DNA of 64,000 nucleotides from Pseudomonas grandcourensis (GTDB lineage Bacteria; Pseudomonadota; Gammaproteobacteria; Pseudomonadales; Pseudomonadaceae). The stretch is from positions 2,518,501 to 2,582,500 of the forward strand of contig NZ_CP150919.1 of assembly GCF_039909015.1 (NCBI RefSeq). The letters run 5' to 3'. This document shows positions 1 through 64,000 of the stretch, in pieces (position 1 is the stretch's first letter; every line of letters begins with the position of its first letter). The notes under the pieces were generated by a model. The model was not told the DNA's origin and made no database searches. It was given only the letters and a program-made list of their open reading frames with translations. The position numbers were made by a program, and so were the translations under genes.

Positions 1-125
1 TCGGACAGCACGCGCACGTCATACAGCGTCTCGTTAGCACTGAAATTGGCGTATTCGAACACCGGCATGGCGGCCAGCGCCATGGACTGGAAACCCTCGA
101 AAACCACGAACGCCACGCTGATCAT
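1..125 (-). CDS. GlxA-type AraC-family regulator, N-terminal part (cut by window edge)
   Basis: Reading the minus strand from the ATG at 125, the first ~41 residues begin MISVAFVVFEGFQSMALA and continue to the window edge with no stop. This resembles the start of the DJ-1/PfpI-like amidase domain of GlxA-type AraC regulators, where a hydrophobic first strand leads into a V-x-F-E-G-F-Q turn. A GAGGA ribosome-binding site lies just upstream of the ATG, at about 131-135. The gene is divergent from the SDR gene at 250, which it might control. The DNA-binding domain is outside the window, so the assignment rests on the N-terminus only. Confidence 0.55.
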   Translation of the reverse strand, partial: MISVAFVVFEGFQSMALAAMPVFEYANFSANETLYDVRVLS

Positions 126-249
126 GGATCTGTCCTCAAACAGTGATGTCCTGAAAACGTACTTTAAACGTCATTTGAGACGGGCGTAAGTCCCTTTATA
201 ACGGTGTGCACCCGGCGAATCTCTCGCCTCACCGTAGAGGAATTGCACC

Positions 250-1041
250 ATGGCGCTTTCATCCAAAGGCACTGCACTGATCACCGGCGCTTCTTCGGGC
301 ATCGGCGCGGTGTATGCCGACCGCCTGGCCCGACAGGGTTACGACCTGATTCTGGTGGCCCGCAGCCAGGGCAAGCTCAATGCCCTGGCCAACCAATTGA
401 GCGACGAAACCGGGCGCACCGTGGAGGTGGTGGCCGCCGACCTGACGAACAAGGCGGATGCGCTGCGGGTCGAACAGATCCTGCAAAACGACGCCAGCAT
501 CACCTTGTTGGTCAACAACGCCGGAGTCGGTGCCGTCATGCCGCTGCTCGGCAGTCCCGTGGATGACATGGAGGCGATGATCAACCTCAACGTGACGGCG
601 TTGATGCGCCTGGCCTATGCCGCCGTACCCGGCTTCGTCGCCCGGGGCGCCGGTACCGTGATCAACATCGCCTCCATCGTCGCCATCGCCCCGGAAATCC
701 TCAACGGCGTGTACGGCGGGACCAAGGCGTTCGTCTTGAGCCTGAGCCAGTCGATGCAGCATGAACTGGCGGACAAAGGCCTGCGCATCCAGGCGGTGTT
801 GCCGGGGGCGACCGCGACCGATTTCTGGAGCGAGGCCGGCAACCCGGTGGAAAACCTGCCGAAGGACATCGTGATGTCCGCCGAAGAGATGGTCGATGCC
901 GCGCTCGTTGGCCTGGCGGCTGGCGAAGTGGTAACCATTCCCGGGCTGCACGACGGCAGCCAGTGGGATCGTTACGAGGCCCAGCGCAAGACGTTGTCCG
1001 GGTTGTTTGGCAATAGCGTGGCGGCGCCGCGTTATCGCTGA
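250..1041 (+). CDS. SDR-family oxidoreductase
   Basis: A 263-residue classical short-chain dehydrogenase/reductase. The N-terminal Rossmann motif TGASSGIG (about residues 12-19) binds NAD(P), NNAG follows near residue 89, and the catalytic Tyr and Lys are in Y-G-G-T-K, preceded by a serine in the INIAS strand. Length is normal for the family. AGAGGA lies about 8 bases before the ATG, which fixes the start. The substrate cannot be read from sequence. The divergent GlxA-type regulator upstream suggests induction by a small metabolite, which is inference. Confidence 0.92.
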   Translation: MALSSKGTALITGASSGIGAVYADRLARQGYDLILVARSQGKLNALANQLSDETGRTVEVVAADLTNKADALRVEQILQNDASITLLVNNAGVGAVMPLLGSPVDDMEAMINLNVTALMRLAYAAVPGFVARGAGTVINIASIVAIAPEILNGVYGGTKAFVLSLSQSMQHELADKGLRIQAVLPGATATDFWSEAGNPVENLPKDIVMSAEEMVDAALVGLAAGEVVTIPGLHDGSQWDRYEAQRKTLSGLFGNSVAAPRYR

Positions 1042-1145
1042 GACGGTCACCCCGAGGCCGGGTGAACTAAACTTGCATGAGAGGACCGTTCACCGCTGGC
1101 TCGTTGACCTGTTCGGCGAGCCGGTGGCGTGTAACAGGAGCCGAC

Positions 1146-2078
1146 ATGCTTCACATCCGAACGCCTTTGATCCTGCACCCTGGCCTCTCGACCCCGACCC
1201 GCCGTATCTGGCTGAAACTGGAAAACCTGCAACCCAGCGGCTCGTTCAAATTACGCGGCATGGGCTTGCTGTGCAGCCGGGCTCAGCAGCAGGGCAAGCG
1301 CAAGGTGGTCTGTCCCTCCGCCGGGAACGCGGGACTGGCCACGGCCATGGCCGCTGCGTGCCTGGGGCTCAAGGCATGCATCGTGGTACCGCACACCACC
1401 CCGCAAAGCACCCGGACGCGGATCAGCAATACCGGCGCCGAGGTGATCGTGCACGGCAAGGTCTGGGACGAAGCCAATCAACGGGCACAGGAACTCGCCC
1501 AGGACCCGCGCAGTGAATTCGTGCCGGCCTTCGACCACCCGCTGTTGTGGGAAGGGCACAGCACCATGGTCGATGAAATCCTTGAAGACTGCCCGCCAGT
1601 GGATGTGCTGGTGACATCGGTGGGCGGCGGTGGCTTGCTGGCGGGGCTGCTCACCGGACTGATTCGTCATCGGCACACCGATTGCCGCATCGTAGCCTGC
1701 GAAACCGAAGGCGCGGCGTCGTTCGCCGCGGCGGTGGCGGCCGGGCACCCGGTCAAACTGGCGAAAATCGACACCGTCGCTACCTCCCTGGGCGCCGCGC
1801 AAGTGGCCGCCTGGCCGGTCAGGCACATCGGCGATTTCCCCTATGAGTGCGTGGTGCTCAGTGATGATGAGGCGATCATGGGCGTGGTGCGTTACGCCAA
1901 TGATTTGCGACAGCTGGTCGAACCAGCGTGCGGGGTTTCATTGGCGATTGCCTACCTGGATCACCCGGCGATTGCCGACGCCCGTGACGTGGTGATCGTG
2001 GTGTGCGGCGGGGTAAGTATCAATGCGCAGCTCGTGGCCGGGTGGGCACGCTTGTCCGCAGGCACACGCGCCGGGTAG
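1146..2078 (+). CDS. PLP-dependent serine/threonine dehydratase-like protein
   Basis: A 310-residue fold-type II PLP enzyme. The Schiff-base lysine is in GSFKLRG (near residue 38), the substrate or phosphate loop is SAGNAGLA, and the glycine-rich phosphate-binding loop is SVGGGGL. This set and length match catabolic L-serine/L-threonine dehydratases of the short type without a C-terminal ACT domain. The ORF can be extended upstream to 1077, but GGAG just before 1146 and the start of homology (hydrophobic strand, then KLENLQPSGSFK) favour the ATG at 1146. It lies 104 bp after the SDR gene and may be co-transcribed with it. Exact substrate unknown. Confidence 0.9.
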   Translation: MLHIRTPLILHPGLSTPTRRIWLKLENLQPSGSFKLRGMGLLCSRAQQQGKRKVVCPSAGNAGLATAMAAACLGLKACIVVPHTTPQSTRTRISNTGAEVIVHGKVWDEANQRAQELAQDPRSEFVPAFDHPLLWEGHSTMVDEILEDCPPVDVLVTSVGGGGLLAGLLTGLIRHRHTDCRIVACETEGAASFAAAVAAGHPVKLAKIDTVATSLGAAQVAAWPVRHIGDFPYECVVLSDDEAIMGVVRYANDLRQLVEPACGVSLAIAYLDHPAIADARDVVIVVCGGVSINAQLVAGWARLSAGTRAG

Positions 2079-2131
2079 GGCCGGAAACGCTATCCCGGTG
2101 TCACAAGCCCTACCGCTGGCGATGACGATCT

Positions 2132-2452
2132 TCAGTGATCGGCGGCAACGCCTTCCTGGACGAGAATGGCGCGGGCCAGGTCTTCGTCGCTTGCGTTGTT
2201 GAGGGCAGGATTGTCCTGACGGATCTTTTTCAACACCGCCTCCAGGTAAGCACCACGAATCGCACCGCCACTGGCGACGAAACTGGATGCGTCATCCCGG
2301 GCGGGAATCATGAGTTTGTGGTCTTTGAACGTCGAGTACAGCGAGGCGGAAACCCCGGCTGAGGTGGCGACATCTTCGGCATCCACTTTGGCCATAGCCG
2401 AGCCGAAGGGCAAACAAAGTACCAGGGAAGAAAGGATAAATATGCGGCGCAT
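2132..2452 (-). CDS. DUF2388 domain protein, secreted
   Basis: A 106-residue small exported protein of the DUF2388 family common in Pseudomonas. It has a signal peptide of about 20 residues ending SAMA, followed by a compact domain with the family pattern T-S-A-G-x-S-A-S-L-Y-x-T-F-K-D and S-F-V-A-S-G-G-x-I-R-G-A. The reading frame stays open further upstream, but GGAGG about 7 bases before the ATG at 2452 and the signal peptide fix this start. Function is not known. It is divergent from the flavoprotein at 2571. Confidence 0.87.
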   Translation of the reverse strand: MRRIFILSSLVLCLPFGSAMAKVDAEDVATSAGVSASLYSTFKDHKLMIPARDDASSFVASGGAIRGAYLEAVLKKIRQDNPALNNASDEDLARAILVQEGVAADH

Positions 2453-2570
2453 GACGGTGTCCTCCGACAGCATGAAGCATAAGGGAAGTACCACATAGTT
2501 TAGGATGCGTGGCGGTCGCCGAGAGTTCCCTGGCATTAGCGAGGAGCGGGGTGAGAGGGAGGCAAGGTCG

Positions 2571-3680
2571 TTGAACATCGATATTCAAAGTGTGGTGATC
2601 GGGGCCGGTGTCGTCGGATTGGCAGTGGCCAGGGCCCTGGCCATGAGCGGTCGGGAAGTGCTGGTGGTCGAGGCCGGCGGGGGCATCGGCACGGGCATCA
2701 GCTCGCGTAACTCGGAAGTGATTCACGCCGGCATCTATTACCCGGGCGGCAGCCTCAAGGCGCGGTTGTGCGTGGAAGGCAAGCAGCGCCTCTACGCGTA
2801 CTGCGATGAGCACGGTGTCGATTACCGGCGCGTGGGCAAGCTGATCGTGGCCACCGATGAGCCGCAGCGCGCGGCTTTGCAGCGTCTGTTGCAGCAGGGG
2901 CGTGTCAATGGTGTCGATGACCTGCAATGGCTGGACGGCCCGCAGGTCCGGGAGCTTGAACCGGCGTTGTCCTGCGTCGCGGCGCTGTGGTCGCGGTCTA
3001 CCGGCATAGTCGACTCCCACGGGCTGATGCTGGCGCTGCTGGGCGATGCCGAGAGGTTTGGCGCGACGCTGGCCTTGCACACGCCGCTGCTGTCGGCCCG
3101 TTGCATCGAACAGGGTTTCGAGGTGCACATGGGCGGCAGTCAACCCATGACGTTGTGCTGCCGCGAATTGATCAACTGCGCGGGGCTGTCCGCTCCCGAG
3201 GTGGCGAGCAGCATCGTCGGTCTGCCGGGGCCATTCATTCCCCGGGCGCATTTGTGCAAGGGCAGTTACTTCAATTTCAGTGGCCGGGCACCGTTTCGCC
3301 ACCTGGTGTATCCGGCCCCGGAGAACGCGGGGCTGGGTGTGCACATGACGCTGGACCTGGGCGGGCAGGCGCGCTTCGGACCGGATGTCGAATGGGTCGA
3401 GCACATTGATTACCGTGTCGAGCCCCGCCGGGCGGAGGGGTTCTATCAGGCGATCCGCCGCTATTGGCCGGGCTTGCCGGACAACAGCCTGCAACCGGCC
3501 TACAGCGGCATTCGCCCGAAAATCAGCGGGCCGACTGAGCCGGCTGCCGACTTTCTCATCAGCGCTCGCGCCGAACATGGCGTGCCGGGGCTGGTGAATC
3601 TGTTCGGCATCGAATCACCGGGGCTGACCAGTTGCCTGGCGCTCGCCGAACTCGTGGTGAAACACCTGGCCGACCGATGA
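2571..3680 (+). CDS. FAD-dependent oxidoreductase, LhgO-like (DAO fold)
   Basis: About 370 residues of a D-amino-acid-oxidase-fold flavoprotein. It opens with the dinucleotide-binding motif [13 protein letters not shown] and contains [15 protein letters not shown], a signature of the L-2-hydroxyglutarate dehydrogenase (LhgO/YgaF) group. The C-terminus has the second FAD contact ([11 protein letters not shown]). The best start is the TTG at 2571, preceded by GGGAGG. An in-frame ATG at 2505 would add 22 residues with no similarity to the fold. Likely oxidises a 2-hydroxy acid and passes electrons to the quinone pool; the substrate is inferred from family resemblance only. Confidence 0.82.
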
Positions 3681-3752
3681 TCAGGGCTGGCGCTGCGTTG
3701 CGGTTATCGGGGCTATGCTAGGGGGTGCGCTTACCGCCATCGGAGAACTCTG

Positions 3753-4349
3753 ATGATCACCGTACGCACTGCCTGCCTGCTGGCCGATTACAAACGCTGG
3801 GCCAATCAGCGCCTTTTTGACAGCCTCGCGGCGCTCCCTCCGGGCGAAGTCAAAAAAGAACGGGTGTCAGTGTTCAAAAACATGATCGGCACCCTCAATC
3901 ACGTCTACGTGGTCGATTGCATCTGGCAGGCGCACCTCGAAGGCCGGGGGCATGGCTTCAAGACCTCCCACGACCTGCTGCACGCCGACCTGTCCGAACT
4001 GCGCATGGCGCAAAAAGCCATCGATCGCTGGTACTGCGACTGGAGCGCCCGGCAAACCGACGCCTCCCTGGACAAGCTCCTGGAATTCACCTTTGTCTCA
4101 GGCGAAAGCGGCACCATGAGCGCCGGCGCGATGCTGATGCACGTGGTCAACCACGCCAGCTATCACCGTGGCTGGGTGGTGCAGATGTACTTCGAGATTC
4201 CGGCCATGCCACCGGTGACCGACATGCCGGTGTATTTGCGCGAGTCAGAACCGGTGGTTTTGCAGTCGATCAATGCGCCGATAGTGGCGCCGCCCTGTGC
4301 CGTGCAGTTTTCCAGTGCGACCAGTGTTTTGCCGAATCGATATCGTTGA
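3753..4349 (+). CDS. DinB-family protein
   Basis: A 198-residue four-helix-bundle protein of the DinB/YfiT superfamily. The three metal-ligand histidines are visible: one in the LNHVYVVDCIW helix (about residue 50) and two in HVVNHASYHRG (about residues 130-137). The opening Y-K-R-W-A-N-Q-R-L-F helix is typical. DinB proteins are metal-binding, and some act as thiol-dependent transferases; the role here is unknown. GGAG precedes the ATG by about 7 bases. The C-terminal 30 residues are less conserved-looking. A 295-bp gap follows that holds only a degenerate REP fragment near 4450. Confidence 0.88.
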   Translation: MITVRTACLLADYKRWANQRLFDSLAALPPGEVKKERVSVFKNMIGTLNHVYVVDCIWQAHLEGRGHGFKTSHDLLHADLSELRMAQKAIDRWYCDWSARQTDASLDKLLEFTFVSGESGTMSAGAMLMHVVNHASYHRGWVVQMYFEIPAMPPVTDMPVYLRESEPVVLQSINAPIVAPPCAVQFSSATSVLPNRYR

Positions 4350-4644
4350 ACTCCGGTTCAGACTATCGACGGGGCCAACAGCACTGTATCGAAAGGTGGA
4401 ACGCCGGATCGCACCCTGTATCTCGAGAGCTGACAGGTAGGCCACACTCGGATACATCTGGCGAGGGAGCAATTTCCTCCTCCGCAGTAAGGTCTGCAGC
4501 TTTCATGAAGTAGCACTGGCAGCCGTTAAACAATCCCTTCAAGACGAGTGAGCAGCCCCTTGGCCCGGGCTGCCGCTACACTCTTCCCGATCCTTTTGCG
4601 CGGCGTCCGGGCGCACTCCGTTATCCCCTCATTGGAGCTTGAGC

Positions 4645-5442
4645 ATGAAAATCGATTTGAGCGCAAAACTCGCAATCGTCAGCGGCAGCACCGCCGGCAT
4701 TGGCCTGGGCATCAGCAAGGCACTGGCCGAGGCAGGCGCCACGGTGGTGGTGATCGGCCGCGACACGGCCAAGGTCGAGCAGGCAATGGCGAGCATTCGC
4801 CAGCGTGTTCCTGCAGCGCAATTGCGTGGGGTGACCGCCGACCTCGGCACCGCCGAAGGCGCCGAAAGATTGTTCGCCGCCGAACCTCGGGCGGACATCC
4901 TGGTGAACAACCTAGGGATCTTCAACACGGTGGATTTCTTCGACGCCCCGGACAGTGAGTGGACACGCTTCTACGAGGTCAACGTGATCTCCGGCGTGCG
5001 CCTGTCCCGGCATTACACACCGGACATGGTCAAACAGGGTTGGGGGCGGGTGATCTTCCTGTCTTCGGAATCCGGCGTGGCGACCCCGGCGGACATGATC
5101 AACTACGGCGTGACCAAAAGCGCCAACCTGGCGGTGTCCCATGGCCTGGCCAAACGCCTGGCCGGCACCGGCGTGACGGTCAATGCGATCCTGCCAGGCC
5201 CGACCTTTACCGATGGCCTTGAAGACATGCTCAAGGACGCCACGGCCGAATCCGGACGCAGCGCCCGGGACGAAGCCGATGCGTTCGTGCGCAAGGCCCG
5301 GCCGACGTCGATCATCCAGCGCGTGGCGGATGTCGAAGAAGTCGCCAATCTGGTGGCCTACATCGCTTCGCCGTTATCCTCGGCCACCACCGGAGCTGCC
5401 TTGCGGGTCGACGGCGGTGTCGTCGACAGCCTGGCCATCTGA
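4645..5442 (+). CDS. SDR-family oxidoreductase
   Basis: A 265-residue classical SDR. Cofactor motif TASGxG appears as STAGIGLGI near residue 14, NNLG replaces the usual NNAG near residue 87, the active-site serine is in LSSES, and the catalytic pair is Y-G-V-T-K. The end, GAALRVDGGVVDS, is the usual tail of this family. GGAG is 7 bases before the ATG at 4645. The neighbouring SRPBCC gene begins 29 bases downstream and is probably co-transcribed. Substrate unknown. Confidence 0.92.
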   Translation: MKIDLSAKLAIVSGSTAGIGLGISKALAEAGATVVVIGRDTAKVEQAMASIRQRVPAAQLRGVTADLGTAEGAERLFAAEPRADILVNNLGIFNTVDFFDAPDSEWTRFYEVNVISGVRLSRHYTPDMVKQGWGRVIFLSSESGVATPADMINYGVTKSANLAVSHGLAKRLAGTGVTVNAILPGPTFTDGLEDMLKDATAESGRSARDEADAFVRKARPTSIIQRVADVEEVANLVAYIASPLSSATTGAALRVDGGVVDSLAI

Positions 5443-5471
5443 ACCCAAAAAATTTTGAGAGAGCACCCGAC

Positions 5472-5882
5472 ATGGCAACTGCATCAGCAACGATCGAAGT
5501 CCCGGCCTCGGCCGATCAGGTCTGGCAATTGATTGGCGGATTCAACTCGCTGCCGGACTGGATTCCGTTCATTCCCAAAAGCGAACTGAGCGAAGGCGGG
5601 CGGGTACGCCGGCTGGAAACCAGCGATGGCACGGTGGTGGTCGAGCGTTTGCAAGTGTTCGACAACGCAGCGAAAACCTACAGTTACTCGTTTGTGCATT
5701 CGCCATTTCCGGTGACTGATTATTTGGCGACGATCAAGGTTGAAGCGCTTGGCGAGCGTGCGCGGGTAACCTGGTCGGGCCGGTTTGAACCGGTTGGCGT
5801 GAGTGATGGGGAAGTGGAAGCGTTGTTTGCGGGGGTGTATCAGGGTGGGATTGAAGCGCTGCGGGCCAAATACCCGGCCTGA
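5472..5882 (+). CDS. SRPBCC-family protein (polyketide cyclase/dehydrase-like)
   Basis: A 136-residue START/Bet v1-fold protein. The first strand and helix (ATIEVPASADQVWQLIGGF) and the final long helix (VEALFAGVYQGGIEALRAKY) fit the SRPBCC family, which binds hydrophobic ligands in a deep cavity. It lies 29 bp after the SDR gene in the same direction, and a pair of this kind suggests that both act on one small hydrophobic compound. No catalytic residue can be assigned. GAGAG precedes the ATG. Confidence 0.88.
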   Translation: MATASATIEVPASADQVWQLIGGFNSLPDWIPFIPKSELSEGGRVRRLETSDGTVVVERLQVFDNAAKTYSYSFVHSPFPVTDYLATIKVEALGERARVTWSGRFEPVGVSDGEVEALFAGVYQGGIEALRAKYPA

Positions 5883-5900
5883 CAGTCACGACACCAACTC

Positions 5901-5990
5901 CTGTGGGAGCGAGCTTGCTCGCGATGACGGTGTATCAGGTAAAAATGTATCGCCTGACACTCCGCTATCGCGAGCAAGCTCGCTCCCACA
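5901..5990. repeat. REPIN: two inverted REP elements
   Basis: Two REP palindromes face each other: GGGAGCGAGCTTGCTCGC near 5905 and its inverted copy ending at 5990, separated by about 45 bases. Such paired REPs are abundant in Pseudomonas intergenic regions and are mobilised by RAYT transposases. The pair lies between two convergent genes (SRPBCC and the histidine kinase) and could also act as a bidirectional transcription stop. Confidence 0.9.
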
Positions 5991-6017
5991 AGGGATCTAA
6001 TGGTTCTTGAGGCAGTG

Positions 6018-7421
6018 TCAGGCCTGGGTAATCAAGCCTTCCTGGCAGTCCAGCACCAGCCGCGCGCCACCCAGTTCGCTGCTGCCCACTTCCAGGGTAA
6101 ACCCGTGCAGGCTGACAATCGCCGCGACGATGGATAGCCCCAGCCCGAAGCCGCTTTTGTGATTGCCCGCCTCGGCGCGATAGAAGCGCTGGAACACCGC
6201 TTCCCGTTCCGCCTCGGGAATGCCCGGGCCGGAATCGAGCACTTCGATCCGCGTGTGCCCGCCATCATTGACCCCGCGCAGGATTACCGCGCCACCGGGC
6301 GGGGTGAATTTGATCGAGTTGCTGAGCAGGTTCGCCACCGCTTCGAACATCAGCGCGCGGTCGCCATTGAGGGGCGGCAATGACGCGGGCAGGTGCAACT
6401 GGAACACCAGGCCGTCGTCTTCCGCCAGGGGCAGGTAGAACTCATGCAGTTCTTGCAGCAACGCCACCGGGTCCAGTTGCACGAAGCCGGAGCGACGCTG
6501 GCGGTCTTCCAGTTCGGAGATCCGCAGCAACCCGCGAAAACGCGCCATCAGCGTATCGGCCTCGGCCAGCACCAGGTCCAGTTGCATGGCCTGTGGCGAG
6601 CCTTCGCCGGCTTGCTGTTGCATGCGGTAAAGCTGCGCGCGCAGACGGGTCAGGGGCGTGCGCAGGTCATGGGCGATGTTGTCGCACACGCCCTTGACCT
6701 CGTTCATCAAGCGCTCGATGCGTTCGAGCATGGCGTTGACGATGGCGGCGAGCATGTCCAGTTCGTCACGCCGATTGGACAGCGGCAAGCGCCGGCTCAG
6801 GTCACCGGCGACGATGGCTTCGGCACTGGCCTGAATCCCGCGAATGCGTCGCAATGGGCGCCGGCGCAGCAAATACCAGCCGACGATGCCCGGCACGATG
6901 GTCAGGGTCATCCCCCAGAACAAGGCGTGAAGGATGATCCGGGTCACGGCGAACAACGAACCGTTGTCGCGCACCAGCACCAGCCAGCGGCCGTCCAGGG
7001 TGCGGGTTGCCACGGCATCGCAGCTGTCGGTGGGCAGCGTCTGTTCGTCGTTGTCGTCGGAGGCATCGCAATCGCGCAGCATGTGGATCTTGCCATCGAG
7101 CGGCAAACCGTCGGGAATGTAGCGCAGGGCGCCGCTGAGGTAATGTTGCCGGGCATCGAACAGGCCGTAGGCGTCGATGCCGCGGATGTCGAAGGTCATG
7201 CTGACGGCGAGGGCGTCCACCAGTTGCTCGCCCGAGAAGCGCGAAAACAGGTGCTGGCGTTGCATCAGCGAATGCTTGGCCAGGTTGTCCAGGTAAGCGG
7301 AAACCTCGTAGTACATGACCCCCATGAGAATCCCGCTCCAGATCACGAACAGCGAACTGTAGAGCGCCAGCAGACGGCTGCTGGAAGAACGCCAGCCTTT
7401 AGACGGGTTCGGCAATGACAT
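6018..7421 (-). CDS. OmpR-class sensor histidine kinase
   Basis: A 467-residue membrane sensor kinase. TM1 is about residues 15-40, the periplasmic loop about 41-155, and TM2 about 160-190, followed by a HAMP linker ending near 240. The dimerisation/phosphoacceptor helix has the histidine in NIAHDLRTPLTRLR, and the ATPase domain shows N (NLLSNSIKF), G1 (DSGPGIPE) and G2 (GFGLGLSI) boxes. The loop contains two cysteines and an acidic stretch (DASDDNDE) that could contact a cation, which is inference. The start overlaps the response regulator gene upstream by 23 bp, so the pair is translationally coupled. Signal unknown. Confidence 0.93.
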   Translation of the reverse strand: MSLPNPSKGWRSSSSRLLALYSSLFVIWSGILMGVMYYEVSAYLDNLAKHSLMQRQHLFSRFSGEQLVDALAVSMTFDIRGIDAYGLFDARQHYLSGALRYIPDGLPLDGKIHMLRDCDASDDNDEQTLPTDSCDAVATRTLDGRWLVLVRDNGSLFAVTRIILHALFWGMTLTIVPGIVGWYLLRRRPLRRIRGIQASAEAIVAGDLSRRLPLSNRRDELDMLAAIVNAMLERIERLMNEVKGVCDNIAHDLRTPLTRLRAQLYRMQQQAGEGSPQAMQLDLVLAEADTLMARFRGLLRISELEDRQRRSGFVQLDPVALLQELHEFYLPLAEDDGLVFQLHLPASLPPLNGDRALMFEAVANLLSNSIKFTPPGGAVILRGVNDGGHTRIEVLDSGPGIPEAEREAVFQRFYRAEAGNHKSGFGLGLSIVAAIVSLHGFTLEVGSSELGGARLVLDCQEGLITQA

Positions 7422-8082
7422 AACCCGAGCCTCGCACGGTCCGAATCAATGGGGCATTGCCAGGCGGGTCGATCTTCTTGCGCAGACGGCCGATGTGTAC
7501 GTCGATCAGGTTGGTGCCGGGGTCGAAGTGGTAACCCCAGACTTCCTCGAAAATCATCATCCGCGAGAGGATTTGCCCGGTATTGCGCATCAGGAATTCC
7601 AGCAGTTTGTATTCGGTGGGCAATAGCGTCAGCAGTTGACCGTCGCGGCTGGCTTCGTGGCTGATCAGGTTCAGCTCCAGATCGGCCACCCGCAACGTGG
7701 TGGCCTCGGCGGTCACGGTGTTCTGCCGGCGCAGCAGGACTTCGACCCGGGCGGCCATTTCATCGGTGGCGAAGGGTTTGGTCAGGTAGTCGTCGCCACC
7801 GGCGCGCAGACCGCGCACGCGCTCATCGACGTCGGACAGGGCGCTGATCATCAGGATCGGCGTAGCCACGCCCATGGTCCGCAGGGTGGTGACGATTGCC
7901 AGGCCATCGAGCTCGGGCAGCATGCGGTCGAGGGTGATCAGGTCGTAGTTGCCGCTGACCGCTCGCTCCAGCCCTTCGCGGCCATTGTCGACCCAGTCGA
8001 CGTCGAGGCCGTGGCTACTCAGTTCGGCGACAATTTCCCGGGCGGTCACGGCGTCGTCTTCGATGGTCAAGATGCGGGTCAT
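7399..8082 (-). CDS. OmpR/PhoB-type response regulator
   Basis: A 227-residue two-domain regulator. The receiver domain has the acidic pair EDD near residue 8, the phosphorylated aspartate in LITLDRMLPELDG (about residue 51), and the conserved lysine in DYLTKPF. The C-terminal winged helix (about 130-225) contains LLPTEYKLLEFLMRNTGQILSR and VDVHIGRLRKKID, the usual PhoB/OmpR DNA-binding signature. It is the first gene of the pair and overlaps the kinase gene at 7399-7421. It is probably autoregulated from the region at 8083-8200. Confidence 0.94.
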   Translation of the reverse strand: MTRILTIEDDAVTAREIVAELSSHGLDVDWVDNGREGLERAVSGNYDLITLDRMLPELDGLAIVTTLRTMGVATPILMISALSDVDERVRGLRAGGDDYLTKPFATDEMAARVEVLLRRQNTVTAEATTLRVADLELNLISHEASRDGQLLTLLPTEYKLLEFLMRNTGQILSRMMIFEEVWGYHFDPGTNLIDVHIGRLRKKIDPPGNAPLIRTVRGSGYVIAEPV

Positions 8083-8197
8083 AGGGCTGGCCTGATTAAA
8101 TGTTCACAACGTTGTGCGGCATTTTGCCAAGAAATGATCGCAGGCTTTCTAAATAAAAGTTCATGGACATTCCGGGTTTCGGTCAAAGCATAAAAAC

Positions 8198-8265
8198 CGC
8201 CGAGCAAGCCCGCTGCCACAAGAGAACGCAATCCCCTGTGGGAGCGAGCCTGCTCGCGAAGACGG
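8198..8265. repeat. REP pair (one degenerate copy)
   Basis: A degenerate inverted copy (GAGCAAGCCCGCTGCCACA near 8202) faces a good REP core (GTGGGAGCGAGCCTGCTCGC, 8238-8257). This is the same class of element as at 5901-5990. It sits between the response regulator promoter and the 3' end of the GST gene. Confidence 0.82.
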
Positions 8266-8288
8266 TAGGTCAGGCGAAGCGAATCCAA

Positions 8289-8894
8289 CTATTCGATCGG
8301 CGTATCCACAAACACCTCAAGCCCTTCGGCATACGCAGTGAATGCGGCAATCCGCGGAAACTGCGCCGCACTCACCTGATCCGGCACCACCAGGTTGGTA
8401 AAACTCCAGGCTACGGCGAGGGTAATGCCATCCTGCTCAAGCGAACCGTCAGTTTTCAGCGGCTGCTTATCCAGCTCTCGCTCCAGTCCCGAATAGGCTG
8501 CCGTCAGCTGTCCTTCGACCCGCTGCACCCAAGGTTCGAATTGAATCTCCGTCGGCCGCAGGTTGCGCTCGTAGTAAAGCTGCACGGATTTTTCGCTGGC
8601 GGCCAGGGCCAGGCCGATCAGGCGCAACGCGCGCAGGCGCTGACCCGGCTGGATGGGCATGAGGCTGTTGCCGGCCAGGGTTTCGAGGTAGTCGATGATC
8701 AGCGTCGAGTCCATCAACACCTCACCGTCATCCAGCACCAGGGTAGGCGCCTTGACTACCGGGTTGATCTGCTGGAATTGTTCGAAGTGGCGGAACACCG
8801 AGACCGATCGGTGTTCCAGCGCGATTCCCAGGCATTTGGCAGAAATGGCGGCGCGCCTGACATAGGGCGAGTCCAGCATACCGATCAGCTTCAT
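8289..8894 (-). CDS. Glutathione S-transferase family protein
   Basis: A 201-residue GST. The N-terminal thioredoxin-like domain starts MKLIGMLDSPYVRR, with a probable catalytic Ser9 instead of Tyr. The cis-proline is in VKAPTLV (near residue 50), and the glutathione-contacting pair is in MDSTLIIDYLE. The C-terminal all-helical domain (about 85-201) supplies the second-substrate site. GGAAAGGA lies a few bases before the ATG at 8894. The gene stands alone. The substrate is not evident. Confidence 0.9.
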   Translation of the reverse strand: MKLIGMLDSPYVRRAAISAKCLGIALEHRSVSVFRHFEQFQQINPVVKAPTLVLDDGEVLMDSTLIIDYLETLAGNSLMPIQPGQRLRALRLIGLALAASEKSVQLYYERNLRPTEIQFEPWVQRVEGQLTAAYSGLERELDKQPLKTDGSLEQDGITLAVAWSFTNLVVPDQVSAAQFPRIAAFTAYAEGLEVFVDTPIE

Positions 8895-9265
8895 GGTCCT
8901 TTCCTTTATATGGCCATTTCGGGAGGGACAACCTTAGCTGAGGTTCGCGGCCCTGCAAATGACCGTGAATAATGCCCGGTGCCAGCCGTTTGTCTTCTAT
9001 ATACAGCCGCTCGATTGAATTTCTTGCTATAAACGCACTCCGATTACCGCCTCAAAGCCTGCCTTAGAGCATTTTCAGGGCTTTGTCGGACAAATTCGCA
9101 GTCTTTTCAGTTGCTGAGGCCTCAAGTCGGCCGTAGACTGCCGCCCCTCGTAAATTGAGTGCCGGGTGGCGCTTGGAACAAACGGCGCCTTTCCGATTGG
9201 CCTGACCAGGTCTGCCGGAACGCTCCCTTATTCGCCTTAATGCACGTTTTTTTATAGAGATATCA
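8895..9265. other. Intergenic region between GST and dksA2-like gene
   Basis: About 370 bases between two divergent genes, so it must carry both promoters. It has A/T-rich patches near 8990-9010 and 9245-9262 but no unambiguous promoter boxes, no REP and no credible ORF. The ORF on the minus strand at 9064-9291 runs over the start of the DksA-like gene and is not believed. Confidence 0.5.
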
Positions 9266-9670
9266 ATGACAAAGGACAAGTTGCTGGCCATGCCGGCGGA
9301 TGACTACATGAATGCCGAGCAACATGCTTTTTTCTCCGAGCTGTTGCAGAACATGAAAGTCGAAACCCATGAGCGCATCGAACAGAACCGCATCGCCATC
9401 GAAAGCCTGGACACCCCGGCCGATCCGGCAGACGCGGCTTCGGTCGAAGAAGAGCGCACCTGGCTGGTGAACGCGATCGATCGCGACCAGCGCATGTTGC
9501 CTCAGTTGGAACAAGCCCTTGAGCGCATCAAGGAAGACAGCTTCGGCTGGTGCGACGACAGCGGCGAGGCGATTGGCCTCAAGCGCCTGCTGATCAGCCC
9601 GACCACCAAGTACTGCATCGAAGCTCAGGAACGTCACGAGCAAATCGACAAGCACCAGCGTCAGGCCTGA
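9266..9670 (+). CDS. DksA/TraR-family transcription factor lacking a full zinc site (DksA2-like)
   Basis: A 134-residue DksA homologue. A coiled coil (about residues 15-90) carries the tip pattern D53-x2-D56-x-A58 that reaches the RNA polymerase secondary channel. The globular domain then follows. In canonical DksA four cysteines bind zinc (two C-x2-C pairs); here only C96 and C117 remain, and their partners are S99 and A120. Pseudomonas DksA2-type paralogues are known to work with ppGpp without zinc and to replace DksA under zinc starvation. This protein fits that type, but whether zinc controls it here is inference. A hairpin terminator follows at 9678. Confidence 0.85.
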   Translation: MTKDKLLAMPADDYMNAEQHAFFSELLQNMKVETHERIEQNRIAIESLDTPADPADAASVEEERTWLVNAIDRDQRMLPQLEQALERIKEDSFGWCDDSGEAIGLKRLLISPTTKYCIEAQERHEQIDKHQRQA

Positions 9671-9677
9671 TTCTGCG

Positions 9678-9705
9678 AGGCAGTCCATCAAGATGGGCTG
9701 CCTTT
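9678..9705 (+). terminator. Rho-independent-like terminator of the dksA2-like gene
   Basis: AGGCAGTCC and GGGCTGCCT pair over 9 bp (one G-U) around an 8-base loop, 8 bases after the stop codon. The following T run is short (TTT), so termination may be partial. Confidence 0.7.
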
Positions 9706-9710
9706 GAAAA

Positions 9711-9770
9711 GATCGCAGCCTGCGACAGCTCCTACGCAATTGAAGTAGGGCGCTGCTGCAGGCTGCGATC
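9711..9770. repeat. Inverted repeat, GATCGCAGCCTGC type
   Basis: GATCGCAGCCTGC at 9711-9723 is inverted at 9758-9770 with about 34 bases between. This is a second family of Pseudomonas intergenic palindromic repeat, distinct in core from the GGGAGCGAGC REP. It may back up the preceding terminator. Confidence 0.75.
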
Positions 9771-9905
9771 TTTGTTTTCTGCCGTCTTCGATTTCCCGAT
9801 TCTTCTATTGATCTGCTGCAACGTTCGCGACTAAAGGCTCATGGATAATGGCTTTATGGTGGCGTTTAATGCGAAGACAACAATTAGAAGCTTTACGGGG
9901 TGACG

Positions 9906-11513
9906 ATGATGACAAGAGACGGGTCTCTGGTTGCGGCAGTGCCCGCACCCGTGCTGTTGCCGAAAAACCGCTGGCTGACGCCAACGCTGCAAAGCATCGC
10001 CCTGATGCTGTTGTTATGTGGCATGACGTTGGGCGGATGGTCGCTCTACCTTGGCCTGCCCCTGGCCGTATTGATTGTCTGGCTGCCTCGCCTGCGTTCG
10101 CGCGCGATCCCTGAGGCTGCTGCCCCCGCCAACCCCGATGCCATCGGCGAGTTGACCCGCGATCTTTCCTGCACCACCAGCCATAACGCACTGTCGGCCG
10201 CCGGTGTGGCGTTTTCGGTTCGGCAACTGGCGGACAAATTGCAATCGCAGCTCACGGCGGCGGCACAGATCGTCAGCAATGCCGAGGTCATGATCACCAC
10301 CGAACAGGCCACCTCGACCCTCAGTCGCCAGGCGCTCAGTGCTGCCAGCGAAGCTCATCAAAGCGGAGTGGTCGGGCGTACGGAATTGATCGAGTCCATC
10401 GCGCGCATGCATCAGCTCAGCCAGCGGGCCAGCAACAGTCGTGAACTGATCGAAGCCTTGAGCCTGCGCAGCGATGATATCCAGCGGGTGACCCTGGTGA
10501 TTCAATCCATCGCCAGCCAGACCAATCTGTTGGCGTTGAACGCAGCGATAGAAGCGGCGCGGGCGGGGGAGCACGGTCGCGGGTTTGCCGTGGTGGCCGA
10601 TGAAGTTCGCGGGCTCGCCGCACGCACGGCGACCGCCACGGGGGAGGTGGGGGAAATGGTGGCCGACATCCAGCATCGCACGGCACAGGTGGTGGAGCAG
10701 ATCCGACAACTGTCCAGCGATCTTGACTCCGGTGTCGAGCAGGTCGAGCGTACGGGGCAGCACCTGGAGAACATTGCCCGACTGGCGGCCAGCGTCGAGT
10801 CCCAGGTCGGAGCAATCGCCCAAGGGGCAGACACTAACCGCGTACAACTCGACAGCCTGTTTCACGCCATCGAACAGATGCGCAGCGATCTGGTGGTCAG
10901 CGACCAGCAGACTCAGCGTCTGGCCCAGGCGGCGGTGCAAATGGAAGGGCAGGCCGAAACCATCAGTGAGCGTCTTGCCGAAGTGGGGCTGGATGACTAT
11001 CACCAGCGGATCTATGACCTGGCCCGGGACGCCGCGGGCCAGATTACAGCGCGTTTCGAAGCGGATATCGATGCCGGTCGAATCAGTCTCGACGATCTGT
11101 TCGACCGCAATTACCAGGCCATCCCCGATACCAGCCCGGCCAAGTACCAGACGCGTTTCGACCGCTACACTGATCAGGTTTTGCCAGCGATTCAAGAACC
11201 GTTGTTACCGCGTCACGAAGGATTGGTGTTCGCCATCGCCTGCACCCAACAGGGTTATGTGCCGACCCATAACAAGGTGTTCAGCCAGCCGTTGACGGGA
11301 GATGTGCAGGTCGATGCCTTGCAGAACCGGACCAAACGCAAGTTCGCCGATCGCACCGGGATCCGCTGCGGCAGCCATCAGAAGGCCGTGCTGCTGCAAA
11401 CCTATACCCGTGATACTGGCGAGTTGATGCACGATCTTTCGGTGCCGATCATGCTCAAGGGCCGGCATTGGGGTGGTTTGCGCCTGGGCTACAAGCCGGA
11501 AAAGCCGCGTTAG
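9906..11513 (+). CDS. Methyl-accepting chemotaxis protein with a C-terminal sensory domain
   Basis: About 535 residues. Two closely spaced hydrophobic segments (about residues 28-62) form a hairpin with almost no periplasmic loop, and no HAMP domain is recognisable. The signalling domain follows, with the strongly conserved hairpin tip [21 protein letters not shown] near residue 200 and [11 protein letters not shown]. After it comes a C-terminal region (about 360-535) containing [11 protein letters not shown] and [11 protein letters not shown], a module I recall from other receptors where it follows the signalling domain. Ligand sensing is therefore probably cytoplasmic. A GTG at 9900 and ATGs at 9906 and 9909 are all possible starts. 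Confidence 0.88.
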
Positions 11514-11642
11514 AAACGTTGGACTGCCGGGCGATTATTGCAAATTCTGCAATTAAGCTGTGCAGGGTTTTGCTGTTTCCTCGCCGGAAAACTAATTAAC
11601 ATACCTACTAATTAGGTTGCTAATTAAATTGGAGGGGTCAGC

Positions 11643-11846
11643 ATGCAAGGCAAGGTTGATGTCGCGGTCATGATCGGCAGCGGAGTGCCTGCCTATCTTC
11701 GCTCCATGGGACGCAAGGTTTGCTGGGTCGTGTTGCTCAATGGCGAGCGCCGGGGCACGGCGTTCTCCAGTCGCGACGAAGCGGAGGAGTGCAAGGCTGC
11801 CTGGCTGGCGCAATTGAGCGTCGAGAGCCCTGGCAGCCTGCATTGA
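11643..11846 (+). CDS. Small conserved-looking hypothetical protein
   Basis: A 67-residue protein with a strong GGAGGGG site 7 bases before the ATG. It has an amphipathic core (KVCWVVLLNGERRGTAFSS) followed by an acidic helix (RDEAEECKAAWLAQL). No signal peptide, membrane segment or known domain is recognised. The gene is preceded by an A/T-rich stretch with two copies of a CTAATTA-based 12-mer near 11609-11632, which may be its operator or promoter. Function unknown. Confidence 0.72.
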   Translation: MQGKVDVAVMIGSGVPAYLRSMGRKVCWVVLLNGERRGTAFSSRDEAEECKAAWLAQLSVESPGSLH

Positions 11847-11851
11847 GGTGG

Positions 11852-12088
11852 TCAGTGGGTCTGGTGCATGCGCAGGTTCAGGTCGTCGACCACCCGCGCC
11901 CAGTCAGCGTCTTCGCGCAGTTGTTCCTTGAGGAAGCCGGCCTGTTGCGGTGACCAGAACTCGGCGTCGATGAGTTTCTTGTCGCCAGGCAGGGAATGGC
12001 CGGCAATGAAGCCGTCGATCGCCTTCTGGCTGGAGTCCAGGCCGAGTTGGTCGAACAGGCCTTTCAAGTCGTGGGTCGGTGATTCCAT
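11852..12088 (-). CDS. DUF2789 family protein
   Basis: A 78-residue small acidic protein. It opens MESPTHDLKGLFDQLGLDSS and contains the family pattern F-I-x-x-H-x-L-P...L-x-D-A-x-F-W-S-P-x-Q-A-x-F-L-x-E, matching the DUF2789 family. An in-frame ATG exists two codons upstream, but AAGGAG lies 6 bases before the ATG at 12088. It is convergent with the small gene ending at 11846, only 5 bp away. Cytoplasmic; function unknown. Confidence 0.87.
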   Translation of the reverse strand: MESPTHDLKGLFDQLGLDSSQKAIDGFIAGHSLPGDKKLIDAEFWSPQQAGFLKEQLREDADWARVVDDLNLRMHQTH

Positions 12089-12217
12089 CTTCATCTCCTT
12101 GCAGGTCATCAGTCGGGTCGAGGGACGAGGCGCACCCTGGATTCGAGGGCGCCGCACCGGTGGAGTTCGATCACGATGTTCAAGTGCAACAATGAGCATA
12201 GACCGCCAACCCGACCA

Positions 12218-12448
12218 TCAGGCTTTCAATGCGCCCGCATCGACCGCGGCCTTGAGTTCCCGGGCCGATTCCTGGGCCGCGATGGCGGCGACATCCGGGG
12301 TTTTGAACCAGCGATCCTTTTCGACCTGGTGATAGGTCACGGTCTTGAGCGGTGGTTTGGCGCGCATGATAATCACGGCCTGGAATTCACCCTCGACTTC
12401 TCTGGCTTCACCCCGGATAAAAAACTCGCCGATATCAAATTCCGTCAC
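12218..12448 (-). CDS. Conserved hypothetical protein, GTG start
   Basis: A 76-residue protein beginning VTEFDIGEFFIRGEA and ending ESARELKAAVDAGALKA. The frame is open to 12643, but the upstream part is unlike protein (proline/arginine-rich, low similarity to anything), whereas GGGGAAG lies about 10 bases before the GTG at 12448. The middle (AVIIMRAKPPLKTVTYHQVEKDRWF) looks like a compact beta-alpha fold. No known domain recognised. Confidence 0.68.
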   Translation of the reverse strand: MTEFDIGEFFIRGEAREVEGEFQAVIIMRAKPPLKTVTYHQVEKDRWFKTPDVAAIAAQESARELKAAVDAGALKA

Positions 12449-12608
12449 GTTGCAGACTTCCCCTGGAAATACATTGTTGTTGTCAACGCAACCCGATTTT
12501 CTGCGGATCCGTTTTATTGGGCTGGCAGTATGGCAGTAGTTGCCCGTCGACGGCTGAGATAAGTCGGCGGGCAGACGAAACGTCGATGGACGCGAGCGCG
12601 GTGGGATG

Positions 12609-12725
12609 TCAACCGTGTGACTCAAGAAACCGGGCGAGGGCACAGGCTTCGTTATGATTGGCTCGGAAACCTCTTACACAGCCTGTAGAAATATCCTTAA
12701 TGTGAAAGAAAGCAATGCCTGCCAT
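12609..12725 (-). CDS. Possible 38-residue small protein
   Basis: From the ATG at 12725 the minus strand encodes 38 residues, beginning MAGIAFFHIKDISTGCVRGF and then NHNEACALARFLE. The composition is protein-like and the site AGGTGG is close upstream. The frame is open to 12857, but the upstream part looks non-coding. Too short to assign a family. It could be a genuine small Pseudomonas protein or chance. Confidence 0.38.
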   Translation of the reverse strand: MAGIAFFHIKDISTGCVRGFRANHNEACALARFLESHG

Positions 12726-13269
12726 TACCACCTGAAATCGCGGGCGGTTTGGGGCATCGTAAGCCGGTTCATGGAGGCAGAGCCGTGTCGGGTGCGGGGT
12801 TGGTGCTGTTTTCGAGGCAGGCGCCAAGGGGTAAGCAAAGTGTGTCAGCGTGCACATATGAAGTCCTTTTCATTGTTTTACCGACGTATGTACGTCGTTT
12901 TGGCTAGTCGCCAAGAGCATCGCTGCTCTAGAATCACCCTCACTGGTGGGTGAATGATGTTTATCTAAAGCAATTTTTTGCGGACGATATGTAGGAAAAG
13001 TTTTTTTCTCGATGAGATTTTTCCCCGATGTTGATAGTCCATAATTTTCTGGCAGCAGGAAGGGTGTTTTCCTTCAGCCTGTGACGAACACCAGTCAGGA
13101 CGACGCGAGTGACGTTCCAGTAGTCTTCTCAAGCTTCGTGATGAATGAGTGCACTGCTCATTCAGGACTTCAACCCGGGTTCTTTGGCTACACCTTCGGC
13201 ATTGCCGCTTTTTGGCTGTGCGTTCATTTTTCGCGCACGGCACCATTATTCAGATGTGGGGATGTTTCC
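12726..13269. promoter_or_regulatory. Low-GC intergenic region rich in palindromes
   Basis: About 540 bases of clearly lower GC than the surroundings with no convincing gene. It contains a perfect 16-bp palindrome (CGACGTATGTACGTCG, 12882-12897), a hairpin TCACCC-N8-GGGTGA (12934-12953), a long inverted repeat TGAATGAG-N7-CTCATTCA (13142-13164), AACCCGGGTT (13172-13181) and a short CGGC-ATT-GCCG hairpin followed by T5 near 13197. It must hold the promoter of the gene at 13270 and could encode a small RNA. None of these uses is proven. Confidence 0.45.
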
Positions 13270-13740
13270 TTGGCAGTAAGTAATCTCGATATGCATGCTT
13301 TGTTCGTGCTGGGTGATTTGCGCGCAAAGCTGGTCAAGCAGTTTCAGTCACGTTTCGTTTACATCACCGAACAGAACGCTGAAGGCATCTACATTGCCGA
13401 AATCGACACCGAGTCAGCCTTGGTGGTGGATGACAAGCCCGGACTCAAGCTCAAGGTCGGCGATCATTTCAGCGCGTCCGTGCTACCCAGTCGCGAAGGC
13501 GGCAAGCTGGACATCAAGTTCCGCGACATCAAGCTGACGGTTTACGGAATAGGCGACTACGCCTTCGTGACCACTGCCGACGGTCAGGGGGTCGTGTTCA
13601 AGGAAGGGCACAGCGTGGTGATGGTGTTCGCTGCCCATCAACAGTTGCAGGAAGGCCTGACCAAGACCCTCAAGGCCGTGACCGCCAAGGCGGCCAAGTG
13701 GCGCAAAGGAGAGCTGGTGACCTTCAAGGCCAGCGAGTGA
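13270..13740 (+). CDS. Conserved hypothetical protein (beta-rich)
   Basis: About 156 residues if translated from the TTG at 13270 (preceded by GGGGA at a good distance); the ATG at 13291 is the alternative start. The sequence (HALFVLGDLRAKLVKQFQ, then many beta-type segments and a basic C-terminal helix KTLKAVTAKAAKWRKGE) is typical of a conserved cytoplasmic Pseudomonas protein, but I do not recognise a named domain. The longer frame back to 13081 crosses a palindrome-rich region and is not believed. It overlaps the next gene by one base. Confidence 0.75.
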   Translation: MAVSNLDMHALFVLGDLRAKLVKQFQSRFVYITEQNAEGIYIAEIDTESALVVDDKPGLKLKVGDHFSASVLPSREGGKLDIKFRDIKLTVYGIGDYAFVTTADGQGVVFKEGHSVVMVFAAHQQLQEGLTKTLKAVTAKAAKWRKGELVTFKASE

Positions 13741-13943
13741 TGACCCTGACCCGCGCCGATTTCCACGAACAGAACCTGACCAGCGCTCAAGACGAAGCGC
13801 GGCGGCTGCTCGGGCAGAAGACCATTCTGCAAGGAGCCTGGCTGAACTGGGTGGCGTCACAGCTTTACCAACTGCAACCGGCGGAGTACGCCAGCATGGT
13901 CAGGCGAGAGCTGATGGGTTTGCAGGAAACATCCGAAAACTGA
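13740..13943 (+). CDS. Small conserved-looking hypothetical protein, coupled to upstream gene
   Basis: A 67-residue helical protein starting at an ATG that overlaps the stop of the previous gene (TGATG), so translation is coupled. It contains DEARRLLGQKTILQGAWLNWVASQLYQL and ends with a short charged helix. No domain recognised. The tight coupling suggests that it works with the protein encoded at 13270. Confidence 0.72.
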   Translation: MTLTRADFHEQNLTSAQDEARRLLGQKTILQGAWLNWVASQLYQLQPAEYASMVRRELMGLQETSEN

Positions 13944-14061
13944 TCCACGCACCTCGAAAGCAGGAACCTCTACTACAGTCATTGGACTGAGTATTCAGAG
14001 GCTTCGCGGTCTACTGCCAGGCCATCCTGCTATTGCTGTGAACAGCACGAGGTGCAAAAGC

Positions 14062-15075
14062 ATGAACGGATTTCGACGGTTGCTGGCTGCGGTCCTGGCC
14101 ACTTTCGGTTTGCTGGCGACACCCGTCCCGGTGTCTGCCGCCCAGAAGCCGATCCACTTCGCCGACCTGAACTGGGAAAGCGGCAGCCTGATCACCGATG
14201 TCCTGCGCATCATTGTCGAGAAGGGCTACGGGCTGCCGACCGACACCTTGCCGGGCACCACCATCACCCTGGAAACCGCGCTGGCCAACAATGACATCCA
14301 GGTCATTGGCGAAGAGTGGGCCGGTCGCAGCCCGGTGTGGGTCAAGGCGGAAGCCGAAGGCAAGGTCGTCAGCCTCGGCGACACGGTCAAGGGCGCTACC
14401 GAAGGCTGGTGGGTGCCGGAGTATGTGATCAAGGGCGACCCGGCCAAGGGCATCAAGGCGCTGGCGCCGGACCTGCGCAGTGTCAGCGACCTGCCAAAAT
14501 ACAAAGACGTGTTCAAGGATCCGGAAGCCCCGACCAAGGGACGTTTCCTCAACAGCCCCATCGGCTGGACCTCGGAAGTGGTCAACAAGCAGAAGCTCAA
14601 GGCGTACGGGCTGGACGATAGCTACGTAAACTTCCGCAGCGGTTCGGGGGCGGCACTGGATGCCGAGATCAGTTCGTCAATTCATCGTGGCAAGCCGGTG
14701 CTGTTTTACTACTGGTCGCCCACGCCGTTGCTCGGCCGCTTCAAGCTGATCCAGCTCGAAGAGCCGCCGTTCGACGCCGAAGCCTGGAAGACCCTGACCG
14801 ACGCCGACAACCCCAATCCACAGCCGACCCGTTCCCTGGCCTCCAAGCTGTCGATCGGTGTGTCCACCCCTTTTCAGAAGCAATATCCGCAGATTGCCGA
14901 GTTCTTTGCCAAGGTCGAGTTTCCGATCGACCCCCTGAACAAGGCGCTGGCCGAGATGAGCGAGAAACATACTCCACCGCGCCAGGCGGCAGAGGCGTTC
15001 ATGAAGGCCCATCCCGACGTCTGGCGGGCCTGGCTGCCCAAGGACGTAGCGGATAAAGTCTCGGCCGGAATGTGA
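14062..15075 (+). CDS. Glycine betaine/choline-type ABC transporter substrate-binding protein
   Basis: A 337-residue periplasmic binding protein. A signal peptide of about 26 residues ends VSAAQ. The mature part has the OpuAC-type fold signature: W-E-S-G near the start, V-I-G-E-E-W-A-G-R, W-W-V-P-E-Y-V, and late W-R-A-W-L-P. The many tryptophans suit an aromatic box for a quaternary amine. No ATPase or permease gene is adjacent, so it is either an orphan binding protein or serves a transporter elsewhere. GAGG before 14062 decides the start over the in-frame codon at 14038. Confidence 0.87.
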   Translation: MNGFRRLLAAVLATFGLLATPVPVSAAQKPIHFADLNWESGSLITDVLRIIVEKGYGLPTDTLPGTTITLETALANNDIQVIGEEWAGRSPVWVKAEAEGKVVSLGDTVKGATEGWWVPEYVIKGDPAKGIKALAPDLRSVSDLPKYKDVFKDPEAPTKGRFLNSPIGWTSEVVNKQKLKAYGLDDSYVNFRSGSGAALDAEISSSIHRGKPVLFYYWSPTPLLGRFKLIQLEEPPFDAEAWKTLTDADNPNPQPTRSLASKLSIGVSTPFQKQYPQIAEFFAKVEFPIDPLNKALAEMSEKHTPPRQAAEAFMKAHPDVWRAWLPKDVADKVSAGM

Positions 15076-15176
15076 GCTGGTGCCGGTATGAGCATTTGGT
15101 CTTGCACGCGGCCGCGCACTTCAGGAAAAGCCGACTAGCCTGTTCTGTTCATATCCCTTTCAAGGATTCCTGAACC

Positions 15177-15614
15177 ATGACCCTGTTGTTGGCTCAGTCG
15201 CTGGTGACGATCTTCGCCGTGATCAGTCTGGTGCATGTCTATTGGGCGTTGGGTGGCGAGTGGGCGGCGGTGGCGGCGGTGCCGCAAGTACCGCAGGAGG
15301 GCAGTACGCAACTGAGGCCGGCGTTCAAGCCACGAGGCTGGATCACCCTGGTGGTGGCCGGGCTGTTGCTGTTGATTGCCGTGCTGGTGTGCTTGCGGGT
15401 GGGGTGGTGCCTGCCACCCTTGCATCACTGGTCGTTGCAGTGGTTGATCAGCGCGATCGCGATTTTGCTGTTTGCCCGGGCCATTGGCGATTCGGAGCTG
15501 GTGGGTTTTTTCAAAGAGGTCAAAGGCTCGAAATTTGCCCGGCTCGACACCTGGGTTTACTCGCCGTTGTGTGTGGTGCTGGGGGCAGGGTTGTTGGCGG
15601 TGGCCTGGGTCTGA
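15177..15614 (+). CDS. DUF3995 membrane protein
   Basis: A 145-residue integral membrane protein with four predicted transmembrane segments (about residues 5-28, 52-75, 83-103 and 123-145). It has the DUF3995 arrangement of an H-x-Y-W-A-x-G-G motif at the end of helix 1 and R-x-x-G near the start of helix 4. Function unknown. It is convergent with the last gene of the antiporter operon; only 33 bp separate them. Confidence 0.85.
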   Translation: MTLLLAQSLVTIFAVISLVHVYWALGGEWAAVAAVPQVPQEGSTQLRPAFKPRGWITLVVAGLLLLIAVLVCLRVGWCLPPLHHWSLQWLISAIAILLFARAIGDSELVGFFKEVKGSKFARLDTWVYSPLCVVLGAGLLAVAWV

Positions 15615-15647
15615 GACAGGCCGGTCCAGTCAATACAAATCCTTGGT

Positions 15648-16010
15648 CTAACTACCGCTCTCGGTCCGCCGGCTGCTCACCTCGGCCGGCACATCATCCC
15701 CGGCCATGCGTTTGCGAAACAGCGCCGCGCGGGCTAGCAGCAAGGTCGTCACCGGCACGGTAATCGCCAGCAGGATCGGAATCAGCCAGGCGTGCAATAC
15801 CGGTGCGGACTTGAGCGCCGAAAAATAGATGATCGACGCCAGCGCCACGCACCAGGTCCCAAGGGTCGAGGCCAGGGCTGGTGGGTGCATGCGCTGGAAG
15901 TAGTCCTTCATGCGCAACAGGCCCGTGGCACCGATCAAGGCGAACAGACTGCCGAGCACCAGCAGGATCGCCACCGGGATCTCCACCCACAACGACAATG
16001 GCGTATTCAT
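15648..16010 (-). CDS. shaG: Monovalent cation/proton antiporter subunit G
   Basis: A 120-residue MnhG/MrpG subunit with three transmembrane helices and the conserved G-L-L-R-M-K-D-Y-F-Q-R-M-H-P motif after helix 1. It is last in the operon, its start overlapping the stop of subunit F by 4 bp. Subunits E, F and G form the part of the Mrp/Sha complex beside the antiporter-like A and D modules. The polar C-terminal tail (about residues 100-120) is variable. Confidence 0.94.
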   Translation of the reverse strand: MNTPLSLWVEIPVAILLVLGSLFALIGATGLLRMKDYFQRMHPPALASTLGTWCVALASIIYFSALKSAPVLHAWLIPILLAITVPVTTLLLARAALFRKRMAGDDVPAEVSSRRTESGS

Positions 16011-16285
16011 TCGATCACCTCGCCACGCAGCAGGAATTTCGCCAGGGCGAACGAGCCGACGAAACCGAACAGGGCGATCAGCAGCGCCGCCTCGAAGTAG
16101 GTGTCACTGGCATAGCGAATGCCCAACGCCAGCATCATCAGCATTGCGACGATGTACAGGTAGTCCAGCGCCAGGACCCGATCCTGGGCCGACGGCCCCT
16201 TGAACAGGCGGAGCAGGGTCAGGATCATCGCCAGGGAAAAGAAGAACAGGCTCAGCAGGATCGCGTTCGACAGCAAGGGGCTCAT
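16007..16285 (-). CDS. shaF: Monovalent cation/proton antiporter subunit F
   Basis: A 92-residue MnhF/MrpF subunit: three transmembrane helices with L-K-G-P-S-A-Q-D-R-V-L-A-L-D in the first cytoplasmic loop. The aspartates there are conserved in the family and lie near the proposed sodium path. ATGA-type overlaps join it to subunit E upstream and subunit G downstream, so all are made from one message. Confidence 0.94.
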   Translation of the reverse strand: MSPLLSNAILLSLFFFSLAMILTLLRLFKGPSAQDRVLALDYLYIVAMLMMLALGIRYASDTYFEAALLIALFGFVGSFALAKFLLRGEVIE

Positions 16286-16770
16286 TCGAAGATCTCCATC
16301 AACGGACGTTCGTAGGTCGCCTTGAAGTGCTGGATGAACAGCGCCTCGTCGTCCAGGTCGAAGACGTGCAACAGCAGAATGCTGCGGTCCAGCGCCAGCT
16401 CCGACCAGACCGTACCGGGCACCACCGTGGTGATCATCGACAATGCGGCCAGGCCGTTGGCGTCACGCAAGTCCAGCGGCACCTTGATGAATTGCGAGCG
16501 AGGCGGGCGGCGACCGGCATTGAGCACGTTCCAGGCCACGGCGAGGTTGGACACCAGCACATCGCGCCCGACCAGCAGGACCAGGCGCAGGATCACCCAG
16601 GGGCGACGGATGCGCACCGGCAGCGGACGCAGCCTGCGCATCATCAATGGCGCACAGAAACCCAGCGCGGCACCCAGCAGCAGGTTGCCGGGGCTGATCG
16701 ACAGGTTCAGCAGCAACCAAAGCAGCCACAGGGCCAGCGACAGCAAGGGTGCCGGAAACAGGCGCTTCAT
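16282..16770 (-). CDS. shaE: Monovalent cation/proton antiporter subunit E
   Basis: A 162-residue MnhE/MrpE subunit with two or three N-terminal membrane helices (about residues 8-50), then a cytoplasmic domain bearing T-T-V-V-P-G-T-V and D-R-S-I-L-L-L-H-V-F-D, which are typical of MrpE. The start ATG at 16770 overlaps the stop of subunit D by 4 bp. The same frame remains open upstream to 17079, but that part is a shadow of subunit D. Confidence 0.93.
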   Translation of the reverse strand: MKRLFPAPLLSLALWLLWLLLNLSISPGNLLLGAALGFCAPLMMRRLRPLPVRIRRPWVILRLVLLVGRDVLVSNLAVAWNVLNAGRRPPRSQFIKVPLDLRDANGLAALSMITTVVPGTVWSELALDRSILLLHVFDLDDEALFIQHFKATYERPLMEIFE

Positions 16771-18452
16771 GGCTGCACCTCCTGCGGGGCCGCTGCGGCC
16801 GACGGGTTCGGTACGACGCGCGTGTCGAGCACCGCCATCACGTATTGCTGCGGGTTGTACAAGGCATCGGCGGCGGCCTGGGTGTAGCGCAGCAGCGGAT
16901 CGGCCTTGAAGGTCAGCGCAATGCTCAAGCCCAGCAGGGCGAAGATCGGCACGCATTCCAGGCGTCGCAACAGGGGCGATGGTCGTTCCGCTGGCGTCCA
17001 GAACCGCTGGATGCCCAGGCGCGAGAATGCGATCAGCGACGCCAGCCCGGACACGATCAACAACACCAACAGGCCCCACGCGGCGTTGGAAACCGGTGTG
17101 TCGCCGCTGTTGCCCAGGCCGAGCGGATTGAGCAGGGCGCCGATCAACCCGAGTTTGCCGATAAAGCCGGAGAGCGGCGGCATGCCGATGATCAGCAAGG
17201 CGCAGGCGATGAAGCTCAGGCCGAGAAACGCCATGGTCCAGGGAATCACCTGGCCGACCACGGCTTTTTGGTCGTCATCGAGGTTGGTGCCTTTGGGCGG
17301 ATGCAGGGATTCCAGTGGCCGCGGCAGCAGTTCGGCTTCATCTTCGAGCTGGATTTCGTTGGCCGAGCGTGAGCGCTCGATCAGTTCGGCCAGCAGGAAC
17401 AGTGCGCTCAACGCCAGGGTGGAACTGAACAGGTAGAACAGCGCCGCGCCAACCAGGTTCGGTTGGGCGAAACCGATGGTCGACAACAGAATGCCCGCCG
17501 ACACCAGGATGCTCAGGCTGGCCATGCGCTCCAGGCGTTGCGCGGCGAGGGTCGCAATGGCGGCGCAGACGATGGTCGCCATGCCGCCGTAGATCAGCCA
17601 GTCGCCGCCAAAGAACGCCGATGCCCCGGCCTGGGCGGAGAACAACAGCGTCCACAGGCGCAGCAAGGTGTACACGCCGACCTTGGTCATGATCGCGAAC
17701 ATTGCCGCCACCGGCGCGCTGGCCGACGAATAGGCCGGCACCAGCCAGAAGTTCAGCGGCCACATGCCGGCCTTGGCCAGGAACGCGATGGCCAGAATCC
17801 CTGCGCCGGCGTGAAGCAAGCCGCGATCAGCTTCGGACACCAGCGGGATTTTTACCGCCAGGTCGGCCATGTTCAGCGTGCCGGTGACCCCATAGATCAG
17901 CGCCGCGCCAATCAGGAACAGCGACGAGGCCAACAGATTGATCGAGATGTAATGCAGCCCCGACGACACCCGCGCCCGGCCTGAGCCGTGGAGCATCAAC
18001 CCGTAGGACGCGGCCAGCAACACTTCGAAGAACACGAACAGGTTGAACAGGTCGGCGGTGAGGAATGCGCCGTAAAGGCCCATCAACTGGATCTGGAACA
18101 GCGCGTGAAAACTCGAACCGGCGCTGTCCCAGCGGGCCATGGCGAACAGCAGGGCACTGACGCCGATGATACCGGTCAGCACCAGCATCAGCGCCGACAG
18201 GCGATCGACCACCAGCACCAGGCCGAACGGCACTTGCCAGTTGCTCGGCAGGTACACACCGATAGAACCGGGCACGCCGGTGGTCTGTGTCCATTGCAAC
18301 AACGCCACGGCAATGCCCAGCCCGAGCAGGCTGGAGAACAGATTGATCTTCGCCTTGAGCGGGCGGTGCTTCTCGCCGAGCATCAGCATGATCGCAGCGG
18401 TCAGCAATGGCAGCAGAATAGGCGCGACGATCAGGTGAGTCATCGCCATCAT
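16767..18452 (-). CDS. shaD: Monovalent cation/proton antiporter subunit D
   Basis: About 560 residues, homologous to the NuoN/NuoM proton-pumping subunits of complex I. Fourteen or so membrane helices carry the conserved glutamate and lysines of the channel (for example F-F-E-V-L-L-A-A-S-Y and A-K-A-G-M-W-P-L-N-F-W). Three in-frame ATGs (18452, 18449, 18443) follow AAGGA; the first overlaps the stop of subunit C by 4 bp. The loop at about residues 370-410 is hydrophilic and acidic. Works in the inner membrane with subunit A to exchange Na+ or K+ for H+. Confidence 0.94.
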   Translation of the reverse strand: MMAMTHLIVAPILLPLLTAAIMLMLGEKHRPLKAKINLFSSLLGLGIAVALLQWTQTTGVPGSIGVYLPSNWQVPFGLVLVVDRLSALMLVLTGIIGVSALLFAMARWDSAGSSFHALFQIQLMGLYGAFLTADLFNLFVFFEVLLAASYGLMLHGSGRARVSSGLHYISINLLASSLFLIGAALIYGVTGTLNMADLAVKIPLVSEADRGLLHAGAGILAIAFLAKAGMWPLNFWLVPAYSSASAPVAAMFAIMTKVGVYTLLRLWTLLFSAQAGASAFFGGDWLIYGGMATIVCAAIATLAAQRLERMASLSILVSAGILLSTIGFAQPNLVGAALFYLFSSTLALSALFLLAELIERSRSANEIQLEDEAELLPRPLESLHPPKGTNLDDDQKAVVGQVIPWTMAFLGLSFIACALLIIGMPPLSGFIGKLGLIGALLNPLGLGNSGDTPVSNAAWGLLVLLIVSGLASLIAFSRLGIQRFWTPAERPSPLLRRLECVPIFALLGLSIALTFKADPLLRYTQAAADALYNPQQYVMAVLDTRVVPNPSAAAAPQEVQP

Positions 18453-18793
18453 TCCTTGGGCTCCCGGCCATCCACATGGTCGGTGCCGGTCAGGCCCCGG
18501 GAGGCCAGCAGCACCACCAGGAACAACGCGGTCATGGCGAAGCTGATGACGATCGCCGTCAGCACCAGGGCTTGCGGCAACGGGTCGGTGTAGTGCAACA
18601 GATCCTGCGGCACGCCGTCCTTGATGATCGGTTCCTTGCCGATGAACAGGCTGCCCATGCTGAAGATGAACAGATTGACGCCGTAGGACAGCAGGCACAG
18701 GCCCATGATCACCTGGAACGTCCGTGGGCGCAGGATCAGCCAGACGCCGGACGCGGCCAGTACGCCGATGGCGATTGCGATGACTTCTTCCAT
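18449..18793 (-). CDS. shaC: Monovalent cation/proton antiporter subunit C
   Basis: A 114-residue NuoK-like MnhC/MrpC subunit with three transmembrane helices and the G-L-x-L-L-S-Y-G-V-N-L-F-I-F segment. The conserved glutamate in the first helix region and D-P-L-P-Q-A-L-V-L-T-A-I-V are typical. Its ATG overlaps the stop of subunit A by one base, so it is translationally coupled. Confidence 0.94.
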   Translation of the reverse strand: MEEVIAIAIGVLAASGVWLILRPRTFQVIMGLCLLSYGVNLFIFSMGSLFIGKEPIIKDGVPQDLLHYTDPLPQALVLTAIVISFAMTALFLVVLLASRGLTGTDHVDGREPKE

Positions 18794-21711
18794 CAGACGG
18801 CTCCTTTGGCGGCAACGGATCTGGGCTGGGCGGCGGTTTTGTGGCCGCGCACCGATTGGTGGGCGAGGGCGGTGAGGATCAACAGAGTCGAGCCGACGAC
18901 CACGCCGTACACACCGATGTCGAAGAACAGCGCGCTGGCCAGGTGAATGTCACCCAGCAGCGGCAACGAGAAATGCCAGGTGTGGGTGGTCAGGAACGGA
19001 TAGCCGGCGACCATCGCGCCCAGGCCCGTGGCCGTGGCAATCATCAGGCCCGTGCCCATCCAGCGCAGCGGCCGCAGGCTCATTTGCGCCTCGACCCACT
19101 GCGTGCCGGCGACCATGTATTGCAGGATGAACGCCACCGACATCACCAGCCCGGCGACAAAACCGCCGCCCGGTTGATTGTGCCCGCGCATGAACAGGTA
19201 GAACGACACCACCAGCGCCACCGGCAACAGCAGGCGCACCAGCACCGCCGGCACCATCATGAAGCCGAGGGCGGTGTCGCTGGCGTGGCGCGGGTTGACC
19301 AGGTCGGTGACCACGTCCGGCGCGAGCAGGCGTTGCTGGGCCGGTAACTGAAGGCTTTCTTTCGGTGGGCGGAAGCGGCGTAGCAGTGCATACACGGTCA
19401 GGGCCACGGCGACCAGTACGGTGATTTCACCGAGGGTGTCGAAGCCACGGAAATCCACCAGCATCACGTTGACCACATTGCTGCCGCCGCCTTCGGGCAA
19501 GGCACGGCTGAGGTAGAACGAGGAAATATCGTTGGGGGTCTGGCGCGTCAGCATGGCGTAGGCCAGCAACGCCATGCCGACACCGACCGAGGTCGACAGC
19601 AGCAAGTCGCGGATACGTCGTACCCGCGCCCGGCGCAGACTGCCCGGCAACGGCGAGACCTCCTCGATCCGCCGTGGCAGCCAGCGCAGGCCCAGCAGGA
19701 TCAGCACCGTGGTCACCACTTCGACCGCCAGTTGGGTCAGGGCCAGGTCCGGCGCGGAAAACCAGACGAAGGTGATACAGGTCATCAGGCCGCAGACGCT
19801 GACCATGGTCAGGGCTGCGAGGCGGTGATACTTGGCCTGATAGGCCGCGCCAAGGGCGCAGGCGATGGCCAGCAACCACAAGGTGACAAACACGATCGAC
19901 CCGGGGATTTTCGGCCGGTCACCCCAGTGAAGGCTGCTGTGCAACATGGGAATCAACCCGGCCAGCACGGCGGCGAGCACCACCAGGAACAGCTGCATTT
20001 GCAGGCGTTTGGTGCCAATCCGCGGTTCCAGGCGCCGGGCCAGGCGCATGATGGCGACCAGCGCGTATTCGAACAGGTGCTTGCCGTCCAGGCGACCGAT
20101 GACGGGCGGACGGTTGAAGCGCCCGCGCTTGAATTGATTGCGCAGCAACAGATAGAGCACGGTGCCGCAGGACAATGCGATCAGGCTCATGATCATCGGT
20201 GCGTTCAGGCCGTGCCAGATGGCCAGGCTGTACTCGGGCAGCGTACCGCCAACCACCGGTTGCGCCGCCGCCGCGAGCAGCGGGCCGACTATCTGGGCCG
20301 GGAAGATCCCCACCAGCAGGCAAGTGAACACCAGCAATTCCACCGGCGCGCGCATCCAGCGCGGTGGCTCGTGGGGCGTGTGGGGCAAGTCGGTCGCGGG
20401 CGGACCGAAGAACACATCCACGGTGAAACGCAGGGAGTAAGCGACGCTGAAGGTACCGGCAATGGTTGCCACGATCGGCAAGCTCAGTTCGACCCAGCGC
20501 GTGGCATTGATGAACACGGTTTCGGCGAAGAACATCTCTTTGGACAGGAAGCCGTTGAGCAACGGCACGCCGGCCATCGAAGCGCTGGCGACCATGGCCA
20601 GGGTCGCGGTAAACGGCATCAGCTTGTACAGGCCGCTGAGTTTGCGGATATCGCGGGTGCCGCTTTCGTGGTCGATGATGCCGGCGGCCATGAACAACGA
20701 GGCCTTGAACGTCGCGTGGTTGAGAATGTGGAACACTGCGGCGACGGCAGCCAGCGGGCTGTTCAGGCCGAGCAACAGGGTGATCAGGCCGAGGTGGCTG
20801 ATGGTCGAGTAGGCCAGCAAGCCCTTGAGGTCGTTCTGGAACATCGCGCAGTACGCCCCGAGCAACAGGGTGCAGGCACCGGCGCCGCTGACGATGTAGA
20901 ACCATTCTTCACTGCCGGAAAGCGAAGGCCATAGCCGCGCGAGCAGGAAGACACCGGCCTTGACCATGGTCGCCGAGTGCAAATACGCCGACACGGGCGT
21001 CGGCGCGGCCATGGCGTGGGGCAGCCAGAAGTGAAAGGGAAATTGCGCACTTTTGCTCAGGGCGCCGATCAGGATCAGGGGTAATAGAATCGGGTAGAGG
21101 ACATGGGCGCGAATCAGATCGCCGGTGGCCAGGACCTTGTCCAGGTCATAGCTGCCGACCACATGGCCGAGCAGCATGACCCCCGCCAGCAGGCACAAAC
21201 CGCCCGCACCGGTCACCATCAGCGCCATGTAGGCACCGCGGCGGGCATCGGCGCGATGGTGCCAGTAGCCGATCAACAGGAACGAAAACAGGCTGGTCAG
21301 TTCCCAGAAAAACACGATCTGGATCAGGTTGCCGGAGATCACCAGGCCCAGCATGGCGCCCATGAAGGCCAGGAAAAACGCGAAGAATCGCGGCACCGGA
21401 TCGTTCGGCGACATATAGTAGCGGGCGTACAAGGAAACCAGGGTGCCGATGCCCAGCACCAGCATGGAGAACAGCCAGGCGAAACCGTCCATGCGCAGGA
21501 TGAAGTTCAGGCCCAGGCTGGGCAGCCAGGAAAACTCTTCGCGAATGACGCCGCCATCGGCGATCTGCGGGTACAGGAAGGCGACCTGAAGGGTGCCGAT
21601 CAGGGCGATCAGACCAGCCAGCAGGGATTCGGCGTTACGGGCATTGTGCGGCAACACGGCCGCCAAACAGCTGCCTATGAAAGGCAGAAGCAGTAGAACT
21701 ATCAGGGACAT
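18793..21711 (-). CDS. shaA: Monovalent cation/proton antiporter, fused subunits A and B
   Basis: 972 residues. The first ~780 form a NuoL-like MrpA with many membrane helices and the channel motifs F-F-W-E-L-T-S-L-F-S-F and K-S-A-Q-F-P-F-H-F-W-L-P. The last ~170 are a complete MrpB domain (R-G-H-N-Q-P-G-G-G-F-V-A-G-L is its hallmark). This A-B fusion defines the group-2 Mrp/Sha operons known from Pseudomonas and other proteobacteria, so no separate subunit B gene is missing. First gene of the six-gene operon. The complex supports salt and alkaline tolerance. The site before the ATG is weak. Confidence 0.95.
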   Translation of the reverse strand: MSLIVLLLLPFIGSCLAAVLPHNARNAESLLAGLIALIGTLQVAFLYPQIADGGVIREEFSWLPSLGLNFILRMDGFAWLFSMLVLGIGTLVSLYARYYMSPNDPVPRFFAFFLAFMGAMLGLVISGNLIQIVFFWELTSLFSFLLIGYWHHRADARRGAYMALMVTGAGGLCLLAGVMLLGHVVGSYDLDKVLATGDLIRAHVLYPILLPLILIGALSKSAQFPFHFWLPHAMAAPTPVSAYLHSATMVKAGVFLLARLWPSLSGSEEWFYIVSGAGACTLLLGAYCAMFQNDLKGLLAYSTISHLGLITLLLGLNSPLAAVAAVFHILNHATFKASLFMAAGIIDHESGTRDIRKLSGLYKLMPFTATLAMVASASMAGVPLLNGFLSKEMFFAETVFINATRWVELSLPIVATIAGTFSVAYSLRFTVDVFFGPPATDLPHTPHEPPRWMRAPVELLVFTCLLVGIFPAQIVGPLLAAAAQPVVGGTLPEYSLAIWHGLNAPMIMSLIALSCGTVLYLLLRNQFKRGRFNRPPVIGRLDGKHLFEYALVAIMRLARRLEPRIGTKRLQMQLFLVVLAAVLAGLIPMLHSSLHWGDRPKIPGSIVFVTLWLLAIACALGAAYQAKYHRLAALTMVSVCGLMTCITFVWFSAPDLALTQLAVEVVTTVLILLGLRWLPRRIEEVSPLPGSLRRARVRRIRDLLLSTSVGVGMALLAYAMLTRQTPNDISSFYLSRALPEGGGSNVVNVMLVDFRGFDTLGEITVLVAVALTVYALLRRFRPPKESLQLPAQQRLLAPDVVTDLVNPRHASDTALGFMMVPAVLVRLLLPVALVVSFYLFMRGHNQPGGGFVAGLVMSVAFILQYMVAGTQWVEAQMSLRPLRWMGTGLMIATATGLGAMVAGYPFLTTHTWHFSLPLLGDIHLASALFFDIGVYGVVVGSTLLILTALAHQSVRGHKTAAQPRSVAAKGAV

Positions 21712-21857
21712 AGGCTTCTAATCTGCGGAAGTTTGTGAAGCATCATACGTGCCAGCTCCCGGATCACCAAACGCCAAGCTGTCGCAGAATCCTACACGGT
21801 AGACGGAAAAGCCCTGGTTCACATTGTTTCAGAGAAAGGTTGGGGAGCCAGTTCCTG

Positions 21858-21887
21858 CCCCATCGCGAGCCTGCTCGCGATGGAGGC
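21858..21887. repeat. Single REP half
   Basis: CGCGAGCCTGCTCGCG at about 21865-21880 is the core of a REP palindrome. It lies between the divergent antiporter promoter and the 3' end of the exporter gene, and has no second inverted copy nearby. Confidence 0.65.
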
Positions 21888-21916
21888 CTATCTGGCAACG
21901 CAAAGTTTGCGGCTTA

Positions 21917-22846
21917 TCACTGTGTTTCCTGCTCCAGCTCTTCCTCAGCCGCAGCCTTGCCCTTGGTCTTCAACTCACTGACTATCACCGCCGCCACAAT
22001 CAAACCGGCCCCGACCAGGGCAATCGCCGGCAAGCGTTCCCCGGCAAGACGCCCGACAATCCCGGCCCATACCGGTTCGCCGGCATAGATCAGCGTGGCG
22101 CGGGTCGGTGACACGCTTTTCTGCGCCCAGTTCATCGCCACCTGAATCGCCGCGCTCGCCGCTCCAAGACCCAGCGCGCTGCACAGCAGCAACCAGGAGA
22201 AGTCCGGAATCGCCTCGTTGGTCGGCACCACCATCAGGAACGACAGCGCCGAAGTGACCGCCAGTTGCACCACCGTCACCCGGCGTACATCGACCTGGCC
22301 GGCATAGGTGCTGATCAGGATGATCTCCGCCGCAATGGCCACGGCGCTGATCAAGGTGGCGATTTCACCGGGGCTGAAATTGAACGACGCACCGGACGGC
22401 CCGGACAGCAGCATCAACCCGGTAAAGGCCAGCATGATGCCGATGCTCGGCATCAACCCCGGACGCCGCCCCAGCACCAGCCATTGCAACAACGGCACAA
22501 ACGGGACGTACAGCGCGGTAATAAATGCCGATTGGCTGCTGGGAATACTCTGCAACCCGACTGTCTGCAAGCCGTAGCCGAGCATGATTGCCACGCCGAT
22601 AAACGACCCGGCCTTGAGTTCGAACAGGGTCAGGTCGCGCAGGTGACGCCAGGAAAACAGGGCGACGATGCTCGCGGCGGCGGCAAAGCGCAGGCCGACG
22701 AAAAACATCGGGCCGCTGACGGTCATCGCATGCTGTACCAGCAGGAAGGTGCCGCCCCAAACCATGGTGATCAGCACCAGCACGCATTCGGCCTTGCTGA
22801 ACCTTGTAAAACGGGAGGAAGCCTTTGGGGAGTTCACCGACGTCAT
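21917..22846 (-). CDS. EamA-family (DMT) exporter
   Basis: A 309-residue inner-membrane transporter of the drug/metabolite superfamily: ten transmembrane helices in two EamA repeats, with M-V-W-G-G-T-F in helix 1 and the repeated A-L-Y-V-P-F-V-P / Y-A-G-E-P-V-W signature before the last helix of each half. An acidic C-terminal tail (EEELEQE) is cytoplasmic. The frame is open far upstream, but similarity and topology begin at the ATG at 22846. It is divergent from an XRE-cupin regulator 72 bp away, the usual layout for a substrate-induced exporter. Substrate unknown. Confidence 0.9.
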   Translation of the reverse strand: MTSVNSPKASSRFTRFSKAECVLVLITMVWGGTFLLVQHAMTVSGPMFFVGLRFAAAASIVALFSWRHLRDLTLFELKAGSFIGVAIMLGYGLQTVGLQSIPSSQSAFITALYVPFVPLLQWLVLGRRPGLMPSIGIMLAFTGLMLLSGPSGASFNFSPGEIATLISAVAIAAEIILISTYAGQVDVRRVTVVQLAVTSALSFLMVVPTNEAIPDFSWLLLCSALGLGAASAAIQVAMNWAQKSVSPTRATLIYAGEPVWAGIVGRLAGERLPAIALVGAGLIVAAVIVSELKTKGKAAAEEELEQETQ

Positions 22847-22918
22847 GACCTTGCACGCTACTGGAGGGGGACGCACAATGCGTCGAATGTTGCGCAGTAT
22901 ACTGCCCAACCCCACTAA
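22847..22918. promoter_or_regulatory. Divergent promoter/operator region of exporter and XRE-cupin regulator
   Basis: Within 72 bases lie a perfect 10-bp palindrome CAGTATACTG (22895-22904) and CACTAAGTG (22913-22921), a 4-bp inverted repeat with a one-base centre that overlaps the regulator's GTG start. Both are plausible sites for the adjacent HTH regulator acting on both genes. This is read from position and symmetry only. Confidence 0.55.
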
Positions 22919-23494
22919 GTGAGCAATATAGTGCACAAAGATTCTACCCAACGGGCATCGGTCCTCCAGCACGTCAGTCAAAATGTCCGCCGTTTGCGTC
23001 ATGCCGCCGACTTGAGCCAGACGGCGCTGGCAGAAAAGTCCGGTGTCAGCCGTCGAATGCTGGTGGCGATCGAGGCTGGGGAAAAGAACGTCAGCCTGAC
23101 CACCCTCGACCGCGTCGCCGAAGCCCTCGACGTCGCCTTCAGTGATTTGATCCAGGCGCCCGACGCCCGGGATCCCAGCCGTATCAATGAGCTGGCCTGG
23201 ACCGGCACGATTCCCGGCAGCAGGGCGGTGTTGCTCTCCAAGGCCCAGGCCAGCCGCGAAGTCGAGCAGTGGGAGTGGTGCCTGCAGCCGGGCGAGGTGT
23301 ATCCGTCGGAGCCGGACGCCGATGGCTGGAGCGAGCAGATTTATGTCTTCGAAGGTTGCCTGACCGTTATGCTGGGCGACCAGCCGCAGAGTATCGCGGC
23401 GGGTGAATTCTTCATGTTCGCCAGCAACCAGCCGCACTGTTATCGCAATGACGGGGCGGTGGCGGCGAAGTTTGTGCGTAATGTGGTGATCTGA
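22919..23494 (+). CDS. XRE-family regulator with C-terminal cupin
   Basis: 191 residues. The HTH domain is at about residues 18-75 (VRRLRHAADLSQTALAEKSGVSRRMLVAIEAG), followed by a linker and a single cupin_2 barrel (about 115-188), with glycine/proline turns and F-M-F-A-S-N-Q-P-H-C-Y carrying a possible metal histidine. Proteins of this type sense small ligands and usually repress an adjacent gene. The divergent exporter gene is the likely target. GTG at 22919 and GTG at 22931 are both possible starts; the first overlaps the CACTAAGTG box. Confidence 0.9.
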   Translation: MSNIVHKDSTQRASVLQHVSQNVRRLRHAADLSQTALAEKSGVSRRMLVAIEAGEKNVSLTTLDRVAEALDVAFSDLIQAPDARDPSRINELAWTGTIPGSRAVLLSKAQASREVEQWEWCLQPGEVYPSEPDADGWSEQIYVFEGCLTVMLGDQPQSIAAGEFFMFASNQPHCYRNDGAVAAKFVRNVVI

Positions 23495-23508
23495 ACAGGG
23501 AGTGCACG

Positions 23509-24915
23509 ATGGGCCATAGCTTGACCAATGACGCCGACATCCTGATTGTCGGTGGTGGCCTCAGTGGCGCCATGCTGGCGGCGCAGTTGATGCGCCGGCC
23601 GGGCCGGTGCCGGGTGCTGGTGATCGAGCCCCGGGCCGAGTTGGGGCGGGGCGTAGCCTACAGCGCGGTGGAACTGGGCCATACGCTCAACGGCAACGCG
23701 GCGCGGGTGAGTCTCGACCCGGACAACGCCGACGACTTTACCCAATGGCTGACCGATTACATCGAGGCGGGCGGCTGGCCGGAATCGAATCAGCAGCACG
23801 TGCCGGTCAGCGAACTGTTTCCGCCACGGGGAATTTTCGGCCTGTACGCCCGCCAGCGCCTGGCAGACGCGCAGGCGCTGGGCGCATTGAGCGGTTCGAC
23901 GGTCGAGCATGTGCAGGCCGAAGTGGTCGATTTGCAAGCCGATGCAGACGCCGTGCGGTTGACCTTGAGTGATGGCCGAAGCTTGCAGGGCGCTTTTGCG
24001 GTCTTGGCCACCGGGGTTTTTCCCGCCGCGTGCACGCCACAAACCCGATCCTGCGGTTTGAACGCTGCAGCCCTTGATCCGTGGGACGTGGCGGCCATGC
24101 AACGACTCGATCCGCAGTCGACGGTCATGATCATCGGCTCGGGCCTGACCATGATTGACGCCGTGGTGTCCCTGGATCAGGCCGGGCATCGCGGGCCCAT
24201 CGAAGTGTTTTCCCGCCATGGCCTGCGGCCCCATGTGCGTCGCCAGCCACCGGGCTGGGTGGATTTTCTCGCGCAGGATCAGCACATCCGTACACCTCGC
24301 CAGTTGATGCGCGAACTGCGTCGGCACTGTCGGGACGCCATCGCCCAGGGCATTGACTGGCAGGCGCCACTGAACACGGTGCGGGCACACATCGGCCGCT
24401 TGTGGCACCAGGCGACGGACGTGCAGCGTCGACAGTTCGTGCGGCACGTGCGGCCGTGGTGGGAAAGCCATCACCACCGCTCGTCCCCCCTGAGTGCCGA
24501 GTTGGTGGAGCGCTTGTATGAAGAGGGTCGGTTACGTATTCACGCCGCCTCGTTCGAGGGGCTTGAGGGTTCGACGGGCGACGGCGTCAGTATCCGCCTT
24601 CGGCGGCGCGGCGAGGCACACACCTGTGTCGTCAGCGCTGGCGCCCTGATCAATTCCAGCGGTATCGAATATGACTGGCGTCGGGTCGCGCGGCCATTAC
24701 CCCGGCAACTGCTCGCCCGTGGCCTGGTCCGACCGGGCCCGTTGGCCCTGGGCATCGCCGCAGAGGTCGATGGCGCCGTCCTGAACGCCGAAGGGCAGCC
24801 CGCCAGCCGGCTGTTTGCCATGGGCCCGCCGTTGCGCGGCATGTGGTGGGAAAGTACAGCCGTCGCTGATGTGATGAGCCAGGCCAAGGCGCTGGCCGAG
24901 CGACTGGTGCGTTAG
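23509..24915 (+). CDS. FAD/NAD(P)-binding flavoprotein
   Basis: A 468-residue flavoprotein of the FAD_NAD_binding_9-like family (YdhS-like). The N-terminal FAD motif is GGGLSGAMLAAQL, followed by G-R-G-V-A-Y-S, diagnostic for the family, and an internal second nucleotide motif IIGSGLTMIDAVVSL near residue 205. It starts 14 bp after the XRE-cupin gene with GGGAG before the ATG, so it is probably in the same transcript. The substrate is unknown. The link to the exporter suggests detoxification of a small compound, which is inference. Confidence 0.87.
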   Translation: MGHSLTNDADILIVGGGLSGAMLAAQLMRRPGRCRVLVIEPRAELGRGVAYSAVELGHTLNGNAARVSLDPDNADDFTQWLTDYIEAGGWPESNQQHVPVSELFPPRGIFGLYARQRLADAQALGALSGSTVEHVQAEVVDLQADADAVRLTLSDGRSLQGAFAVLATGVFPAACTPQTRSCGLNAAALDPWDVAAMQRLDPQSTVMIIGSGLTMIDAVVSLDQAGHRGPIEVFSRHGLRPHVRRQPPGWVDFLAQDQHIRTPRQLMRELRRHCRDAIAQGIDWQAPLNTVRAHIGRLWHQATDVQRRQFVRHVRPWWESHHHRSSPLSAELVERLYEEGRLRIHAASFEGLEGSTGDGVSIRLRRRGEAHTCVVSAGALINSSGIEYDWRRVARPLPRQLLARGLVRPGPLALGIAAEVDGAVLNAEGQPASRLFAMGPPLRGMWWESTAVADVMSQAKALAERLVR

Positions 24916-25078
24916 GGCCGCCCATTCAACACACCACGCAGTCACCGGGGGTGTTGGGGTATGACTCACTCACATAGGTAACAAAACAGTCCCAGCCCAT
25001 TGGATTGAGCTTGGTTGGGCACTGCTCCAGTGATGGTAGTCAGACCACCGCTGGATTGCTTCCATCAATGCCCCCGGC

Positions 25079-25112
25079 AAAAAAAACGCGGCCCCCCCAC
25101 CTGAGGCCGCGG
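25079..25112 (-). terminator. Rho-independent terminator of the secreted-protein operon
   Basis: On the minus strand CGCGGCC, an 11-base loop and GGCCGCG form a strong stem directly followed by seven T. It lies about 57 bases after the stop codon at 25169, as expected for the end of the operon transcribed from near 28850. Confidence 0.88.
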
Positions 25113-25168
25113 TTTTCCTTAGGGTTGAAGCCTGCCCCATCAACCAACGTGGCTAATGGGGCGCGGGC

Positions 25169-27418
25169 TCAGTTGGCGATCACCGGCACTGTCCGCACGG
25201 AACCTTGGGACGAGGTGATCGTGGCGGTCGGGTTCGCCGACGGTACGACCGTGGTGGTGTTGTTCACCGTCAACCGCCAGCGACCGTTCCCCGGTACGGT
25301 GGTGGTGCCCAGGGTGACCAGACCGGTCGGCGTGGTGACCTTGATGGTGATGGTGTTGCCGGTGGTCACCGATGATGTGCCGGCAAAGTCCCAGGTGAAT
25401 CGGTTATTGGAACGGGCACTCACCGTTGCGGTGGTCACTGCGAAGGTTTCTGCGGCAGGCCTTGGCGAGACCTGCACCGTGACCGTGGCCGGCGATGTCG
25501 ACTGGGCGCCGAAGCTGTCCCGGGCGATATAGGTGAAGGTCGTGGTGAAGGCCGTGGTGAAGGTGGCCGGTGGGGTATAGGTGAGCACCGTGCCGTTACT
25601 GCTGACGGTGCCGCGATTTGCCGGTGGCTGAGTGAAGCTGGCGACCGCGAGTGGCACATTGCCTTCTGGGTCGGTGTCGTTGGCCAGCACGTTGATTGGA
25701 ATCGCCACACCCAGTGTCGTGACGGCATCGGCGACTGCCACCGGAGGCCGGTTAGGCGCCACGGTAATGGTCACGGTTGCCGCTGTCGTGGAGGCCAGCC
25801 CTTTGATGTCTTGGGCCTTGTAGGTGAAGGTCGTGGTCAGCGGTGCGTTGACGACAGCGGGAGGGGTGTAGACCACTGCCGTAGTGCCGCTCAATGCCAC
25901 GCGGCCCTGGCCGGTGGCCGGTTGGGTCAGCGCGGTAATGCTCAACGGCGTATTGCCGTCCGGATCCCTGTCGTTGGCCAGCAGGTTGAGGGTGATCGGC
26001 ACGCCGAAGCTGGTGCTGCCGGTATCGGCGACGGAGATCGGTGCCTGGTTCGCACCGGTGTCCGGCGCCGTGCCCACGACCACCACGGGTTCGGTGTCGC
26101 TGCCGCCGGCGGCGGATTTGACCGTCACGGTTGCAGGGGGTTGGGACAGGTCAGCCACCGTCAGGCGTTGCAGGATTCCGGTTTTCGACAGCCGTCCGTA
26201 ACCCTGGGCGACCATGTCCGGTACCACCACTTCGTCCGTGGAGGTGGCCTCGATCAGCAGGCTGTGGTTGCTCCAGCTGTAACGGGCGGTCTGGATTTTC
26301 ACCACGTCCGAGAGCTTGCTCGACACCGCGGTCGGGCGGGTGGTCCCGGCGGGGTTGGTGGCGGTAACCACCACGACCGGCGGCACCGTTGCGTTGGCCA
26401 GCAGATGCTGGGCGAAGAACACGCCGTTGTTGTCGCTCACCATGTTGGTCTGGCAAGGCGACACAGGCGGGCCGGGGACCAGGGCGATGCTTTCGCGAAA
26501 GCACAGGGTCGAACCGTTGGCGGCTTTGGCAAACACTTCGACCCGGGTGGTGGCGCCGCCCGTGCCGGCTATGCGGCGGTAGGTGGCTCGGGTCAGGTCC
26601 ACCGCGGTTTGCGCGCGGTTGTCGAGCACCTTGCCGGACAGGGTGAAGAGGTTGGTCTGGAGGGTTCCGGCCGGACCCTGGATGCGCACGAAGTTGGTGT
26701 TGTTGGGGCTGCCGGTCACGGCTTCGGTGAGGTTGGGGTCGCCAACGAAGGTTTCGACGGCGCCGGTGTCCGGGTTCACCTCGGTGTAGGGGCCGTTGAC
26801 GCTACGCAGGAACGGCCCGATCGCACCGTTGACCGCACCGCTGAAAACCCCCGGCGCACCGATGCCGACGTCCCGGGTGATGTTGATCGCGCGACGGCCG
26901 GGGGTGGTGACGTTGACCGTTTCCACGCCATAGGGGTGGGTAATGGTGTAGGTCCCGGCAGTAGGAATGTTCACCCGCATACGAATCCGCGCGAAGCTGA
27001 TCTGGTCGCCATCGAGCGGGTTGCCACCGGCAAATGCAGCCTCGATCCCGGCGACATAGGCGTCCATGCCATAGCCGGCGGTGTTGTTGGGGATGCTGGT
27101 CTCGGCAAGGAACCAGAAGGCTTCGTCCGGCCAGTTATCCGGGAACACCATCGGCAGGGTGTCGTCGAAAATGCCCGGTGTCGGCAGCAGGGTGCACATG
27201 TAGGCCGGTGGCACGCTGGCGGCCACCCGCGAACTGGCGGCGCGTGACTGGCACAGCTCCATCGACAGTTGATTCTTGTCCTGATACCAGATCGGGAATT
27301 TCCCGGTGGCAAAGGTGTAAGGTCCGGGATCGACGGCGGCGAGTTGTGCCAAAGCACTGCCGGTCAGCGATAGAGTCAGTCCCAGGGCGTTGAGCGCCAG
27401 GCGTGGCCATTTGTTCAT
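25169..27418 (-). CDS. Secreted multidomain protein with Ig/cadherin-like repeats (paralogue A)
   Basis: 749 residues. A signal peptide of about 24 residues ends ALA. The N-terminal ~400 residues share an uncharacterised domain with the neighbouring gene: start A-V-D-P-G-P-Y, then W-Y-Q-D, P-G-I-F-D-D-T, D-G-D-Q-I-S-F-A-R-I-R, H-P-Y-G-V-E, G-P-F-L-R-S-V. The C-terminal half adds two cadherin-like repeats (N-D-x-D-P-x-G-N and F-T-Y-x-A-x-D), as in bacterial adhesins or surface proteins, and a final beta-rich module. No membrane anchor or sorting signal is seen. GGAGG before 27418 decides the start. Second gene of an operon with the paralogue 35 bp upstream. Confidence 0.83.
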   Translation of the reverse strand: MNKWPRLALNALGLTLSLTGSALAQLAAVDPGPYTFATGKFPIWYQDKNQLSMELCQSRAASSRVAASVPPAYMCTLLPTPGIFDDTLPMVFPDNWPDEAFWFLAETSIPNNTAGYGMDAYVAGIEAAFAGGNPLDGDQISFARIRMRVNIPTAGTYTITHPYGVETVNVTTPGRRAINITRDVGIGAPGVFSGAVNGAIGPFLRSVNGPYTEVNPDTGAVETFVGDPNLTEAVTGSPNNTNFVRIQGPAGTLQTNLFTLSGKVLDNRAQTAVDLTRATYRRIAGTGGATTRVEVFAKAANGSTLCFRESIALVPGPPVSPCQTNMVSDNNGVFFAQHLLANATVPPVVVVTATNPAGTTRPTAVSSKLSDVVKIQTARYSWSNHSLLIEATSTDEVVVPDMVAQGYGRLSKTGILQRLTVADLSQPPATVTVKSAAGGSDTEPVVVVGTAPDTGANQAPISVADTGSTSFGVPITLNLLANDRDPDGNTPLSITALTQPATGQGRVALSGTTAVVYTPPAVVNAPLTTTFTYKAQDIKGLASTTAATVTITVAPNRPPVAVADAVTTLGVAIPINVLANDTDPEGNVPLAVASFTQPPANRGTVSSNGTVLTYTPPATFTTAFTTTFTYIARDSFGAQSTSPATVTVQVSPRPAAETFAVTTATVSARSNNRFTWDFAGTSSVTTGNTITIKVTTPTGLVTLGTTTVPGNGRWRLTVNNTTTVVPSANPTATITSSQGSVRTVPVIAN

Positions 27419-27453
27419 GATGCCTCCTGATGAGGATCCGGGCATGTGGGCGT

Positions 27454-28800
27454 TCATTGCACGATGACCACTTCTTCGGTATCGCTGCCGCCATTGGAGG
27501 ACGACACACGAACCTGGGCTGGCGGAATCGGCGAGATGCCGGTGGCCAGGCTTTTCACGGCGCCGTCACCACTCAGGGCGCCGATGGCGATACCGGTGCC
27601 GGAGGTGGCGGTGAGCACCGGTGGCGACGTTTCATCGCTGGTCGAGGCCACGATGGTGATTTGCCCGGTGCTCAGGCTGTACTCGGCGCGTGAGATCGTC
27701 ACCAGGTCGGTCAGCGGCATGGGCAAGGTGGTCGGTGTGCTGCTGGCGATGGCCAGGTGGTTGTCGGCGGTCACCTGCAAGGTGCTCGGCAGCGTCGGAT
27801 TGTTCGGCGACTGCGCATACCAGTGGCCGGTAGTGTTCGCCTCGGTGAAGTTCAGCACCGGGTTGTTGCTGCCCAGGATCACGGTGGCCGGTGGCGGCGG
27901 GGCCAACACGAACACGTCCTGTTGGGCCACCGGGGCGCTGGTGCCGGCCTGTCGCGAGTAGGTGCTGCGCTCGGCGATCACCGGGGTCGGCCGGACCACC
28001 TTCGACAACTTGCCGGATACGGCGAAGAGGTTGGTGCGCAAGTCCAGGCCGTTGGGGCCTTCGATGCGCACGTAGTTGGTGTTGAACGGGCTGCCGGTGA
28101 CGGCTTCGGAGAGGTTCGGGTCGCCAACGAACTGTTCGGCCTGGCCAGTGCTCGGGTTGGTCTCGGTGTAGGGGCCGCTGACGCTGCGCAGAAACGGCCC
28201 GACGTCGCCCTTGAGCGCGCCGTTGTAGGTTTTTGGCGCACCGATGCCAATGTCCCGGGTCATGTTGATCGCCCGCCGGCCGGGGGTGTCGACGTTGAAC
28301 ACTTCGACGCCGTAGGGGTGGGTGATGACATAAGTGCCGGCGGTTGGCACGTCGATGCGAACACGGATACGGGCGAAGCTGATCTGGTCGCCCTCCAGTG
28401 GATCCCCACCACTGAAGGCTGCTTCGAGCGCCGAGACATAGGTCAGGTCGATGCCTCGGGCGGCATCGACGATGGTCGTTTCGCCTGTTGCCCAGAACGC
28501 TTCGTCGGGGAAATTGGTCGGGAAGACCAACGGTTGGGTGTCATCGAAAATGCCGGGATTAGGGATCAGCGAGCACATGTAAGTCGGGGCGCCCGGCGCG
28601 CTGGCAACTCTGGAACTGACAGCCTTCGATAAACACAGGTCAAGGGTTCGGCCGTGGCTGTCTTGATACCAGGCGGCGAAATTGCCATTGGCTGGCAGGT
28701 AGGGTCCGGGGTCTACGGCAAATAGCGCGGCCTGGGCAATACCTTGTGCTAGAGCGGTCACAACCAGGGCGGTCGCGGTTTTGCACAGTAACGGGTGCAT
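27454..28800 (-). CDS. Secreted protein (paralogue B), first gene of sigma-54 operon
   Basis: 448 residues with a signal peptide of about 24 residues ending AQA. Almost the whole mature chain aligns by eye with the N-terminal half of the neighbouring paralogue (A-V-D-P-G-P-Y, W-Y-Q-D, P-G-I-F-D-D-T, D-Q-I-S-F-A-R-I-R, H-P-Y-G-V-E, R-A-I-N-M-T-R-D-I-G-I-G-A-P, G-P-F-L-R-S-V-S-G-P-Y-T-E), but it lacks the cadherin-like repeats. Both end with a G-G-S-D-T-E-x-V-V-V motif at the matching place. Cysteines are few (three near the N-terminus). The function of the shared domain is not known to me. A -24/-12 promoter lies 60 bases upstream. Confidence 0.83.
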   Translation of the reverse strand: MHPLLCKTATALVVTALAQGIAQAALFAVDPGPYLPANGNFAAWYQDSHGRTLDLCLSKAVSSRVASAPGAPTYMCSLIPNPGIFDDTQPLVFPTNFPDEAFWATGETTIVDAARGIDLTYVSALEAAFSGGDPLEGDQISFARIRVRIDVPTAGTYVITHPYGVEVFNVDTPGRRAINMTRDIGIGAPKTYNGALKGDVGPFLRSVSGPYTETNPSTGQAEQFVGDPNLSEAVTGSPFNTNYVRIEGPNGLDLRTNLFAVSGKLSKVVRPTPVIAERSTYSRQAGTSAPVAQQDVFVLAPPPPATVILGSNNPVLNFTEANTTGHWYAQSPNNPTLPSTLQVTADNHLAIASSTPTTLPMPLTDLVTISRAEYSLSTGQITIVASTSDETSPPVLTATSGTGIAIGALSGDGAVKSLATGISPIPPAQVRVSSSNGGSDTEEVVIVQ

Positions 28801-28859
28801 GAGTATTCCCTCTGTCGAAGTACTTGCCCCTTGGGGTGGGCCAGTTGGCTTGGGTGTTC

Positions 28860-28875
28860 GGCAACTTCCATACCA
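28860..28875 (-). promoter_or_regulatory. Sigma-54 (-24/-12) promoter of the secreted-protein operon
   Basis: On the minus strand TGGTATGGAAGTTGCC matches the sigma-54 consensus TGGCACG-N4-TTGC, with the GG and GC doublets at the strict 12-base register. It would start transcription near 28849, leaving a leader of about 49 bases before the ATG at 28800. A 14-bp palindrome lies 98 bp upstream. Confidence 0.75.
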
Positions 28876-28964
28876 ATCGGCGAAAACGCCCGTGAGAGGC
28901 CCGCAGTAAAGGTGTTGGTGCAATCGCCGGCGGAACACCGGGACGATATGGAACGGGCAACTGT

Positions 28965-28978
28965 CCCCAACTTTGGGG
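28965..28978. promoter_or_regulatory. 14-bp palindrome, likely enhancer (UAS) for an NtrC-type activator
   Basis: CCCCAACTTTGGGG: two 6-bp arms CCCCAA/TTGGGG around a 2-bp centre. The centre is about 98 bp from the -24 element at 28873, a typical distance for a sigma-54 enhancer. The same palindrome recurs at 30544. Binding by the response regulator encoded at 33391 is inferred. Confidence 0.7.
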
Positions 28979-29080
28979 GTGACGGGGCCGCGGGGCGGGT
29001 GGGGTATCGCAGCCCCCAGGTTCGGGCAATCGGCCATGGCTGGGCTATAAACCTATAGGGGGTTTCCGGGAACGGTGTCC

Positions 29081-30526
29081 ATGAACACAATCGCCAAAGT
29101 ACTTGCGACCGACAGCGAAGTTCGCTTGAACACGCGCAAGGAGCCGTTCAATCTGCTGCGCTGGTTTTCACTCGTCAGCATGGCGGTGATCGGCACGGTG
29201 GCGGTGGCGCTGGGGGCGGTATCCACGCGGTTCGTGATTACCGAAAGCGTGCAGCGCGATGCGCTCCTGACCTCACAATTCATTCAGGCGATCGCCTCGG
29301 CCGAGGTGCGCCATGTGTCGATTCCCAACGTCAGGACCATGGGCGAGTTGCTCGACCCACGAAAAGACAAGGACTTTCCCGACATCGACCCGCTGTCCCG
29401 TGCCAGTGTCCGTGGTGAATTCCTCGACCATATCGAAAACTTGCCGGACGTGATCCTGGTCAACATCTATGCCCCCGACCGCATGGTGATCTGGTCGACC
29501 AACCCGGCCTTGATGGGCATCACGGTCCATGCCGATGAAGACCTCGAGCGGGCATTCAACGCCAGGACTTCGGTGTCGACCAGTTACCACGGTGTGGACA
29601 AAACCCGCATGGAGCAGAAGTTCCTGGAGCCACCCAAATACGCCTTCATCGAAAACTACATTCCCCTGTTCGACGCCGATGGCAGCACCGTCACGGCGAT
29701 GGTCGAGATCTACAAGGAACCGCAGGACCTGATCAACCGCATGGAGCGCGGCCTGGTGCTGATCTGGCTGGCGACCGCCCTGGGCGGCGGTCTGATTTAC
29801 CTGGGGCTGTACTGGATCGTGCGGCGAGCGGCGATCCTGCTGGCGATGCAGCAGAAGCAATTGATCACCAACGAAACCTTTGTGGCGCTGGGGGAGGTGT
29901 CCTCGGCGGTTGCCCACAGCCTGCGCAATCCGCTGGCGAACATTCGTTCAAGCGCCGAGCTGGCGATAGAGTTCGACAGCGGCCCGGCACACAGGAACAT
30001 CAACGACATCATTGGTCAGGTCGATCGCATGTCGACATGGGTACGGGAGTTGCTCCAGTCCCTGCGACCGCTCAATGACGAGGCGGAACCTGTGAACCTG
30101 GTGGCGGCCCTGCATGACAGCCTGATGGCTTACGAGCACCAGATCGGCAAGGCCAAGGTCAACGTGGTGTTCGAGCCGGACCAGACGCCCATGGTGCTGA
30201 GCCAGCACGTGCAACTGACCCAGATCCTCAACAGCCTGCTGTCAAATGCGGTGGAAGCCATGGACGGCGGCGGCACGCTGACCATCCGGATCGAACCGCG
30301 CGATGCCCAGCGCGTCAGTGTGAGGGTGAGCGATACCGGCAAAGGCATGAACGATGAACAGCGCACCATGGCCTTCCGGCCGTTCTTCACCACCAAGCAG
30401 GGCGGGCTGGGCGTCGGGCTGGTGCTGGTCAAGCGGATCATGGAGCGATTTGGCGGCGCGGTGGCCCTTGATAGCAGTGAAGGCGAGGGCACCACTGTGC
30501 ACCTTTCGTTTGTTCTGGCTCCCTGA
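29081..30526 (+). CDS. NtrB/ZraS-type membrane histidine kinase (copy 1)
   Basis: 481 residues. TM1 about 29-49, a periplasmic sensor domain about 50-225, and TM2 about 230-250. The phosphoacceptor helix has H279 in SSAVAHSLRNPLANIRSSAEL; N, G1 (DTGKGM) and G2 (GGLGVGLVLVKRIMERFGG) boxes follow. The kinase core is of the class that partners NtrC-like regulators. It is clearly a paralogue of the kinase at 31929 across its length, including the periplasmic part (R-T-M-G-E-L-L-D-P-R, W-S-T-N, I-E-N-Y-I-P-L-F). No regulator gene follows directly; the next response regulator is at 33391. No canonical promoter recognised upstream. Confidence 0.92.
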   Translation: MNTIAKVLATDSEVRLNTRKEPFNLLRWFSLVSMAVIGTVAVALGAVSTRFVITESVQRDALLTSQFIQAIASAEVRHVSIPNVRTMGELLDPRKDKDFPDIDPLSRASVRGEFLDHIENLPDVILVNIYAPDRMVIWSTNPALMGITVHADEDLERAFNARTSVSTSYHGVDKTRMEQKFLEPPKYAFIENYIPLFDADGSTVTAMVEIYKEPQDLINRMERGLVLIWLATALGGGLIYLGLYWIVRRAAILLAMQQKQLITNETFVALGEVSSAVAHSLRNPLANIRSSAELAIEFDSGPAHRNINDIIGQVDRMSTWVRELLQSLRPLNDEAEPVNLVAALHDSLMAYEHQIGKAKVNVVFEPDQTPMVLSQHVQLTQILNSLLSNAVEAMDGGGTLTIRIEPRDAQRVSVRVSDTGKGMNDEQRTMAFRPFFTTKQGGLGVGLVLVKRIMERFGGAVALDSSEGEGTTVHLSFVLAP

Positions 30527-30543
30527 AAACGGGGATGGACTAC

Positions 30544-30557
30544 CCCCAACATTGGGG
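30544..30557. promoter_or_regulatory. 14-bp palindrome, likely enhancer (UAS) for the SCO1 gene
   Basis: CCCCAACATTGGGG, the same arms as the site at 28965 with a different 2-bp centre. Its centre is 106 bp upstream of the -24 GG of the promoter at 30655. A second partial half-site (AATCCCCGG) follows at 30561. Confidence 0.7.
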
Positions 30558-30654
30558 ATCAATCCCCGGTCATCTCCTCGGTCATCGCACATTGATTTTG
30601 ATAAATCATTGTTTTGTCGAGCTTTAGTACGTCTTTATAAAAAGAACACATGAT

Positions 30655-30670
30655 TGGCGAGGTCCTTGCA
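30655..30670 (+). promoter_or_regulatory. Sigma-54 (-24/-12) promoter of the SCO1/cytochrome gene
   Basis: TGGCGAGGTCCTTGCA matches TGGCACG-N4-TTGCW with GG and GC in correct register. Transcription would begin near 30681, about 30 bases before the ATG at 30712. It is the best sigma-54 match noticed in the window. Confidence 0.82.
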
Positions 30671-30711
30671 AAACCACCGTCACCCCCTTCACCACATCGA
30701 GGCGGCTGGTG

Positions 30712-31827
30712 ATGGAAAATAAAGAGATGCATACACCGCGCTCACGAGCCTTGGGCATGCACCTGGTGCTGATGCTGGTGACCGGCTTGCTGGCCAGCCA
30801 GGTGCTGGTCGCCAGCCAGCCGACGTCGACGCCCGAACCTGCTCCGGCACCCACTGGTGAACCCGCGGTCGTTGAAGCCGTCACCCCGTGGGGTGCCGAC
30901 TATTTCCCCAACACCCCGCTGACCGACCAGGACGGACAGCCGCTGCATTTTTTCGATGACCTGATCAAAGACAAGGTGGTGGTGATCAACTTCATCTTCA
31001 CCTCGTGCAGCGACTCCTGCCCCCTGGAAACCGCGCGTCTGCGCCAGGTGCAGAAACTGCTGGGGGATCGGGTCGGCAAGGACATCTTCTTCTACTCCAT
31101 CAGCATCGACCCCTTGAGTGATACCCCCGAGGTGCTCAAGGCCTATGCGCAACGCTTCCAGGTCGGGCCCGGGTGGAAATTCCTCACCGGGGAGTTCGCC
31201 GAAGTCACCGACCTGCGCAAAAAGCTGGGGCTGTTCATCGAAGGCGTCGATAACGGGCGCAACAAGGACCATAACCTGAGCCTGATCGTCGGCAACCAGG
31301 CAACAGGCCGCTGGATGAAAGCCTCGCCGTTCGAGAACCCGTGGATTCTGGCCGACCAACTGGCCAATACCCTGCATAACTGGAAACAGCCCAGTGTGGA
31401 AGAAAGCTATGTCGATGCACCGGAAATCCGCCCGCCGAGCAATGGCGAAGAGCTGTTTCGCACCCGCTGCGCGTCTTGCCACAGCCTCGGTCCGCTGGAC
31501 GGGCAGGGCATCGGCCTGCGCAGCATCGGCCCAGACCTGATCGGCGTGACCTATCAGCGCGATCCGGCCTGGATCAACCGCTGGATCCGCGAACCTGACC
31601 GCATGCTCGCGGAAAAGGACCCGATTGCGATGGAACTGTTCGAGCGCTACAACAGGATCGCGATGCCCAACTTGCGGCTGGATCCACATTCCGCCCAGTC
31701 CCTCATCGATTTCCTGAAAGAAGAAACCGACCGTCAGCATCCGCCAGTGGCGCCATTGGCCAGTGGGAACGAGGAGCCCGAACGACATCATTCGGTCGCG
31801 CAACCCGAGTCACCCCGGGTGCAATAG
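30712..31827 (+). CDS. SCO1/SenC-cytochrome c fusion protein
   Basis: 371 residues. An N-terminal hydrophobic anchor or signal (about 15-35) is followed by a Pro/Ala-rich linker. A SCO1/SenC thioredoxin-like domain (about 60-230) has the copper ligands C99 and C103 (C-S-D-S-C) and H187 (K-D-H-N-L). A class I cytochrome c domain (about 240-345) has the haem motif C253-A-S-C256-H257 and a probable axial M318 in A-M-P-N-L. A Gln/Pro-rich tail closes it. SCO proteins deliver copper to cytochrome oxidase or act as redox sensors. No oxidase gene is nearby; placement between two sensor kinases behind a sigma-54 promoter suggests a sensory or stress role (inference). Confidence 0.92.
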   Translation: MENKEMHTPRSRALGMHLVLMLVTGLLASQVLVASQPTSTPEPAPAPTGEPAVVEAVTPWGADYFPNTPLTDQDGQPLHFFDDLIKDKVVVINFIFTSCSDSCPLETARLRQVQKLLGDRVGKDIFFYSISIDPLSDTPEVLKAYAQRFQVGPGWKFLTGEFAEVTDLRKKLGLFIEGVDNGRNKDHNLSLIVGNQATGRWMKASPFENPWILADQLANTLHNWKQPSVEESYVDAPEIRPPSNGEELFRTRCASCHSLGPLDGQGIGLRSIGPDLIGVTYQRDPAWINRWIREPDRMLAEKDPIAMELFERYNRIAMPNLRLDPHSAQSLIDFLKEETDRQHPPVAPLASGNEEPERHHSVAQPESPRVQ

Positions 31828-31928
31828 TGTCAAAAAAATTACGCGGGCCGGTCAAGGTTATCAATGCCACCTACACTGATCCTGAAAGCGGCTGAACAGG
31901 CTCGATTTCAAGCACCCAGGACACAGCC

Positions 31929-33422
31929 ATGCAGATACTCGAACAACAAAAAGTAGCTGCGCCGCAGGCCCCGGCAGCACAACGCAAGGGGTGGCGACCG
32001 CAGTTCAATTTGCTGCGCTGGTTCTCCCTGGCAAGCTTTCTGATCATCGCTGTGGTGGCATTGGGGCTGGGTTACATCTCCACGCGCTTTGTGGTCGATG
32101 AAAGTATCGAGCGTGATTCAATGCTGACCGCGCAGTTCATCCAGTCCATTGGCGAGGCCGAAATCCGGCATGCCGGCATTGTCCCGGGCCGGACCATGGG
32201 TGAAATGCTGGACCCGCGCATGGACGATTCCGACCCCGACGTCAACCCCGCATCCCGGGCCGCTGCGCGTGTTGAGTTTCTCGACCATGTGAGGCACCTG
32301 CCGGACATCCTGCTGGCGACGGTGTACGCCCTGGACCGCACCGTGGTCTGGTCGACCAACTCCGATTTGATCGGCGTGCGCATCGAAGGCGACTTTGAGC
32401 TGGACGAGTCGTTCGAAATGAAATCGCCGGTGTCCACCAGTTACCACGAAATCGATGAGCAGCGTCCCGAGCAACGCCTGCTGCGCGACCCGGAGTATCT
32501 GTTCGTCGAGAACTACATTCCGATGTTCAACGCCGACCGCAGCAAAGTGATTGCCATGGTGGAAATCTATAAAGAGCCGCTGGATCTGGTGGAGCGCATC
32601 CAGCGTGGCTTCAAGGCGATCTGGCTGGCCACGCTGATCGGCGGGGCGGCCATTTACCTGGGGCTGTTCTGGATCGTGCGACGCGCGGCGACGCTGTTGC
32701 AGAGCCAGCAGAAACAATTGATCGCCAACGAGACTTTTGTCGCCCTTGGCGAGATGTCTTCGGCGGTGGCCCACAGCTTGCGCAACCCGCTGGCCAATAT
32801 CCGTTCAAGCGCCGAACTGGCCCAGGACATTGCCAGCCAGACCGCACAGAAAAACATCGGCGACATCATCAGTCAGGTCGACCGCATGTCGCGTTGGGTT
32901 CGTGAACTGCTGGTGTCGTTGCGGCCGATGAATGACGACTGTGAAACGGTCGATCTGGTGCTGGCCCTCGAAGACACCCTGAGTGCCTTTGAGTCCCTGA
33001 TCAAGCGTTCGGATGTCGAAGTGCGTTTCTCCCCTGTCAGCGTGCCACCGGTCGTCAGCCAGCAGGTGCTGCTTACGCAAATACTCAATAGCCTGTTTGC
33101 CAATGCACTGGAAGCCATGCCCAAGGGTGGCGTGCTGACGATCGAGGTCGACTCCTCGGTGTCCGGCGACGTGAGAATGACATTGACCGACACGGGCAAG
33201 GGCATGTCCAAACAACAGCAGCAAATGGTCTTCAAGCCGTTTTTCACCACCAAGCAAGGTGGGTTGGGCGTGGGCCTGGCACTGGTCAAAAGAATAATGG
33301 AGCGGTTTGACGGCTCGGTCGAACTGACCAGCCGGGAGCAGGAAGGAACCCGTGTTTGTCTCAATTTCAAAGTGGCAACGGGAGGGGAATATGGAGCACA
33401 GCATTCTGCTGGTCGAGGATGA
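31929..33422 (+). CDS. NtrB/ZraS-type membrane histidine kinase (copy 2)
   Basis: 497 residues with the same architecture as the kinase at 29081: TM1 about 33-53, periplasmic domain about 54-228, TM2 about 235-253. H282 lies in SSAVAHSLRNPLANIRSSAEL, and the ATPase ends G-G-L-G-V-G-L-A-L-V-K-R-I-M-E-R-F. The two kinases keep the same periplasmic motifs but differ in charged residues, so they may read related but different signals. The 3' end overlaps the response regulator by 32 bp, making this copy the likely direct partner. AGGA precedes the ATG. Confidence 0.93.
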   Translation: MQILEQQKVAAPQAPAAQRKGWRPQFNLLRWFSLASFLIIAVVALGLGYISTRFVVDESIERDSMLTAQFIQSIGEAEIRHAGIVPGRTMGEMLDPRMDDSDPDVNPASRAAARVEFLDHVRHLPDILLATVYALDRTVVWSTNSDLIGVRIEGDFELDESFEMKSPVSTSYHEIDEQRPEQRLLRDPEYLFVENYIPMFNADRSKVIAMVEIYKEPLDLVERIQRGFKAIWLATLIGGAAIYLGLFWIVRRAATLLQSQQKQLIANETFVALGEMSSAVAHSLRNPLANIRSSAELAQDIASQTAQKNIGDIISQVDRMSRWVRELLVSLRPMNDDCETVDLVLALEDTLSAFESLIKRSDVEVRFSPVSVPPVVSQQVLLTQILNSLFANALEAMPKGGVLTIEVDSSVSGDVRMTLTDTGKGMSKQQQQMVFKPFFTTKQGGLGVGLALVKRIMERFDGSVELTSREQEGTRVCLNFKVATGGEYGAQHSAGRG

Positions 33423-34824
33423 CGAAATCCTCGCCGAGAATATTCAGACTTACCTGGAGCGCAAGGACTTCGAGGTGACCGTCTGCCACTCGGCTGAAGA
33501 TGCACTGGAGCAATTGGGTTCGTTCGCGCCTGACGTGGTGCTGACCGACAACTCGTTGCCGGGCATGAGTGGTCACGACCTGATCCAGAAGCTGCGCATC
33601 AGCGCGCCGGATCTGAAAGTGATCATGATGACCGGCTACGGCAATGTCGAAGATGCCGTGGTGGCGATGAAAGAGGGCGCCTTTCACTACGTCACCAAAC
33701 CGGTGGCCCTGCCAGAGCTCAAGCTGCTGCTGGACAAGGCCCTGGCCACCGACCGCATGGAGCGCACGCTGTCGTTTTACCAGGAGCGTGAGGCCCAGAA
33801 GTCGGGGGTGCAGGCACTGATTGGCGAGTCGGCGCCGATGGCGTACCTCAAAGGCACCATCACCCAGTTGCTCGACGCCGAGCGGCGCATGGCCAACAGC
33901 GACCTGCCGCCGGTGCTGGTGGAAGGCGAGACGGGTACCGGCAAAGAGTTGGTGGCCAGGGCCTTGCACTTCGACGGCCCGCGCGCCAAAGGCCCGTTCA
34001 TTGAATTCAACTGTGCTTCGATCCCGTCCAATCTGGTGGAATCGGAACTGTTCGGCCACGAGAAGGGCGCCTTCACCGACGCCAAGGAACGTCGCATGGG
34101 GCTGGTGGAAGCGGCCGATGGCGGCACGCTGTTCCTCGATGAAATCGGTGAAATGGACCTGCTGCTGCAAGCCAAGCTGCTGAAACTGCTGGAAGACCGG
34201 ACCATTCGCCGGGTCGGTTCGGTGAAGGAGCGCAAGGTCGATCTGCGGGTGATCAGCGCCACCAACTGCAATCTCGAACAGATGGTCCAGCAAGGCAAGT
34301 TCCGCCGCGACCTGTTCTTCCGCCTGCGCATCATTTCCATCAAGGTGCCGCGCCTGTATGCCCGTGGCGCCGATATCCTGCTGCTGGCCCGGCACTTCCT
34401 GGCGCTACATGGCAAACGCTACGGCAAGCCGAACCTGCATTTCAGCGACCAGGCCGAAGATTTGCTGCTCAGCTACAGCTGGCCGGGCAACGTGCGCGAA
34501 TTGCGCAACATGCTGGAGCAAACCGTGTTGCTGGCACAAAGCGACACCATCGCCGTCCATCAGTTGAACGTCTGCCTGAGCCTGATGGATGAGCCACCGA
34601 TGTTTCATCACGAGCCGCCACATTTCAGCGAACAGCGGGCGTCCTTCAATGGCAGCGATTCCATGAACCTGCCGGAAGTGGAGCGCGACATGGTGCGCAA
34701 GATGCTCGACAAGACCGACTGGAACGTCACCAAATCGGCACGCTTGCTGGGTCTGAGCCGTGACATGTTGCGCTACCGGATCGAAAAACTCGGCCTCGCC
34801 CGTCCGGACAAACGTCAGTGGTAA
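33391..34824 (+). CDS. NtrC-type sigma-54-dependent response regulator with GAFTDA loop
   Basis: 477 residues. The receiver domain (1-120) has E-D-D near residue 8, phosphorylated D53 (L-T-D-N-S-L-P-G) and a T-K-P lysine. The AAA+ domain (about 145-390) has Walker A G179-E-T-G-T-G-K185, Walker B T-L-F-L-D-E-I-G, and arginine-finger region F-R-R-D-L-F-F-R-L. The sigma-54 contact loop reads GAFTDA (residues 226-231) instead of GAFTGA. A Fis-type HTH (about 435-475) reads N-V-T-K-S-A-R-L-L-G-L-S-R-D-M-L. GGAGGGG decides the start at 33391; the longer frame lies inside the kinase gene. It is the obvious candidate to bind the CCCCAA-N2-TTGGGG sites. Confidence 0.94.
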   Translation: MEHSILLVEDDEILAENIQTYLERKDFEVTVCHSAEDALEQLGSFAPDVVLTDNSLPGMSGHDLIQKLRISAPDLKVIMMTGYGNVEDAVVAMKEGAFHYVTKPVALPELKLLLDKALATDRMERTLSFYQEREAQKSGVQALIGESAPMAYLKGTITQLLDAERRMANSDLPPVLVEGETGTGKELVARALHFDGPRAKGPFIEFNCASIPSNLVESELFGHEKGAFTDAKERRMGLVEAADGGTLFLDEIGEMDLLLQAKLLKLLEDRTIRRVGSVKERKVDLRVISATNCNLEQMVQQGKFRRDLFFRLRIISIKVPRLYARGADILLLARHFLALHGKRYGKPNLHFSDQAEDLLLSYSWPGNVRELRNMLEQTVLLAQSDTIAVHQLNVCLSLMDEPPMFHHEPPHFSEQRASFNGSDSMNLPEVERDMVRKMLDKTDWNVTKSARLLGLSRDMLRYRIEKLGLARPDKRQW

Positions 34825-35205
34825 TCACTGCAACACCGGGCCCTGCGTCAGGCAGGACATCATGCAACCGGAATTTTCGACTTCCTGGTTCACGTAGACG
34901 CCACGCTCCGGATCGTAGGAGCGGATAAACACCCGAACCGTGGCGTCGGCCACCGTGGGCAGGCGCGAGTCCGAGAACACGTGCTCGCTGGAAACCGGGA
35001 TGAAATCCCCGGGGGCGGTCGGGATGTACGAGCCCGGCGGGATGATGTTCATGGACGGGGGGGCGGGGTGCGCGAAGGGTTGGTCGGCGCCGTAATAGTT
35101 GAATTCGCTGCTGTAGTTGGTGGTGTTTGGCATGTCGTCGGCGTGGGCGACAGCGGAGGCGCCAAGGCAGAGGGCAAGCAACAGCGTCAGGTCGGTCTTT
35201 TTCAT
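34825..35205 (-). CDS. Small secreted protein of unknown function
   Basis: 126 residues with a clear signal peptide (MKKTDLTLLLALCLGASAVAHA). The mature part is rich in Pro, Tyr and Ser, with P-P-G-S-Y-I-P-T-A-P-G-D-F-I-P-V, and ends with two cysteines in C-M-M-S-C. No domain is recognised. Its stop codon abuts the stop of the response regulator. Position suggests that it might belong to the same regulon, but I find neither a -24/-12 box nor the palindrome upstream. Confidence 0.75.
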   Translation of the reverse strand: MKKTDLTLLLALCLGASAVAHADDMPNTTNYSSEFNYYGADQPFAHPAPPSMNIIPPGSYIPTAPGDFIPVSSEHVFSDSRLPTVADATVRVFIRSYDPERGVYVNQEVENSGCMMSCLTQGPVLQ

Positions 35206-35377
35206 GGCAACACCTGCTGGATCGGTTTAACCACATTCTCCCCAAGGGTATTAACTATAGCTGCCGTCGTGGACAGCCGTCGGTGCTGCGCGGATTACAA
35301 GTTCGCAACATCTGCCAGGATGGCGTTGATCTAGACTCCGGCCGGTTAAATCGACGACCTAAACCCTGGAGCGTGCA

Positions 35378-36190
35378 ATGGAACTGCCGACAAAAGAACA
35401 AGCCATCGCCAGCAACCGCGAGGCCTGGAATGACTCCGCCCGTCACCACAAGGACTCCAGCGAATGGCAAGCCTTGTTGAAGGGCGTGGCCCAAGCGGAT
35501 TTCTCCTGCCTGGACGACACCCTGACCGCTTTGCTGACCCAGACAGGAGTCGATGGCAAGGACGTGGTGCAACTGGGCTGCAACAACGGTCGTGAAAGCC
35601 TGTCGCTGTTCGCCCTGGGGGCGCGCAGCGTGGTGGGTGTCGACCAGTCTGAAGCCTTTCTCGGGCAGGCACGGGAACTGGCGTCCCGCTCGCCCCACGC
35701 GCCGCAATTCATCGAAGCGGACATCCACCACTTACCTGCTCAATTGCAGGAGCGCTTTGACCTGGCGCTGATCACCATAGGGGTCTTGAACTGGATGCCG
35801 GACATCGGCGAATTCTTCCGCCATGTGGCGAGTACGCTGAAGCCGGGTGGGGCGCTGGTGGTGTACGAAACCCACCCGTTCCTGGAAATGTTCGACCCCG
35901 AGGCAGCCGATCCTTTTCACCCGGCCAGCTCATACTTCCGCCGCGAACCGTTCGTGCAGCACGAACCGATCGTCTACGAAGGCAGGATCGAACAACCGGC
36001 CGCGCCGTCTTACTGGTTCGTCCACACCCTGGGCGACCTATTCAGCGCGGCCATTGCAGCAGGGCTGCAGATCCGTCACTTCAGGGAATACCCACACTCC
36101 AACCGCGAAGAACTCTATGACCGCTATCAACAGCAGGCAGCGCAGATGCCGTTGTGTTTTACGTGGGTGGTGGTGAAGCCCGCAACGTAA
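35378..36190 (+). CDS. Class I SAM-dependent methyltransferase
   Basis: 270 residues. An N-terminal helical lid (N-R-E-A-W-N-D-S-A-R-H-H) precedes a Rossmann-type methyltransferase core: motif I V-V-Q-L-G-C-N-N-G-R-E-S (about residues 63-74), then V-V-G-V-D-Q-S-E, the acidic motif E-A-D-I-H-H-L-P and post-motif L-K-P-G-G-A-L-V-V-Y-E-T. The lid resembles small-molecule methyltransferases rather than RNA or protein enzymes. It stands alone between the two-component region and a toxin-antitoxin pair. Substrate unknown. Confidence 0.87.
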   Translation: MELPTKEQAIASNREAWNDSARHHKDSSEWQALLKGVAQADFSCLDDTLTALLTQTGVDGKDVVQLGCNNGRESLSLFALGARSVVGVDQSEAFLGQARELASRSPHAPQFIEADIHHLPAQLQERFDLALITIGVLNWMPDIGEFFRHVASTLKPGGALVVYETHPFLEMFDPEAADPFHPASSYFRREPFVQHEPIVYEGRIEQPAAPSYWFVHTLGDLFSAAIAAGLQIRHFREYPHSNREELYDRYQQQAAQMPLCFTWVVVKPAT

Positions 36191-36204
36191 CGTGGAGAGT
36201 CTAA

Positions 36205-36513
36205 TTAGAGATTTGAGTGATTGACGGTGTGCCCTGGCTGCGCGCAGAGATCTATGCCCAAGGCATGAATGACCTTCAGGACTGTATCGAAACGTGGTTT
36301 TGCTCCCGGGGCGAAGGCTTTGTAGAGGCTTTCGCGACCCATTCCCGAGTCTTTGGCAATCTGTGTCATACCACGGGCTTTAACCACATAGCCGATAGCG
36401 CGAAGAAACTCCTCATTGTCACCGTCTGCCAGTACCTGAGACAGGTACTCGCTAATGGCTTCATCACTGTCGAGCAGGGCCGCCATGTCGAAATTCGTCA
36501 AAGTCTGGCTCAT
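36205..36513 (-). CDS. Addiction-module antidote protein (HigA-like, XRE fold)
   Basis: 102 residues with a Cro/XRE-like HTH in R-G-M-T-Q-I-A-K-D-S-G-M-G-R-E-S-L-Y-K-A-F (about 47-67), and P-R-F-D-T-V-L-K-V-I-H-A-L-G, typical of the HI_1420-type antidotes. It lies 2 bp after the toxin gene in the same transcript, with a strong AAAGGAGG site. It would neutralise the toxin and repress the operon. Confidence 0.88.
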   Translation of the reverse strand: MSQTLTNFDMAALLDSDEAISEYLSQVLADGDNEEFLRAIGYVVKARGMTQIAKDSGMGRESLYKAFAPGAKPRFDTVLKVIHALGIDLCAQPGHTVNHSNL

Positions 36514-36515
36514 GG

Positions 36516-36809
36516 TTAAACCTCCTTTGCCATTTTTTTTGCGCGTTTGATATCGGCGTTTTGAGTTGATTTGTCACCACCGGCCAGCAGGACAATGACG
36601 ACACCACCTCGCATCGTGAAGTAAACCCGGTATCCGGCACCAACGTCCACGCGCATTTCAGAAACTCCATCACCGACCGGTTTGTTATCGCCGAGATTAC
36701 CCGCAGATGCACGGTCAATGCGACGAGCTATAGCTAGCTTGGCCCGCAAATCGCGAACTGAGGCGTGCCATGCTGCGAAAGTGGTGGTTTGCTGGATAAG
36801 ATAATTCAT
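36516..36809 (-). CDS. RelE/ParE-superfamily toxin (HigB-like, addiction killer protein)
   Basis: 97 residues of the HI_1419-type killer family: F-A-A-W-H-A-S-V-R-D-L-R-A-K near the start, then G-D-N-K-P-V-G-D-G-V-S-E-M-R-V-D-V-G-A-G-Y-R-V-Y-F and V-I-V-L-L-A-G-G-D-K-S-T-Q. These are the usual ParE/RelE-fold landmarks. First gene of the toxin-antitoxin pair, with toxin before antidote as in higBA modules. Local base composition is somewhat lower in GC than the neighbours, consistent with transfer. Confidence 0.88.
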   Translation of the reverse strand: MNYLIQQTTTFAAWHASVRDLRAKLAIARRIDRASAGNLGDNKPVGDGVSEMRVDVGAGYRVYFTMRGGVVIVLLAGGDKSTQNADIKRAKKMAKEV

Positions 36810-36952
36810 TGCTCTAATGTATCCAAGTGGATACGGGTGAGCAGTCAGACATTTCCGCGATCAGGTGGTTTTTTTCTGAGGAAGTTGTAGGCGACCCTAT
36901 CGCGAGCAGGTGTTCGGTGTCGTACTCGGTCTTGCATACGACAACAATCCAA

Positions 36953-36980
36953 TGTAGGAGCGAGCAGGCTCGCTCCTACA
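36953..36980. repeat. Perfect REP-type palindrome
   Basis: TGTAGGAGCGAGC and its exact complement flank an AG centre, giving a 13-bp perfect stem. It lies 13 bases after the last gene of the exopolysaccharide operon (stop at 36993), so it may act as its transcript end. A degenerate inverted copy (ATCGCGAGCAGG) lies near 36899. Confidence 0.85.
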
Positions 36981-36992
36981 GGGGGGATGGTG

Positions 36993-37787
36993 TTACTCCA
37001 GAACCGTCTGCGCCCGGTGAGGCATGGAATCGCGAGCGGCGGCATAGGCCACTCGCGGCACACCCGGCAAGCGCTGTTCCAACAGTGCACTCAAGGACTC
37101 TCCCGGTTCCAGGTAGGCATCGCCGAAGTCGGCGCCGAGCTGGTTCGGGTGGGCGACGATTTCCAGCAGTCCGTCGGGTGGCGGTTCGGCGTTGCGCAGA
37201 TCCACTGGGGTGCACACGTAGTCGGCGGTGGCACCGGCCAGGTTGCTCAGGCGACGGTTGAGCAGGTCCTTGAACACGCGCTTGGGCAGGCTTAGGTTTT
37301 GCCCCAGGTTGCGCGCCAAGCGCACCGGCACCCCCTGGCGGGCGGCGAAGCGCGCGACGATCTCGCCGATCGGCCAGATGTTGTGCACGTGTTGATGGGA
37401 GTCCAGGTGACTGGGGCGCAGGCCGTTGTCCAGGCAGCGCTGCCACTGGGCTTCGAGTTCTTCGAGCACGGCGTGGCGATCCCGGCGCCCGAGCCAGAGG
37501 CGGGTGCGGGACAGGTTGAGGTCGAACCCGCCGGCGCTGTCGCAAAAGGTCGGGCGTTGCGCAATGCCTGGGCTCAACGGACGGCCATAGGTCAGGTTGA
37601 AGTGCAGGCCGATGCGGCCTTCGAGCAACGGATGCCGGGCCAGGAGGCAGGCCGCTTCGAACGCCGGCATGTTGGCCATGGCGGTGGCGGAACTGATGAG
37701 TCCGGCCTGGAACGCACCCAGGATCACTGCGTTTTCGCAGGCACTGAGGCCAAAGTCGTCAGCGTTGACTATCACTTGCCGAGGCAT
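36993..37787 (-). CDS. ChbG/HpnK-type (YdjC) carbohydrate deacetylase
   Basis: 264 residues. The YdjC fold is shown by V-N-A-D-D-F-G at the N-terminus (metal aspartate), G-L-H-F-N-L-T-Y near residue 65, and D-S-H-Q-H-V-H-N near residue 130 (metal histidines). These enzymes remove acetyl groups from short amino-sugar chains or glycolipids. The ATG at 37787 has AAGGAGG at ideal distance; a GTG two codons upstream is less likely. It is the last gene of the exopolysaccharide operon and overlaps the previous gene by 29 bp. Cytoplasmic; no signal peptide. Confidence 0.9.
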   Translation of the reverse strand: MPRQVIVNADDFGLSACENAVILGAFQAGLISSATAMANMPAFEAACLLARHPLLEGRIGLHFNLTYGRPLSPGIAQRPTFCDSAGGFDLNLSRTRLWLGRRDRHAVLEELEAQWQRCLDNGLRPSHLDSHQHVHNIWPIGEIVARFAARQGVPVRLARNLGQNLSLPKRVFKDLLNRRLSNLAGATADYVCTPVDLRNAEPPPDGLLEIVAHPNQLGADFGDAYLEPGESLSALLEQRLPGVPRVAYAAARDSMPHRAQTVLE

Positions 37788-38976
37788 GTTCACCCTCCTT
37801 GAGTTTTTCCGTAGGCGCAGGTGCTTTGACCGCAGGGGTCGCGACGGGCGCCGGGGTGGAGACTGCGGCCGCCGCGCGCCGGGCGCGCCATTGCTGCAAT
37901 CGGGGTTTGAAGCGTTGCCAGACCCGCAAGGCCAGCCCCAGCACCAGACCGTTTGGCCGCCAGGAGTAGAAACTCCAGCGCCAGTGTTCCAGTTGTCCGG
38001 TCATGCGTTCATGCAGTTGATGGCTGGAGTTTTCCAGGCTGACCCGTGACGCATCGATCCACTGCCAGTGGTCTTCCAGGCCCCAGCGAATCCACTCTTC
38101 GAGCAGCACCCGGCCGCTGCCCAGGTCGGCATATTGCGGCAGGAACGCCAGGTTGTAGTCGTACAGTCGGCCCTGTTCCAGCAAGCCGAGGCGATAGCTG
38201 ATGCAGCGTCCCTCCAGTTCCAGCACCACCACGCGCACCAGGCCTCGGGCTGCCAGGGCGGTGAAGGCGCGGTCCATCCACTGGCGATGGCGCGCATCGG
38301 CAAAAATCCCGACCCCTTCATCGCCTTTCCAGCTCACCGCTTCGACTTCGCTGATTTCCTGCAACAGCGGCCCCATGGTCAGGGCGTCGGGGGTAATCCG
38401 CCGCACCTGGGCACCACAGGCGGCGATGCGTTTGCGTGCGCGGCGCAGTTTGTAGCGTGGGTCGCCGCAGACTTCCTGATGGTCGGCCTCGCTGATCAGG
38501 TGCACCGGCACCCGACAGCTGAGGCGTTGTTCGGCGGTCGAACTGTGTGCCTGCCACGGCGCCAGGGCCTGAGCCTGGGCCGTGGAACCGGCCAGTTCGT
38601 TGAGTTGCAGCACGGCATGGGGCAGGTGTTGCCGGATCTGCCTTAGCGCGTCGCGTAGATTGTCGCCATCCAGCCTCGTCAACAGCGCGAGGCGGTCGGC
38701 GAGGGGATAGCCCAGATGATGCAGGACCCGAAACGGCAAACGCGCAAAGCGCTCCACGGACGCCACCAGCGGGAGGCACAGCGCCAGTTCGTCACCCTGC
38801 CAGCCGAGCAGTACGTGCAACTGCTCGCCGGGCTTGAGCGCCAATTCCGATGCGTAAAGCCAGGCCAGGGTGTTGAACGGCGTGTGGTCCGTGACACGCT
38901 GGCGCAACGCTTCGTAAGCCGCTGCCGGAAAGTCGTGGGTGCACAGCGACGTGCGCCATTCGAATCGTGCGCTCAT
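37759..38976 (-). CDS. GNAT-type acyltransferase (BioF2-like) of the exopolysaccharide cluster
   Basis: 405 residues. The C-terminal half matches the Acetyltransf_6/BioF2-like fold: K-L-R-R-A-R-K-R-I, then W-M-D-R-A-F-T-A-L-A-A-R-G, L-E-L-E-G-R-C-I-S-Y-R-L-G and Y-D-Y-N-L-A-F. Related proteins in polysaccharide loci (PelX- and FemAB-like) transfer acyl or aminoacyl groups to sugars. A proline/alanine tail (about 360-405) is probably disordered. The frame runs upstream to 39276, but the ATG at 38976 is the first consistent with the fold; only 4 bp separate it from the preceding gene. Confidence 0.8.
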   Translation of the reverse strand: MSARFEWRTSLCTHDFPAAAYEALRQRVTDHTPFNTLAWLYASELALKPGEQLHVLLGWQGDELALCLPLVASVERFARLPFRVLHHLGYPLADRLALLTRLDGDNLRDALRQIRQHLPHAVLQLNELAGSTAQAQALAPWQAHSSTAEQRLSCRVPVHLISEADHQEVCGDPRYKLRRARKRIAACGAQVRRITPDALTMGPLLQEISEVEAVSWKGDEGVGIFADARHRQWMDRAFTALAARGLVRVVVLELEGRCISYRLGLLEQGRLYDYNLAFLPQYADLGSGRVLLEEWIRWGLEDHWQWIDASRVSLENSSHQLHERMTGQLEHWRWSFYSWRPNGLVLGLALRVWQRFKPRLQQWRARRAAAAVSTPAPVATPAVKAPAPTEKLKEGEHASASDSQR

Positions 38977-38980
38977 GGGA

Positions 38981-39670
38981 TCACGTCGCCTCGGCAGTGA
39001 CAGGTTCACGCACCGGTTTGCGCAAGGTGTCCAGGCGCGAGCCGGTGTAGCGTGTATCGCGGAACAAGCGCCAGCGGCCAAACAGTTCGTAGACGTTCGT
39101 GATGCGTCCCTGTTCGCTGTAGCCGGTGCGTATATGCAGCTTGAGCGCCGGGATGTTGTGCCACTCGCACACGTCCACCACCTTGTTGCAGCCTTGGGCG
39201 TGCATGGCTTTCCACAGCTCGGTTTGCAGGTCCATCGACAGTTTGGTACCCCAGTAGGCCCTGGCCAGTTCGCCACCGAACTCGAAGAATTCCCCCGGCT
39301 TCACCGGGAACCAGCAACCGTAGTAGTGCTTGTCGAGATAGTTGCGCGCGGCACCCCAGATGAACGCCACCGCGTCCCCCTTGTCGTCCAGGTGCATTTG
39401 CCCGGTGTAACCCTCCCGGGCCAGTTCGGCCATGGTCTCGACCCGGTCACCGAAGTGGCGGGTGAAGGCCACGGCATTTTGCGGGGTGATGCTGACGACC
39501 CGCAGCGGCGGGTAGGGCTTGAGTTTGTGCGGTGGCACCGGGCTGACCAGGTCTCGCTCCATCCACAGCAGTTCCTGGTGGGAAAACACGTAGTGCTTCC
39601 AGGCTTTTTTCAAGGTGGCGCTCAGGCCTTTTTGTCTGATGTGTTCGCTGAGTTTTTGCATTGCACTCAT
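38981..39670 (-). CDS. GNAT-fold acetyltransferase-like protein of the exopolysaccharide cluster
   Basis: 229 residues starting MSAMQKLSEHIRQKG with GGAG at good distance. The core includes a chain A-F-I-W-G-A-A-R-N-Y-L-D, G-G-E-L-A-R-A-Y-W-G and a C-terminal L-K-L-H-I-R-T-G-Y-S-E-Q-G-R-I-T-N-V-Y, which looks like the end of a GNAT fold where the product leaves. The acyl donor and acceptor are unknown. With the next gene it forms a pair of acyltransferase-like proteins, so the polymer is probably decorated. Confidence 0.75.
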   Translation of the reverse strand: MSAMQKLSEHIRQKGLSATLKKAWKHYVFSHQELLWMERDLVSPVPPHKLKPYPPLRVVSITPQNAVAFTRHFGDRVETMAELAREGYTGQMHLDDKGDAVAFIWGAARNYLDKHYYGCWFPVKPGEFFEFGGELARAYWGTKLSMDLQTELWKAMHAQGCNKVVDVCEWHNIPALKLHIRTGYSEQGRITNVYELFGRWRLFRDTRYTGSRLDTLRKPVREPVTAEAT

Positions 39671-39758
39671 GTTGTTGGCTCCTGACGGGATTGCCCGCGA
39701 GTGGAGTGATTCCCGCGTGCGGCGAAATGCCGACGCGGCCAGGCACAAGAGGGGGCGG

Positions 39759-41678
39759 TCATGGGGCGATCCAGCTGAGGGCGAACAGGGTTTGCCCAGG
39801 CAGCTCGAAGCTCACGTGACCGTCCCGGCAGTTGAAGGGGGCGTCGCGGCTGCGGTTGTCGGCGCCGAAATAACGCAGGGAGCCCTTGGCCAACGGGCAG
39901 GCCGCGCCGTTGAGGTCGACACGCTGCAAACGCGTGCCCTTGTTCACCCCCAGCAACGTGCGCTTGAGGTCGTCGGCCATGGCCAGCACATCGACTTCGA
40001 AGGCGTCGTTGTCCAGGCGCACCACCTTGTGCAGCCAGTGTTGCTGGATGAATTGCTGGGCCAGGCCGACGGGCTTGAGTTCGAAATCATTATCGCCAAG
40101 CACCCGCAGCATGCCTTTGGGGTACTCGGGTTCGTCCGCGGCCTGGAACCAGCCGAGCATGTCGAGCAGGCCGTCCTGGGACGAATTGATCACCACCGAG
40201 GCCCACCACAACGAGGCGTAGTGGGTTTCCTGATCGTAAGGGCTGAGGCTGGCGCCGCTGGACATGTTGGTCTGGTCGAGCAGCAAGGCCTTGCGCGGCC
40301 GACCCTGGGCGTCGAGCCCCACCAGGTCGGCGGCACGGCGCACGCTATCGCGATAGACACGGGTCGCGAGCAGGTCGCGGATCATCCATTCGTGCCAGGC
40401 CAGGGCGTCAATCTGGTCGCCGGAGTCTTTGAGCAAGCGCCGCGCCCAATCGATGCCGCGCCGCTCGGTGGCGTGCTCAGCCAGCGGGCCGTTGATAAAG
40501 CGCGAGCTGGCCGGAATGGCAATGCGCACGCCGGCCCTGGCGTTGTCGGGGTTGCTGCGCACCTGCCGGGCCATGCTGTTGAACACGGTCTGGAAACTGG
40601 CGTAGTCCGGGTAGTTGAGGTTCGGTTCGTCAGCGAAACCGATGTAGTGCGTGCCCTTGCCACCCAAGGCGCGGGTCGCGGCCAGCCAGGCATCGAGGCC
40701 GCCATTGCTGGTGCTGTCGGCGCGCAGTTCGGCCTGGCGCTGGCTGCCGGCCAACAGCGTGATGTCCTGGGTGATGCCGAAGCGGTCCTGGTACAGGCTG
40801 CGGAAAGCGTCCTCGTAGTGCGGCTGCGTGGCCATGATGTCGACGAAGCTGTAGTAGGTCGCTGCCTGGGGTTTGAGCGCATCGAGCACGGCAAAACTGG
40901 AGGGCGGTGGCATCACGTAGGGCAGGGCGATGCCCAGGTTCGGCGTGTTGCCGAGCAGCTCCTTGTCCAAGGTCAAGCGGGTCTGGCCGTCGTCTTCGCG
41001 CAGGGGCTTGAGCTGTTGCGGATTCTGCGCGAACAGATTGGCTGTGCCGTCGAGCCAGAACGCCGCTTTGCCGCTGCCTTGCAGACGCAGGCGCCAGACC
41101 TGATCGCTGCTGGCGACCGGCAGCTCGGCTTTGTCGAACTGCCAGTAGGCACGGTAGGGCTTGAGGGCCAGCGTCAGTTGCTTGCCGTCACCCACGCGCT
41201 GGGCCTGCAGGGTGCTGACGCCGTCGTGGAACTTGCCGGCGAGCACCGCGTGTTCCCCGGCCGCGACCTTGAAATACAGCTCGTCGCCGTCACGGGTTTC
41301 CGCGCTGAAATGCACCTTGGCCGGTGCGAACAGCGCCACGGTGCGCTCGTCGTGTTCTACGCGGTAGCGGCGGAAGCTGTAGCCCGGAATCTCCAGGCGA
41401 TAACTGCTGGTGCCCGGTGCCAACGGCCAATGCTGGGTGCCTTGGATTTCGGCGGCGGCGATCGCCCGTTCGCCCTGGAGCCTGCCCTGGCCATCGAGCA
41501 GATACAGGTGTTCTTCGTTGGCACCGGCCTGCCACGCCGGCACCCATTGCACCGTCACGGTATCGGGACGATCGGTTTGCAGGTACAGGCTGCCGTCGCG
41601 GATATCGGCCCAGCGCATCGGCCCGGCACAGGCGTCCACGCTCAAGCCAAGGCTCACCAGCAGCGCGAAGTACTTCAT
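39759..41678 (-). CDS. Secreted glycosidase-like protein of the exopolysaccharide cluster
   Basis: 639 residues. A signal peptide of about 18 residues ends DACAG. A beta-sandwich N-terminal part (about 20-230) precedes a probable TIM barrel with I-G-F-A-D-E-P-N-L-N-Y-P-D-Y (catalytic-type acid after a strand), A-L-A-W-H-E-W and L-L-L-D-Q-T-N, and a C-terminal beta domain. The layout resembles clan-A glycoside hydrolases such as the PslG type that trim polymer during export. It overlaps the flippase gene by 4 bp. Activity is inferred. Confidence 0.68.
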   Translation of the reverse strand: MKYFALLVSLGLSVDACAGPMRWADIRDGSLYLQTDRPDTVTVQWVPAWQAGANEEHLYLLDGQGRLQGERAIAAAEIQGTQHWPLAPGTSSYRLEIPGYSFRRYRVEHDERTVALFAPAKVHFSAETRDGDELYFKVAAGEHAVLAGKFHDGVSTLQAQRVGDGKQLTLALKPYRAYWQFDKAELPVASSDQVWRLRLQGSGKAAFWLDGTANLFAQNPQQLKPLREDDGQTRLTLDKELLGNTPNLGIALPYVMPPPSSFAVLDALKPQAATYYSFVDIMATQPHYEDAFRSLYQDRFGITQDITLLAGSQRQAELRADSTSNGGLDAWLAATRALGGKGTHYIGFADEPNLNYPDYASFQTVFNSMARQVRSNPDNARAGVRIAIPASSRFINGPLAEHATERRGIDWARRLLKDSGDQIDALAWHEWMIRDLLATRVYRDSVRRAADLVGLDAQGRPRKALLLDQTNMSSGASLSPYDQETHYASLWWASVVINSSQDGLLDMLGWFQAADEPEYPKGMLRVLGDNDFELKPVGLAQQFIQQHWLHKVVRLDNDAFEVDVLAMADDLKRTLLGVNKGTRLQRVDLNGAACPLAKGSLRYFGADNRSRDAPFNCRDGHVSFELPGQTLFALSWIAP

Positions 41679-42979
41679 GCCGACTTCCGTTGCAGGACCA
41701 ACAGCATCGGGGCGATGTCGCTGGGCAGGATGATCAGGGTCTGCCAGAACGGGACCTTGCTCAGGCGGCAATACATCACCAGCAGGGCGACCGTCACCGC
41801 CAGGTAGGCGATGGACGAGGCCGCCGCCGCGCCGACGATGCCGTAGGCCGGGATCAGCACCAGGTTCAGCGCCAGGTTGAGCAAGGCACCGAGGCCCATC
41901 AACAGGGAAATCGAACCGGGCCGATCCTTGCCCAGCAAGTCCAGGCGCAGGATGCTCGCGTAGCACAGCCCGAGCAGGCCCGGCAGCAGCGCGAGCAGCG
42001 CCGGATAGGCCGGTTGGTAGGCCACGCCGAACAGGGTGACGATCAGCCATTCACCGATCAGCGCCATGCTCAGGCAGGCGCCGAGCATCACCGTGGCCGT
42101 CAGGCGCAAGGCCAGTGGCGTGACTTTGTCGATGCCTTCTTCCTGTTGCAGCAGGCGTTTCATCAACGGCGTGGTCACCGCTTCCGGGACGATCAGCAGC
42201 AACTCGGCGGCGGCACTGGCCATCGCGTAATGACCCAGCGCGGTACTGCCGAGCAGGGCGCCGATGAACAGGTAGTCCGAGCGCAGGATCACTTGCTGGA
42301 ACAGCAGGTCTGGATGACTGCGGGCGCTGAAGCGCAGCAGTTCGTTCTGGCCGGCGCGGTCCCATTGCAGGGTCAGCGGTTGATTGCGCTTGAGCCACAC
42401 CCAACCGACCAGCACCACCAGGCTGATGCCCGCCAGCCAACTGATCAGCGCCGCCTCCAGGGCTGCGCTTTTCCACATCCAGAAAAGCGCGAGGAACAAC
42501 AGCAGCGGTGCCAGCGACTCGATCAGGCGCAAGGCGTTGAAGGCAACCACGCCACCGGAAGCGTTGTGCAGGGTCAGCAAACCACTCTTGAGCACCGTCA
42601 GCGGCACCGCCATCAATAACAGCCAGGCGAGCAGGCCCAATTGCGTGGTGATGTCCAGTTCACTGCCGAATTCGCGGGTCAGCGCCACCACCAGCAAGGT
42701 CAGCAATGCCGCCAGCAGGCAACCGAACACCAGCACCTGGCTGAGCAGCAAGCCCATCGGCCGTTGCTTGGCCGCCTGATAGCCCACCGCCGAATTCAGG
42801 CCACCACTGGTGGCAGCGCTGATCAGGTCGGGCAGGGTGCTGAGCAAGGCAAACAAACCCCGCTCGCTGGGGCCGAGAATCCGCGCCAGCAACACGTTGC
42901 GCAGCAAGCGCAGGGCGATCATCGCCAGTTTGGTGCCCATGCTCAGGGCCAGGTGCTTGAGGTAGTGGCTGCGGCTCAT
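41675..42979 (-). CDS. Wzx-type polysaccharide flippase (MOP superfamily)
   Basis: 434 residues with twelve or more transmembrane helices. The N-terminal L-R-L-L-R-N-V-L-L-A-R-I-L-G-P-S-E-R-G-L-F-A and the later L-L-L-I-V-P-E-A-V-T-T-P-L are typical of MOP exporters that flip undecaprenyl-linked repeat units. It overlaps the deacetylase gene upstream and the glycosidase-like gene downstream by 4 bp each, so translation is coupled through this part of the operon. Confidence 0.9.
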   Translation of the reverse strand: MSRSHYLKHLALSMGTKLAMIALRLLRNVLLARILGPSERGLFALLSTLPDLISAATSGGLNSAVGYQAAKQRPMGLLLSQVLVFGCLLAALLTLLVVALTREFGSELDITTQLGLLAWLLLMAVPLTVLKSGLLTLHNASGGVVAFNALRLIESLAPLLLFLALFWMWKSAALEAALISWLAGISLVVLVGWVWLKRNQPLTLQWDRAGQNELLRFSARSHPDLLFQQVILRSDYLFIGALLGSTALGHYAMASAAAELLLIVPEAVTTPLMKRLLQQEEGIDKVTPLALRLTATVMLGACLSMALIGEWLIVTLFGVAYQPAYPALLALLPGLLGLCYASILRLDLLGKDRPGSISLLMGLGALLNLALNLVLIPAYGIVGAAAASSIAYLAVTVALLVMYCRLSKVPFWQTLIILPSDIAPMLLVLQRKSA

Positions 42980-43977
42980 GGACGTGCCCCACGGTAGATG
43001 CGCCAGGACAACAACTCGGGATTGCGCGCGGTACGCTGGCTGACGCCGAAGCGCGGCAGCGCCAGTGGATCTTCGGCCCCTCGATAAATCCCGGTGCCGG
43101 TGCCCAGGGCAAACGGGAAGTCATGCCTGGCCACCCGTTGGCGCACCCGCGCATCGTTGTCGCCATTGGGGTAGCAGTAAACCGGCAACGGCCGGTTGCA
43201 GCCGTGGCGCAGCGCGTCGCGACTGCGGCTCAGTTCTTCGTCCAGGTGTTGATCGTCGAGACCGGTGAGGATGGCGTGGCTGGCGCCGTGGGGACCGAAG
43301 CGCACCAGGCCGGACGCTTCCAGGTTGCGCACTTGCTGCCAGTCCAGCGCCTGGGGCAATGACTCTTGAGGGCAGGCGTCGGTGAGGCGATTGAGGTCCA
43401 GGGGCGACAGGGTTTTCAGGCTCTGCAAAAAGTTCAGCAAGGCCAGGCTGCGGCGCTGTTCATCCGGGTTTCCGCACAGTGCCGGCAACGGACGCCCAAG
43501 TTGCTGCAAGCATTCGATCAGTTGCTGGCGTGCCTGTTCGCCATGGCTGTTCCACAGGGTTTCGCCGATGCTTTCCCACCAGAAGCGCTGGCGGCTACCG
43601 ATGAAATCGGTGGACAGAAAGATGCTCGCCGGCACCTGGTGTTTTTGCAGCAACGGGAAGGCATTCACCGCGTTGTCGCGCCAGCCATCGTCGAAGGTCA
43701 GCGCCACTTTCGGCCGCCGCGGGCGCAGCGCACCCGGTTGCAGAATGTCCATCAGCGGCACGCAGTCGAAGTGTTTTTTCAACCACGCCAGCAGATGTTC
43801 AAAGGCCTTGGGCCCGACGCACAGTTCATTGCGATGGGGCAGTTCGGCGGCCTGGTCGCTGGCCAGCACTCGGTGCAGCATCAGGATCACCCCGGCGCCG
43901 TGCAGTTGATTGCGCCCCACCGGGGAGTTGAGGTACAGCCAGCCACTGGTGCGTTTTAACAATTGCTTGATCGCCAT
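42976..43977 (-). CDS. NodB-type polysaccharide deacetylase
   Basis: 333 residues. The NodB fold shows motif 1 A-L-T-F-D-D-G-W (catalytic and metal aspartates, about residues 91-98), a strand with S-I-F-L-S-T-D-F-I-G, and later G-P-H-G-A-S-H-A-I-L, carrying the histidines of motif 2. No signal peptide is seen, so it may deacetylate the lipid-linked unit in the cytoplasm. It is one of two deacetylases in the operon. It starts 12 bp after the GT2 gene and overlaps the flippase gene by 4 bp. Confidence 0.9.
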   Translation of the reverse strand: MAIKQLLKRTSGWLYLNSPVGRNQLHGAGVILMLHRVLASDQAAELPHRNELCVGPKAFEHLLAWLKKHFDCVPLMDILQPGALRPRRPKVALTFDDGWRDNAVNAFPLLQKHQVPASIFLSTDFIGSRQRFWWESIGETLWNSHGEQARQQLIECLQQLGRPLPALCGNPDEQRRSLALLNFLQSLKTLSPLDLNRLTDACPQESLPQALDWQQVRNLEASGLVRFGPHGASHAILTGLDDQHLDEELSRSRDALRHGCNRPLPVYCYPNGDNDARVRQRVARHDFPFALGTGTGIYRGAEDPLALPRFGVSQRTARNPELLSWRIYRGARP

Positions 43978-43989
43978 GGCACGCGCCTC

Positions 43990-45126
43990 TCATCGATTTT
44001 GCTCAGGGTTCCATTGGGCATAACGCTGGCCGCGCAGGAACTGCCACAGGCCGATGCTCATTCCGGCAAGGGTCACCAGAAGGAAGGCGGCGAGGCGAAA
44101 GGGTTTGGGCAAGCGGTGTTGCGAATCCAGCAGGCCGGCAATGGCCACCGTGTAGCCGAGCAGTTGCGCGATCAGGCTCAGGCGATAGAAGCCGTGATCC
44201 TCCCACAGCCAGAAATTGCTCAGCAGCAACGGCAGCAACAGGATCGGCGCCAGCCGCCGGATCAGCTTGTGGCTGATCAAGGCAAGCGCATACAGGCCGT
44301 GGGTCAGCGGATTGAGCAGCTCCCGGCGCTGGGCCAGGCTTTGCAGGCCACCCACCGTGACACGCTGACGACGGCGGAACTGCTTGGCGGCTTCGTCCAC
44401 GCCCTGGTCGATCACCTGGGCCTGGGGCACGTAGACAATTTTTTTGAACGCCACCGGCGCGCAGGTGCTGATGAAGAAATCGTCGTTGACCTCCGCCGGC
44501 ACGTTCTGGAACAACTCGCGACGCAAGGCAAGCAATGCGCCGTCGGCGGAGACCATGCAGCCGGTTCGGTTTTCCACGTAGCGCAGCCAACCCTCGTAGT
44601 GCCGATACAGGCTGTCGCCCACGCTCAAGCCCTTGCCGGTCACCGGGATCACCATGTGCCCGGCGCAGCCACCGACCTGCGGTTCGTTGAGCGGCGCGAG
44701 CAAATGGCCAAGGGTGTCGGTGGACCATTGGTTGTCGGCGTCGGTGAACACCAGGACCTCGCCGCTGCTGCTCGCGACCCCGGCATTGAGCGTCGCCGCC
44801 TTGCCCTGGCGGGGCAGGTCGAGCACGGTGATGCGCGGGTCATTGACCTTGCGTGCACAGGCCACGGTGTCGTCGGTCGAGCCGTCGCTGGCGAGGATGA
44901 TGTGCAGCGTGCGGGCCTGATAATCCTGGGCCAGCACGGTGCGCAGTTTTTCTTCGATATGCCGCGCTTCGTTGTGTGCGGCAATCACGATGCTCACGTC
45001 CATCGGTTGTGCCGGTCCATGGCGCGGTGCCGGGTAAAAAGGCGCCAGCAACGTCAGTAACAGGGGATAGCCGAGGTAGGCGTAAACCGGTAGCAACAGG
45101 CACGACCAGAAAATGAATTCAGCCAC
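43990..45126 (-). CDS. GT2-family membrane glycosyltransferase
   Basis: 378 residues. An N-terminal membrane helix (about 5-25) precedes a GT-A domain: V-S-I-V-I-A-A-H-N-E, the D-G-S-T-D-D-T nucleotide loop and D-A-D metal site, then N-D-D-F-F-I, the base region, and Q-R-R-x-R-x-T-V (a Q-x-x-R-W-like motif). Three or four C-terminal membrane helices follow. A processive or polyprenol-linked transferase is likely. The GTG at 45126 follows AGGAGG and overlaps the previous gene by 8 bp, preferable to the ATG at 45144. Confidence 0.88.
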   Translation of the reverse strand: MAEFIFWSCLLLPVYAYLGYPLLLTLLAPFYPAPRHGPAQPMDVSIVIAAHNEARHIEEKLRTVLAQDYQARTLHIILASDGSTDDTVACARKVNDPRITVLDLPRQGKAATLNAGVASSSGEVLVFTDADNQWSTDTLGHLLAPLNEPQVGGCAGHMVIPVTGKGLSVGDSLYRHYEGWLRYVENRTGCMVSADGALLALRRELFQNVPAEVNDDFFISTCAPVAFKKIVYVPQAQVIDQGVDEAAKQFRRRQRVTVGGLQSLAQRRELLNPLTHGLYALALISHKLIRRLAPILLLPLLLSNFWLWEDHGFYRLSLIAQLLGYTVAIAGLLDSQHRLPKPFRLAAFLLVTLAGMSIGLWQFLRGQRYAQWNPEQNR

Positions 45127-46087
45127 GGGCGGGCCTCCTGGCATTCCAATGACAAAGGCTGAGGATGACCCCGGCGCCCGCCAGGTGCAGGCGCACCCAG
45201 TGCAGGCCCCAGAGTTGCAGGGTCAGGAGCGTATCGTGGTGCCTGGCGCTCTGGCGCAGGCTCAGCGCCAGGGCGGGCAGGACGGTCAGCAACAGCATCA
45301 GCGCCCCATGGTGGGGGAAGCCGTCGAGCAGGGCGGAAATGGCCATGAAATCGACCACCCAGGCGCCAATCGACAGCAGCGGAAAGCGCAGCAACCGCAG
45401 GCTCGGACCATGGGTGCGGAGCAATTGCAGATGACTGCCCTGGCGCCACAACTCCTTGCCCATCCATTCCCGCCAACTGCCTTCGTAGCCCCAATGCAGC
45501 GCCACACTTTGGTTGACCGCGAGCAGCTTGGCGCCCGCGTCGACCAGGCGCATGGTCAGCTCCTTGTCCTCGCCGGTGCGCAGTTGTTCATTGAATCCAC
45601 CGACCTTGTCGAACCAGCTACGGCGCATCAGCAGGTTGGAGCTGGGCAGCCATTGCGCAACATGCAACGGCTGCGTATCAGGGCGCAAAGTGCGGCGTTG
45701 CCAGGCATCGGCGTACCACGGCGCTAGGGTCGGGGTGTGCAGGTCAAGGCCGATGACATCGGCCTGGCCGCCAGCCTCCAGGTCGAACAGCAACTTGAGC
45801 CAGTTCTCGGGCACCTCGATGTCAGCATCGATGAAGGCCAGCCATTCACCGCTGGCGATCGCCGCTCCGCGATTGCGCAAGGCGCCGATGAGCAGCCCGG
45901 GCAGCACCAGGACCTGGGCGTCGAACTGCCGGGCAATCTGCGGTCCCTGGTCGTCGGAGCCGTTGTCGACCACGATCAACTCGCATTCGATGTTGGCCGC
46001 ATCGGCGGCATGCTGTGCCGCCTGCAGAGTCCGGGCGATGTGCCGGGCCTCGTTGTACATCGGGATGATGATACTGATGCGGTTCAT
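45119..46087 (-). CDS. GT2-family glycosyltransferase
   Basis: 322 residues. The GT-A domain shows I-S-I-I-I-P-M-Y-N-E, V-V-D-N-G-S-D-D, the metal aspartates in F-I-D-A-D-I-E-V and a downstream T-G-E-D-K-E-L acid. A C-terminal hydrophobic region (about 255-310) should associate it with the membrane. AAGGAGG before 46087 decides the start. ATGA-type overlap with the polymerase gene upstream. Confidence 0.9.
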   Translation of the reverse strand: MNRISIIIPMYNEARHIARTLQAAQHAADAANIECELIVVDNGSDDQGPQIARQFDAQVLVLPGLLIGALRNRGAAIASGEWLAFIDADIEVPENWLKLLFDLEAGGQADVIGLDLHTPTLAPWYADAWQRRTLRPDTQPLHVAQWLPSSNLLMRRSWFDKVGGFNEQLRTGEDKELTMRLVDAGAKLLAVNQSVALHWGYEGSWREWMGKELWRQGSHLQLLRTHGPSLRLLRFPLLSIGAWVVDFMAISALLDGFPHHGALMLLLTVLPALALSLRQSARHHDTLLTLQLWGLHWVRLHLAGAGVILSLCHWNARRPARG

Positions 46088-47451
46088 GCCTTGGCCTCCT
46101 TTGGCGAGGCTTCTTCGGCTTTCATGCGCAGCACGCAGGTCAGCGCGAGCATGATCCACAGGTACTTGTGGTTCGGCGCGCTGAGGAACATCAGGAACAG
46201 CGTCAACGACAGAAAACTCATGCCCAGGTGGGTCATCACATCGGCCTGTGCGAAGTCCCCTCGCAACAGCCAGGCGCGGCGGGCGCGCATCAGGTTGTAC
46301 AACCCCAGGGCCAGCATGCCGACGAACATCAGGCCGGCGGGAATCCCCAGCTCACTGAAGATCTCCAGGTAGGTGTTGTGGGCGCGACGGTACAGGTCCT
46401 CGGTCTTGCCGGTGATGGAAAAGACCTTGGCATAACCGGTGGTGGCGTAGTGCAGCGGGAACGTGCCGGGGCCGGTGCCGAGCAAGGGGTTCTCGGCGAT
46501 CATGGCGCTGCCGACCACAATGTAGGAGGCGCGACGGCCCAGGGACGCGTCCTGGCTCTTGGCCCCGGAACTCAGGATGCTCAGCGACTGGATGCGCTCC
46601 ACGTAACCGGCCGGCATCGCATAGAGCCCCAGCGGAATCACAATCGCCAGGCCGAGCATGGCAAAGCCCAAGTGGCGCGGACGAATGCGTGGCAACTGCG
46701 CACGGTAATGCCATGCGCCGATCAACAGGCTGAGGAACAGCACCACCAACCCTGAACGGGATTCGGTCTTGGTCATGCCGCCCAGCAACAGGAGGGTGCA
46801 GGCCCCCCAGAACAACCGGTGCAACAGGTTATGGCTGCGCACCACCAGCAACAACGCCATGGGGACGGCGAAGGCGATCAGCAGGGCAAAGACGTTCGGG
46901 TCCTTGAGCAAGCCGGAGGCGCGTCCCTCGTCCTGGTATTTGACGGAGAACATGGCCATGGCGCAGGTCACCGCCACACTGATGGCAACCAGCCGGGCGA
47001 ACATGTCGAGGTTCAACTCACGCCCCACCAGCAGGGTGATGACAAACAGAATCAGGCCGACGCTCAATTCGCGCAGGTGGCCCAGGGAGATGCCCATGTC
47101 GTCGGTGTTCAACAGGCTCAGCAGGTACAGCAACATGAACCCGACCAGCAAACGCCAGATATTGCTGCGCAGGCGGTCGGGCGGTATCTGGTGGATCGCC
47201 AGTTGCAGCATCAGGATCAGCGCCAGCGAGGCCCCGAGGAACTTGGAGCCCGACAGCGCGTTGTCCTTGAACAGACCCTCGAACGGCAGGATGGCGACAA
47301 TGCCCAGCAGGCCCCAGGCGGGCTTGCGGTACAGCACCGCGACACCCACCAGGCCCAGCACCGCGCCCGGCGCCAGATACGGATAGGGGCTGGCCAGCAA
47401 ACCGAGGCAGACCAGGCCGAGCAAACTGACGATCGAGAGCGGAAAGATCAC
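46084..47451 (-). CDS. O-antigen ligase/polymerase-family membrane protein (Wzy/WaaL type)
   Basis: 455 residues with about twelve transmembrane helices and a large periplasmic loop (about 290-365) containing G-T-G-P-G-T-F and R-R-A-H-N-T-Y-L-E-I-F-S-E-L-G, the Wzy_C/O-antigen ligase signature with its conserved histidine. In this setting, with flippase and chain-length protein, it most likely polymerises the repeat unit. Overlaps its neighbours by 4 bp on both sides. Confidence 0.9.
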   Translation of the reverse strand: MIFPLSIVSLLGLVCLGLLASPYPYLAPGAVLGLVGVAVLYRKPAWGLLGIVAILPFEGLFKDNALSGSKFLGASLALILMLQLAIHQIPPDRLRSNIWRLLVGFMLLYLLSLLNTDDMGISLGHLRELSVGLILFVITLLVGRELNLDMFARLVAISVAVTCAMAMFSVKYQDEGRASGLLKDPNVFALLIAFAVPMALLLVVRSHNLLHRLFWGACTLLLLGGMTKTESRSGLVVLFLSLLIGAWHYRAQLPRIRPRHLGFAMLGLAIVIPLGLYAMPAGYVERIQSLSILSSGAKSQDASLGRRASYIVVGSAMIAENPLLGTGPGTFPLHYATTGYAKVFSITGKTEDLYRRAHNTYLEIFSELGIPAGLMFVGMLALGLYNLMRARRAWLLRGDFAQADVMTHLGMSFLSLTLFLMFLSAPNHKYLWIMLALTCVLRMKAEEASPKEAKA

Positions 47452-48542
47452 GCGCGTGCCTCCCGTGCAGTGCGGATATAAAGCTGCGACCAGCGTTCGG
47501 CCAGGGCCTTGAGGTCGTAGCGATCCCGTTGCGTACGTTTTGCGTTGTCGATCAACTCGCCGGCCATGTCCGGGTCACCCAGCAGCGCGCCGATCTGGCG
47601 GGCGAGGGCGGCGCTGTCGGTGGGCGCGGCGAGCAGGCCGTTGTGGCGGTCCTGCAAGACATCGGGAATCCCGCCGACGCCGAAGGCCACCACCGGCACC
47701 CCGGCCTGCATCGCTTCGAGCAGAATCATCGGCGTGCCTTCGGTGCGCGAGCTGATCACCAAGGCATCGAGTTGCCGCCACCAGGCAACCATGTCGGTCT
47801 GGTAGCCCGGCAGTGTGATCCGCGACTGCAAACCGGCCTCGTCGATCCGTGCCTGCAGGCATTCGCGCTCCGGCCCGTCGCCGAGCATCACCGCATCCAG
47901 TTGCGGGTACTGCCGACACAAGGGGATCAGGGCATCGAGAAACAGGTCAGGGCCTTTTTCACTGCTCAAGCGTCCGACGTAGCCGGCCAGCCAGCGTTGA
48001 TGTGCGCCGCTGTGCGGCAGCAGGTCGTTGGCCGCCGGCAAACCGTTGGGGATCACCTGCAGTTTGTCCGTGCGTACATTGGCCTGGCGGTGCAGCGCGG
48101 CAATGCTTTCGGCGACACACACCACCCGGTTCACCGAGGCCGTGCGGCACAGTTGCAGGCTCAGCCAGGTGTAGAACTTCTGCTTGCGACTGCGCGGGGT
48201 GAAGCCGTGTTGGGTGATCACCAGTGGCAGGCGCAGCAGCGTGGCGCCGACCCAGCCGAACAGCAGGCCCTTGAAGTTGTGCGTATTGATCAATGGCCGC
48301 AGGTCCCGTCGCTGGCGCAAGTGCCCCAGCAATGCGCCCAGGCCTGCACAACCGAGGCAATCCACGCCGGCCTGGCGAAAACGCGCGATCAGTTCTGGCG
48401 GCGCATCGAGAAACAGCACCAGGTGCTGCCCCGGCGTCGCCAGGCAATGATCCAGCAGCATCCGCTCGGCCCCATAGAAGCCGCCGCTGCTGAGCAAATG
48501 AATGATCGGCAGGTCACGGGTGGTGCCGAGCGGCGCGTTCAA
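47448..48542 (-). CDS. GT4-family glycosyltransferase
   Basis: About 364 residues. A GT-B fold: N-terminal L-L-S-S-G-G-F-Y-G-A-E-R-M-L, the hinge region V-G-R-L-S-S-E-K-G-P-D-L-F-L-D-A, then the C-terminal donor site S-R-T-E-G-T-P-M-I-L-L-E-A-M-Q-A-G-V-P-V (E-x7-E motif). The start is uncertain: TTG at 48542 forms a TTGA overlap with the stop of the Wzz gene, matching the 4-bp overlaps elsewhere in the operon. A TTG at 48554 would add four residues. Confidence 0.88.
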   Translation of the reverse strand: MNAPLGTTRDLPIIHLLSSGGFYGAERMLLDHCLATPGQHLVLFLDAPPELIARFRQAGVDCLGCAGLGALLGHLRQRRDLRPLINTHNFKGLLFGWVGATLLRLPLVITQHGFTPRSRKQKFYTWLSLQLCRTASVNRVVCVAESIAALHRQANVRTDKLQVIPNGLPAANDLLPHSGAHQRWLAGYVGRLSSEKGPDLFLDALIPLCRQYPQLDAVMLGDGPERECLQARIDEAGLQSRITLPGYQTDMVAWWRQLDALVISSRTEGTPMILLEAMQAGVPVVAFGVGGIPDVLQDRHNGLLAAPTDSAALARQIGALLGDPDMAGELIDNAKRTQRDRYDLKALAERWSQLYIRTAREARA

Positions 48543-50131
48543 TTGCGCACCCAATGCACGAGGGCCGGAACGCTCCAGTTCTTGTGCGGATTGTTCGGCT
48601 GGGTGCTTTGGTCGTTGATCACCAGCAGCACCGGCAAGCCCAGTTCATGGGTGATTTGCCCTGGGTGCTTGAAGCGGTGGTCGAAGAACTCACGCACGTA
48701 GACCAGGGCAATCGCCAGCAGCAAGCCGGTGAACAGGCCGAACGGAATGATCAGCAACGGCTTGGGGAACGCCGCTTCGGTCGGCTCGAACGGTGGGCTG
48801 AGCACCCGTGCGTTGGACAGGTCGTTGTCCAGCGCGCGCGCCGTGCCGCTTTCGGCGAAGCGCTGGGCGTAAGTGGAGAACGCCGCGTGCAGCGCGTCGA
48901 TCTCGGTGTCCATCTGGCGCAGCTTGCTCTGGGTTTCCTGCAACTGATGGATGCGGTTCTTGAACTCGGCAATGCGCGCGGTTTTCTGGCCGATGACCGA
49001 GCTGATCGTTTCCAGGTCGCTGGTGCGCTCCTGGATCCGGTTGCTGACAATTTTCAGGAATTGCCCACGGGTCCGGGTGATTTGCTCACGTGCCAGCAGC
49101 ATCGGCTCACTGCCGGGTTGAAAGATCGACAGGTCGCTCATGTAGCGGCCGACCAGGGTCGTCAGTTGCTCACCCAGTTGCTTGATCTCGCGGTCTTCGA
49201 AAGCGACGTTGTCGACCGTGGTGGTGAAGGTGTAGGGGAAGGTGTAGTCGTTGAACCGGGCGCTGTTGGCGGTGGCCAGGTTGGTTTTCAGGTAGTCGAG
49301 CCAGCGCTGGCTTTGCAGCAGGCGGTCCTGGTAGAGGTTGAGCGCTTGCTCCTCGGTGTTGATCGCGTTGAGGCGGAAGGTGATTTCTTCCTTGGGGTCG
49401 GACGAACCGATGCTTTCGAGCAAGGCCAGACGATTAGCTTCCAGGCCGTCGAGACGCACCTGATATTGCAACTTTTTTGTTTCGTAGAAGCTCTGCGGCA
49501 GGTCGATCGATTGCATTTCCTGGCGGCTGACCAGGTAGTTCTGCAGCAGTGCGGCGACGAATTGGGTGCCTTGGGCCGGGTCAGGGAAGCTGTAGACGAT
49601 CGAGATCACGTTGGAGCCCGGCAAGGTTTCGACCTTAAGGGCGTCGGACGCTTCCTGGGTGAGGGTATCGAGCAGGGTGTCGCGCACCGGATCGGTTTGC
49701 AGCCCGAGCAGGCTGCGAACCGGGTTGACCACGTGTTCGCGAATCGGATTGGTCACAAACCGTTTGATCGGCTGCATCACCAGTTTGCTGAAGACGCCCA
49801 CGGGCGGTGTGTACTCGCCCTTTTCACGCAACTGGCCGATGGTCTGGCGGATCAAGGCCGGCGATCGCAGGATATTGCTCTCGGTCTCCATGTCCGCCAG
49901 CGACGGCGGAATGAAGGACGCGTTTTCCTGATTGAGGGTGCTGGTGGCATCCCCCTGGGAAAGTTTCTTGGACTGCACGATCACCTGGGCGGTGATATCG
50001 AAGCTCTGCTTGAGCATCAGCGGCAAGACCACGGCGATCACTGCAAAGACCAGGAAGACTCGCTTCACCAACTGCTTGTTGGCGAAGAAAATCCTGAAGA
50101 ACTCATGCAGGTAGTTTTCCTTTGGATTCAT
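48539..50131 (-). CDS. Wzz/GumC-type chain-length determinant
   Basis: 530 residues. One transmembrane helix near 22-44 and a second near 465-485 frame a large periplasmic coiled-coil domain, the layout of polysaccharide co-polymerases. The C-terminal motif P-x2-P is represented by P-P-F-E-P-T-E-A-A-F-P-K-P. There is no fused kinase domain; a separate P-loop protein is encoded at 51206. It controls polymer length with the Wzy-type protein. GGTGCCCC precedes the ATG weakly. Confidence 0.9.
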   Translation of the reverse strand: MNPKENYLHEFFRIFFANKQLVKRVFLVFAVIAVVLPLMLKQSFDITAQVIVQSKKLSQGDATSTLNQENASFIPPSLADMETESNILRSPALIRQTIGQLREKGEYTPPVGVFSKLVMQPIKRFVTNPIREHVVNPVRSLLGLQTDPVRDTLLDTLTQEASDALKVETLPGSNVISIVYSFPDPAQGTQFVAALLQNYLVSRQEMQSIDLPQSFYETKKLQYQVRLDGLEANRLALLESIGSSDPKEEITFRLNAINTEEQALNLYQDRLLQSQRWLDYLKTNLATANSARFNDYTFPYTFTTTVDNVAFEDREIKQLGEQLTTLVGRYMSDLSIFQPGSEPMLLAREQITRTRGQFLKIVSNRIQERTSDLETISSVIGQKTARIAEFKNRIHQLQETQSKLRQMDTEIDALHAAFSTYAQRFAESGTARALDNDLSNARVLSPPFEPTEAAFPKPLLIIPFGLFTGLLLAIALVYVREFFDHRFKHPGQITHELGLPVLLVINDQSTQPNNPHKNWSVPALVHWVRN

Positions 50132-50148
50132 GACGGGGCACCTGTGAG

Positions 50149-51183
50149 TTAGTTGCTGCTGCTGTTGTCGTTTTTGTTGTCGACGCGGTAGCTGAAGCTG
50201 AAGCCCACGCCCTGGAACAACACGACGTCCGCCAGTTGCCGTGCGAGCTCACCGGCGCTGGCCAGCTTGGTCTTGGGCACGTACAGCATGTCGTCCGCTT
50301 GCAGGTAGGCGATCTGGGAAGCGTTGCCGGACAAGGCTTTTTCCACGTCGTAACGATGCGCGACCACCTGGTTGCCGTTACGCCGCATGATCATCACCGA
50401 GTCCAGGCGAGCCTTGATGTTGGAACCGCGGGCCATGGTCAGGGCTTCGAGCACCGACACCGGACGGCGGATCGGGTAGGAGCCCGGCTGGCCGACTTCA
50501 CCCAGTACATAGATTTCGTTGCCGGCGGTGGACTTGAGCAACACGTCCACGGTCATGCGCCCCGGCAAGGTGGCGTAGCGTGTATTGAGGTAGGCCTCCA
50601 GTTGGTTGACGGTCATGCCTTGCAGCGGCACGGCGCCGATTTCCGGGAAACTGGCGTAGCCATCGGTGCCCACGGTGATTTCCCGGCTCATGCCGGTGCC
50701 GGGGTGATTGAGCGTGGACTTGAGGTTCTGTTCATTGGTCAGCGGGCTCACCAGGTTCACCGACAGCTGATTGCGGTTGGGCTGGAACAGCTGTTTGCGG
50801 TCGTAGGCGCGCTGAATCGCCGCACGAGCTTCATCGCGGGTCAGCCCCTCGATTTTCACCGAGGTGTTGGCCCCTGGCAGTTCGATGGTGCCATCGGGCA
50901 GCACCAACTGGTTGCCGTTGAGTTGGCTGGCGGCGGTGAAGTTCAGCGCGATCATGTCTCCGGACTGCACGCGATAGGCGTCCGAACCGCTGGTGCTGAT
51001 GTGGAAGATCACGTCCAGCACATCCTGTGGGCGCAGAGTCTGTTCGACCTTGGGCACGTCGGTGGCCTGGGCGTTGGCCGGTGGAGCCGTGAGGATTTGC
51101 ACCGGCATGCTTTGGGACTGGTCGGAAGTGCTGGAGCAACCTGCGAGGGGCAGCAACAGCAGGACAAGCATCTTGGCGTTCAT
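50149..51183 (-). CDS. Wza-type outer-membrane polysaccharide export lipoprotein
   Basis: 344 residues. The signal peptide ends in the lipobox L-A-G-C (about residues 13-16). A Poly_export domain follows (Y-R-V-Q-S-G-D-M-I-A-L-N-F, V-L-P-D-G-T-I-E-L-P) and then at least one SLBB domain (I-Y-V-L-G-E-V-G-Q-P-G-S-Y-P). It forms the outer-membrane channel for the polymer together with the Wzz-type protein encoded next in the operon, 17 bp downstream. Confidence 0.92.
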   Translation of the reverse strand: MNAKMLVLLLLPLAGCSSTSDQSQSMPVQILTAPPANAQATDVPKVEQTLRPQDVLDVIFHISTSGSDAYRVQSGDMIALNFTAASQLNGNQLVLPDGTIELPGANTSVKIEGLTRDEARAAIQRAYDRKQLFQPNRNQLSVNLVSPLTNEQNLKSTLNHPGTGMSREITVGTDGYASFPEIGAVPLQGMTVNQLEAYLNTRYATLPGRMTVDVLLKSTAGNEIYVLGEVGQPGSYPIRRPVSVLEALTMARGSNIKARLDSVMIMRRNGNQVVAHRYDVEKALSGNASQIAYLQADDMLYVPKTKLASAGELARQLADVVLFQGVGFSFSYRVDNKNDNSSSN

Positions 51184-51205
51184 GGCGTCATCCTTATCTG
51201 GTTGC

Positions 51206-51853
51206 TCACAGGTTTTTGTACAGCCACTTGGGCATGTAGTACTTGCGTCGGTTGAACACGCTGCCGACCAGTTTCGCGCCGGCTTGGCTCAGGCGCTGGG
51301 CCGCGGCCTGGGCCACTTCCCAGCGGGTGTCTTCCGAACGCACGACCATGACCACGCCATCGACCTGGGTGCTGATGACCAGGGTGTCGGAAGCCGAATA
51401 CACCGCATCGCCGTCGATCACCACGAACCGGTACTGGCTGCCGAGTTGATTGAGCAAGGGACGCAGGCGTTCGGCTGTCAGGTGTTCGTTGCCACGGGAA
51501 TGGCGGCCGAACGGCAGCACGTGAAAGGGCAGGCTGGAGACGTCCACCACACAGTCCTGCAACAAGGGCGGGCTCTGGTCATTGAACAACAGGTCGCGAA
51601 ACCCCCGTTCCCGGGTCAGCCCCAACTGTTGCGTGAGGTTGGTCGCCGACTGGCTGGCGTCCACCAGCAGCACCAGGCCGCTGCTCATCTGCGCCAGTTG
51701 ACTGGCCAGCGCCAGGGCGCTGGTGGTGGTGCCGGCGCCGGGGTTGGCGGAGGTGAGGAAAAGGATCCGCAGGTCCTGGTCGAGCACGGTCGATGTCAGG
51801 TTGGACTCGCTCGGGCTGGCAATGCTGAGGCTTTTAGCAGTTGAACCGTCCAT
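51206..51853 (-). CDS. CpsD/Wzc-like P-loop protein with degenerate Walker A
   Basis: 215 residues of the MinD/ParA-like fold used by bacterial tyrosine kinases of polysaccharide loci. Walker A reads S-A-N-P-G-A-G-T-T-T (about 35-44), with Thr42 where the invariant lysine is expected. Walker A-prime L-L-V-D-A-S and Walker B V-V-I-D-G-D-A are kept. The C-terminus ends K-Y-Y-M-P-K-W-L-Y-K-N-L, with three tyrosines that could be a short phosphorylation cluster. Without the lysine, ATP hydrolysis is doubtful; it may be a structural partner of the Wzz protein. It overlaps the sugar-transferase gene by one base. Confidence 0.85.
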   Translation of the reverse strand: MDGSTAKSLSIASPSESNLTSTVLDQDLRILFLTSANPGAGTTTSALALASQLAQMSSGLVLLVDASQSATNLTQQLGLTRERGFRDLLFNDQSPPLLQDCVVDVSSLPFHVLPFGRHSRGNEHLTAERLRPLLNQLGSQYRFVVIDGDAVYSASDTLVISTQVDGVVMVVRSEDTRWEVAQAAAQRLSQAGAKLVGSVFNRRKYYMPKWLYKNL

Positions 51854-52599
51854 TAACTCGCTCCGTGGCCGCTGAATACTTTGAAAGGGGTTTTCAACAG
51901 AATCTTCAAATCAAGCAGCAGGCTCTGTTGGGCGATGTAACGCAGGTCCAGCTCAACGCGCTGGTCGAAGTCGATATTGCTGCGCCCGGAGATTTGCCAC
52001 AGGCCGGTCATGCCGGGGTAGATGCTCAGGCGCGCGAGGTGGTTGTCCTTGTAGCGGTAGGCATTGAACGAAGTCGGCCGCGGGCCTACCAGGCGCATGT
52101 CGCCGGTCACCACGTTGAACAGGTTCGGCAGCTCGTCGAGGCTGGTGCGTCGCAGGAAACCGCCGATACCGGTGATGCGCGGGTCCTTGTCGATCTTGAA
52201 GTCGATGGCGTCGGCGCCGTGCTTGTTCAGGTACCGCAGGGACTCCTTGAGCTCCTCGGCGTTGGAGACCATGGTGCGGAATTTGTACATGCCGAACAGG
52301 CGGCCGCGGTAACCGGTGCGCTTCTGCACGAACATCACCGGCCCCGGGCTGGTGAGTTTGACGGCCAGCGCCAGCCCCAGCAGCACCGGCGCGATCAGCA
52401 CCAGGATCAGCAGCGCACCGAGGCACGCCATTACGCGGTTGGTGCGCGACAGGGTCCACGGCCGGCCACCGTCGCGACCGGTCGCCCAGCCGCGGCCCTG
52501 CATGTGGATGGCAGCGTCCATGCGCATGCGGTGCTCGGGGTCCATGCGCTTGTCCCTGCGCATTGTGTCCAAGGGCAGACTTTTCTCATGACCAGTCAT
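51853..52599 (-). CDS. Undecaprenyl-phosphate sugar phosphotransferase (initiating enzyme)
   Basis: 248 residues of the bacterial sugar transferase family (WcaJ/WbaP C-terminal type, without the extra membrane helices). A single membrane helix near 62-85 is followed by P-G-P-V-M-F-V-Q-K-R-T-G-Y-R-G-R-L-F, M-Y-K-F-R-T-M, R-R-T-S-L-D-E-L-P-N-L-F-N-V and G-P-R-P. It starts synthesis by placing the first sugar-phosphate on undecaprenyl phosphate. GGAGG before 52599 decides the start. A 30-bp tandem repeat lies just upstream. Confidence 0.93.
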   Translation of the reverse strand: MTGHEKSLPLDTMRRDKRMDPEHRMRMDAAIHMQGRGWATGRDGGRPWTLSRTNRVMACLGALLILVLIAPVLLGLALAVKLTSPGPVMFVQKRTGYRGRLFGMYKFRTMVSNAEELKESLRYLNKHGADAIDFKIDKDPRITGIGGFLRRTSLDELPNLFNVVTGDMRLVGPRPTSFNAYRYKDNHLARLSIYPGMTGLWQISGRSNIDFDQRVELDLRYIAQQSLLLDLKILLKTPFKVFSGHGAS

Positions 52600-52650
52600 A
52601 AATCCTCCGCAGAGTTCAGCCGCGTGCGGCATGGGCGATGCGCAGTTAGT

Positions 52651-52770
52651 TAGTGTTGATCAGATTATTGCTTAGTTAATTAGTTTTGATCGGATTGTTG
52701 CTTAGTTAATTGGTATTAATCAGTTAATTATTTTGTTAGTTGGTGCTAACTATTTAATTACTTGGTTAGT
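52651..52770. repeat. Four-copy degenerate 30-bp tandem repeat, A/T-rich
   Basis: Four units of exactly 30 bases (52651-52680, 52681-52710, 52711-52740, 52741-52770) lie end to end. Units 1 and 2 differ at only three positions; units 3 and 4 are more diverged but keep the phase. Each unit ends in a G-T-T-A-type motif such as CTTAGTTAAT or TTTGTTAGT. There are no spacers, so it is not a CRISPR. The last unit covers the stop codon of the epimerase gene. The array fills most of the only large gap inside the exopolysaccharide operon and is far richer in A/T than its surroundings. Confidence 0.9.
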
Positions 52771-53770
52771 AGTAAGCGCGGAACCAGGCAACGAAGCGCC
52801 CAAGTCCCTCATCCAGCTCGATCCTTGGCTGGAAATCGGTCGCGCGGGCCAGGTCGCTGGCATCGGCGCAGGTGTTGAGGACATCGCCGGGTTGCAGAGG
52901 CAGTAGCTCGACCCGGGCTTTTTGCCCCATGTGTTTCTCCAGTAACGCCAGATACTCCTTGAGCGCCACCGGATGCTGGCCGCCGATGTTGAAGATCCGC
53001 CAGGGCGCCATGCTCGTGGCCGGGTCCGGTTGCTCGCGGTCCCATCGAGCGTTGGCTCGCGGCGGGCTATCGATCAGGCGCGTGATGCTCTCGATAATGT
53101 CGTCGATGTAGGTGAAGTCCCGCTGGTGTTCGCCGTAGTTGAACAGCTTCAGTGGTCGTTCTTCGGCGATGGCCCTGGCGAACTGGATCGGCGACATGTC
53201 AGGCCGTCCCCAAGGGCCGTACACCGTGAAGAAGCGCAGGCCGGTACAGGGAATACCGAACAGGTGGCTGTAGCTGTGGGCCATCAGTTCGTTGGACTTC
53301 TTGGTCGCCGCGTACAGCGACAGCGGATGATCGACACCATCGCGTACCGAGTACGGTGTGTGCTGGTTGGCGCCATACACCGAACTGGACGAGGCGTAGA
53401 TCAAGTGTTTGACCGGGTGCTTGCGGCAGCTTTCAAGGATGTTCAGGAAGCCGCTCAAGTTGCTGTCCAGGTAGGCCCGGGGATTTTCCAGGGAGTAACG
53501 CACACCGGCCTGGGACGCGAGGTGGATCACCACTTCGGGTTGTTCTTCGGCAAACAGCGCCTCCATGGCCGTGGCATCGGCCAGGTCAATCGTTGAGAGC
53601 GCGAAAGGGCGTGCCTGCTCCTGCACCCAACGCACACGATCGTGCTTGAGTTGCGGGTCGTAGTAGCTGTTGAAGTTGTCCAGGCCGAACACCTGGTGTC
53701 CATCGCGCAGCAGTCGCAGCACGCAATGGGCACCAATAAAGCCGGCCGCTCCGGTGACGAGAATCTTCAT
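52766..53770 (-). CDS. NAD-dependent sugar epimerase (UDP-glucuronate 4-epimerase type)
   Basis: 334 residues of the extended SDR family. The NAD motif is G-A-A-G-F-I-G at the N-terminus, the catalytic S-S-S-S-V-Y-G and Y-A-A-T-K-K-S-N-E follow, with R-F-F-T-V-Y-G-P-W-G-R-P-D-M, typical of UDP-glucuronate epimerases. It begins 4 bp inside the end of ugd, so UDP-glucuronate made by Ugd is probably converted to UDP-galacturonate here. The stop is inside the last unit of the 30-bp repeat. Confidence 0.9.
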   Translation of the reverse strand: MKILVTGAAGFIGAHCVLRLLRDGHQVFGLDNFNSYYDPQLKHDRVRWVQEQARPFALSTIDLADATAMEALFAEEQPEVVIHLASQAGVRYSLENPRAYLDSNLSGFLNILESCRKHPVKHLIYASSSSVYGANQHTPYSVRDGVDHPLSLYAATKKSNELMAHSYSHLFGIPCTGLRFFTVYGPWGRPDMSPIQFARAIAEERPLKLFNYGEHQRDFTYIDDIIESITRLIDSPPRANARWDREQPDPATSMAPWRIFNIGGQHPVALKEYLALLEKHMGQKARVELLPLQPGDVLNTCADASDLARATDFQPRIELDEGLGRFVAWFRAYY

Positions 53771-55119
53771 GGACGCAAGGCCTCGGGCACGATGTGGCGC
53801 AAGCCAATGCCGCAGTAGTGCAGGCCGGCGGCCGCCACTTGTTCCGGGTTGTACAGGTTGCGTCCGTCGACGATCACCCGTGCACGCAGCTTGCTCGCCA
53901 GCGTGTCGAAGTCGACCACGCGGAAGTTCTTCCACTCGGTGCAGATCACCAGGGCGTCGGCGTCCTCGAGCGTGTCATCGCGGGTGGCGCACAGATGCAG
54001 GTCGTCGCGGTAGCCGTAAAGGCGCCGGCATTCGGACATGGCTTCCGGGTCGTAGGCCTGCACGCTCGCGCGTTCGGCCCAGAGGGCTTCCATCAGGTAG
54101 CGGCTGGGTGCTTCGCGCATGTCATCGGTATTGGGTTTGAACGCCAGGCCCCACACGGCAATGGACTTGCCGGCCAGCCCGCCGGGAAATTGCGCCTTGA
54201 GCTTGCTGAACAGGATATGCCGCTGGTGGTCGTTGACGTCCGTCACGCTGCGCAGCAGCTTCAGTGGCATTCCGGCGTGTTCGGCGGTGTGCAGCAGGGC
54301 GCGCAGGTCCTTGGGAAAGCACGAGCCGCCGAAGCCGCAACCGGGGTAGATGAAGTGGTAACCGATGCGCGGGTCCGAGCCGATGCCTTTGCGCACGGCT
54401 TCGATATCGGCGCCCAGCAACTCGGTGAGGTTGGCCAGTTCGTTCATGAAGCTGATGCGCGTGGCCAGCATCGCATTCGCCGCGTACTTGGTCAGCTCGG
54501 CGCTGCGGTTGTCCATGAACATCAACTTGTCGTGGTTGCGGCAGAAGGGCGCGTAGAGATCGCTCATCTGGTCACGGGCTTCGTCGTCACTGGTGCCGAC
54601 GATGATCCGGTCCGGGCGCATGCAGTCGACCAGGGCGCTGCCTTCCTTGAGAAACTCCGGGTTGGATACCACCCGTACCTTCAGCGAACCTTTGCCGCGA
54701 CGCTGCAGTTCTTCAACCGCCGTGGCACTGACCTGGTCGGCCGTGCCCACCGGCACCGTGGACTTGATGATCAGGGTACGGTCGGCCTCCATTAAATTGG
54801 CAATCTGCCGGGCCACGTTCAGCACATGGCTGAGGTCGGCCGAACCGTCTTCGTCGGCAGGGGTACCGACGGCGATGAAGATCAACTCGGCGTGCTCCAC
54901 CGCATCGCTGGCCTGGGTGGTGAAGAGCAGGCGACCGGCCTTGATGTTTTCTTCAAGGGTGCTGGAAAGCCCCGGCTCACTGATCGGTGGCACGGCCTGT
55001 TGCAGTTGCCGGATCTTGTTCGGGTCGATGTCGACACACAGGACACGATGCCCGACATCGGCCAGTGCCGCAGCTTGAATCAGGCCGACGTAGCCCGTAC
55101 CAAATACGCTCACGTCCAT
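53767..55119 (-). CDS. ugd: UDP-glucose 6-dehydrogenase
   Basis: 450 residues. An N-terminal NAD-binding domain (V-F-G-T-G-Y-V-G-L) is followed by a central helical domain and a C-terminal UDP-binding domain. The catalytic cysteine is in P-G-C-G-F-G-G-S-C-F-P-K-D near residue 262, with the S-T-V-P-V-G-T and E-F-L-K-E-G-S-A motifs of the family. It oxidises UDP-glucose to UDP-glucuronate. First gene of the exopolysaccharide operon; the promoter must lie in 55120-55549. Confidence 0.95.
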   Translation of the reverse strand: MDVSVFGTGYVGLIQAAALADVGHRVLCVDIDPNKIRQLQQAVPPISEPGLSSTLEENIKAGRLLFTTQASDAVEHAELIFIAVGTPADEDGSADLSHVLNVARQIANLMEADRTLIIKSTVPVGTADQVSATAVEELQRRGKGSLKVRVVSNPEFLKEGSALVDCMRPDRIIVGTSDDEARDQMSDLYAPFCRNHDKLMFMDNRSAELTKYAANAMLATRISFMNELANLTELLGADIEAVRKGIGSDPRIGYHFIYPGCGFGGSCFPKDLRALLHTAEHAGMPLKLLRSVTDVNDHQRHILFSKLKAQFPGGLAGKSIAVWGLAFKPNTDDMREAPSRYLMEALWAERASVQAYDPEAMSECRRLYGYRDDLHLCATRDDTLEDADALVICTEWKNFRVVDFDTLASKLRARVIVDGRNLYNPEQVAAAGLHYCGIGLRHIVPEALRP

Positions 55120-55549
55120 ATTGGCGTGCCTCGTAAGACGGTGGAGAGTTGCGAAGTAAAACTGTCAAAAGGGGTATAGACGAGCCTTGGTAAACCGTGT
55201 CGGCAAACCGGCTGTTGGATGGGCAAGACCTCCGAAAAAGTTGGAGGCTATTTGCCATCAAAGTCGCACCACTATTGGGTTTCCCCCCGACTTTGGGCGT
55301 TTTACGAGAATTTCATGAAAACGATGGACGGTCGTAAGTCTTGAAATACAAGGGCTGTAGCTGCTCTGGTGTGTCAGATTTGAGCCACCTGTTTTTTGAC
55401 GCTTTATCCCGAAGTCCGCCAGTTCTTATGCGAAGGTGGCGCGGTGCTATCATCAAGGGGCGACCGACGAACTATTGGCAATCAACTTGGAAAAACGTTG
55501 CTAACACAATGAAACGATCGGTCGACGGCGGTGCCCGGAGCAGGCAGTT
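55120..55549. promoter_or_regulatory. Upstream region of the exopolysaccharide operon
   Basis: About 430 bases without a credible gene; the plus-strand ORF at 55341-55676 has poor codon usage and overlaps the AraC gene. It holds a hairpin CCTCC-N9-GGAGG near 55229-55247, a box CCCCGACTTTGGGC at 55285-55298 and an A/T-rich tract near 55300-55350. The box shares 12 of 14 bases with the palindrome at 28965. I checked for a -24/-12 pair between the box and the ugd start and found none in correct register, so the promoter type is open. Confidence 0.55.
55285..55298. promoter_or_regulatory. Possible third copy of the CCCCAA-N2-TTGGGG operator
   Basis: CCCCGACTTTGGGC differs from the palindrome at 28965 at two positions, one in each arm. 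It lies about 165 bp upstream of the ugd start. Functional identity is inferred. Confidence 0.4.
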
Positions 55550-56629
55550 TTATGAATGGGGCGCAGCCATGGGCAGGCACGGGTCAGTTGCTCTACCTTG
55601 CCGGTTTCGCCAGGCACCCGGCGCGCACCCCAGCCACCGCAGGCAGGCACGGTTGAAGCTTTGCACATCGCTGTAGCCGAGGCGGTCGGAAATCTCCACC
55701 AGCTCCAGGTCCGTTCCCTGTAAAAAGTCTTCGGCCCGGTAGCGGCGGTATTCGTCGAGCAACTCTGAAAAACTCCAGCCCAACGCCTTCAAACGTCGGG
55801 CGGCGGTGCGCTCGAGCAAGTGCTGGGAGGTGCAGAATTGCTGCCAGTTGGCCCCGGCGAGGTCGCCGATCAAATGGTCGCAGACTTGCTCCAGCAAGGT
55901 CGGTTCGCTGTTGCGTCGGGTCTGCTCCAGCAGCTCGACCAGCGTGTGTTCCAGGTCATGATTACCCGGCGTCAACGGGATGACGAACAGTTGTGGATCG
56001 AGGCGGATCGAGTGCTGCGCCTGCCCCCATTGCACCGGTGCGCGAAAGGCTTGTTGATGTTCCTGCGCATTGGCTGTGCAAGCACCGGCCAGCCCGACCC
56101 CCAGAATCGGATCACGCTCCAGGCCGCTGGCGAGGAATTTTCGCCGCAACATGCTGCACAGGCTGATGAGGATGTAATCGGTGGTCGCCGCACTGGTTTT
56201 CACGCTGCCACGGTCGAGCAGGTGCAGTTCGACGCTGTCGTCGCCGCGCACGATCTGCGCCTGGAAGTGCCCGTTGAAAAACGGAAAGAAGCGCACGAAA
56301 TACTGGCAGGCGCTGTCCAGTGAGGCGGCCACGTCGAACAGGTACGTCAGGCCATTGGTGGCGGTGGAAACGAAACGCCGGCCGGCCGCCAGGCCGATCA
56401 GCGGGTCGCCGGTCTGCTCCAGGGCAAACGCCCAGAAGCGCCGCGACATGAACAGTGGAATGCGCATGAATGGCGTGCGCAACTCGAACAGGCTGCGGCG
56501 AAACAGGCCTTCGATACTGTCCCGGTCCACGCCACGGGCCAGCAACTCTTCGATGGCCGGCAGCAGGGTCGGCGCATAGAACGCATTGGGTATCGATTGA
56601 TCGTGCAGTGGCTGATCGCTTTTTGTCAT
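55550..56629 (-). CDS. AraC-family regulator with Arabinose_bd-type N-terminal domain
   Basis: 359 residues. The N-terminal ~190 residues match the Arabinose_bd effector domain of the OruR/ArgR-like group (P-L-I-G-L-A-A-G-R-R-F near residue 75). The C-terminal double HTH (about 245-340) includes R-T-A-A-R-R-L-K-A-L-G-W-S-F and L-V-E-I-S-D-R-L-G-Y-S-D-V-Q-S-F-N-R-A-C. Divergent from the LysR gene at 56701, 71 bp away. Target unknown. Confidence 0.9.
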   Translation of the reverse strand: MTKSDQPLHDQSIPNAFYAPTLLPAIEELLARGVDRDSIEGLFRRSLFELRTPFMRIPLFMSRRFWAFALEQTGDPLIGLAAGRRFVSTATNGLTYLFDVAASLDSACQYFVRFFPFFNGHFQAQIVRGDDSVELHLLDRGSVKTSAATTDYILISLCSMLRRKFLASGLERDPILGVGLAGACTANAQEHQQAFRAPVQWGQAQHSIRLDPQLFVIPLTPGNHDLEHTLVELLEQTRRNSEPTLLEQVCDHLIGDLAGANWQQFCTSQHLLERTAARRLKALGWSFSELLDEYRRYRAEDFLQGTDLELVEISDRLGYSDVQSFNRACLRWLGCAPGAWRNRQGRATDPCLPMAAPHS

Positions 56630-56700
56630 GTAGGGCTCACAGCTTGTTCCGGAACACTGGTTAGGCTGCCCGACGTTAAGCGATTTGCCGGAGCAAGACC

Positions 56701-57615
56701 ATGCTTGATTTACGCCAGCTCGATTTGAACCTGTTGCTCGCCTTCGATGCGATTTACCAGCAGCGCAGCGTCACCCGTGCGGCCGAGGTGATGTGCCTGT
56801 CGCAACCGGCCATGAGCAATGCGTTGCGTCGTCTGCGGGAATTGTGCGGCGATCCGCTGTTCATCAAGAGTCGCCTGGGGGTGACGCCGACACTGGTCGC
56901 CCATCGTCTGGCCGACTACGTGCGTGCCGCACTCGAGTCGTTGCGCGATGGCTTGCGCATGATTCCCGCCGCGCGGCAGAACAATCCGCTGCTGCGCATC
57001 AGTTGCCTGGATTGCCTGCAACCGGTGCTGCTCGATGCCTTGCTCGAATCGCCCCACGCCGATTGGCAGGTGCGTTATTTCCAGCCCCGGCGCCGCGACG
57101 CCTTGCAGGACCTGGCCAGCGGCAAGCTGGATATCCTGATCGACCTCGACCAGCCGCTGGCAGGGCTTGCCGGCTTGCACAAACAGGCACTGCCCGCCGA
57201 CCATTATGTGTTCGCCTATGGCGCCGCGCTCAAGGAACCGCCGCGCACACTGCAGGCGTATCTGGAGCAGCCGCAGATCCAGGTGTCGAGCCGCCGCGAC
57301 GGGCTCAGCCCGGTGGACTTGCAGCTTGGCCTGAAAGGCCTGCGCCGCAATGTGGCGATGAGCACCCAAAGTACTCTGGCGGCAAAGCTGATCGCCGATC
57401 GCCAGCCGTTCGGCATCAGCCTGCCAAGCCGGGTCGCCAACGTGTTGGGCCTGCAACACGTACCGCTGCCCCTTGACGAACCGGTGGAATTGAAGCTGGC
57501 GCTGTACATCGAGTCGCGCTATCGCTTCGAGCGCAGCCGCGAAGAGGCGATGCACTGCCTGCTGCGCGCCCTCGGTGAGCCCCGGGCATTGCAGGCGCTG
57601 GTGCGGCGTGCGTGA
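56701..57615 (+). CDS. LysR-family regulator (NodD/LinR-like)
   Basis: 304 residues. The N-terminal winged HTH reads L-D-L-N-L-L-L-A-F-D-A-I-Y-Q-Q-R-S-V-T-R-A-A, S-Q-P-A-M-S-N-A-L-R-R-L-R and D-P-L-F. The inducer-binding domain (about 90-300) has the two-lobe pattern of the NodD-like subgroup. It has no metabolic partner gene next to it, so its target is either the adjacent AraC gene or distant. Confidence 0.9.
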   Translation: MLDLRQLDLNLLLAFDAIYQQRSVTRAAEVMCLSQPAMSNALRRLRELCGDPLFIKSRLGVTPTLVAHRLADYVRAALESLRDGLRMIPAARQNNPLLRISCLDCLQPVLLDALLESPHADWQVRYFQPRRRDALQDLASGKLDILIDLDQPLAGLAGLHKQALPADHYVFAYGAALKEPPRTLQAYLEQPQIQVSSRRDGLSPVDLQLGLKGLRRNVAMSTQSTLAAKLIADRQPFGISLPSRVANVLGLQHVPLPLDEPVELKLALYIESRYRFERSREEAMHCLLRALGEPRALQALVRRA

Positions 57616-57636
57616 TGTGCAGGCAGCAACGCCAAA

Positions 57637-57661
57637 CCCTGTGGGAGCGGTGGTTGCTCGA
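57637..57661. repeat. REP fragment between convergent LysR genes
   Basis: CTGTGGGAGCGGTGGTTGCTCG resembles one arm-rich REP with a changed core. It fills the short gap between two convergent genes. Confidence 0.55.
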
Positions 57662-58579
57662 CTAATTCGACGCCAGCAAGCGCCGGTCAACCGACAGCAC
57701 CGCATCGACCATCGCCAGCGCGGCCGGTGTCAGGGAGTGGCCGGCGCGGCTGACGATGCCGTAGTGCAATTGCAGGCCGGGATCCTCCTTGGGCACATCG
57801 GCAAATTCCAGCAGGCGAATCAGGCCCTGGTCCACCAGTTCGGCCAAGGCTTCCACTGTGGCGATGCCCACCGCGTCGGAGCGCATTACCACGCGGCGGA
57901 TCGCATCGAATTGCGCGCATTCCACGCTTGGGTTGAAGTCCGCCTCGCCTTGCACGTCGGCGAGGATCTTGCGAATCATCGGCGGTATTCGCGTGCCGAC
58001 CACCGCGTAGTCGAGCAGGGCGCGCAGGGACAGGTTTTGCTGTTGCACCAAGGGATGGCCGACACGGCAAAAGAACCGCCCGCGTCGAGGGCGCAACAGC
58101 TGAACCTGGTACTGCGGGTCGCCGGTGAAGTACCGCGCGTCGGCCACGAGGAATTCGATCTGCTGCTCACGAAGCCAGACCGCCAGTTGCTCCCAGTCGC
58201 CCTGGTGGAAACTGATGCGGATCGCCGGGTGCGCCTGGATGAATTGCGCCAGCGCCTCGGGCACCAGCACCTGGGCCGGATACGGGCCGCAGCCGAAGTG
58301 CAACTCGCCACCGGTCAGGCCGTTGTATTGCGTCAGTTCGTTGTGCAAGGCCTGGCTGCCGGCGAGCAGGCGCCGGGCGTGTTGCAGCACCAGTTCTCCC
58401 TGGCCCGTCAGGCGGAATTCGCGGCTGCTGCGTTCTACCAGCGCGCAGTCGAGGTCGCGCTCCAGGGTCTGGATGCTGCGACTGAAGGCGGGTTGGCTGA
58501 GGTTGATCGCCTCGGCGGCCCGGCCGAAGTTGCGGTAATCGGCCAGGGCGACAAGGTGGCGGAGTTGTCGTAGGTCCAT
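57662..58579 (-). CDS. LysR-family regulator (GbpR/CbbR-like)
   Basis: 305 residues. The HTH is M-D-L-R-Q-L-R-H-L-V-A-L-A-D-Y-R-N-F-G-R-A-A-E-A, with S-Q-P-A-F-S-R-S-I-Q-T-L-E-R. The effector domain (about 92-300) contains G-E-L-H-F-G-C-G-P and G-T-R-I-P-P. The ATG at 58579 has AGGAGG at 6-7 bases; the ATG one codon upstream is too close. Divergent from the AraC gene at 58677. Target unknown. Confidence 0.9.
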   Translation of the reverse strand: MDLRQLRHLVALADYRNFGRAAEAINLSQPAFSRSIQTLERDLDCALVERSSREFRLTGQGELVLQHARRLLAGSQALHNELTQYNGLTGGELHFGCGPYPAQVLVPEALAQFIQAHPAIRISFHQGDWEQLAVWLREQQIEFLVADARYFTGDPQYQVQLLRPRRGRFFCRVGHPLVQQQNLSLRALLDYAVVGTRIPPMIRKILADVQGEADFNPSVECAQFDAIRRVVMRSDAVGIATVEALAELVDQGLIRLLEFADVPKEDPGLQLHYGIVSRAGHSLTPAALAMVDAVLSVDRRLLASN

Positions 58580-58676
58580 CATGCGCCTCCTGCATTCTGC
58601 GGATACTTTTAATGCATTGGATCGATAGCACAGAGGCTGGCATAAGTACATTCCTGTCTTCTCGCCGTAACCTGCC

Positions 58677-59516
58677 ATGACCAGCGAACCGTTCATTTCC
58701 AGCGCCTTCACCCGCACCATTCTCAGCCATGCCCGGCAATACGGACTGTGCCAGGACCAACTGCTGGAACGAGCCGGCATCTGCCTGTCGTTACTCGAGG
58801 GGCAGGACCTGCATGTGCCCGTGCACCTGGTCGAACGCCTGTGGAGTGAATGCGAACGTGCGGGTGCGGGGGTGTCGTTTGGCTGCGATCTGGTCAACGG
58901 CATGGCGACCACGACGCTGCGGGGGTTGAACATTCTGCTGGACTCCGCCGCGACTCTGCGGGCGAGCCTGACGTGTTTCACCGATTTCCTGCCACGGGTG
59001 ACCAACTACGTAGTGGCGGAACTGGAGGAGGGTGACGGACAGGCCCGCTTGCACTTGCGCAGTGTTGACCGGCAGCCGCATTTTTTCGGCCTCGATGCTG
59101 CGACACTGACGTTGGTGCGCAACATCGCCCGACGTTTGGGGCGAGCGCCGGCCGAGGTGTTCGTCGCGGTCCACCTGACGCCGCAACAGGCTGCCGGGCA
59201 ATGGTTGCGTAGCGCTGGTGTCGAGGTACTTGAGGGTGCACATCCGTGTCTGAGCCTGCCAGCGGCCAGTCTTGATGAGCCATTGCTGGGGGCCAACGGG
59301 TTTTTGCATCAGAGCATGTTGCGGCACTGGCAGACTGCGGCGGCGCAGCATTCGCGCAGTGACAGTCTGGAGATGGCGCGGCACTGGTTGACGGCGGGGG
59401 ATCAGCCGATCGAGCGGATTGCCGAGCGGTTGGGGTATCGGCAGCCGAGTAACTTCATTCGAGCGTTTCGCAAGCAGTTCGGGATTACGCCCAAGCAGTT
59501 TCGCCTTGGTTTGTAG
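58677..59516 (+). CDS. AraC-family regulator (short Arabinose_bd type)
   Basis: 279 residues. The N-terminal Arabinose_bd-like region (about 20-185) leads to a C-terminal HTH of which the second helix-turn-helix is clear: P-I-E-R-I-A-E-R-L-G-Y-R-Q-P-S-N-F-I-R-A-F-R-K-Q-F-G. The first HTH is poorly conserved and the protein is about 50-60 residues shorter than usual family members. It lies beside an IS110 insertion 180-300 bp downstream, but the reading frame is intact. Confidence 0.85.
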   Translation: MTSEPFISSAFTRTILSHARQYGLCQDQLLERAGICLSLLEGQDLHVPVHLVERLWSECERAGAGVSFGCDLVNGMATTTLRGLNILLDSAATLRASLTCFTDFLPRVTNYVVAELEEGDGQARLHLRSVDRQPHFFGLDAATLTLVRNIARRLGRAPAEVFVAVHLTPQQAAGQWLRSAGVEVLEGAHPCLSLPAASLDEPLLGANGFLHQSMLRHWQTAAAQHSRSDSLEMARHWLTAGDQPIERIAERLGYRQPSNFIRAFRKQFGITPKQFRLGL

Positions 59517-59896
59517 TTTTGGTTGAGTACATATCCGTTGCTGCGGTCATGACCACTTGCGGCTCCGCTCTTACAGCGTGTCACTTTTGGCAAACGCGGT
59601 GCGTGTCAACGTACCTGTCGCCTCACTACTTTCAGAAGACCATAACGTCCCTGGCTTCTTGGCGTTCTGGGTTCAAATAAACGGCGCTGCGCGCCAATCC
59701 CCGGATAAACACCGGAACGAGGCCTCCCGAGGGGGCGGGTGGATCAAGATCAAAAGCTGCAGGCGAGCTAACGCTCGGCCTGATGAGTGGTGAAGAGCGA
59801 AGGTGTACGCCGATCAACTAATGAAATGGCTACCCCCCGCTGCCCCCTGTGATCGCCCATTAAGCTTTCACAGGGGGCTCATCGGAGATCATTGCC
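59517..59896. other. Gap between AraC gene and IS110 transposase, including IS left end
   Basis: About 380 bases without a gene. The first ~180 bases show no feature I can name. From about 59720 the sequence becomes structured: CGAGC-TAAC-GCTCG (59764-59777) and a strong hairpin with CCCCCTGTGA (59843-59852) and TCACAGGGGG (59868-59877), just before the transposase start. This fits the non-coding left end of an IS110-family element, which in members such as IS621 encodes the bridge RNA. Assignment of an RNA here is inference. Confidence 0.5.
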
Positions 59897-61048
59897 ATGA
59901 ACAACGTAGCTATTGCCGCCATCGACCTCGGAAAACATTCCTTTCATCTTCATGCTCAAGATGATCGCGGCCACGAGGTTCACCGCAAAAAGTTTACGCG
60001 CGCAGCACTCACCCAATATCTGGCGAAACTGGAACCCTGCACCGTCGTGATGGAAGCCTGTGGCGGCGCCCATTTCATGGCGCAGGAAGTCGCCAAGCTG
60101 GGGCATACGCCCAAGCTTATTGCGCCACATCTGGTACGCCCTTACGTGAAGAGCAACAAGAACGACTTCGCTGATGCCGAAGCGATCTGCGAGGCGGCGA
60201 CTCGCCCCACAATGCGCTTCGTGCACCCCAAAACCCAGGCTCAGCAGGCGCTGGCGATGCTCAATTCTGTGCGTGAGTCGTTCATCAAAGACCGTACCGC
60301 CACCGTCAATCGGATTCACGCAGCCCTGCTGGAGGTGGGTATCAGCCTGGCTCCCGGCTTCAAATCCATCAAAGAGCTTCCAGCATTGCTTGAGATGAGT
60401 TCATTTTCCGGCCCCATCAAAAAAATTCTGATGGGGTTGCATGAGCACTTCAACTATCTGGATGGGAAGGTCAAAGCGCTGGACAAGGAGGTGGAATGCC
60501 AAGCCGCTGAAGCTGATCTGGCGGCTCGTTTGATGACCATGCCGTGTGTCGGCCCGATCACCTCCAGCGCCTTGGCTGCCGAGTTGGGCGATGGCAAACA
60601 GTTCAAATGCGGCCGAGGCTATGCGGCGTCGATCGGGCTGGTACCCAAACAGCACGGCACGGGCGACAAAACCGTGTTGCTCGGCATCAGCAAGCGCGGC
60701 GATCGAAATCAGAGGCGCCTGCTCATTCAGTGCGCCCGTGTGTACTTGATACAGCTGGAACGACAGAAAGGCGCCTTGGCGGACTGGGTCCGCCAACTAT
60801 TAGCTTCCCGCCATCACTCCAATCTCGTGGTCTGCGCACTGGCCAACAAGCTGGCAAGAATCGCCTGGGCGATAGCCGCACACCACACTGAATTCGATGC
60901 GGGGCCAGCCGCGATGAACGCCTGCCCCCGCTGTCACCCGAGCACCACCCACCTGGTTTTGCGATGCTGGATAACTGATGACGTGAACGGCCAACCGGCC
61001 TGACGACAACCCTGGGCTCCTACACGGCTGTAAGGCCGTTCAACTAAT
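59809..61048 (+). mobile_element. IS110-family insertion sequence (ends approximate)
   Basis: One intact IS110 transposase with short non-coding flanks. The direct repeat GCCGWTCAACTAAT occurs at 59809-59822 and 61035-61048 (13 of 14 identical) and may mark the shared recombination core at left and right ends. IS110 elements have no classical terminal inverted repeats and make no regular target duplication, so the limits are tentative. Several Pseudomonas IS110 members target REP sequences, and a REP lies at 61175 outside this proposed end. Confidence 0.6.
59897..61003 (+). CDS. IS110-family transposase (DEDD recombinase)
   Basis: 368 residues. The RuvC-like N-terminal domain has A-I-D-L-G-K (first Asp, residue 9), V-M-E-A-C-G-G (Glu near 53) and K-N-D-F-A-D-A-E-A (final Asp pair near 90). 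After a coiled linker, the C-terminal domain carries C-V-G-P-I-T-S-S-A-L-A-A-E-L-G-D and G-Y-A-A-S-I-G-L-V-P-K-Q-H-G, which holds the catalytic serine region of IS110 enzymes. The last ~28 residues (C-P-R-C-H onwards) extend beyond the usual family end. Intact, so possibly active. Confidence 0.93.
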   Translation: MNNVAIAAIDLGKHSFHLHAQDDRGHEVHRKKFTRAALTQYLAKLEPCTVVMEACGGAHFMAQEVAKLGHTPKLIAPHLVRPYVKSNKNDFADAEAICEAATRPTMRFVHPKTQAQQALAMLNSVRESFIKDRTATVNRIHAALLEVGISLAPGFKSIKELPALLEMSSFSGPIKKILMGLHEHFNYLDGKVKALDKEVECQAAEADLAARLMTMPCVGPITSSALAAELGDGKQFKCGRGYAASIGLVPKQHGTGDKTVLLGISKRGDRNQRRLLIQCARVYLIQLERQKGALADWVRQLLASRHHSNLVVCALANKLARIAWAIAAHHTEFDAGPAAMNACPRCHPSTTHLVLRCWITDDVNGQPA

Positions 61049-61309
61049 TAGGGTCGTTGGGCATCGATTCTCATCGAGGCGCGGGGCGACACCCCCACTC
61101 AGACGCCGGATAGATGAAAGCAAGCCAAACACGACATCAAAAACAGTATTGCAGAAAAGGGGGTAACCATAGATGTAGGAGCGAGCCTGCTCGCGATGAC
61201 GGCCTGCCAGCCGACCATTCTTTATGGCAAGGCCGGTATCCTCACCCTTAAGCCAAACCCTTCTGCCCTGGCAACTTCGGCTCCGCACACCACCCGCCAC
61301 CCTCAAGAG
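61004..61309. other. Gap between IS110 and LodB-like gene, with REP
   Basis: About 306 bases. It holds the putative right copy of the IS core repeat (61035-61048), a hairpin CGAT-TCT-CATCG-type near 61057-61070, and a REP (TGTAGGAGCGAGCCTGCTCGC) near 61175-61195. No gene is seen. Confidence 0.6.
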
Positions 61310-62356
61310 TCAGCTCACGGATCGAGCAGAGTGCTCCAGCCAATCTGGCGGGCAAGGATGAGCGCCATAGAAGCGGTGCATTTGCATCAGGTCACGCTCG
61401 AACCAGTCCCGGACCCAACGGCTGTACTGCGCCTGCGCTTCGTATTGGACATCAGGCTGTTGGAGGCAGTCGAACACTGCCTGCGCCGCCTGCATACCGG
61501 TCATCAGCGCCTTGAGTACGCCATGCGAAGCCGCTGGATCGAGCACGCTGGCCGCATCGCCAACCGTGAAAAAACCTGCACCTGCAAGCGCCGCGCTGAT
61601 GCGCCAGGACACATCGGCACCTCGAATGGAGCCTGCGAATGGCAACCGTTGCAGGTGTTCGGGCACGCTTCGGGACTTGGGCGAAGACTTGTCAAAACAC
61701 AGGCGCGTCCAATGCAGCAACTGATCTTCCACACGGGCCACCCAGGTCCAGCCATCGGGGTCGGCCCGCAGATGCGGGGTTTGCTCATAGGGATCGATGC
61801 AGCCTTTGAGGTAACCGTATCGGGCGATCAACTGCGGCGAATGGCGACGCACCTTTAACGAGAATTGCCGGCTCAGCCAACCCGTCGCCCCGCTGGCGTC
61901 GATCAGGTAGGGCGCGAACAAAGGGCCTGAATCGGATTCCAGGCCAATCACTCGCCGGTCGTGGGTCAACAGGCGTCGGGCCCGGCACGGTTGCAGCACC
62001 CTGACGCCCAGCATCTCAGCCCGTTGCAGCAATTCCGCGTCCAGTCGCGCCCTGGCAATTTGAAAGCCAAGCCAGGGACCGGCAAGGTCCTCGCCAAAAC
62101 CACTGAAGCGAGGCGGGCCGTCCCACTGCACCCATTGCCCGGGAAAACGAATCGTCCCCTGGCTACACACTTGATCGGCCACCCCCAATTGTTGCAGCAA
62201 GGGCTCGATACCCGGGTGCAGGCTTTCGCCCGGACGAAACCGTGGAAAGCCCTGGCCCTCGAGCTGTGCCACCCGCAGTCCACGCTGCGCGCAACTGATT
62301 GCCGCGGCACTTCCCGCTGGGCCACCCCCGACCACCAGCACATCAAAGTGATTCAC
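61310..62356 (-). CDS. LodB-like FAD-dependent maturation flavoprotein
   Basis: 348 residues of the tryptophan-halogenase/geranylgeranyl-reductase-like flavoprotein group. The FAD motif is V-V-G-G-G-P-A-G (about 8-15), then R-F-R-P-G-E-S-L-H-P-G, and the second FAD contact is V-G-D-A-A-S-V-L-D-P, followed by G-V-L-K-A-L. Its gene follows a LodA-like oxidase gene with a GTGA overlap at 62353-62356, which argues for the GTG start rather than the TTG at 62371. In known pairs LodB is needed to form the CTQ quinone in LodA. Confidence 0.82.
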   Translation of the reverse strand: MNHFDVLVVGGGPAGSAAAISCAQRGLRVAQLEGQGFPRFRPGESLHPGIEPLLQQLGVADQVCSQGTIRFPGQWVQWDGPPRFSGFGEDLAGPWLGFQIARARLDAELLQRAEMLGVRVLQPCRARRLLTHDRRVIGLESDSGPLFAPYLIDASGATGWLSRQFSLKVRRHSPQLIARYGYLKGCIDPYEQTPHLRADPDGWTWVARVEDQLLHWTRLCFDKSSPKSRSVPEHLQRLPFAGSIRGADVSWRISAALAGAGFFTVGDAASVLDPAASHGVLKALMTGMQAAQAVFDCLQQPDVQYEAQAQYSRWVRDWFERDLMQMHRFYGAHPCPPDWLEHSARSVS

Positions 62357-64000
62357 TTGGCGATTTGCCAAGACGATTCGTCGTGTTTGACCAGGATCGC
62401 TTCAGCACTGACCAACAGGGTCGCCAGGTGCAGGATCTCTACATTGCGCAGTTTGAAGTCGCTATCCGGGGTCGAGTCGAGTCCTCGCTTGTACATCTGA
62501 TAGCGATGCACCCATCCGTTCAGTTGCAGACCGGCTTCCTGCTCGGCAGTGTCGAGTTCCGGATTCGGCCGCTGCACGAGGGTGAATGACAATAACGGCC
62601 ACGTATTGCGCAGCGGTTTGTCATTCCCGACTCCCAGCACGTTGTACACCCGATGCATTGACAGCACCCGGTCTTCGTAATCCTGCAGGGTGGTGTTGCC
62701 CGTCATTTGCAGGGAGAAGCGTCCATCCAGTGCCACCTGGGTGTAGTCGGTGTATTCGTAGGCGTGGTATTGGACTATCCAGTCCCCCGCTTGCTGTACC
62801 AGGCGTGGCCCTCGCTGGTTATCCCAAGCCGGGGCGCCGGTCTGGCCGATTTCCTGGTCAGTCAGCGGGATGATGGTGTGCAGCCTGCCCCGTGGTTCAA
62901 AGGTGCGCACCGAATCCGGCGCCACACCCGGCCAGTAGGAACCAAGGGCTGCGCAAATACGCACATCTTCGGTAAAGGGGCTGGCCATCTGGTATCCGCT
63001 GAGGCAATCCAGCGGGGTCCCGCCTCCGGATTGTTTTCGAATCCATCCGACTTCCCAGCCGGGGCCGAAGATGCCGGCTGCGGCATCCGGCAACGAGGAC
63101 GGGCGCATGACCGCTGGCCGTTGCTGGCTGGGAGACAACGTCGAGCCCGTTTCACGTGGCAAGGCCACGATGGCGGTGACCCCGCGATCATCCTCCGAAA
63201 AGGGTTGATCCTTCAGGCTCAGGTTGGCGCGGTACCGAACATTGGACAGCGCCTCCAGTCGCGCATGCCAGATGTCCGGGGAGGGCCGGGTGGGCTCTGT
63301 ATTTGCCCAGCGTATGAGTTGACGCTGGCTGCACAGCGGAAAGAAATCCGGGGCGCCGATCACCGAATACGCCGCCACTGTTGGCAGAACACTCTCCAAT
63401 GCAGGGCAACGAGCCCGAACCCAGCCATCGGCTGTGCCGTCATGGTAGTGCAGAGCCTGATAGCCTCCTTGCTTGACCCGTTCCGCCACGCCCTTTTGGT
63501 CATTCAGGTTCTTGAAGCTGCCGTCCTCCAGCACCTTATGTCGACCATGCACCATGCCCGCGGTGTTGGGTGGCAGCTGAAATGCCAGGGGTTTTTCCTG
63601 GTAGATGGCCTGTTCAACCAACCGGGGCCTGGGCTGCGGGAGCAGTAGCCCCGGCCCCAGATCTGCTTGCGTAGCCCAATCAGCCAGTCCATCAGTGATG
63701 ACGAACGGCGGCTGGCTGATTTCGGGCTCCTGCCAGCCTGTGCCGGTATGGCGCAGATGAATGTGCCGTAACTTCTCGTTGATCTGGTGGTTTTCCAGCT
63801 CAAGTGTCAGGTCCATCCCGGCCAGGCACTGCGTCCCCTCGAAGAGTTTGTGCAGCGGCACCCAGAAATCCAGATCGGCATCAACATCGACTTGAAAATC
63901 CATCGGCCCGAAACGTGCGGCGTCACCCTTGTGTTGCATGGCGATGTAAGCGCTGTAACGCACGGGCATGACCCTGATGCCGTGCACGTCATCATCCACG
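62353..64000 (-). CDS. LodA/GoxA-like CTQ-dependent amino-acid oxidase, 5' end outside window
   Basis: At least 548 residues are present, and the frame is open to the window edge. The family hallmark R-I-C-A-A-L-G-S-Y-W-P-G-V-A-P-D (Cys codon at 62953-62955) matches the region of LodA and GoxA that supplies the cysteine of cysteine tryptophylquinone. The tryptophan partner is probably one of those in A-P-A-W-D-N-Q-R-G-P or R-N-T-W-P-L-L-S-F; I cannot decide which. Such enzymes oxidise lysine, glycine or related amines and release peroxide. A GTG at 63999 could be an internal start but the protein is probably longer. Confidence 0.8.
   Translation of the reverse strand, partial: VDDDVHGIRVMPVRYSAYIAMQHKGDAARFGPMDFQVDVDADLDFWVPLHKLFEGTQCLAGMDLTLELENHQINEKLRHIHLRHTGTGWQEPEISQPPFVITDGLADWATQADLGPGLLLPQPRPRLVEQAIYQEKPLAFQLPPNTAGMVHGRHKVLEDGSFKNLNDQKGVAERVKQGGYQALHYHDGTADGWVRARCPALESVLPTVAAYSVIGAPDFFPLCSQRQLIRWANTEPTRPSPDIWHARLEALSNVRYRANLSLKDQPFSEDDRGVTAIVALPRETGSTLSPSQQRPAVMRPSSLPDAAAGIFGPGWEVGWIRKQSGGGTPLDCLSGYQMASPFTEDVRICAALGSYWPGVAPDSVRTFEPRGRLHTIIPLTDQEIGQTGAPAWDNQRGPRLVQQAGDWIVQYHAYEYTDYTQVALDGRFSLQMTGNTTLQDYEDRVLSMHRVYNVLGVGNDKPLRNTWPLLSFTLVQRPNPELDTAEQEAGLQLNGWVHRYQMYKRGLDSTPDSDFKLRNVEILHLATLLVSAEAILVKHDESSWQIAK

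Follow-up and report, generated by a model that had tools for sequence, protein, structure and literature searches.

The locus described here is very probably the MnxS1-MnxS2-MnxR two-component system of Mn(II) oxidation, as it occurs in a Pseudomonas that has neither mnxG nor the mcoA gene of the locus; the assignment is based on gene families, gene order and levels of protein identity. It lies in a stretch of 64,000 nucleotides (the window) of a Pseudomonas grandcourensis genome that forms a single contig of 6,763,687 bases (6.76 Mb). Strains of P. jessenii and P. fluorescens are among the best-matching named Pseudomonas loci when relatives of the regulator are sought. All genes of the locus have open reading frames in the ORF listing, and the features are as follows.

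25169-27418, minus strand: secreted protein A, 749 aa (Pfam, BLASTP)
27454-28800, minus strand: secreted protein B, 448 aa (ORF; Pfam and NCBIfam searches)
28860-28875, minus strand: sigma-54 site of B-A, TGGTATGGAAGTTGCC (motif score)
28965-28978, no strand: palindrome CCCCAACTTTGGGG, likely MnxR site of B-A (motif search)
29081-30526, plus strand: sensor kinase K1, likely MnxS1 (HisKA and HATPase_c)
30544-30557, no strand: palindrome CCCCAACATTGGGG, likely MnxR site of the former mcoA promoter (motif search)
30655-30670, plus strand: sigma-54 site TGGCGAGGTCCTTGCA of the former mcoA promoter, now before SCO1 (motif score)
30709-31827, plus strand: SCO1/SenC protein with a C-terminal cytochrome c domain (Pfam)
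30724-30728, plus strand: approximate in-frame deletion junction, where relatives have mcoA (BLASTN against locus L035)
31929-33422, plus strand: sensor kinase K2, likely MnxS2 (HisKA and HATPase_c)
33391-34824, plus strand: sigma-54-dependent response regulator (RR), likely MnxR (receiver, AAA+ domain with GAFTDA, Fis-type HTH)
34825-35205, minus strand: small protein X with a signal-like N-terminus (ORF)

A preliminary description of this DNA had presented the kinases that flank the SCO1-cytochrome c gene as paralogues, the second overlapping the regulator gene, and the divergently encoded secreted proteins as a paralogous pair. Indeed, K1 and K2 are 61% identical over K2 residues 23-483, the K2 and regulator genes overlap by 32 bp, and B and A are 50% identical over 456 columns (BLASTP). 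The ORF of small protein X, absent from that description, recurs in 75 of the 80 related loci examined (the best 80 of 266 relatives). Further along the window, at 36205-36809, an HI1420-like addiction-module antidote gene adjoins a 97-aa ORF of toxin-like size.

The MnxS1/MnxS2/MnxR system of Pseudomonas putida GB-1 was reportedly described by Geszvain and Tebo in 2010. The regulator of the window has a receiver domain, a sigma-54 interaction domain and a Fis-type DNA-binding domain (Pfam), which is the architecture of an Mnx-type regulator. NtrC, AtoS/AtoC and ZraS/ZraR are alike in the domain architecture of the regulator and the kinase cores, but the window proteins do not reach their curated NCBIfam score cut-offs: the regulator scores 391.5 bits against a cut-off of 558.6 for ntrC, 386.4 against 714 for AtoC and 317.4 against 760 for ZraR, and for K1, K2 and the regulator all of the 25 best NCBIfam models score below their cut-offs. 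With regard to sigma-54 contact, the usual motif is GAFTGA; GAFTDA is present in 112 and GAYTDA in seven of the 120 listed relatives of the regulator (119 in all), and the remaining one has no such motif.

According to the text sections of the papers cited here, MnxS1, MnxS2 and MnxR are essential for Mn oxidation in P. putida GB-1 (PMC11409713), and the GB-1 cluster consists of two sensor kinases and one sigma-54 response regulator (PMC11409713, PMC8218464, PMC11930936), as in the window. In GB-1, mnxS1, mnxS2 and mnxR are given as one putative operon with mcoA elsewhere, whereas in the window the SCO1-cytochrome c gene lies between the kinases. The same text section of PMC11409713 gives the order mnxS1-mcoA-SCO1-mnxS2-mnxR for Pseudomonas sp. 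MS-1 and DSV-1, in which the kinases, the SCO1 gene and the regulator have the order and orientation seen in the window; these strains differ from the window in having mcoA, and the B-A pair is not mentioned in that section. An mcoA gene between the kinases is not a defining trait of Mnx, given that GB-1 has none there, and the order kinase-SCO1-kinase-regulator is that of the window. The preliminary description knew of no described system with this composition; on the printed order, the families and their arrangement are those of MnxS1/MnxS2/MnxR, with mcoA added (PMC11409713).

Sequenced relatives link the window to the published strains. P. psychrophila DSM 17535 (L090), the species nearest MS-1 and DSV-1, has A, B, K1, mcoA, SCO, K2 and RR, which is the window order plus mcoA and, from mnxS1 on, the order printed for those strains; its mnxG operon, of six genes, lies about 24 kb from mcoA. 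Four more distant loci in which K1, K2 and RR are adjacent (L176-L179) are 64-65% (K1), 65-66% (K2) and 79-80% (RR) identical to the window, levels that resemble the values of 61, 62 and 77% printed for MnxS1, MnxS2 and MnxR of GB-1 and MS-1 (text section of PMC11409713); orthology rests on gene order and these identity levels. The expectation that the five-family neighbourhood would be kept in relatives holds: among the best 80 of 266 regulator relatives, 76 loci have both kinases, with mcoA and SCO1 between them in 53, SCO1 only in 17 and neither in six.

The window genome seems to have lost both of the oxidase genes that usually accompany this system. The window aligns to the related locus L035 on both sides of the L035 mcoA, with the junction in frame (BLASTN), and near 30724-30728 the sequence passes from the mcoA promoter, leader and first codons into SCO1. 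Since mcoA was deleted in frame, the promoter before SCO1 is the mcoA promoter. In a protein search that included positive genomes, and that replaced a Cu-oxidase_2 search in which MnxG did not show, mnxG was present in 18 of 24 genomes, with no match in the window genome or in G149, G150, G151, G153 and G160. A remnant of the mnxG operon persists at C1 4.266-4.269 Mb, consisting of a SCO gene, a cut second SCO gene and a periplasmic-binding/cytochrome gene, preceded by TGGCACGCGGATTGCT and a CCCC-N6-GGGG palindrome. Genes for a secretin and a type II secretion ATPase adjoin this mnxG site (L171:6990-12915, L173:1-5609), with close homologues in P. psychrophila. Xcm-type secretion is said to have been linked to the Mn-oxidising factor by de Vrind in 2003, and the genes by the mnxG site are possibly a Gsp-related export route for that factor.

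Three McoA-family genes, MCO1, MCO2 and MCO3, lie outside the locus in the window genome. MCO1 (1128 aa) and MCO2 (1130 aa) are 90% identical and both have sigma-54 sites that score 15 of 17. At MCO1 the sigma-54 site is preceded, at a distance of 131 bp, by a CCCC-N6-GGGG palindrome; the palindrome of MCO2 is imperfect. MCO3 is a 1009-aa frame with an unsure start and a weak sigma-54 site. We considered whether MCO3 (C1:3236470) might be the locus mcoA in a new place, and rejected this: it is 70-74% identical to 15 locus McoA proteins that are 77-97% identical to one another, and stands apart from them in the tree, where it forms a long branch. None of the paralogues looks, from such comparisons, like a relocated locus mcoA. 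A PAS-GGDEF-EAL gene lies between MCO1 and MCO2 (L117:7772-10393); the GB-1 mcoA operon includes a diguanylate cyclase/phosphodiesterase gene (text section of PMC11409713). The coverage of 80% given there for GB-1 mcoA hints, without proving it, that GB-1 McoA belongs to the long type.

Control of the oxidases by sigma-54 is not new, since sigma-54 sites, together with IHF sites, have been predicted at the GB-1 mnxG and mcoA promoters, which respond to Mn (PMC11930936, in part); in MS-1, an rpoN insertion abolished Mn oxidation (PMC11409713, text section). The preliminary description had found two sigma-54 promoters, each with the same palindrome about 100 bp upstream, and our analysis agrees: CCCCAA-N2-TTGGGG lies 97 bp upstream of the sigma-54 site of SCO1 and 89 bp upstream of that of B. 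We scored sites on our own scale, with a maximum of 17, against what we take to be the sigma-54 consensus and its weights, TGGCACG-N4-TTGCA. The site before SCO1, TGGCGAGGTCCTTGCA, scores 15, and that before B, TGGTATGGAAGTTGCC, which has TGGT rather than TGGC, scores 14.

The exact palindrome, CCCCAANNTTGGGG, has two copies in the 6,763,687-base genome, both at the locus, against one in a backward control; with one mismatch there are 11 sites against 13. Across 149 Pseudomonas genomes, the exact palindrome has 27 sites, fewer than the 50 of the backward control (hand count), yet 14 of them are found no further than 40 kb from mnxS2, where 0.12 would be expected at random if relatedness is ignored; thus, it is the placement of the palindrome, not its number, that exceeds chance. 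It occurs in 15 of 48 genomes with mnx and eight of 101 without. As a mark of the whole regulon the exact form was rejected as too strict, being present in just those 15 of 48 genomes; the promoters are better matched by CCCC-N6-GGG. Downstream of K1, 87 of 88 loci have a sigma-54 site with a score of 13.5 or more out of 17, the exception being L043, in which 2.4 kb separate K1 from the next match. CCCC-N6-GGG lies 60-135 bp upstream of the post-K1 site in 84 of these 87 loci (not in L079, L176 and L180), compared to a mean of 0.45 and a maximum of four in 500 shuffles that kept base composition only and ignored relatedness.

Support at the other promoters is less uniform. Before B, sigma-54 matches were found in 59 of 77 loci, of which 57 were accepted; L098 and L100 were set aside because the site is 14 bp from the start. 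The 20 loci of 77 with no acceptable sigma-54 site before B, which include both P. koreensis loci (L069, L099), argue against sigma-54 control of B in every lineage. B-A is well apart from mnxS2 in at least 13 of the 48 genomes with mnx, and both promoter elements precede B in all six separated genomes checked (G057, G102, G103, G104, G110, G127), in which the pair is about 25-400 kb away or on another contig. For mnxG, a motif match lies close upstream in four of four genomes, which were chosen since the motif search had matched there; upstream of P. psychrophila mnxG there is a sigma-54-like site, with no CCC-N8-GGG match in the scanned stretch. The combined motif pattern is unspecific: among the matches listed, it is present in 114 of 149 genomes, many of them without mnxS2, with means of 3.17 per genome with mnx and 1.23 per genome without (relatedness ignored). 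G005 carries the pattern in 18 copies of one repeated element, which these means exclude.

Taken together, CCCC-N6-GGG upstream of sigma-54 sites is the likely MnxR site; it precedes mcoA/SCO1, in most loci B-A as well, and in some cases mnxG. It seems new: a literature search on MnxR, with subscription papers mostly outside its coverage, returned no described MnxR binding site. Pairs of the two elements also occur at other places in the window genome. One, at L188:2960-3083 (C1:6230959-6231082), is flanked by a di-haem CCP/MauG-like gene and a 591-aa gene that has no Pfam family, and points to the latter, as in G046; in G019, G111 and G100, a similar pair precedes the di-haem gene. Another, at L187:3058-3189 (C1:3225057-3225188), has no evident downstream target gene.

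The SCO1-cytochrome c protein matches PF02630 with 69.8 bits (cut-off 22.8) and PF00034 with 23.7 bits (cut-off 21.3), and 79 of 80 copies examined have both a CxxxC and a CxxCH motif. Among loci without mcoA, we looked for McoA-type genes elsewhere in the genome for 12 of the 18 that keep SCO1 (the window included) and five of the six that lack it. Where SCO1 is kept, such a gene is present in 11 of 12 genomes (G166 has none, and the copy in G158 holds a stop), compared to none of the five genomes where SCO1 is absent, the match in G164 covering the C-terminal repeat domain only (Fisher p 0.001, relatedness ignored). All five tested genomes without SCO1 and McoA have mnxG. The difference between 11 of 12 and none of five ties the SCO1-cytochrome c to McoA-type oxidases, and from these presence patterns the protein appears to track them, an association that seems new.

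Of 149 Pseudomonas genomes, 48 have both secreted protein B and mnxS2, and the other 101 have neither (thresholds of 1e-20 and 1e-60; relatedness ignored). B is also present in all 69 loci with more than 1.8 kb before K1, among the best 80 of 266 relatives; the copy in G049 has three stops. The N-terminal part of A, paralogous to B, is followed by cadherin/Big_9 repeats (Pfam) and a C-terminal region common to the long McoA paralogues, 47-52% identical to MCO1 and MCO2 (51.7% over 201 aa for the MCO2 C-terminus; BLASTP). B has no Pfam or NCBIfam family at E <= 0.001 and no PDB sequence match, and its predicted structure has a mean pLDDT of 31.9 from one sequence and 40.3 from 20 sequences; in the 20-sequence prediction, only blocks within the last ~80 residues reach at least 70. 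In P. psychrophila, two curlin-repeat (CsgB/CsgA-like) genes follow A (L174:13416-15386), as do genes in G057 that resemble them by eye (L194:9224-11159); none was seen beside A in the window. The co-occurrence of B with mnxS2 and the likeness of the A and McoA C-termini are evidence, though not proof, that the pair has a role in Mn oxidation. A literature search found no description of such a role.

We propose that the two membrane kinases would answer a Mn-related signal, their published role, and phosphorylate MnxR, which would bind CCCC-N6-GGG about 60-135 bp upstream of sigma-54 promoters. MnxR would thereby activate the former mcoA promoter, and with it SCO1-cytochrome c and perhaps mnxS2-mnxR behind it; the B-A secreted pair; the mnxG operon, reduced here to a remnant; and probably some McoA paralogues outside the locus. 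SCO1-cytochrome c may load copper into McoA-type oxidases or carry electrons for them, and B and A may be exported surface partners, A having a C-terminal region in common with the long McoA paralogues; for A and B, we consider these roles about evenly poised between right and wrong. We infer that the strain may still oxidise Mn. The preliminary description had pictured one closed circuit. A sigma-54 circuit in which two kinases feed one activator, whose likely targets are the SCO1 and secreted-protein promoters, looks real. It does not look new; nor does it look closed, since the published outputs are Mn oxidase genes, and McoA paralogues and further candidate sites lie elsewhere.

A system that had lost mnxG and the locus mcoA might instead control nothing important and be on its way out. 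That mnxG was not found and the locus mcoA is deleted would fit such decay, as would looser constraint on two genes. In nine pairs of related genomes, dN/dS of the six genes (A, B, K1, SCO1, K2 and RR) never reaches 0.3; it is 0.15-0.26 for K1 in the five pairs without mnxG, compared to 0.06-0.13 in the four others, and 0.17-0.29 compared to 0.06-0.12 for SCO1. However, the pairs without mnxG also have lower dS, which can raise the ratio, and constraint on A, B, K2 and RR is no looser there than in the other pairs, with every value below 0.21. All frames are open, the promoter elements are kept, and three McoA paralogues are present, two of them with sigma-54 sites scoring 15 of 17; we regard decay as very unlikely. 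We give even less credence to the idea, close to the picture in the preliminary description, that the system no longer serves Mn oxidation and now handles something else, for instance copper or redox stress, its outputs being SCO1-cytochrome c and the secreted pair. SCO1-cytochrome c is indeed the first gene of its promoter in the window genome, and neither of the usual Mn oxidase genes is at its usual place, but SCO1 without a locus mcoA is kept alongside a McoA-type gene elsewhere (11 of 12) and gone from the five tested genomes without any.

Within the Mnx assignment, our fuller proposal is tentative, and we judge it slightly more apt to fail than to hold: that Mn(II) oxidation in Pseudomonas has an obligate component so far unrecognised, the B-A pair, which MnxR and sigma-54 control directly through CCCC-N6-GGG and which partners the oxidases at the surface; that a C-terminal docking domain is common to A and the extended McoA paralogues; and that, after the loss of both usual oxidases, the switch passed to duplicated, C-terminally extended McoA genes. 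Genomes that have lost both mnxG and the locus mcoA offer a natural experiment on the function of the switch in their absence. The palindrome and the list of candidate targets make the MnxR regulon directly testable, and bear on the finding of MnxR targets and on bacterial Mn biomineralisation. Lastly, co-occurrence in 48 of 48 genomes points to two unstudied secreted proteins as possible missing parts of Mn oxidation, a pair that bears on how the oxidases are held at the cell surface.
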